Assembly: GCA_016845205.1 (NCBI GenBank)
Contig: JAERTA010000051.1
Span: 1-33,507, forward strand
Direction of reading: 5' to 3'
Origin: Gammaproteobacteria bacterium
Lineage (GTDB): Bacteria > Pseudomonadota > Gammaproteobacteria > PS1 > Pseudothioglobaceae
DNA: 33,507 bases
Positions 1 through 33,507 of the stretch are shown piece by piece. Each line of letters opens with the position of its first letter. The first letter of the stretch is position 1. Position numbers and translations under genes: made by a program. Below the pieces are notes generated by a model. The model made no database searches. It saw only the letters and a list, made by a program, of their open reading frames with translations, and had not been told where the DNA came from.

Positions 1-22
1 AGTATTTGGGATGAATTAAGCA

Positions 23-50
23 TTGACTAAGATGCTTAACAAAGTATAAT
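23..50 (+). promoter_or_regulatory. sigma70-like promoter for tRNA cluster
   Basis: TTGACT - 16 nt - TATAAT, about 12 nt upstream of the first tRNA. Confidence 0.7.
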
Positions 51-61
51 TATCGTTTTTT

Positions 62-138
62 CGGAGTGTAGCGCAGTTTGGTAGCGTATCTGGTTTGGGA
101 CCAGGTGGTCGGGGGTTCAAATCCCTCCACTCCGACCA
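62..138 (+). tRNA. tRNA-Pro (anticodon TGG)
   Basis: 77 nt cloverleaf-compatible sequence CGGAGTG...CACTCCGACCA, anticodon loop GGTTTGGGACC, GGTTCAAAT T-loop, encoded CCA. Confidence 0.96.
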
Positions 139-167
139 AAAAACTTTTTCCTAGGGTTTTAAAAAAT

Positions 168-244
168 GCGCCCATAGCTCAGCTGGATAGAGCAACGGCC
201 TTCTAAGCCGTAGGTCTCACGTTCGAATCGTGATGGGCGTGCCA
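168..244 (+). tRNA. tRNA-Arg (anticodon TCT)
   Basis: GCGCCCATAGCTCAG...CCTTCTAAG...GTTCGAATC...TGGGCGTGCCA, encoded CCA. Confidence 0.96.
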
Positions 245-257
245 CTAAAAAGTTTAT

Positions 258-334
258 GGCGGGAATAGCTCAGTTGGTAGAGCCCCGGATTGTGATTCCG
301 GTTGTCGCGGGTTCGAACCCCGTTTCTCGCCCCA
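258..334 (+). tRNA. tRNA-His (anticodon GTG)
   Basis: GGCGGGAATAGCTCAG...GATTGTGATTC...GGTTCGAACCC...CTCGCCCCA with the extra 5' G typical of tRNA-His. Confidence 0.96.
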
Positions 335-370
335 CTTCTGTTAGTCGTGTTGTTCAAAAATTTAATCGCC

Positions 371-412
371 AAAAACAGGCAATCTTGTAAGCAGAGCTCC
401 GCTCACAGGCCT
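371..412 (-). terminator. putative intrinsic terminator of hslO
   Basis: Minus-strand TGTGAGCGGAGCTCTGCTTACA folds fully with G-U wobbles; outer AGGC/GCCT pairing followed by TTTTT. Confidence 0.5.
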
Positions 413-419
413 TACCCCA

Positions 420-1259
420 CTATTGTTTAGAAAAAATACGATCTAGATCTTGCTCATTAAAAAACAGGTGCTCATTGCAAATTTCATTATGAATGGAAAT
501 CTCGCCGCGTTCTTTAAGTAAGTTGCGTGCGTCTTCCTCTCCTAAATCAAAGATAATTTTTTCAAATCGCTTTCGATCTTGTTGACACTCATAATCAACT
601 TCATCTTGGGCAAATAATTGCACAGTCTCTTCATGAAAAAGTCGATGGAGTAATTGCTCTGCATCTAAGCTACACAATTCTTCATCGGTTGTTGTACTTG
701 CAAGCGCTGTTATTCTATTCCAGCCCTCTTCATCATTATTTTTAATTTCTGGCATTTTTTGAATCAACATGGCGGACAAATTATCTTTAGTTGATGACAC
801 CCAAAGCTTTGAATCCAGCTGCTCTGATTGTGAAAAATAATCCTCAAACGTTGGTATTAACCCCAGTGAATTTCTAGGAATAAGCGATTGAAAACTATGC
901 TCAGTTTGTGCATTGTATAAAGTAACTACCATTTGCCCTTCACCTAGTATGTCATCTAGGTTGTCACTTTCTTTAATAACACCATCAGATCTCACCATGC
1001 CGCGTATCTTCATATCATGCGTCACTTCTACCAATAGTAAACTCACCACGCCGTCACCTTGATATTGCATGGTTAGCTTGCCTTTATGTTTTAAGCCATT
1101 TGCCAACATTATGGCTAACGCACTAAGTTCGCCAAACAGTTGTCTAACTTGTGTTGTGTAACCACGATCCTCAATTAGTGATTGCCAAGTTTGATTAATA
1201 GACAAGTGTTGGCCGCGTATATTGAGATCTTTAAATAAAAAACGTTGAATATTGTTCAT
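420..1259 (-). CDS. hslO: Hsp33-family redox chaperone (degenerate C-terminal cysteine motif)
   Basis: 279 aa; Hsp33 core and C-terminal signature (RLFHEETVQLF...GEISIHNEICNEHLFF); two of the usual four Zn cysteines missing. Confidence 0.9.
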   Translation of the reverse strand: MNNIQRFLFKDLNIRGQHLSINQTWQSLIEDRGYTTQVRQLFGELSALAIMLANGLKHKGKLTMQYQGDGVVSLLLVEVTHDMKIRGMVRSDGVIKESDNLDDILGEGQMVVTLYNAQTEHSFQSLIPRNSLGLIPTFEDYFSQSEQLDSKLWVSSTKDNLSAMLIQKMPEIKNNDEEGWNRITALASTTTDEELCSLDAEQLLHRLFHEETVQLFAQDEVDYECQQDRKRFEKIIFDLGEEDARNLLKERGEISIHNEICNEHLFFNEQDLDRIFSKQ

Positions 1260-1300
1260 ACCACGATATTTTAAATGGCTTTGGTATTAAAATAAATTTT

Positions 1301-2125
1301 ATGCAGCGCATCATTGAACAAAAAATTATCAACCAATCTGATCAAGCCCTACTAATTGATGTGTTGGCTGATGCTACCTTACTTTCAAAACAAGCACTTA
1401 AGTCAGCCTTAGATAAAGGCTGTGTTTGGCTAAAAAGTGGAAAAAAAACCAACCGTGTTCGTCGTGTAAAAAAACCACTTAAAACTGGAGATGAGGTTTT
1501 TATTTATTTCAATGAAAAAATTCTATCTTCTACTCCTAATGAGCCCGAATTATTACTTGATAAAAAAGACTACAGTATTTGGTTTAAGCCTGCAGGTGTG
1601 TTTGCCCAAGGATCAAAATGGGGGGATCACTGTTCACTAACCAGATTGGCAGAAAAATCACTGAATAAAAATAGCTTTTTAGTACATCGACTTGATCGTG
1701 CCACCAGTGGCATCATGATGGTTGCACATACCAAGCGCGCAGCCAGAGATTTATCAAAACTTTTCTCCGATCGAAAGATAAATAAAACTTATCTGGCTAT
1801 TGTTGAAGGTAAGTTTAATAACAATACACTAACAATCAATAAAAAAATTGATGGCAAACATGCGATTAGCCACATCAAATTATTAACTTATGTCAACAAC
1901 AAATCTTTGCTTGAAGTACGTATTGAAACTGGCAGGAAACACCAAATTAGAAAGCATTTAAGTGGAGTTAATTATCCTATTATTGGTGACAGACTTTACG
2001 GTAGTGCAGATAAAAGCTACCCAGAAGATTTACAACTACAAGCCGTACATTTAAATTTCACTTGTCCAATTAATAATCAAGATATAGTTGTTAAACTACC
2101 CAGTCAGCAAAAACTATCGCTTTAG
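1301..2125 (+). CDS. RluA/RluC/RluD-type pseudouridine synthase with S4-like N-terminus
   Basis: 274 aa; HRLDRATSGIMMVAHTKRAARDL motif, TYLAIVEG, GRKHQIRKHL. Confidence 0.88.
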   Translation: MQRIIEQKIINQSDQALLIDVLADATLLSKQALKSALDKGCVWLKSGKKTNRVRRVKKPLKTGDEVFIYFNEKILSSTPNEPELLLDKKDYSIWFKPAGVFAQGSKWGDHCSLTRLAEKSLNKNSFLVHRLDRATSGIMMVAHTKRAARDLSKLFSDRKINKTYLAIVEGKFNNNTLTINKKIDGKHAISHIKLLTYVNNKSLLEVRIETGRKHQIRKHLSGVNYPIIGDRLYGSADKSYPEDLQLQAVHLNFTCPINNQDIVVKLPSQQKLSL

Positions 2126-2127
2126 AA

Positions 2128-2364
2128 CTATTCACAATCTCTTTCAACTTCGCGATCCCAAATAGCAGGAATGATAATAGTCAAACACTCAGTAACACTT
2201 AAATTTTCACAAATAGCGGGCTCATCATCCCTAAGCGGGTGCTTGTGTTTTGGTACGATTGGCGTGTTGGTATCTTTTACAACCACGTTCTGATCACTCT
2301 TCTGATCTTCACAACCAGACAACAACAAAACCAATAGTAAAAAAACTTTAATCATTAGTATCAT
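2128..2364 (-). CDS. small putative lipoprotein
   Basis: 78 aa; hydrophobic leader with lipobox-like LLLSGC; no recognised family. Confidence 0.5.
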   Translation of the reverse strand: MILMIKVFLLLVLLLSGCEDQKSDQNVVVKDTNTPIVPKHKHPLRDDEPAICENLSVTECLTIIIPAIWDREVERDCE

Positions 2365-2378
2365 TGTAACCCAACAGA

Positions 2379-2407
2379 CTTGAATCTAGTTGATAATACC
2401 CCTATAT
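2379..2407 (+). promoter_or_regulatory. sigma32-like heat-shock promoter upstream of htpX
   Basis: CTTGAAT - 13 nt - CCCCTATAT, close to the heat-shock consensus CTTGAAA-N13-15-CCCCATNT; AAGGA SD follows before ATG 2440. Confidence 0.6.
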
Positions 2408-2439
2408 ATTAAGTTAACTGACTAATAAGGAAAAAATCC

Positions 2440-3327
2440 ATGAAGCGAATCTTTCTATTTTTAATGACCAATATCGCCATTCTTGTCTTACTCAGCATTA
2501 CGCTAAGCTTGCTCGGCGTCGAGGGAATTTTAAAAGACAATGGTTCTGATTTAGACTTGCAAGCGCTGCTTATTTTTTCTGCTGTATTTGGCTTTGGTGG
2601 CGCCTTTATTTCACTCTTGGTTTCAAAGTGGATGGCAAAACGCATGACCGGTGCAGTCGTTATCGAGTCACCAAGTAGCAACCTAGAAAAATGGCTGATT
2701 GAAACTGTTGAAAAGCAAGCAAAAATTGTTGGTATTAAAATGCCAGAAGTGGCAATTTTTCCATCGAATGCAATGAATGCTTTTGCCACTGGTGCTAGCA
2801 AAAATAAAGCCTTAGTTGCTGTCTCTCAAGGCTTGTTAGATTCAATGAGTCAAGGCGAAATTGAAGCGGTGGTTGGCCATGAGATGAGTCATGTGGCTAA
2901 TGGCGACATGGTGACTTTGACTTTAATACAAGGCGTGGTTAACACCTTTGTGATTTTCTTCTCACGAGTGATTGGGCATATTGTTGATCGTGTAATTCTA
3001 AAAAATAACCGAGGCCATGGTATTGGTTACTTTGTTACTACTTTGTTCGCACAAATTGTTTTATCAATTCTTGCTTCCACTATCGTTATGTATGTCTCTA
3101 GAAAACGTGAGTTTGTTGCTGATACTGGTGGTGCAGACCTAGCAGGACACCAAAATATGATTAATGCATTAAAACGCTTGGGTCAAGTAGAGCCTAACGC
3201 TCTGCCCGAGCAAATGGCGGCATTTGGTATTGATGATAAAAAAGGTTTTGCTTCGTGGTTTTCATCACACCCACCGATAGAGGCACGTATTGAAGCATTA
3301 GAAAAGCGCGCAATGGGGCAACAATAA
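2440..3327 (+). CDS. htpX: membrane protease HtpX
   Basis: 295 aa; TM segments, VGHEMSHVANGDMVT HExxH zinc motif, SSHPPIEARIEAL C-terminus. Confidence 0.96.
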   Translation: MKRIFLFLMTNIAILVLLSITLSLLGVEGILKDNGSDLDLQALLIFSAVFGFGGAFISLLVSKWMAKRMTGAVVIESPSSNLEKWLIETVEKQAKIVGIKMPEVAIFPSNAMNAFATGASKNKALVAVSQGLLDSMSQGEIEAVVGHEMSHVANGDMVTLTLIQGVVNTFVIFFSRVIGHIVDRVILKNNRGHGIGYFVTTLFAQIVLSILASTIVMYVSRKREFVADTGGADLAGHQNMINALKRLGQVEPNALPEQMAAFGIDDKKGFASWFSSHPPIEARIEALEKRAMGQQ

Positions 3328-3332
3328 AACAA

Positions 3333-4109
3333 ATGGCAATCGCAATAAAATCTAAAGACGAGATAGCAAAAATGCGTGTAGCTGGCCACTTAGCTGCTGA
3401 CGTATTGGACATGATCACACCAATGGTTAAAGCGGGCATCACCACGGATGAACTAAATACAATCTGTCATGATTATATTGTCAATACACAAGACGCAATA
3501 CCTGCGCCGCTAGATTATCACGGTTTTCCAAAATCAATTTGCACCAGTGTTAACAATGTGGTGTGTCACGGCATCCCTGGAGATAAAAAATTAAAAAAAG
3601 GCGATATTGTTAATATTGACATCACAGTAATTAAAGACGGCTATCATGGCGACACCTCTAAAATGTTTATTATTGGCAAATCTAGTGTTAAAGCCCAACG
3701 CATTTGTCGGATTGCACAAGAATGCCTTTATATAGGCATTCAGCAAGTTAAACCGGGTGTCCGACTAGGCGAAATTGGAAAAGCCATTGGTCAACATGCA
3801 GTCAAAAACAACTGCTCTATCGTTCGTGACTATTGTGGACATGGCATTGGTCGAGAGTTTCATACAGAGCCTCAGGTTAATCATTACGACAACGGGCTTA
3901 CTGAACAAAGCCCCACTCTTGAAGAAGGCATGACTTTCACCATTGAACCCATGGTAAATTTAGGTGGATTCGAAGTGGCCACCTCCAAGATAGATGGTTG
4001 GACTGTAACAACGAAAGATAGGTCTCTTTCTGCACAATGGGAGCACACAATTTTGGTCACCAAAGATGGCTATGAAATCCTTACACTTAGAAGTGAAGAA
4101 AATATCTAG
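3333..4109 (+). CDS. map: type I methionine aminopeptidase
   Basis: 258 aa; INNVVCHGIP, GDIVNIDITV, HGIGREFHTEPQV, EGMTFTIEPM motifs. Confidence 0.96.
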   Translation: MAIAIKSKDEIAKMRVAGHLAADVLDMITPMVKAGITTDELNTICHDYIVNTQDAIPAPLDYHGFPKSICTSVNNVVCHGIPGDKKLKKGDIVNIDITVIKDGYHGDTSKMFIIGKSSVKAQRICRIAQECLYIGIQQVKPGVRLGEIGKAIGQHAVKNNCSIVRDYCGHGIGREFHTEPQVNHYDNGLTEQSPTLEEGMTFTIEPMVNLGGFEVATSKIDGWTVTTKDRSLSAQWEHTILVTKDGYEILTLRSEENI

Positions 4110-4150
4110 CCTGTGCTAAAATAATGCTTTTATTATTAAGTGACTAAGCG

Positions 4151-4744
4151 TTGAAAAACCTAAGAAACTATTTTATCTCCGGCTTACTTTTTTGGATTCC
4201 ATTAGGGCTAAGTATTGTCGTTATTAAATTCTTTTTAGAATTAGTTAACGACATTGTTCCACCTGAATATTTACCTGAAACATTGTTCAACCTTGGAGAC
4301 TCAATTCCTGGTTCTGGCATTATTTGGGTAATATTAATTATTGTGGTTACTGGTGCCTTGGTTAGCAATTTTATTGGCAAAAAATTGCTTGCGCTTTGGG
4401 AAAAACTCCTCAATAGAATTCCAGGGTTTCGTGGTATTTATAATGCCCTTAAAAAGCTATCAGACACAGTTTTAAGCACCTCTGGCGATAGTTTTAAAAA
4501 AGCCGTATTAGTTGAATACCCACGCAAAGGTATGTGGACTATCGCCTTTCAAACCGGCAATTACCATGGCGAGGTTGAAAAGAAAATTGGCGAAGAGATT
4601 ATCAATATTTATGTACCAACGACGCCCAACCCAACTTCTGGATTTTTCATCATGCTACCAAAAAATGATGTCATTGAGCTAGACATGAGCGTTGATGAGG
4701 CATTTAAACTAATTATTTCTACTGGTGTGGTTACACCAAATTAA
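4151..4744 (+). CDS. DUF502 family membrane protein
   Basis: 197 aa, TTG start; two TM segments, [17 protein letters not shown] and [13 protein letters not shown] motifs typical of DUF502. Confidence 0.85.
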
Positions 4745-4761
4745 ACAAGGATGGACTAAAA

Positions 4762-6513
4762 ATGAGAACGCATTATTGTGGTGAATTAAACAAAGACAAC
4801 ATCGGCCAAACGGTTGAAATTTGCGGCTGGGTAAATCGTCGTCGCGACCATGGTGGTGTCATATTTTTGGATATGCGCGATAAGCGCGGCATTGCACAAG
4901 TGGTTATCAACCCTGATAATGCCGACTTCATACTAGCAGAATCTATTCGTAATGAATTTGTCTTGAAAATTACTGGTCAAGTGATTGCCAGAGGTGAGGG
5001 TTTGGTTAATCCAAAGTTAGCCACAGGAGAGATAGAAATTGTCGCAAATAATATTGAAATTTTAAACGCCTCTAAACCAGTTCCATTCCAAATTGATTCA
5101 ACTGACACTTCGGAAGAAGTGCGTCTTAAATATCGCTACTTAGATTTACGACGCGACGAGATGCAGCAGCGCCTTCGCTTGCGTTCTAAAGTGACGCATT
5201 TTATGCGTGAATTTATGGATAGCAATGACTTCTTAGATATTGAAACCCCTTTTTTAACCAAGGCCACACCCGAAGGTGCACGTGATTATTTAGTGCCTTC
5301 ACGTACGCATCCAGGTGATTTTTTTGCGCTACCGCAATCACCTCAATTGTTCAAACAATTGTTAATGATGTCGGGCTTTGAGCGCTATTATCAAATTGTT
5401 AAATGTTTTAGAGACGAAGACTTGCGTGCTGATCGCCAGCCGGAATTTACCCAGCTTGATGTTGAAACTTCATTCATGGATGAAAATGAAATCATGGCAA
5501 TGATGGAAGAAATGACACGCGGCATGTTCAAATCTGTGATTAATGTTGATTTGCCTAACGAATTCCCAACCATTACTTATGCAGACGCCATGAGTCTATA
5601 TGGAGTTGATCGTCCTGATATGCGTATCCCAATGCAAATTACTGATATGGATAAGCTTATGCAAAGTGTTGACTTTAAAGTATTCTCGGGCCCTGCTAAT
5701 GATGCCAAGAGCCGTGTAGCCGCACTTAAAGTACCTGGTGGTGCAACCATCAGTCGTAAAAATATCGATAAATACACTAAATATGTCAGCATTTATGGTG
5801 CCAAAGGTTTGGCTTATATCAAACTTAATGAAGACGGGCCTGCTTCACCAATCTTAAAATTCTTAGGCGATGAAGTAACCGCCAAAGTTATTGAAATGAC
5901 CGGCGCACAAACCGGTGATATTATTTTCTTTGGTGCAGATAAAACTAAAATTGTTAACGAGGCATTAGGTAACTTACGCGAACAACTGGCTAAAGATCTA
6001 GACTTATTCGAATCTGAATGGGCGCCAATTTGGGTGGTAGACTTCCCAATGTTTGATGTAGAAGATGATGGCTCTTTAAATGCAATTCATCATCCATTTA
6101 CCGCGCCTAGTGTCGATGCTAACACACTAGAAACAACAGCTGATAGTGCGCTTTCTCGTGCCTATGACTTAGTTATTAATGGCTCTGAAGTCGGTGGCGG
6201 CTCTATTCGTATTCACCAAGTTGAAATACAGCAAACGGTATTAAAGCTTTTGGGTATTTCTGATGATGAAGCACAAGATAAATTTGGTTTCTTGCTTGAT
6301 GCGCTTGAGTATGGCTGCCCACCTCATGGTGGCATGGCTTTTGGTCTTGATCGCTTAGTTATGATCATGACTGGTGCAGATTCAATTCGTGAAGTAATTG
6401 CTTTCCCTAAAACTCAAACGGCTGCTTGTTTGTTGACTGCTGCGCCTGCCGGTGTACCAAGAAAAGTTTTAAGAGAACTTAGTGTTAAAGTGAGTTTGCC
6501 AGAAAAAGATTAA
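4762..6513 (+). CDS. aspS: aspartyl-tRNA synthetase
   Basis: 583 aa; [13 protein letters not shown]-type OB domain, [31 protein letters not shown] class II motifs. Confidence 0.97.
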
Positions 6514-6522
6514 ATCAATAAC

Positions 6523-7470
6523 GTGTCAATTCAAGATCAAATAAAAGCTGAACTTAAGGCTCGTAACGCTGTACTGGTTGCGCATTATTATGTCAGCGGT
6601 GATTTGCAAACCCTAGCAGAAGAAAGTGGCGGCATTGTTTCTGACTCATTAGAAATGGCACGTTTTGGACAAAACTGCGATGCCGACACCATTGTTGTTG
6701 CAGGGGTTAAATTTATGGGGGAAACGGCTAAAATTCTCTCTCCTGAAAAAACCATTTTAGTGCTTGATGAGGCCGCTACTTGTTCATTAGATGAAGACTG
6801 TCCTATTCAAGAATTTTCTGATTTTTGTGACAAACACCCTGATAGAAAGGTAGTGGTTTATGCCAACACTTCTGCCGAAGTCAAAGCAAGAGCAGACTGG
6901 GTAGTAACTTCAGGTAGTGCGCTCACTGTTGCTAAACATTTACACGAACAAGGTGAGAAAATCCTTTGGGCGCCTGACAAACATTTAGGTCATTACGTGC
7001 AAACTCAAATAGGTGCTGACATGGTTTTATGGCAAGGCTCTTGTGTAGTACATGAGCGCTTTAAAGCAGACGCACTAAAAACACTCAAAGCAAAACACCC
7101 CGAAGCAGCTGTATTAGTACACCCTGAATCACCGAAATCAGTGGTTGACTTAGCTGATGTCGTAGGTTCTACCACGGCACTCATTAATGCCGTTAGAGAC
7201 AGAGATGAATCCATCTTTATTGTAGCGACTGACAATGGTATTTTTCACAAAATGCATGAAGTGGCACCCGATAAAAAACTGATTGAGGCCCCTACTATGG
7301 GCGTTGGTGCAGACTGTGAATCTTGTGCCCATTGTGAATGGATGGCAATGAACACTTTAGACAACTGCTTAGACACCTTAAAAACTGGAAAAAATGAAAT
7401 ACTCATTAATTCAAATGTTGCTAAAAAAGCAAAGGAATCCATACAAAAATTACTCGACTTTACTGCATAA
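6523..7470 (+). CDS. nadA: quinolinate synthase A
   Basis: 315 aa, GTG start; [45 protein letters not shown]. Confidence 0.96.
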
Positions 7471-7515
7471 AAGGTAAAATCTTGGTTTATTAATAAATTT
7501 AAAGAAATATAGATT

Positions 7516-7540
7516 TTTCATCCTTTATAAAAGGATGAAA
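7516..7540. repeat. perfect 11-bp inverted repeat (3-nt loop) in yebC 5' region
   Basis: TTTCATCCTTT-ATA-AAAGGATGAAA, upstream of SD AGGAG (7551). Confidence 0.75.
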
Positions 7541-7562
7541 GGCTGGATTTAGGAGCAATAAA

Positions 7563-8303
7563 ATGGCAGGACATTCTAAATGGCACAACATTCAGCATCG
7601 AAAAGGTGCACAAGATGCCAAGCGCGGCAAGATATTTACCAAGTTAATTAAAGAGATTGTTATTGCTGCTAAAACCGGTGGTGGTGTGATTGAAAACAAT
7701 CCTGGACTGCGCATGGTCATTGATAAAGCCTTGGCTGCTAACATGAAGCGTGACACCATTGAAAACGCAGTTAAACGTGGTAGTGGTGATCTAGAAGGTG
7801 AAAACTACGATGAAGTACGTTATGAAGGTTATGGTTTAGGTGGTACCGCAATCATGGTTGACACTTTAACAGATAATCGCAACCGCACCGTAGCTGATGT
7901 AAGGCATGCATTTTCCAAACATGGTGGTAATTTAGGTACTGACGGCTCTGTGGCTTATTTATTTAACAAGCAAGGCTTTATTAGCTTTGCCTCAGGTGAT
8001 GAAGACCAGATTATGGAAGCAGCACTTGATGCTGGCGCAGAAGATGTGATTAGCAACGACGATGGTTCAATTGATGTCATCACCACACCTGAAGATTTCT
8101 TTACCGTAAAAGATGCACTGTCTGATGCAGGGCTTGAGGCAAGCCACGCTGAAGTGACTATGGAGCCAGCCAATCGTGTTGAGCTTAATCTAGGCGACGC
8201 AGAAAAATTCATGAAACTCATTGACCGACTAGAAGACCTTGATGACACACAAGAAGTCTATCATAATGCTGATATTTCAGACGAGGTGATGGCGCAATTA
8301 TGA
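7563..8303 (+). CDS. yebC: YebC/PmpR family protein
   Basis: 246 aa; [28 protein letters not shown]. Confidence 0.96.
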
Positions 8304-11300
8304 TCCACACCCATCAAGGTATTAGCGCTCTTGGTGCTTTTAAAACCAAAGCTTTACAAACAAAAATATCGAAAGCACAACCTGGTTTAAACTTATTATC
8401 AGCCGAATTTATTCACTTTGCTGATCTTAACGAAGCACTTAGCGAAGTAGAAACGAGTCACCTTGATCATCTACTGTCTTACACACCAGCATTGCCGGCT
8501 AATTCAGCACAATCGAGTATTGTTGTTATCCCTAGATTGGGTACTATTTCACCTTGGTCATCTAAGGCCACTGATATTGTGCATTTATGCGATATTAATA
8601 AAATTAATCGTATTGAACGTGCAACTATTTACCATTTTGATGCCAAAATTACCGAATCAACACAGGTGTTGTCTGCCATCATGGACAAAATGACCGAATC
8701 AGTATTAGATTCGATTGACGATGCGCATACTATTTTTGATAATTTTGAGCCACAACCCTTTGCTGGCGTTGATATTCTAGCCAACGGTAAATCAGCCTTA
8801 GAAAAAACCAATATTGAGCTTGGTTTAGCGCTCAGCGATGGTGAGATTGATTACCTAGTCGAAAGCTTTACAAAATTAGAACGAAACCCAACTGACATTG
8901 AACTGATGATGTTTGCCCAAGCAAACTCAGAGCATTGTCGTCACAAAATATTTAATGCTGACTGGAGTATTGACGGTGTTGAACAAGCCAAGAGCTTATT
9001 CTCGATGATTCGCAACACTTATCACAAACACCCAGAAGGCTTACTTAGTGTTTATTCCGACAACTCAGCTGTCATGGAAGGCTTTGAGGGTGAGCGTTTT
9101 TATGCTGATGAAAATGGAAAATACATTAGCTCAAAAGAACATAGGGCTATCTTAATGAAGGTTGAAACGCACAACCATCCTACTGCAATTGCCCCGCATC
9201 CAGGTGCGGCTACCGGCTCTGGTGGTGAGATTCGTGATGAAGGCGCTACAGGTCAAGGCTCAAAGCCAAAAGTAGGCTTATGTGGCTTTAGTGTTTCCAA
9301 CCTTAAAATCAACAATGCTCAACAACCTTGGGAAGTGGATTATGGTAAGCCTAATCAAATCGTCTCAGCACTTGATATTATGCTTGAAGGGCCAATTGGC
9401 GCTGCTGCATTTAATAACGAATTTGGCCGACCAAATACTTTGGGTTATTTTAGATCTTTTGAACAGCAAACGCCAAATGGTGAAGTGCGTGGCTATCACA
9501 AGCCAATCATGTTGGCTGGTGGCCTAGGGCATATTCAAGAGCAACACATTGAAAAAGGCAATATTCCTGCTGGCAGTAAGATTATTGTACTTGGCGGCCC
9601 AGCAATGCTGATTGGCCTCGGCGGTGGTGCTGCATCCAGTGTTAAAAGTGGCGAACAAAGTGAAGACTTGGATTTTGCTTCTGTACAGCGTGCCAACCCT
9701 GAAATGGAACGACGTGCTCAAGAAGTGATTGACCGTTGTGCTAATTTAGGTAATAACAATCCAATTATCTCAATTCATGATATTGGTGCGGGTGGCTTAT
9801 CAAACGGTTTACCAGAATTGGTGAATGATTCAGGTCGTGGCGGTCGATTTGAGCTACGCAATATTCCGAATGATGACAACCAAATGTCACCATTGGAAAT
9901 CTGGTGTAATGAGTCTCAAGAGCGTTATGTGCTTGCTATTGCACCTACCAGCTTAGATTTATTTGGTGATATTTGTGAGCGTGAACGTGCACCATTCGCC
10001 GTACTTGGTGAATCAACCAAAGAACAAGAATTGGTTTTAAGTGACTCACTGTTCAACAATAATCCAATTGACATGCCGATGGGTGTTTTATTAGGCAACC
10101 CGCCAAAAACCAGTATTGATGCACAAACCCCTATTGACAATCTTAACGCACTAGATGTTAGTAGCATCAAACTTGATGAGGCAATTACTCGTATCTTGCA
10201 ATTACCAACCGTTGCTAGTAAAAATTTCTTAATCACCATTGGTGATCGAAGTGTGACTGGTATGGTTGCTCGTGATCAATTTGTAGGCCCGTGGCAAGTG
10301 CCGGTGGCTGATTGTGCAATTTCATTGGCAGATTATGTCGGCTATCAGGGTGAGATTATGTCTATGGGCGAAAAAACACCATTGGCATTAGTAAATGCTG
10401 AATCTGCCGCCAGAATGACCATTGGTGAAGCGCTAACCAATATGCTCGGTGGTTATGTTGAAGATATTCACCATATTAGCCTAAGCGCAAACTGGATGAG
10501 TGCTAGCGGCCACCCAGGCGAAGACGCTAAATTATTTGAAGCGGTTAAATCAGTTGGTATGGACTTATGTCCAGAGTTAGGCTTAACCGTGCCGGTTGGT
10601 AAAGATTCAATGTCAATGAGAAGCTCTTGGGTTGAAAATGATAAAGACAAAGCCGTGACTGCACCGCTATCATTAATCATCACCGCATTTAGTAAAACGC
10701 CAGATGCAAGATTACAAATCACACCACTACTAAATACAGACGAAGCTTCTGAACTTTGGCTAATCGACTTGGGCTTCGGCCAAAACAGAATGGGTGGCTC
10801 ATGTCTAGCACAGGTGTACAATCAAGTTGGTAATATTGCGCCAAACCTTGACGATGGCTCGGTATTTAAAAACTTTTTCAGTGTCATTAATCAGCTTAAC
10901 AAAGATGGATTGATTAATGCTTATCACGATCGAAGTGATGGTGGTGTGATCACCACGCTACTCGAGATGGCTTTTGCCTCGCATTGTGGCCTTGATATCC
11001 AAACCTCTGAGCAAAACATCACTGATCTGTTTAATGAAGAATTAGGTTGCGTTATTCAAGTAAGTAACAATAACAAAGACGCTGTAACGCAAGCTTTAGC
11101 AACAGCAGGGTTGAGTAATTGCACACGCCACATTGCCAACATTAACGATACAGATAATATCCAAATTCATGCAGACGACAAAGTACTGTTTAAACAATCT
11201 CGTACACAATTGCAATCTTTATGGTCATCTACTTCCTATGAAATAGCCAAATTGCGTGATAACCCTCAGTGCGCTGAAGAGGAATTTGCAGGCATTGTTG

Positions 11301-12136
11301 AAAACTCAGAAGGTTTAAAAACTAGTCTCTCTTTTGATCACAATCAATCAATATCGGCGCCATATATTGCCACTAATGCCAAACCCAAAATCGCCGTATT
11401 AAGAGAGCAAGGCATTAATGGTCAAGTAGAAATGGCAGCGGCTTTTAATAAGGCTGAATTTGAAGCGATCGACGTGCACATGAGTGACATTCTATCGGGT
11501 CGTATATCACTATCAGATTTCAAAGGTTTGGTCGCTTGTGGTGGCTTCTCTTACGGCGATGTACTTGGCGCCGGCAGAGGTTGGGCAAGTTCAATTTTGT
11601 ACAATGTGAGAGCTAAAGATAACTTCCAGGCCTTTTTCGAGCGAGATGATAGCTTTGCACTTGGTATTTGTAATGGTTGTCAAATGATGTCTAATTTAGG
11701 TGAAATCATCCCTGGATCTGAGCATTGGCCAAGTTTTAATCGCAATGTTTCAGAGCAATTTGAAGCGCGTTTTTCATCCGTTAAAATTGGTGAATCAAAT
11801 TCAATTTTCTTAAAAGACATGGCAGGCTCTATTATGCCAATTGCCATTGCCCATGGTGAAGGCCGTGCAATATTCAAAGGCAGTCAATCTGAGCAACACA
11901 TTGCATTACAGTATGTAGATCACGCCGGTGATTTAACACAAACCTACCCTCACAATCCAAACGGCTCAGATAATGCAGTTGCCGGTGTGACGAATGATTC
12001 TGGGCAAGTGACGATTATGATGCCGCATCCTGAACGTGTGTTCCGTGCGGTGCAAAATTCACACCATCCAAAAGACTGGGATGAGCGTAGCCCATGGATG
12101 AGAATGTTTGAAAATGCCAGAGCTTGGGTTGATTGA
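8300..12136 (+). CDS. purL: phosphoribosylformylglycinamidine synthase (single-chain PurL)
   Basis: 1278 aa; [50 protein letters not shown]-terminal glutaminase [16 protein letters not shown] overlap with yebC. Confidence 0.97.
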
Positions 12137-12782
12137 TTACACACTGATTCGCTCTAAACGCAAAACACTGAGTTTGCAAATCAACGCCCACGCTGAACTT
12201 GTTATTCGTTGCCCACAAAAACTTTCCATTAAAGAAGTAGAATCTTTTATTGCTGATAAATCACGCTGGATAGAAAAGAAACAACGTACAATACAAGCGC
12301 AACAAATACAAACACCAAGTTACGAAAAAGGCGAGCAGTTTTTGTATTTGGGTAATCAATATCCATTAACTCACAATGCCGAACAAACCTCTAAACTCGA
12401 CTTTGATGGCAAGGTATTTAGTTTAAAAAGTGATGGTTACTCAGCTTTTCACACTTGGTATAAAGCCGCTTTTAAAAAAATTGCCCTACCAAGATTGGAT
12501 TATTACGCAGATCTTTATCAGTTAAGTTATCAGCAAGTTCGCCTAAAAACACAAAAAACACGATGGGGTTCTTGCAGTGGCGCAAACAATATTAACCTTA
12601 ACTATTTACTCATTCAAGCGCCAATGAGCGTGATTGACTATGTGATTGTGCATGAGCTTGCCCATACAAAGATTAAAAATCATTCGAAAGATTTTTGGCA
12701 ATTGGTTGAATCAATATTGCCAAAATATAAAGCCAGCAAACGCTGGCTTAAAGATAATGGCCACAAGCTACACAACTTATAG
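12108..12782 (+). CDS. YgjP-like (DUF45) zinc metallopeptidase
   Basis: [16 protein letters not shown] motif, KTRWGSCS; start TTG 12108 or ATG 12114, overlapping the purL end. Confidence 0.85.
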
Positions 12783-12793
12783 CTAAAAACAGA

Positions 12794-13123
12794 TTACTTG
12801 TTATTGAACTTGTCTGTTGCTTCTTGCATGGCTGCCTCTAAAGTGCCCATTTCAGCCATCTCGATAATAATATCACCACCACCAACTAACTCAGCGTTAA
12901 AGTAAATTTGTGGAAACGTTGGCCAGTCTTGGAAAGCTGGTAAGTTTTGCATCACTTCTTGATCTTCAAAGATATTAACATAAGCAAATTCAACGCCAGT
13001 TGATGCTAATGTTTGCGCAGCACGCGCTGAAAAACCACACTGTGGAAATTGAGGTGTACCTTTCATATAAAGTACGATTGGTGCACTGTCTACTTGAGCT
13101 TGAATTCTATCCATTATGTCCAT
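12794..13123 (-). CDS. grxD: monothiol glutaredoxin (Grx4 type)
   Basis: CGFS active site (PQCGFSARA), WPTFPQIYFNAELVGGGDI; start set at MDIMDRIQ (13123), with AGGAG at 13131-13135; ORF track extends to 13186. Confidence 0.93.
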   Translation of the reverse strand: MDIMDRIQAQVDSAPIVLYMKGTPQFPQCGFSARAAQTLASTGVEFAYVNIFEDQEVMQNLPAFQDWPTFPQIYFNAELVGGGDIIIEMAEMGTLEAAMQEATDKFNNK

Positions 13124-13191
13124 TGCATTACTCCTGTTTGATTCTGAATGTCCGAGTATTTTACTCTTATACAAACTATTGCGCAATTATT

Positions 13192-13782
13192 CTATTGCTT
13201 AATCGCCTGAGAGATTGTGTATTTTTGCCCTTGCTTAAGTTTTTTATAATTGCCAAATACTGATTTAAAATTATCCTTAATAAAATTGCGCAAACCGTTA
13301 ATAGTAACAAAGGTAATTTTTCCACCAGGTTTGAGTGCGTCATAAGCATCGTAAAGAATAATACTAAGCTGTTCTCGCCCAACTTTAGCAGGCACATTAG
13401 AAATAATCTGATCAAAGTAATTGTCTTTATTAACACTTAAAAACGCATCAGACAAATAAGCCTCGGCATTATCAATATAATTAAGTCTGGCATTGTTATT
13501 TGATAATTCAACCGCAACAAAATCTTTATCCACCATATGCACTTCACCTTTCGGGCAAGACTTAGCAACAGACAAACCAATCGGGCCATAACCACAGCCA
13601 AGATCTAGACATTTGTCATGCTCATTAATATTTAAATACTTCATTAATAATAAAGTACCCTCATCAATTGCACGTGGGCTAAACACACCCCATCGTGTAT
13701 TCAGTGTTAGATCATGGCCTAACAAAGTAGTTTGAATACTAAGATCTTGCTTTAACTTTGGAATGTCTTCTCTGGTAAACAT
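13192..13782 (-). CDS. RsmC-like class I SAM methyltransferase
   Basis: DLGCGYGPIGLSVA, SNVPAKVG (NPP-like), RWGVFSPRAID; start preferred at MFTREDIP (13782); ORF track start 13800. Confidence 0.8.
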   Translation of the reverse strand: MFTREDIPKLKQDLSIQTTLLGHDLTLNTRWGVFSPRAIDEGTLLLMKYLNINEHDKCLDLGCGYGPIGLSVAKSCPKGEVHMVDKDFVAVELSNNNARLNYIDNAEAYLSDAFLSVNKDNYFDQIISNVPAKVGREQLSIILYDAYDALKPGGKITFVTINGLRNFIKDNFKSVFGNYKKLKQGQKYTISQAIKQ

Positions 13783-13839
13783 ATCACACTTATTATACAT
13801 AAGGGTAATCAGCGATACTCTGATGATAAAATAGCACCT

Positions 13840-15195
13840 ATGAATAGACCAGAACTCTTATCCCCTGCTGGAAGCCTAAAACATATGCGCTATGCTTATG
13901 CTTATGGTGCTGATGCTGTCTATGCAGGACAGCCTAGATACAGCTTGCGTGTACGTAATAATTCGTTTGATTTTGACACACTCAAGCAAGGAATTAAAGA
14001 GGCTCACGATCAAAATAAGAAGTTTTTTGTTGCCTCTAATATCATCCCGCACAACAGTAAGATTAAAACCTATATGGACGATATATCTCCAGTAGTAGAT
14101 CTCAAACCAGATGCTTTAATTATGGCGGATCCTGGTTTGATTATGATGGTAAAGGAGAAATTCCCTGATCAAGTCATTCATCTTTCAGTCCAAGCCAATA
14201 CCATTAACTATGCAACGGTCAAATTCTGGCAACAAGCTGGCGTTAGTCGCATCATTCTTTCTCGTGAATTATCGCTCGATGAAGTCAAAGAAATTCGTCA
14301 AGAGTGTCCTGATATTGAATTAGAAGTATTTGTACATGGCGCTTTATGTATTGCTTACTCGGGTCGATGTTTATTATCAGGTTACTTTAACCATCGTGAC
14401 CCAAACCAAGGCTCATGTACTAACTCTTGTCGCTGGAAATACGATGTTAAAGAAGCTGAGGAAACCTTTGAAGGCGACATTAAAGCAGTTGAAATAAAAG
14501 CACCTGAAGAGCAAGTTGTCTTACTTGAAGAAGAAGGTCGCCCTGGTGAGCTAATGCCTGCTTATGAAGATGAACACGGCACCTACATCATGAATTCAAA
14601 AGACTTGCGTGCAATTGAACATGTGCATACGCTAACCACCATGGGGATTGATTCATTAAAAATTGAGGGCCGCACAAAGTCTCACTATTATGCAGCTCGC
14701 ACTGCGCAAGTTTATGCACAAGCTATTGATGATGCGGTTGCCGGTAGAGAGTTTAATCCAGAAGCTTTTGGTGTGTTAGAAAATCTAGCCAATCGAGGCT
14801 ATACCGATGGTTTTTATCGTCGTCATCAGCCTGAAGAATTGCAAACCTATTTTGATAATTATTCACGCTCCAATCAGCAACAAGTGGTTGGTGAAATCTT
14901 AGATTACAAAGATGGTAAGGCACTAATTGAAGCTAAAAATAAATTTAGTGTCGGTGACTCTATTGAAGTAATCTTACCTCAAGGTTGTTTCCATACGACG
15001 GTAGAGTCAATGATAACAGAATACAATGAAACACTAGAAGTTGCCAAAGGTAGTGGTTATAGAGTGTGGATTCCAATGCCTAAAATAAAACCAGAGCTTG
15101 GATTTATTGCTAGAAATTTTGATGAAAAAATTAAAATTAAGAATAAAAATATTCAAAAAGATCCAAATCAAAAAATTCGCAGACCCTCTTGGTAA
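13840..15195 (+). CDS. trhP: U32-family peptidase-like tRNA hydroxylation protein TrhP (YegQ)
   Basis: 451 aa; PELLSPAGSLKHMRYAYAYGADAVYAG, EVFVHGALCIAYSGRCLLSGYFNHRDPNQGSCTNSCRWKY. Confidence 0.9.
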   Translation: MNRPELLSPAGSLKHMRYAYAYGADAVYAGQPRYSLRVRNNSFDFDTLKQGIKEAHDQNKKFFVASNIIPHNSKIKTYMDDISPVVDLKPDALIMADPGLIMMVKEKFPDQVIHLSVQANTINYATVKFWQQAGVSRIILSRELSLDEVKEIRQECPDIELEVFVHGALCIAYSGRCLLSGYFNHRDPNQGSCTNSCRWKYDVKEAEETFEGDIKAVEIKAPEEQVVLLEEEGRPGELMPAYEDEHGTYIMNSKDLRAIEHVHTLTTMGIDSLKIEGRTKSHYYAARTAQVYAQAIDDAVAGREFNPEAFGVLENLANRGYTDGFYRRHQPEELQTYFDNYSRSNQQQVVGEILDYKDGKALIEAKNKFSVGDSIEVILPQGCFHTTVESMITEYNETLEVAKGSGYRVWIPMPKIKPELGFIARNFDEKIKIKNKNIQKDPNQKIRRPSW

Positions 15196-15245
15196 TTAAC
15201 AAAGCCCATCAAGTATAATACTGTCTTTTGTAGCAAGGTTATTCA

Positions 15246-17048
15246 GTGCTAGATTCCATCAAATCTCCACAAGATATTAAACAACTGGATTTAGATCAAC
15301 TACAATCCTTAGTGGACGAAATACGTGCATTTCTAATTGAAAACATTCAAAAAACCGGTGGCCATCTAGCCCCCAATCTTGGCACAGTTGAATTAACGGT
15401 TGCCATGCATTATGTTTTTGACACACCCGATGATAGCTTTGTATTTGATGTGGGACACCAAGCTTACACACATAAAATCTTAACAGGTCGCCTAGATAAA
15501 ATGCATACTTTGCGTCAAAAAAATGGCCTTTCTGGATTTACCAAGCGTAGCGAAAGTGAGCACGATGTCTTTGGTGCTGGGCACTCGTCTACTTCAATTA
15601 GTGCCGCGCTAGGTATTGCCATTGGCAATAAAATCAACCGAGTTGAAAAAAAATCTATCGCTGTTATTGGTGATGGCGCGCTCACTGGCGGCATGTCTTT
15701 TGAAGCGCTAAATCATGCGGGTGATTCAGATGCCGATTTACTCATTGTTCTTAATGACAATGACATGAGCATCTCTAAAAATGTGGGTGCGATGAATAAG
15801 TACCTTACCAAACTTATTTCTGGCAAGGTGTACTCGACCATGAAATCAAAATCTTTGGGTTTTTTAGAAAAAATGCCAATGGTCCACGAATTTGCCAAAC
15901 GTTCAGAAGAGCATATCAAAGGCATGGTGTTACCTAGCACCTTGTTTGAAGAGTTAAGCATTGATTATTTTGGTCCTATTGATGGGCATGATTTACCCAT
16001 GCTGGTTAAGACCTTGCAAAATTTAAAACAACTTAAAATGCCACGCTTACTTCATATTATTACTAAAAAAGGTTACGGTTTAGAAACTGCAGAAAATGAC
16101 CCTTGTAAATTTCATGGGGTAGCACCTGCCCAAACCAATAACTCCACTTTACCAAGCTATAGCGCAGTTTTTGGCCAATGGTTATTAGACATGGCTAAAA
16201 ATGATCAACAACTGATGGCGATTACACCAGCCATGTGCACTGGATCTGGCATGAGTGAATTTGAAACTAAATTCCCTGAACAGTACTTTGATGTTGGCAT
16301 TGCTGAACAACATGCTGTTACTTTTGCAGGTGGTTTAGCCACTCAGGGCTTAAAGCCTGTTGTAGCCATTTACTCAACTTTTTTACAAAGAGGCTACGAT
16401 CAACTCATTCATGATATCGCTCTACAAAATTTAAATGTTGTCTTTGCTATAGATCGTGCAGGTTTGGTCGGTGCTGATGGTGCCACACATGCCGGTAGTT
16501 TTGATTTAAGTTTTTTAAGATGTATTCCTAATTTAGTCATTATGGCGCCGAGCAATGCAAGTGAGTTATATCAAATGCTTAATACAGCCTATCACACAAG
16601 TGGTCCAATATGCGTTCGCTACCCTCGTGGCGCCTCTTTAATTGAAGACTATACCAGTAATAGCACAATAGAAATAGGAAAGGGAAACGTTACTAGATTT
16701 GGTAGTAAGATTGCAATCTTTGCCTTCGGCACAACACTTGATCAAGCACTCATTGCAGGCGAAGAGTTAGATGCAACTGTGGTTGATATGCGTTTTGTTA
16801 AGCCGTTAGATGAAACACTAATTTTAAAACTTTCTCAAACACACCAGCAGCTTATAACGGTTGAAGACAATGCGACAACAGGAGGGGCTGGTAGTGGTGT
16901 TAGTGAGTTATTGCACACACATAAAATCAGCACGCCACTCACCCTGCTAGGTTTGCCGGACAGCTTTACCGAACAAGGACCACAAGAAGAGTTGTACGCA
17001 TTATACGGCTTAGATTCAGAGAGTATCATTCAAGCTGCACAATCATGA
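15246..17048 (+). CDS. dxs: 1-deoxy-D-xylulose-5-phosphate synthase
   Basis: 600 aa, GTG start; GHLAPNLGTVELTVAMHYVFDTP, GDGALTGGMSFEALN, DVGIAEQHAVTFAGG; TATAAT at 15214-15219. Confidence 0.97.
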   Translation: MLDSIKSPQDIKQLDLDQLQSLVDEIRAFLIENIQKTGGHLAPNLGTVELTVAMHYVFDTPDDSFVFDVGHQAYTHKILTGRLDKMHTLRQKNGLSGFTKRSESEHDVFGAGHSSTSISAALGIAIGNKINRVEKKSIAVIGDGALTGGMSFEALNHAGDSDADLLIVLNDNDMSISKNVGAMNKYLTKLISGKVYSTMKSKSLGFLEKMPMVHEFAKRSEEHIKGMVLPSTLFEELSIDYFGPIDGHDLPMLVKTLQNLKQLKMPRLLHIITKKGYGLETAENDPCKFHGVAPAQTNNSTLPSYSAVFGQWLLDMAKNDQQLMAITPAMCTGSGMSEFETKFPEQYFDVGIAEQHAVTFAGGLATQGLKPVVAIYSTFLQRGYDQLIHDIALQNLNVVFAIDRAGLVGADGATHAGSFDLSFLRCIPNLVIMAPSNASELYQMLNTAYHTSGPICVRYPRGASLIEDYTSNSTIEIGKGNVTRFGSKIAIFAFGTTLDQALIAGEELDATVVDMRFVKPLDETLILKLSQTHQQLITVEDNATTGGAGSGVSELLHTHKISTPLTLLGLPDSFTEQGPQEELYALYGLDSESIIQAAQS

Positions 17049-17539
17049 AAAAGATCTTCAAACGCCTTAGTCCCGATCCACAAGAATTAAAGGATCACAA
17101 ACATTTGGGCTGGCTAAGTGAGCATTTACATGATCCAAGTCTGTGGAATTTTAATCGACGCTCTATTTCTAAAGCGTTTGCAGTTGGTTTGTTTTGCGCC
17201 TTTATTCCAGTACCTTTTCAAATGCTACTAGCAGCGCCTGGTGCGGTTATTTTTTCAGCAAATTTGCCTTTATCAGTTGCATTAGTATGGATCACCAACC
17301 CAATCACCATGCCACCAGTCTACTATGGGTGTTACAAACTAGGCGCGTGGATATTAGGCATTGAAATCCAGCAAGACTTTGTTATGTCGCTCGATTATGT
17401 TTGGGAAGTGTTTGGTGTCATTTGGCAACCTTTCTTGCTTGGTTGCGCTATTGTGTCTGTTGCAAGTGCCTTTATTGGTTATTGGGCAATCCAGCTTATT
17501 TATCGACTTAAGGCATACAAAAGAATTAAGCGTTCTTGA
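17045..17539 (+). CDS. DUF2062 membrane protein
   Basis: 164 aa; [32 protein letters not shown]. Confidence 0.88.
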
Positions 17540-18602
17540 GTTGCGAGCGTATTTGCGCTTCTAACTCGTCTACCAAATTGGTGTTTTCAACTTTAGAATG
17601 CGTTTGACCATTTATGTAGAGTAAATTAGGACTACCACCAGTCAAACCTACAGAGACTTCTTTTGCCTCACCTGGGCCGTTAACCACGCAACCAATCACT
17701 GCAACGTCAATCGGGTCAACTATATCTTCAAGACGAGATTCTAGCTCGTTAACCACTGAAATCACGTCAAACTTCTGACGAGAACATGATGGACAAGCAA
17801 TCAAATTAACGCCTTTTTTTCGCAAATGTAGGGACTTTAAAATATCAAAACCCACTTTAACTTCGTTAACTGGGTCAGATGCCAATGACACACGAATAGT
17901 GTCGCCAATACCTTCGGAAAGCAACAAACCCAAACCAATCGATGATTTCACCGCACCCGCTCTAAATGAGCCAGCTTCTGTAATACCTAAATGCAGCGGA
18001 TTATCAATTTGTGAAGCGAGTTGTTTGTAGGCAAACACAGTCATAAACACTTCAGAGGCCTTGAGTGATATTTTAAAATTATTAAAATTAAGCTTATCTA
18101 AAATATCAATATGCCTAAAAGCTGATTCCACCATAGCTTCTGGCGTTGGCTCAGTGTATTTTTTCTGCAAGTCTTTTTCTAATGAGCCTGCATTGACGCC
18201 AATTCGAATAGGAATATTATGGTCTTTGGCCGATGCCACCACTTCTCTAACTCGATCTTCTCGTCCAATATTGCCAGGATTAATACGCAAACAATCAGCA
18301 CCATACTCTGCAACCTTAAGCGCGATTTTATAATCAAAATGAATATCGGTAATGAGTGGAATACTGGCTTGTTTTTTAATCTCTTTAAAGGCTTTGGCGG
18401 CTTCCATCGTTGGTACTGAAACACGCACCAGATCTGCACCTGCATCTGCAATTGACTGAATCTGAGCCAATGTCGCATCAACATCACAGGTGTCAGTATT
18501 GGTCATACTTTGCACAGATATCGGCGCATCGCCACCAATAGCAACATCGCCTACAAAGATTTTCCTAGATTTTCTTCGATTAATAGTGTGGACAGGCTTC
18601 AT
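17526..18602 (-). CDS. ispG: 4-hydroxy-3-methylbut-2-en-1-yl diphosphate synthase
   Basis: 358 aa; [51 protein letters not shown]. Confidence 0.97.
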
Positions 18603-18895
18603 GGGGTTTCTCGATTATAAGTTTGTATCACTTCGTCTAAATTTTCCAACATTTGAGGCTGGGTCATTCTTTGTTGTTTTTGAATGGGTGTAACAACAAT
18701 AGGAATTGTTTCTACAGTTTGTTCAATTTCAGGCTCACTAATCACAATCAGTGTTGACTTTGGTTTTTTTGGTTTTTTTTGATTATCAAGATACCAATAA
18801 ATTAGCACACCAATAAACAGTAAAAATAAAATCCATAATTTAGATTTTCCATTGCTTTTCTTTTCTTTAGGGTAGTAATCAATCCCATCTATCAT
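18599..18895 (-). CDS. hypothetical single-TM protein between rlmN and ispG
   Basis: 98 aa; [20 protein letters not shown]; 4-bp overlaps with both neighbours support a real operonic gene. Confidence 0.65.
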
Positions 18896-19956
18896 AATTT
18901 TGTGCGTTTGGTTTTATCTACTACTTGCCCTGCCAACTGCCCGCAAGCCGCATCTACATCTTCACCACGAGTGCGTCTGGTCATTGTACGCACTCCACTG
19001 TTAAATAAAACATCTTGAAAAGCTTCAATTGTAGCTGTTTTTGAAGTTTTATACTGGCTTTCTGGAAAAGGGTTAAAAGGGATTAAATTAACTTTAGCCG
19101 AAACGCCTTTTAGCAATTTTGCCAATTGCTTCGCTTGTCGAATACTATCGTTCACGCCTTCTAGCATCACATATTCGAATAGAATATGTCGTTCTTGAGT
19201 ACCAGCAGTTAAATAGTTTTGACAAGCGGCCATTAATTCATTAATCGGATATTTTTGATTAATTGGCACCAATTCATCTCTCAATTCATCATCCGGTGCA
19301 TGCAGGGAAATTGCCAAACTAACTGGTGTTGCATCTGCCATACGTAACAGTGCTGGAACAACGCCTGAAGTTGAAATAGTTACCTTGCGTCTTGATAAAC
19401 CGAAAGCCAAGTCATCTAATAATAAATCGCAAGCATTGTAAACTGCTTTTTCGTTTAATAAAGGCTCGCCCATACCCATAAACACCACATTAGAAATACG
19501 CTTACCCTTGTCATTTAAATACTGTTTAGCAATAATAACTTGAGCAATAATCTCAGCAGTACTTAGATTACGGTTAAAACCTTGCATGCCTGTTGAACAA
19601 AAAGTGCAGGCCAAAGAACAACCAACTTGCGAGGAAATACAAAGTGTACCTCGATCATTTTCAGGAATATAAACCGTTTCAATGTGGTTGTTTTGACCCA
19701 GATCAATTGCCCATTTAACCACCCCATCTAATGAAAAATTTTGCTTAGCAATGACAGGCAATTCTAAAGTTGCTGTTTGTTTTAATTTTTCTCTAAGACT
19801 TTTACTCAAATTTAACATTTGATTAAAATCTAGCTGATCTTTATGATAAACCCATTGCATGAATTGCTTAGTCCGATAAGGTTTTTCACCCAACTCAGCA
19901 AAAAAACTATTTAAAGCTTCTTGAGTTAGATTAAATAAATTAATGGCGTCTTTCAT
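18892..19956 (-). CDS. rlmN: 23S rRNA A2503 / tRNA A37 methyltransferase
   Basis: 354 aa; radical-SAM CSLACTFC, VVFMGMGEPLLN, RRTRGEDVDAACGQLAG. Confidence 0.97.
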   Translation of the reverse strand: MKDAINLFNLTQEALNSFFAELGEKPYRTKQFMQWVYHKDQLDFNQMLNLSKSLREKLKQTATLELPVIAKQNFSLDGVVKWAIDLGQNNHIETVYIPENDRGTLCISSQVGCSLACTFCSTGMQGFNRNLSTAEIIAQVIIAKQYLNDKGKRISNVVFMGMGEPLLNEKAVYNACDLLLDDLAFGLSRRKVTISTSGVVPALLRMADATPVSLAISLHAPDDELRDELVPINQKYPINELMAACQNYLTAGTQERHILFEYVMLEGVNDSIRQAKQLAKLLKGVSAKVNLIPFNPFPESQYKTSKTATIEAFQDVLFNSGVRTMTRRTRGEDVDAACGQLAGQVVDKTKRTKL

Positions 19957-19958
19957 AA

Positions 19959-19985
19959 GAAAAAAAGCACAGGCAAAGCTGTGCT
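19959..19985 (-). terminator. terminator-like hairpin abutting the rlmN start codon
   Basis: Minus strand AGCACAG-CTTTGC-CTGTGCT-TTTTTT-CTT-ATG. Confidence 0.7.
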
Positions 19986-20051
19986 ATCAACATAAGATTG
20001 TTATAAAACAAAGCAGGTATTTTAACTTAATTCGGGTTTTATTTCAGATAT

Positions 20052-20077
20052 AAAAAAAAGCACCCGAAGGTGCTTTT
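20052..20077 (-). terminator. intrinsic terminator of hup
   Basis: Minus strand AAAAGCACC-TTCG-GGTGCTTTTTTTT: UUCG tetraloop stem plus U tract. Confidence 0.9.
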
Positions 20078-20108
20078 AGATATAAATGGATAATTAATTA
20101 ACCATTAT

Positions 20109-20384
20109 TTATCCATTTACGGCATCTTTGAGTGCCTTACCAGCTTTAAATGCTGCCACTTTAGAAGCTGCAATCTGAATAGATGCACCTGTTTGTGGGT
20201 TACGACCTGTACGTGCTGCACGATCTCTAACAACAAAAGAACCAAAGCCTGTTAGTTGTACGCCGTCACCGCTAGCCATAGCGCCAGAAATAGCGTCTGT
20301 TGTTGCATTTAATGCACGACCTGCGTCTGCTTTAGAAAGGTTTGCTGCTGATGCGATTGCATCAATTAATTCTGATTTATTCAT
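20109..20384 (-). CDS. hup: HU-family DNA-binding protein
   Basis: 91 aa; [56 protein letters not shown]. Confidence 0.96.
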
Positions 20385-20401
20385 TTCATCTCCTCGAAAG
20401 T

Positions 20402-20473
20402 TTATACAAAAATACTAAATGCTAAAGGTTTACTACACAAGGAGGTAAGAGAATGAAAAACGTATCTAATCAT
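20402..20473 (-). other. candidate 23-codon leader ORF (uORF) upstream of hup
   Basis: ATG...TAA encoding [28 protein letters not shown] 10 nt upstream; stop 17 nt before hup ATG. Confidence 0.4.
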
Positions 20474-20505
20474 ATGTTGCTAACCTCCAACATTTAGCCA
20501 CCTCA

Positions 20506-20534
20506 ATTATAAGGAAATATTCAAGCAATATCAA
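20506..20534 (-). promoter_or_regulatory. sigma70-like promoter for hup leader
   Basis: Minus strand TTGATA - 17 nt - TATAAT. Confidence 0.75.
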
Positions 20535-20557
20535 CAAATTGCAAAAAAAAATCGAAT

Positions 20558-21043
20558 TTAACGATTGCTCTCTTTTAGTGCTCTTTGTTTATCTCTTTCC
20601 CAGTCTTTAGTTTTAATATCCTGACGCTTATCATGGGCCTTTTTTCCTTTAGCTACGCCAATTTCAAGCTTAACCCTACCTCTAACCCAATACAATTTAA
20701 GCGGTACAACAGTCGCGCCTTTTTGATTAACTTTGTCTTTAATTCGATTAATTTCCAAACGATTTAACAATAATTTTCGCGTGCGTGTTGGATCAGGGTT
20801 TACATGGGTCGATGCATTTTTCATTGGTGAGATATGTGCACCAAATAAAAACAGCTCGTTATTCTTAAAAATAACGTAACTTTCTTTGATATGAACTTTA
20901 TTATCGCGCAGGCTTTTAACTTCCCATCCTTCTAAAGAGAGTCCTGCTTCGAGGCTTTGTTCGATAAAATAGTCATGTCGTGCTTTTTTATTAACAACAA
21001 TCGTATTCGAACTTGTTTTAGATTTTTTGGACTTCTTACCCAT
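20558..21043 (-). CDS. smpB: SsrA-binding protein
   Basis: 161 aa; KKARHDYFIEQSLEAGLSLEGWEVKSLRDNKVHIKESYV, KGKKAHDKRQ. Confidence 0.96.
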   Translation of the reverse strand: MGKKSKKSKTSSNTIVVNKKARHDYFIEQSLEAGLSLEGWEVKSLRDNKVHIKESYVIFKNNELFLFGAHISPMKNASTHVNPDPTRTRKLLLNRLEINRIKDKVNQKGATVVPLKLYWVRGRVKLEIGVAKGKKAHDKRQDIKTKDWERDKQRALKESNR

Positions 21044-21066
21044 AATCGTTACTAACCAATATTATC

Positions 21067-21495
21067 ATGCATCATATTTCTAAAAGTGCAATCGTACCTT
21101 ACTCTTGTGAACAAATGTATCAACTGGTTAATCAAGTTGATGACTACCCTAAGTTTCTTAACTGGTGTTCGTCTGCTTGTATTTTAAATCAAACTGACGA
21201 TGAAATTATCGCTTCAGTTAGTATTAACAAAAGTGCTTTTAATCAAACCTTTACCACGATTAATACTTTAACAAATAATCAGCGCATTGATATGCAGCTC
21301 AAAGACGGGCCTTTTAATCATCTAAGTGGTGCTTGGATATTCACCGCATTAAGCAATAATGCTTGTAAAGTCGAGCTCGAATTAGAATTTAGCTTTTCTT
21401 CTAAGATTATTGATGTGACAATTTCCCCTATTTTTACTTCGATCGCCAACTCTCAATTAGAGGCATTTATTACGAGAGCAAAGGCTGTTTACTAA
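21067..21495 (+). CDS. ratA: RatA/COQ10-like START-domain protein
   Basis: 142 aa; VPYSCEQMYQLVNQVDDYPKFLNWCSS; divergent from smpB as in other gammaproteobacteria. Confidence 0.85.
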   Translation: MHHISKSAIVPYSCEQMYQLVNQVDDYPKFLNWCSSACILNQTDDEIIASVSINKSAFNQTFTTINTLTNNQRIDMQLKDGPFNHLSGAWIFTALSNNACKVELELEFSFSSKIIDVTISPIFTSIANSQLEAFITRAKAVY

Positions 21496-22019
21496 TGCTG
21501 TATGCTTTTAATAAACCTTTTGGTGTATTGTGCCAATTTAGTGGCGAAGGAGAGACACTATCAAATTACATCAATGTTAAAAATATTTACCCTGCTGGTC
21601 GATTAGACAAAGACTCTGAAGGATTGCTACTATTAACAGACGATGGAAGATTACAGCACAAAATCTCTCATCCAAAATTTGACAAAGAAAAAACCTATAT
21701 CGTTCAAGTTGATGGACAAATAACCACAGACGCCATTAAACAACTTGAGCGTGGAGTGACGCTGAAAGACGGCCTAACCAAGCCTGCTAAAGCTAAAATC
21801 ATAGACGAGCCTGGCTGGATTTGGGATAGAAACCCACCAATACGGATCAGAAAAAACATCCCCACCGCTTGGATAGAACTAAAAGTTACCGAAGGTAAAA
21901 ATCGTCAAGTCAGACGTATGTGTGCACATGTCGGCTTCCCCACACTTAGACTAATCCGCACTCAAATTGGCGATTGGAAACTTAATGGTATCAATATTGG
22001 AAAATATGAACGCCTTTAA
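21495..22019 (+). CDS. RsuA/RluE-type pseudouridine synthase
   Basis: 174 aa; AGRLDKDSEGLLLLTDDGRLQHKISHP, EGKNRQVRRMCAHVGFPTLRLIR; no S4 domain, RluE-like. Confidence 0.85.
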   Translation: MLYAFNKPFGVLCQFSGEGETLSNYINVKNIYPAGRLDKDSEGLLLLTDDGRLQHKISHPKFDKEKTYIVQVDGQITTDAIKQLERGVTLKDGLTKPAKAKIIDEPGWIWDRNPPIRIRKNIPTAWIELKVTEGKNRQVRRMCAHVGFPTLRLIRTQIGDWKLNGINIGKYERL

Positions 22020-22794
22020 ACTAGCCTTTAATGCATTAACACAAAATAATACTGCTGATAAAATCAAGCTAGTTGATCAATTGCATGCACTAAAAAATCA
22101 AGAAAAACTCAACTACAAGGTCAAACATCCTGTCATTTCTATTAAATCGCCGGGTAGGCCAGCAAAGCCCAATTTAGTAAGGTTTCAATCCATCCCTAAA
22201 AGAGACAAGTCTGATCTAGGTTTTATTAAAACCATTCATGCGATTTGTCATATTGAGTTTAATGCAATTAATTTAGCCTTAGATGCTGTTTATCGATTTC
22301 AAGCTATGCCTGATCAATTTTATCAAGACTGGATTCAAGTGGCTTTTGAAGAATCTCAACATTTTCGACTACTCAATAATTATCTTGTTGAATTAGGCTA
22401 TCAATATGGTGATTTTGATGCGCATAATGGCTTATGGAAGATGACGCATGAAACTGATTATGACGTATTAGCTAGAATGGCACTGGTACCAAGAGTGCTA
22501 GAAGCCAAAGGTTTAGATGCTACACCAAAAATTCAAAAACGCTTTAAAAACTCTAATTTCAAACCCATGGTTGAGTTGTTAGACGTTATCTTTCATGATG
22601 AAATTACTCACGTAAAGATCGGTAATTTCTGGTTTCATCATCTGTGCCAATCTAGAAAACTAGACCCGATTAACACGTTTGAAACATTAATAGAGCAACA
22701 CATTGGCGAGTCATTACGTGGCCCATTTAATATCGAGGCTAGAAAATTAGCAGATTTTTCCAAGCAAGAAATTGCTTACCTGAAAACTTTATAG
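22006..22794 (+). CDS. DUF455 ferritin-like family protein
   Basis: IHAICHIEFNAINLALDAVYRFQ, HDEITHVKIGNFWF; preferred start MNAFKLAF at 22006 (ORF track 21967). Confidence 0.85.
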   Translation: MNAFKLAFNALTQNNTADKIKLVDQLHALKNQEKLNYKVKHPVISIKSPGRPAKPNLVRFQSIPKRDKSDLGFIKTIHAICHIEFNAINLALDAVYRFQAMPDQFYQDWIQVAFEESQHFRLLNNYLVELGYQYGDFDAHNGLWKMTHETDYDVLARMALVPRVLEAKGLDATPKIQKRFKNSNFKPMVELLDVIFHDEITHVKIGNFWFHHLCQSRKLDPINTFETLIEQHIGESLRGPFNIEARKLADFSKQEIAYLKTL

Positions 22795-22796
22795 CC

Positions 22797-23681
22797 TTAC
22801 TTTAACTCACTTAACCAAGTATTGATCGCATCAGTTAAAGCTTGATCAGTACCATTTTCTTTGTAGTAATGGTCAGCACCTTTGATAATTTTTTGAGCAT
22901 TTTGACTGTTGCCAGAAATATCCATTAGGCTTTTTCTAGATTCAGATGAACGAATCACACCAGGAAAATCTTTTTCGCCAAATACGTCTAATACTGGTTT
23001 GAGCATGGTATCAAGTGGCATACGCTTAACAACTTTTTGCTTATAATCAGTTGCACCCATACCAACACCAACATAAGCATTGATCTTACCATCACCATAT
23101 TTATCAAAATAGCTCATTGACATATGAGCACCACAACCATGGCTTATCATCATGATATTGTCAACACCTCGTTGACGGTAAAACTCAATCGCCGCATCAA
23201 TACGTTCGTGTGCATAAGGGAAAATAGGCACATAATCATAATAAGTAGCTTTTTTATCAAGCACTGGCATCTGTACCGAAAGCGTATGCCAACCTTTTTC
23301 TGCCAAACCTACTCTAATTGGCTTAATAACATCCGCCCAATTCGCATGAAAACCACGAGAATGCAAGATAATAACACCACCTTTAGGTGTATCTACATCT
23401 GGCTCCATATAAATACTAAACGCTTCTTTATCATTGGAAATCGGCAAATACTCAACATCACCGTCCATGACTGCATCCTCAATCTCGCTAATCATACGAT
23501 TTTCACGTTCAAAATCTGGCTTTGCATCAGTAAACTGATTAAAAGTTCTTTGTAATGAAGCCGGATCAAAATCTCCGACAATAGGTAATTTTGGAAATTT
23601 GGGAAAATCGTCTAAACTAAACAAAGCAAAACTGGCTTGTGATAAGGTTAACGTCAAAGTTAATAGTATTCTATTCAACAT
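22797..23681 (-). CDS. exported DUF3530-like alpha/beta-hydrolase
   Basis: 294 aa; signal peptide, VIILHSRGFHANW, MMISHGCGAHMSM nucleophile-elbow-like motif. Confidence 0.65.
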   Translation of the reverse strand: MLNRILLTLTLTLSQASFALFSLDDFPKFPKLPIVGDFDPASLQRTFNQFTDAKPDFERENRMISEIEDAVMDGDVEYLPISNDKEAFSIYMEPDVDTPKGGVIILHSRGFHANWADVIKPIRVGLAEKGWHTLSVQMPVLDKKATYYDYVPIFPYAHERIDAAIEFYRQRGVDNIMMISHGCGAHMSMSYFDKYGDGKINAYVGVGMGATDYKQKVVKRMPLDTMLKPVLDVFGEKDFPGVIRSSESRKSLMDISGNSQNAQKIIKGADHYYKENGTDQALTDAINTWLSELK

Positions 23682-24213
23682 ATTTTTCTCTCAATTTGTC
23701 TAAAGCTGTTTTTGCTTCAGGATGATTATTATTGCTTGCTCTGTTAAACCAGTAGTAAGCTTGCTTGATGTCTTTTTGCTCTAAAAATAAAGAAGCTAAA
23801 TTAAATTGTGCGTATTCATCTTCTTGTTTAGCAGCACTTAACCACCAATCATACGCTTTTTGTGTGTCTTGCTCAACACCTCTACCTTCATAATAAAGCA
23901 TGGCTAATTCACTTTGTGCATAAGGCAGACCTTGTTTAGCAGCTTTATTAAACCAAGAAAAGGCCGTTTTTTCACTCTTTGGTGCACCTAGGGCATGTAA
24001 ATAACTTAAACCAATGTTATTTTGCGCGGCAGCATGGCCCGCATCTGCAGCTTTTAACATCCACTTAAAAGCGTCAGTATTCCGCCCACGTTGGGAGTAA
24101 TCATAACCAATCTGATACCAGGTATCAGCTCGATTATTGGCGGCAACGTCCAAATTTAGAACGAAAAAAAAGGACGCTATTAACGCCCCTTTTTTCAAAT
24201 AATGACTAATCAA
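23671..24213 (-). CDS. exported Sel1/TPR-repeat protein
   Basis: 180 aa, TTG start directly after the upstream TAA; signal peptide; repeats AAxxGHAAAQNNIGLSYLHALGAPK, AAKQGLPYAQSELAMLYYEGRGVEQD. Confidence 0.85.
   Translation of the reverse strand: MISHYLKKGALIASFFFVLNLDVAANNRADTWYQIGYDYSQRGRNTDAFKWMLKAADAGHAAAQNNIGLSYLHALGAPKSEKTAFSWFNKAAKQGLPYAQSELAMLYYEGRGVEQDTQKAYDWWLSAAKQEDEYAQFNLASLFLEQKDIKQAYYWFNRASNNNHPEAKTALDKLREKYVE
24164..24195 (-). terminator. terminator-like element inside Sel1 signal-peptide codons
   Basis: Minus strand AAAAAAGGGGCG-TTAATAG-CGTCCTTTTTTTT. Confidence 0.65.
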
Positions 24214-24897
24214 TTATTTAGTAGTTAACCCTAACAATTTCCAATCATTCATACCACCACGGTAGTATTTGATCTTATCTTGTGGGTAACCCATTGTCAA
24301 CAATGCGCGAATTGCCGCAGGTGACTGACCACACCATGAACCATTACAGAACAAGTACAAAGTCTTAGCGTTGTCGTAATTTAATACGCCATCCATATCT
24401 TTAACACCAAAGTTTTCTGTTAATAGATCTACTACAGCCATAGGATCTTTAGCTAACGCCTTAGAATTAAGCTTAGTAAATGGTACGTTTACCGCATGTG
24501 GAACTGTGCCTTTCTTAACCCAGCCTGGCGTACGTGCATCAACTACCAATACTGAAGAGTCGCCACCAGCAGTATCACGCGCAGCATGGATAACGTCTAA
24601 TTCAGTCACTGTTGCAACCCTAGCAGGTGTAAATGGTGCCGTAGGTTGAATACAGAATGGCGGACAAGGACGTGATGTCTTTGCAAATGCAGGGTCAACT
24701 GCATTAGCGTTATCTCCATTACGAGAAATACCCGCAATTTCCATCACACCTTTTACAATACCTACCGGCTTGCCTGCCTTTTTCACTGCAGAAGAGCCGT
24801 TGTTCCAGTTGTGGCTAGCAGGTAAAAAATCTGCGGCGCTCACACTTAAAGCAAACGTTGAGGCAACTGCCAGTGCAAATATTTTAGTTTTCATCAT
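24214..24897 (-). CDS. exported rhodanese-like protein B (CPPFC type)
   Basis: 227 aa; signal peptide, SRPCPPFCIQP, VLVVDARTPGWVKKGTVPHAVNVPF, LFCNGSWCGQSP, YYRGGMNDWKLLGL. Confidence 0.88.
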   Translation of the reverse strand: MMKTKIFALAVASTFALSVSAADFLPASHNWNNGSSAVKKAGKPVGIVKGVMEIAGISRNGDNANAVDPAFAKTSRPCPPFCIQPTAPFTPARVATVTELDVIHAARDTAGGDSSVLVVDARTPGWVKKGTVPHAVNVPFTKLNSKALAKDPMAVVDLLTENFGVKDMDGVLNYDNAKTLYLFCNGSWCGQSPAAIRALLTMGYPQDKIKYYRGGMNDWKLLGLTTK

Positions 24898-24913
24898 AAT
24901 CTCCTAAAATGAT

Positions 24914-24942
24914 AAAAAGCACTTAACGAGTAAGTGCTTTTT
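24914..24942 (-). terminator. symmetric intrinsic terminator between rhodanese A and B
   Basis: AAAAAGCACTT-(7 nt)-AAGTGCTTTTT perfect 11-bp arms; 13 nt upstream of the rhodanese B SD (AGGAG). Confidence 0.85.
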
Positions 24943-24951
24943 AAAAATCAA

Positions 24952-25593
24952 TTATTTAGCTGTTAAGCCTAAAGATTTCCAAGAGTTCATACCACCACGG
25001 TAGTATTTGATCTTGTCTTGTGGGTAACCCATCGTCAACAATGCTCTAATTGAAGCTGGAGATTGACCACACCATGAACCATTACAGAACAAGTATAAAG
25101 TCTTAGCGTTGTCATAATTTAATACGCCATCCATGTCTTTAACACCAAATGTATCAGTCATAATTTCTACTACAGCCATAGGGTCTTTAGCTAACGCCTT
25201 AGAATTAAGCTTAGTAAATGGAACGTTTACTGCGTGTGGGATAGTGCCTTTCTTAACCCAACCTGGTGTACGTGCATCAACTACCAATACTGAAGAGTCG
25301 CCACCAGCAGCATCACGCGCAGCATGGATAACGTCTAATTCAGTTACTGTGTCAACTTCTGCAGGTGAGAACGGTGCAGTTGGTTGAAAACAGAACGGCG
25401 GACAAGGACGTGAAGTCTTTGCAAATGCCGGATCAATTGTTGCTTTGTTATCTTGGTTACGTGAAATACCCGCAACTTCCATAACGCCCTTTGTGATACC
25501 AACCGCTTTGCCTGTTACTTTTTCTGCAAAAACTGGTGATACTGATAATGCTGCCGCAACAGCTGTACTTACTACTAATGTTTGAAGTTTCAT
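24952..25593 (-). CDS. exported rhodanese-like protein A (CPPFC type)
   Basis: Paralog of 24214..24897; start at MKLQTLVV (25593) behind AGAGGAGAGAAGT; ORF track 25629. Confidence 0.88.
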   Translation of the reverse strand: MKLQTLVVSTAVAAALSVSPVFAEKVTGKAVGITKGVMEVAGISRNQDNKATIDPAFAKTSRPCPPFCFQPTAPFSPAEVDTVTELDVIHAARDAAGGDSSVLVVDARTPGWVKKGTIPHAVNVPFTKLNSKALAKDPMAVVEIMTDTFGVKDMDGVLNYDNAKTLYLFCNGSWCGQSPASIRALLTMGYPQDKIKYYRGGMNSWKSLGLTAK

Positions 25594-25648
25594 ACTTCTC
25601 TCCTCTTTTATATATAAAAAATAACTCATTATTGAGTTTTATTTATAG

Positions 25649-25656
25649 CCCCCCCC
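25649..25656. repeat. C8/G8 homopolymer upstream of rhodanese A
   Basis: CCCCCCCC (plus strand) in an AT-rich intergenic region. Confidence 0.85.
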
Positions 25657-25688
25657 AAGAAGACGAAGGCTAAAAATTCTGTTGTTAA

Positions 25689-25919
25689 TTAATCACAGCT
25701 TGGCTCTTCTTCCAAATTGTGATTAGCAAAGAAGTCCATGACACACTCTTCTTTTTCGTCTTCTTCAGCGCCATCACAAAAATCTTGTGCACCATCACGA
25801 ACTAATTGCTTTTGCGCTTCTGTTGCGCCAGCACCTAATGCAGGTACAGTTTCACCATCCATATGTGCGAATAATGTTGTACTTAATAAAAATCCAAATA
25901 ATATGACTAACTTTTTCAC
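25689..25919 (-). CDS. small exported acidic three-cysteine protein
   Basis: 76 aa, GTG start behind AAGGAGAGAAGTA; signal peptide LVILFGFLLSTTLFA; DFCDGAEEDEKEECVMDFF...PSCD. Confidence 0.7.
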   Translation of the reverse strand: MKKLVILFGFLLSTTLFAHMDGETVPALGAGATEAQKQLVRDGAQDFCDGAEEDEKEECVMDFFANHNLEEEPSCD

Positions 25920-25955
25920 TACTTCTCTCCTTAATTTTATTGCCCGAAAGCTACT

Positions 25956-25983
25956 TTTATACCATCTATATCAAGGATTACAA
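25956..25983 (-). promoter_or_regulatory. putative promoter of the exported rhodanese operon
   Basis: Minus strand TTGTAA - 16 nt - TATAAA. Confidence 0.45.
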
Positions 25984-26057
25984 GTTTTTTTTCAACTATT
26001 TAAATATAATAATATACTTATTTAGTAAAGATTATGCTGAACTATATATCAATATGA

Positions 26058-26495
26058 CTAGCTTATTTCGTCCATCGCTATGTTGGCTAATTCATCTGCC
26101 ATATCATTACCCTTGTTGCCACTATGCCCCTTTACCCAATGCCAATGCACATTGTGCTTAATATTAACCTCATCAAGCTTTTGCCATAGGTCAACATTCT
26201 TTACTGGTTTTTTATTAGCCGTCTTCCAGCCTCGTAACTTCCAACCTTTAATCCATTCATTAATACCACTCATCACGTATTTAGAATCCGTATATAAGTC
26301 AATATCAATGGTGCTTGACTTAATAGCCTCTAATGCTTTGATCGCTGCTGTGAGTTCCATGCGATTATTAGTGGTATTTTTTTCACCGCCTTTGAGTTTT
26401 TTATCATGATCGCCGTATCGAAGCCACACACCCCAACCACCCACACCCGGATTTCCTCGGCAACCACCATCGGTATAAATTACTATTTTTTCCAT
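26058..26495 (-). CDS. rnhA: ribonuclease HI
   Basis: [57 protein letters not shown]; start at MEKIVIY (26495), 1 nt after asnB stop. Confidence 0.95.
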
Positions 26496-26496
26496 A

Positions 26497-28269
26497 TCAC
26501 TTACTTCCATCCACGTTTATCTGTATCCAGTACTCTAGTAACGCCAAATGCCATAAACGCGATCCATTCAGTGCAGTCATATATTGCTCTGGCTGGTTAA
26601 TGACTTTTTGTACAAATGTTTGATTATAAACACCTCGATTAATGCACTGGGTGGAATTCAAAATATCAGCCATAAACTCTAAAAACTCACCGCGTACGTA
26701 TTTAAGTGCTGGCATCGGAAAATAACCTTTCTTTCGATCAATAACACTATCGGGTAACAAACCACGAGAAATCTGTTTAAGTGGGTGTTTGCCTTCTTCA
26801 CTCATCTTTAAACCAGGCGAGATACTCAGTGCGTGTTCTACCAATTGATAATCCATAAATGGCACGCGCGCCTCCAACCCCCAAGCCATGGTCATGTTGT
26901 CAACACGTTTAACTGGGTCATCTACCACTAAGCGGGTAATATCAGTACGAAAGACCTTGTCCATAAACTCATCCGCATTGGCCTTAGTAAATTCTCTATT
27001 CAGCCAAGCCTCGGTATGATTACCATTGTGATATTGCTGACTAACAGTCTGTAAGTACTCCTCATAAGGTCGATCAACATAATGTTTAGCAAAACGCTCT
27101 ACCTCGGTGCCTGATTCAGCTTGCATGCGTGGATACCAAAAATATCCAGCAAAGGCCTCATCTGCTCCTTGACCTGATAACACCACTTTAATATGTTTTG
27201 ACACTTGCTCTGAAAGCAAATAAAAAGCCACCGCATCTTGGCCAACCATTGGCTCTGCCATATTGGTGACTGCCTCACCCAAACGCGGTAAGACTTGTGA
27301 ATTAGGCACGACGTATTTTTCGTGCTTGGTGTTAAACTGTTTAACAATCTGATCAGAATACTCAAACTCAGATCCAGCTTCGTCATCAATATCTTCAAAG
27401 CCAATTGAAAAAGTGCGAATATCTTGATGCCCTGCTTCATTTAGCAAACCCACCAATAATGAAGAATCCAAGCCACCTGAGAGCAACACACCAATAGGCA
27501 CATCTGAGGCGTTCATTCTTTTCAGTACCGCCTTGGTGAGTAACTCATGCGTGCGCTCAATGTGCTCAGCATCACTCAGATTAGATCTTTGCGCTTTGGG
27601 TTGCCAATAGGTTTTTTCTGCCACCTTACCCTTAGCATCAATCGTCAAAGTGGTGGCTGGTTTGATTTTATTCACCCCATTTAAAATAGTATTAGGTGCT
27701 GGCACTACCCCATGTAGGGATAACTGTTGCTGTAATGCTACTGAATTAATACCAGTATCAGCGCCTATAGCAACTAAAGCCTGCGTATTAGAAGCAAAAC
27801 TAAACGCCTGATCAGTTAAACTAAAATACAAAGGCTTGATGCCCATGCGATCACGCGCAACAAACAGTTGATTGGTTTTTTGATTCCAAATACAAAAAGC
27901 AAACATGCCATCTAAGTGAGTAACGCAATCTTCACCCCAAAAATGATAAGCTTTAATAATTACTTCTGTATCTGAATGCGAAAAGAAAGTGTAGCCCTGC
28001 TTGATTAGATCTTGACGTAGAGATTGATAATTGTAAATCGTACCATTAAAAACTAACACTAAATCTAGTGCCTTATCTACCATCGGTTGTGACGCATGGT
28101 TTGATAAATCAATAATACTGAGGCGTTGATGACCAAAGCCAATCCTGCCCTCTGCCCATTGCCCAGAAGCATCTGGGCCACGACGTGCAATCTTAGACAT
28201 CATTACATCAAGTTCCTGCGGTTTAACCGCATGATGATCAAATCTTAACTGACCGCAAATACCGCACAT
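26497..28269 (-). CDS. asparagine-synthase-family amidotransferase (resembles N-acetylglutaminylglutamine amidotransferase)
   Basis: 590 aa; [11 protein letters not shown] Ntn glutaminase, [13 protein letters not shown]-loop, [42 protein letters not shown]. Confidence 0.85.
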
Positions 28270-28285
28270 AAAAAAACCACAAAGG

Positions 28286-28302
28286 TAAAATAGCTTATTT
28301 TA
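28286..28302. promoter_or_regulatory. 7-bp-arm palindrome in asnB-leuC divergent intergenic region
   Basis: TAAAATA-GCT-TATTTTA; a TAAAAT -10-like hexamer on each strand. Confidence 0.5.
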
Positions 28303-28322
28303 TCAAGTATTACATATCGGTA

Positions 28323-29723
28323 ATGGCACAAACACTGTATGACAAACTAATGAGTGCACACGTGGTGCGTGAAGAAGCAACCACAGCGCTTATCTATATT
28401 GACAGGCAACTGATCCACGAAGTAACATCGCCTCAGGCTTTTGAAGGTTTAGAGATGGCCGGCAGAAAACCTTGGCGCCTAGATGCTAATCTAGCCGTAC
28501 CTGATCACAACGTGCCGACCACTGAGCGCTCAAGTGGTGTCAGTGGTATTGAAGATCCGATTTCAAAATTACAAATCGAAACATTGGACAAAAACTGCTC
28601 AGACTTTGGCATTAATGAGATTACCATGAACGATGTCCGTCAAGGTATTGTACATGTGGTTGGCCCAGAACAAGGCGCGACCCTGCCAGGTTGGGGTATT
28701 GTTTGTGGCGACTTACACACCTCAACGCATGGTGCGCTCGGTGCATTTGCTTTTGGCATTGGTACTAGTGAGGTAGAGCACGTGTTAGCCACGGGTTGTT
28801 TATGGCAAGCTAGGTCTAAAAATTTAAAGATTGAGGTGAGTGGCGAGCTAAACGAATTTGTTAGTGCTAAAGACCTGGCTCTGTATATTATTGGCCAAAT
28901 TGGTACTGCTGGCGGTACTGGTTATGCCATTGAGTTTGCCGGCGATACAATTCAAGGTTTGAGTATTGAAGGTCGTATGACGTTGTGCAATATGGCGATT
29001 GAGGCCGGTGCCCGTGTGGGCATGGTGGCGGTTGATGATAAAACCATTGACTATGTTAAAGGCCGTCCTTTAGCGCCAACAGGTGATGAGTGGGATAAGG
29101 CGGTTGCCTATTGGCAAACACTACATTCTGATGTTAATGCAAAATTTGATAAAACCATTAGTTTTAATGCAAATGATATCAAGCCACAAGTGACTTGGGG
29201 TACTTCCCCAGAAATGGTGGTTAGTGTTGATGGTAATACACCGGATCCAGCCAAGGAGACTGATTCAGTCAAAGCAGAAAGTATTCGCAATGCACTAAAC
29301 TACATCCACCTAGAAGCCAATACACCAATCAACACAGTGGCCATTGACAAGGTTTTTATCGGCTCTTGCACCAATTCTCGCATTGAAGATTTACGCGTAG
29401 CTGCCACTGTCGCAAAAGGAAAACACATTGCTGATAACATTAAATTGGCTTTAGTCGTGCCCGGCTCAGGCTTAATTAAAAAACAAGCAGAAGATGAAGG
29501 TCTAGACAAAATATTTACCGATGCAGGGTTTGAATGGCGTGAAGCAGGCTGCTCGATGTGTCTTGCTATGAACGCTGACAAACTTGAAGTTGGAGAACGC
29601 TGTGCCAGTACTTCAAATCGTAATTTTGAAGGTCGTCAAGGTCAAGGTTCATTTACCCATTTGGTCAGCCCTGCGATCGCAGCATCCAGTGCGATTGCTG
29701 GTCATTTTTCGGAGGTGAAATAA
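28323..29723 (+). CDS. leuC: 3-isopropylmalate dehydratase large subunit
   Basis: 466 aa; [59 protein letters not shown]. Confidence 0.97.
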
Positions 29724-29728
29724 ATATC

Positions 29729-30343
29729 ATGGAAAAATTTACCACCTTAACCTCTATTGCCGCACCACTTGATCGCGCCAATGTTGATACCGATGCTATT
29801 ATTCCAAAGCAGTTTTTAAAGTCAATCAAACGCTCTGGCTTTGGCCCTAACTTATTTGATGAATGGCGCTATCTTGATCACGGCGAAGTGGGCATGGATA
29901 ATACCAAACGCCCACTGAACAAAGATTTTGTTTTAAATAAAGCCGAGTACCAAGATGCGAAAATACTACTAGCGCGTGAAAACTTTGGCTGTGGCTCATC
30001 GCGCGAGCACGCACCTTGGGCGCTAGAAGACTATGGTTTTAGAGTGATTATTGCCCCAAGTTTCGCTGATATTTTTTACAACAACTGCTTTAAAAACGGC
30101 ATCTTGCCGATTGTGCAAGATAACAAGGTAATGGATGAACTGTTTGATTTTAGTGGTGAAATCATCATTGATCTTGAATCACAGAGCATTCATGCTAATG
30201 GTAAAAGTTATACTTTTGAAGTAGATGTTGAGCGCAAGCGTCGCTTAATGAATGGCTTAGATGATATTGGACTAACTTTGCAATATTCGAACGATATTAA
30301 GGATTTTGAGAAGAATTATTTTAAAACTTATTCTTGGCTATAA
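29729..30343 (+). CDS. leuD: 3-isopropylmalate dehydratase small subunit
   Basis: 204 aa; [38 protein letters not shown]. Confidence 0.97.
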
Positions 30344-30350
30344 TTAATCC

Positions 30351-30938
30351 ATGATTGGTCGCCTTAGTGGAAAAATTCTAGAAAAAAACCCACCTGAAGT
30401 TCTACTGGAAGTCAGTGGCATAGGCTACGAAATTCTATGCCCAATGTCGACCTTTTACGAGATAAGCAACGAAAGTAACGTTTCCTTGCACACTCACTTA
30501 GCCGTTAAAGAAGATTCTCATACGTTATATGGCTTTATCTCTAAAGACGAAAAAACTTTATTTCGTGAGTTAATCCGCGTTAATGGTATCGGCCCTAAAG
30601 TCGCACTCGCTATTCTTTCCCATCTTAACGTTGTCTCGTTAATGAACGCAGTGGCAAATGAAGACGATGCGCTACTCGCCAAAACCCCAGGCATTGGCAA
30701 GAAGACCGCACAAAAACTCATTGTAGAGCTTAAAGATCGACTAGAAAAATTACAGCTGAGCAACACGCAACACCAAAAAATTACCGCCAGCAATTCTAAT
30801 CCTAATACACAAAAAGCTACTCAAGCATTGCAAGCGCTTGGGTTTAAGACTAAAGAGGCTGATAAAATGCTTAGTGCTATTAATGATGAATCACTTTCAA
30901 CCGAAGAATTAATCCGCCTAGCATTACAAAATAAATAA
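30351..30938 (+). CDS. ruvA: Holliday junction helicase subunit RuvA
   Basis: 195 aa; MIGRLSGKILEKNPPEVLLEVSGIGYE, LIRVNGIGPKVALAILS, TPGIGKKTAQKLIVELKDRL. Confidence 0.96.
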   Translation: MIGRLSGKILEKNPPEVLLEVSGIGYEILCPMSTFYEISNESNVSLHTHLAVKEDSHTLYGFISKDEKTLFRELIRVNGIGPKVALAILSHLNVVSLMNAVANEDDALLAKTPGIGKKTAQKLIVELKDRLEKLQLSNTQHQKITASNSNPNTQKATQALQALGFKTKEADKMLSAINDESLSTEELIRLALQNK

Positions 30939-30976
30939 TCTCAAATTGAGAAAAAAGACTCTAGTTTTGCTATAAT
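30939..30976 (+). promoter_or_regulatory. extended -10 promoter with palindrome over the -35 of the DUF255 gene
   Basis: TCTCAA-A-TTGAGA palindrome (30939-30951); TGC-TATAAT (30968-30976) ending 6 nt before ATG 30983. Confidence 0.55.
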
Positions 30977-30982
30977 CAAAAT

Positions 30983-33268
30983 ATGCTTAGAGTTTTATTG
31001 CTATTATTATTCATTCCTACACTAGCCCTATCGCATTCAAGCGACGAGCTAAACTCTTCTTATTTAAATAAAGGCTCTGATTACCAACCTAGAACACACC
31101 ATTTAGATGAAAATGCTAAGGCAAAATTCGTCAACCACCTTATTCTATCTGATTCACCTTATTTGCTTCAACACGCACACAATCCAATTAATTGGTACAG
31201 CTGGTCAGATGAAGCATTTGATAAAGCTCGAGCTGAGAACAAGCTAATTTTTCTTTCTATTGGTTACTCAACTTGTCACTGGTGCCATGTGATGGAAGAA
31301 GAAAGTTTTGACGACATAGAAGTCGCTAAGTTAATGAACCAACACTTTGTCGCTATTAAAGTAGACCGAGAAATCCAGCCTGATGTTGACGCTACCTTCA
31401 TGAACATTGCCCAGCTAACTAATGGATCTGCGGGTTGGCCACTAAATGTATTTCTAACGCCTGATGGTCGCTCATTTTTAACTGATACTTATATTACTAA
31501 ATCGAGGCTAATGTCTACCATCCCTCAGTTACAAAACCTGTGGGAAAAAGAAAAAGAAAAAATAACTGCACTAGCAGATAGAACGACGCAAATGCTAAAC
31601 AGCATTAAAGCAACACAAAACACCCTCAAAGCTACTACTTTAGATAAAACTATTTTTAATCAAACTACACAATCTATCCTAGATAACTTTGATGATCTTC
31701 AAGGTGGCTTTAGCGAAGCACCGAAGTTCCCACATGAAAGCCTATTATTGTTTTTATTGGATGAACAAAAACGCAATCCATCGGAAGATAAATTAACCGC
31801 TATTACTACGACACTTGATGCTATGGCAACTGGTGGATTATATGATGTCATTGGTGGTGGTTTCCATCGCTATGCAATTGATAACGCCTGGATAGTACCG
31901 CACTTTGAAAAAATGCTCTATAACCAAGCGCAACTCTCATTAGTTTACACACGCGCCTATCAACTCACAAAGAAACCACTTTACAGGCGTATTGCAAAAC
32001 AAACACTGAACTACACCCTAAAAGAAATGCGAGGCAAAAGGGGTGGTTTTTTCTCAGCGACCGATGCTGACTCTGAAGGAGAAGAAGGTACTTTTTTTAT
32101 TTTCTCAGACAATGACCTCCAGTCCATACTAAATACTGAGCAATATCAACAAGCATTAAAATGGTTTGACTTATCTAAACATACGGAGTTTGAAAACAAA
32201 AACGTCGTCCGCTTCCATGATATTAACAAGTTAAAACCAACTGACTATCCAACAGTAGACAGCTTGATTGATAAGATTTATCAAGCTAGGGCAAAACGCA
32301 TTCCACCTTTAACTGATAAGAAGATTTTATTGTCATGGAATTCATTGCTGGTACAGAGTTTTATTGAGGCTGGCCAAGCTTTTGATAACCCCCTCTATCT
32401 CGAAACAGGCATAAATACAGCTCAATACTTATTTGATCAGTTTTATCAAAACAATCAACTATACCGTGTTTCTATTGATGGACGCTTTTCAACGTTGGCA
32501 CTATTTGAAGACTATGCCTACTTCACTCAAGCTTTATTAAAAGTATTTGATCAAACAAATGACCAAATCTGGCTAAACAGAGTAAAAAAGCTAGTGCAAC
32601 AAATGAATACGCATTTTTGGGATAAAAAAAATCATGGTTTTCACATGAGCTCTGGAAACAAACACTTGAATTTAAGTTTAAAACAGCTCTATGATGATGC
32701 ACTACCTTCTGCTAATGGAATTGCCTATCAAGTTTTAACTGGCTTGTCTGTACGAACGACTAATCCAGATTATGCCACTCAAGCAAAAAAGTTATTAAGT
32801 TCAGTTTCAAGTTTAATTAAAAAAGACCCTTATAGCTACACCTCGTTTATCCAAGGTTTAAATAACGTTAAAAATGGTGAAACCTCTACTGTTCAATACG
32901 CCTACCAAGGGCGTATTCGTGTGCACACACAAATTTTAAATAGCAACGAACTACTGGTCGATCTAAGTCTAAATCCAGGTTGGCATATTAACTCTAATCA
33001 ACCAATACAAAGCTCTTTGATTGCTACACGAGTGAACAATCTAGATACTAAAAACTGGTCTATCATAAAGGCAACATACCCTAAAGGTCAGCTAGCTAAG
33101 TTAGGTTTTTCAAAAGATGAAATTTCAATTTACAAAGATCAAGTTAAGATTAAACTTAAATTCGTTCAAAAATCAAAAAACTATGTAGCGCCAAAACTAT
33201 CGTTGAGCTTGCAAGCTTGCAGCGATAAAGTTTGTTTAGCACCAACAACGCTAAACCTAAAGCCTTAA
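30983..33268 (+). CDS. exported DUF255/YyaL-type thioredoxin-fold protein with C-terminal DsbD-N-like domain
   Basis: 761 aa; signal peptide; [63 protein letters not shown]-terminal [12 protein letters not shown]...[12 protein letters not shown]. Confidence 0.88.
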
Positions 33269-33507
33269 ATGACCTTTGTTTTATTCTTGGTTAAATGCTT
33301 TACCCAATTAACAAAATCGTAATTAACTGAATACAGACAAGGCAATAACACCAAAGTCATCACCGTGCCAAAAAGTAGTCCATACCCCAGCGACAGCGCC
33401 ATCGGTTGCAAAATAAAATCAGTACCGCCAATGCCGTACGCTAAAGGAATAACGCCCGCTAATGTTGTTAGCGTTGTTAATACCACGGCGCGCAGACGAT
33501 CTTTGGC
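33265..33507 (-). CDS. RND-family efflux permease, C-terminal fragment (truncated by window edge)
   Basis: Frame open to window end: [59 protein letters not shown], typical AcrB-like C-terminus. Confidence 0.85.

Follow-up and report, generated by a model that had tools for sequence, protein, structure and literature searches.

The mRNA of the HU gene hup begins with a leader that is a real, lineage-specific conserved RNA structure. The gene was studied in a 33,507-nucleotide stretch of DNA, called the window here, from a 1.24-Mb genome. The leader opens with a long 5'-terminal helix, P1, whose loop contains a conserved pyrimidine segment, X, resembling the 3' end of 16S rRNA (Table 1). Translational control of HU by this leader is probable, and its mechanism is what we infer below. 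Comparison of the sequences gives a nearly even chance to the reading that we prefer, in which a lineage-specific leader of the pseudoknot type would sequester the Shine-Dalgarno sequence (SD) and thereby control HU translation.

Table 1. Features of the hup locus and its leader, with positions in the window.
Feature	Position	Strand	Remark
hup (HU family, 91 aa)	20109..20384	-	flanked by smpB and rlmN
-35 hexamer TTGATA	20529..20534	-	17-nt spacer to -10
-10 hexamer TATAAT	20506..20511	-	
hup leader	about 20499-20385	-	predicted transcript start ~20499
P1 5' strand GCUAAAUGUUGGAGGUU	20482..20498	-	starts at or adjoins predicted transcript 5' end
Local hairpin ATGTTG...CAACAT	20474..20493	-	not kept in relatives
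23-codon uORF	ATG 20473 to TAA 20402	-	ends 17 nt before hup ATG at 20384
X segment UUUUUCAUUCUCUUACCUCCUU	20439..20460	-	within P1 loop; 16S anti-SD-like; complements hup SD and start-codon region
Y, P1 3' strand AACCUUUAGCAUUUAGU	20414..20430	-	
U-run 3' of P1	20408..20412	-	lost or interrupted in L020, L024, L025, L064
hup Shine-Dalgarno GAGGAG	20390..20395	-	proposed target of X
Intrinsic-terminator-like hairpin downstream of hup	20056..20077	-	
Three consecutive tRNA genes at window start (Rfam)	62-331		

The original prediction placed a TTGATA-N17-TATAAT promoter on the minus strand upstream of hup, and the promoter is present there and matches the consensus at 11 of 12 positions. The other predicted elements, CTAAATG (20497-20491), CATTTAG (20421-20415), GGAGGT (20488-20483), ACCTCC (20446-20441), the local hairpin and the 23-codon upstream ORF (uORF), were likewise located in the sequence. 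For comparison, leaders were defined as the sequence between the -10 box and hup, and 47 of them came from 83 genomes of a SUP05/Thioglobaceae-like family. The family is taken to be the SUP05/Thioglobaceae group because the named collection lists an 'uncultured SUP05 cluster bacterium' and a Bathymodiolus symbiont among the relatives. A -10-like hexamer lies directly 5' of P1 across the 47 leaders, for which it also served as the trimming anchor. Genera g1 (that of the window), g3, g6, g7 and g8 make up clade A, and g5 makes up clade C.

P1 has 17 bp in the window sequence. The 99-nt leader folds at -26.1 kcal/mol (z = -4.35; none of 200 shuffles was as good), and in the lowest-energy fold CTAAATG and GGAGGTT lie inside one unbroken 17-bp helix with AACCTTTAGCATTTAGT, which differs from the fold originally drawn. 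In clade A the partner of the first ~17 nt ends ~85 nt from the start, and RNAalifold, unaided, recovers this helix. Across 21 clade A leaders 95.5% of the cells were paired, compared with 31-51% when the partner was slid, and all 17 pairs vary somewhere in the clade. Changes within clade A are mostly one-sided, for example G-C to G-U, and compensatory evidence was therefore taken between clades. The helix of g5 is the same and its sequence is different. With clades A and C pooled in register (15 pairs), 88.5% of the cells were paired and 40 changes were two-sided, for example AU to GC and UA to CG at adjacent pairs. The covariation score of the pooled clades was 0.426 compared with 0.292 for shuffled alignments, and none of 500 shuffles scored as high. 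Because many two-sided cells are inherited from few events, partners were also permuted between genera (p = 0.001). P1 thus shows the compensatory change that marks a conserved structured cis-RNA. The original prediction had been made to depend on covariation among related leaders, and this was found for P1; the predicted outer pairing CTAAATG:CATTTAG is both conserved and covarying. The original proposal of a structured, probably regulatory HU leader with an anti-SD segment holds.

The MFE z-score of the leaders of the rlmN-adjacent hup (type-1) is weak in g5 and g9, so the structure claim rests on covariation in g5 and is weak in g9. P1 is reduced to a few outer pairs in g9, and the g11 leader (L064) folds its own P1 variant. 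The g9 leaders (L047, L049, L054, L056, L059, L062, L065, L148, L149, L156 and L157) have lost most of P1 and kept a near-invariant ACTAA...CTTTTAGTA; in many of them GAGATG...CATCTC(C) replaces GGAGG...ACCTCC.

A recognisable version of the leader is present in most genera of the family, and a DNA search with the leader recovered it in about 22 family genomes. A covariance model (R1) matched 52 of the 83 genomes at E <= 0.01, some of them weakly, and its strong matches were confined to positions upstream of type-1 hup in this family alone. The leader is thus constantly associated with one gene. Searching 274 genomes drawn from the class with R1 gave no match outside family members. A few weak matches lay elsewhere than at hup; one in the window's own genome (G000:C66) is an ordinary terminator before another gene. 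Rfam gave just unrelated matches below the gathering score for the leader and zero matches in 8 related loci, plasmid look-ups gave nothing relevant, and a literature search found no cis leader of this form described for HU. The corresponding hup leaders of g10 and g4 (L041-L044, L046, L050, L052, L147, L150, L040) are U-rich and without structure, and in some g10 genomes the hairpin sits on the second HU paralog instead (L197, L198). A small single-contig g6 genome has a hup remnant whose reading frame is broken, together with a degraded leader copy (L203; G034:C1:361900-362500).

Segment X contains ACCUCCUU. Clade A loops carry UUUUCAUUCUCU(U)ACCUCCUU, g5 loops carry UUUUGAUUCUUUCCUCC, and in g9 the motif is often CAUCUCC; all of these are anti-SD-like. 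CTCC occurs in 34/47 type-1 leaders, compared with about 8.4 expected from shuffles. Among leaders of the family's third type of HU paralog (type-3) it was found in 0/23, and 76 HU leaders from other organisms, almost all gammaproteobacteria, had CTCC at the chance rate and no excess of complementarity to the ribosome binding site (RBS).

The relevant SD is more likely GAGGAG, that of hup itself, than the GGAGG of the original prediction. Complementarity of X to the hup RBS is strong in g5, g5b, part of g1, g7 and g9, moderate in the window leader, and weak in g6, g8 and g11. In g5, 14 consecutive pairs can form that start at the SD and stop just short of the ATG (UUUUGAUUCUUUCC:GGAGAGAAUUAAAA), and in g1 and g7 X complements the SD plus the start codon. 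Against shuffled loops, structured leaders had a mean z for X:SD of -1.6, family leaders without the structure had, together with paralogs, -0.1, and the 76 other HU leaders had +0.36. In g11 and in several leaders of g6 and g9, z was about 0. Permutation between genera gave p = 0.05, driven by g5 and g5b. When the own RBS was compared with 14 other RBSs of the window, z was about -3 in most g5 leaders, about -1.3 in g1 and about 0 in g6. Judged by these three controls, the predicted X:SD pairing is convincing in g5, suggestive in g1 and unsupported in g6. The hup SD and start codon hardly vary across leaders, and covariation therefore has little power for this pairing.

In the mechanism we propose, the first ~17 nt of hup mRNA and a segment ~70 nt further on make up P1, as covariation shows, and the loop of this hairpin displays X, conserved in sequence, as an anti-SD mimic. 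X would then pair with the downstream SD and start codon. On top of a formed P1 this would be an H-type pseudoknot, with linkers of about 18-20 nt that are long enough by a rough count. The pseudoknot would block 30S loading, and HU translation would be low. If the P1 5' strand paired with X, as originally predicted, the SD would be freed; because X is transcribed before Y, this state may be an intermediate of folding or the ON conformer. HU feedback or temperature as the trigger are guesses.

The pairing GGAGG:ACCTCC, originally predicted as the switch helix, competes with both P1 and X:SD. It is energetically possible in most leaders, but it shows no partner-specific signal across genera (p = 0.29, compared with 0.001 for P1). 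Compatible changes occur in single lineages (L061; GAGATG:CATCTC in g9). The main partner of GGAGGTT is AACCTTTAG (20430-20422) and not ACCTCC. The local hairpin that would hold the SD in its loop was seen in the window sequence alone.

HU copies other than the rlmN-adjacent hup (type-2) occur in G000 (C42), G079 (two), G046, G047, G065, G070 and G031. Their leaders (L001, L191, L192, L194, L197, L198, L202 and L286) have a different 5' hairpin upstream of the start codon, with a stem sequence unrelated to P1, energies of -12 to -27 kcal/mol and a mean MFE z of -3.1. The loop carries CUCC in 7/8 leaders, compared with 1.8 expected, or UUCCUC. Hairpins with an anti-SD loop are therefore a recurrent feature of HU messages within the family. 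The type-2 loop pairs weakly with its own RBS, at -3 to -7 kcal/mol in most leaders. Because CUCC is kept although this pairing is weak, own-RBS pairing may not be the sole function of the loop and another partner is possible. An HU that shares 86% identity with the C42 paralog is encoded on a viral-classed contig (L206, IMGVR_UViG_2660238815); the hairpin in its leader lacks CTCC.

P1 might instead be a 5'-terminal stabiliser that protects an abundant HU mRNA from 5'-end-dependent decay, with a loop that has no regulatory role. The best-supported element of the leader does start within a few nt of the predicted transcript start, and a comparably strong but different 5' hairpin occurs in the second paralog family. 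This explanation is nevertheless rather unlikely, since it leaves the anti-SD loop in both paralog families and the 14-pair RBS match of g5 unexplained, and little of P1 survives in g9. In some regulatory small RNAs a C-rich loop binds a GGAG-bearing RNA or a protein, and the anti-SD loop could act on such a partner in trans. Conservation of the type-2 loop despite its poor own-RBS match is consistent with this, as is its better pairing with strong SDs, the sibling hup RBS included. That complementarity is generic, however, with no preference for the sibling over other type-1 RBSs, so cross-talk between the paralogs was rejected as a candidate, and we consider action in trans improbable.

The original prediction had a translated uORF with its own SD switch the leader between the local hairpin and the long-range SD:anti-SD pairing and thus control hup. 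A GGAGG with an ATG about 10 nt away, opening an ORF that overlaps X, is present in 7/9 g1, 2/2 g7 and 1/2 g8 leaders. The frames, lengths and peptides differ, and the uORF is missing in g6 and L014; most of the data thus bear out the lack of uORF conservation that had been named as refuting the prediction. Neither a conserved start with a conserved peptide or frame, nor a conserved local hairpin, nor a genus-wide GGAGG:ACCUCC signal was found, and uORF or leader-peptide control is very improbable. A transcription attenuator, with P1 and the U-run as intrinsic terminator and the 5':X pairing as antiterminator, is scarcely probable either. Mutually exclusive 5':X and 5':Y pairings do exist, and many leaders have a U-rich tract directly after P1, with as many as 10 U in g5. 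However, the stem base is AU-rich, the loop is ~50 nt, P1 with the U-run was not called as a terminator, and a conserved G+C-rich stem with a U-tract was not found. Four leaders lack an intact tract (Table 1); it is not universal and is therefore probably not a terminator.

Pseudoknots that sequester the SD are known from leaders such as the preQ1 (reviewed in PMC11625349) and SAM-II riboswitches and those of ribosomal-protein genes, e.g. rpsO, in which a hairpin loop pairs with the RBS and blocks initiation. The loop of the hup 5' hairpin can likewise pair with the downstream RBS. Unlike those leaders, the hup leader has no Rfam match and no known ligand, it would govern a DNA-packing protein, and its pseudoknot is putative. 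The tisB leader (PMC7708055) resembles the hup leader in its structured 5' end, its pseudoknot and its sequestered RBS, the last two being putative in hup; it differs in that the tisB pseudoknot aids ribosome standby and another element sequesters the RBS. Leader-peptide attenuators share with some members of the hup leader a small ORF in a structured leader, but the hup uORF peptide is not conserved and has no regulatory codons, and there is no clear terminator.

HU is one of the most abundant bacterial DNA-packing proteins, and to our knowledge its control at the RNA level is little described beyond a trans-acting small RNA, RaiZ. In Salmonella, RaiZ represses hupA in trans with ProQ (PMC5391140). 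There RNA pairing at the HU RBS region limits HU synthesis, as it would with the hup leader, whose anti-SD lies in cis. We tentatively raise the possibility, somewhat doubtful as yet, that these leaders belong to a class of cis-regulatory RNA, not described before, that is attached to HU genes. In such a class a 5' hairpin would show an anti-SD copy to its own message, would have arisen or been kept with unrelated stems in two paralog lineages, and would sense HU level or temperature as two partners compete for the anti-SD loop.

SUP05-type marine sulfur bacteria are hard to culture, and the hup leader provides a short, testable sequence element from them. It also exemplifies a message in which a hairpin loop mimics the ribosomal anti-SD. 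Our comparison suggests that the cell may control HU production by folding the hup message.
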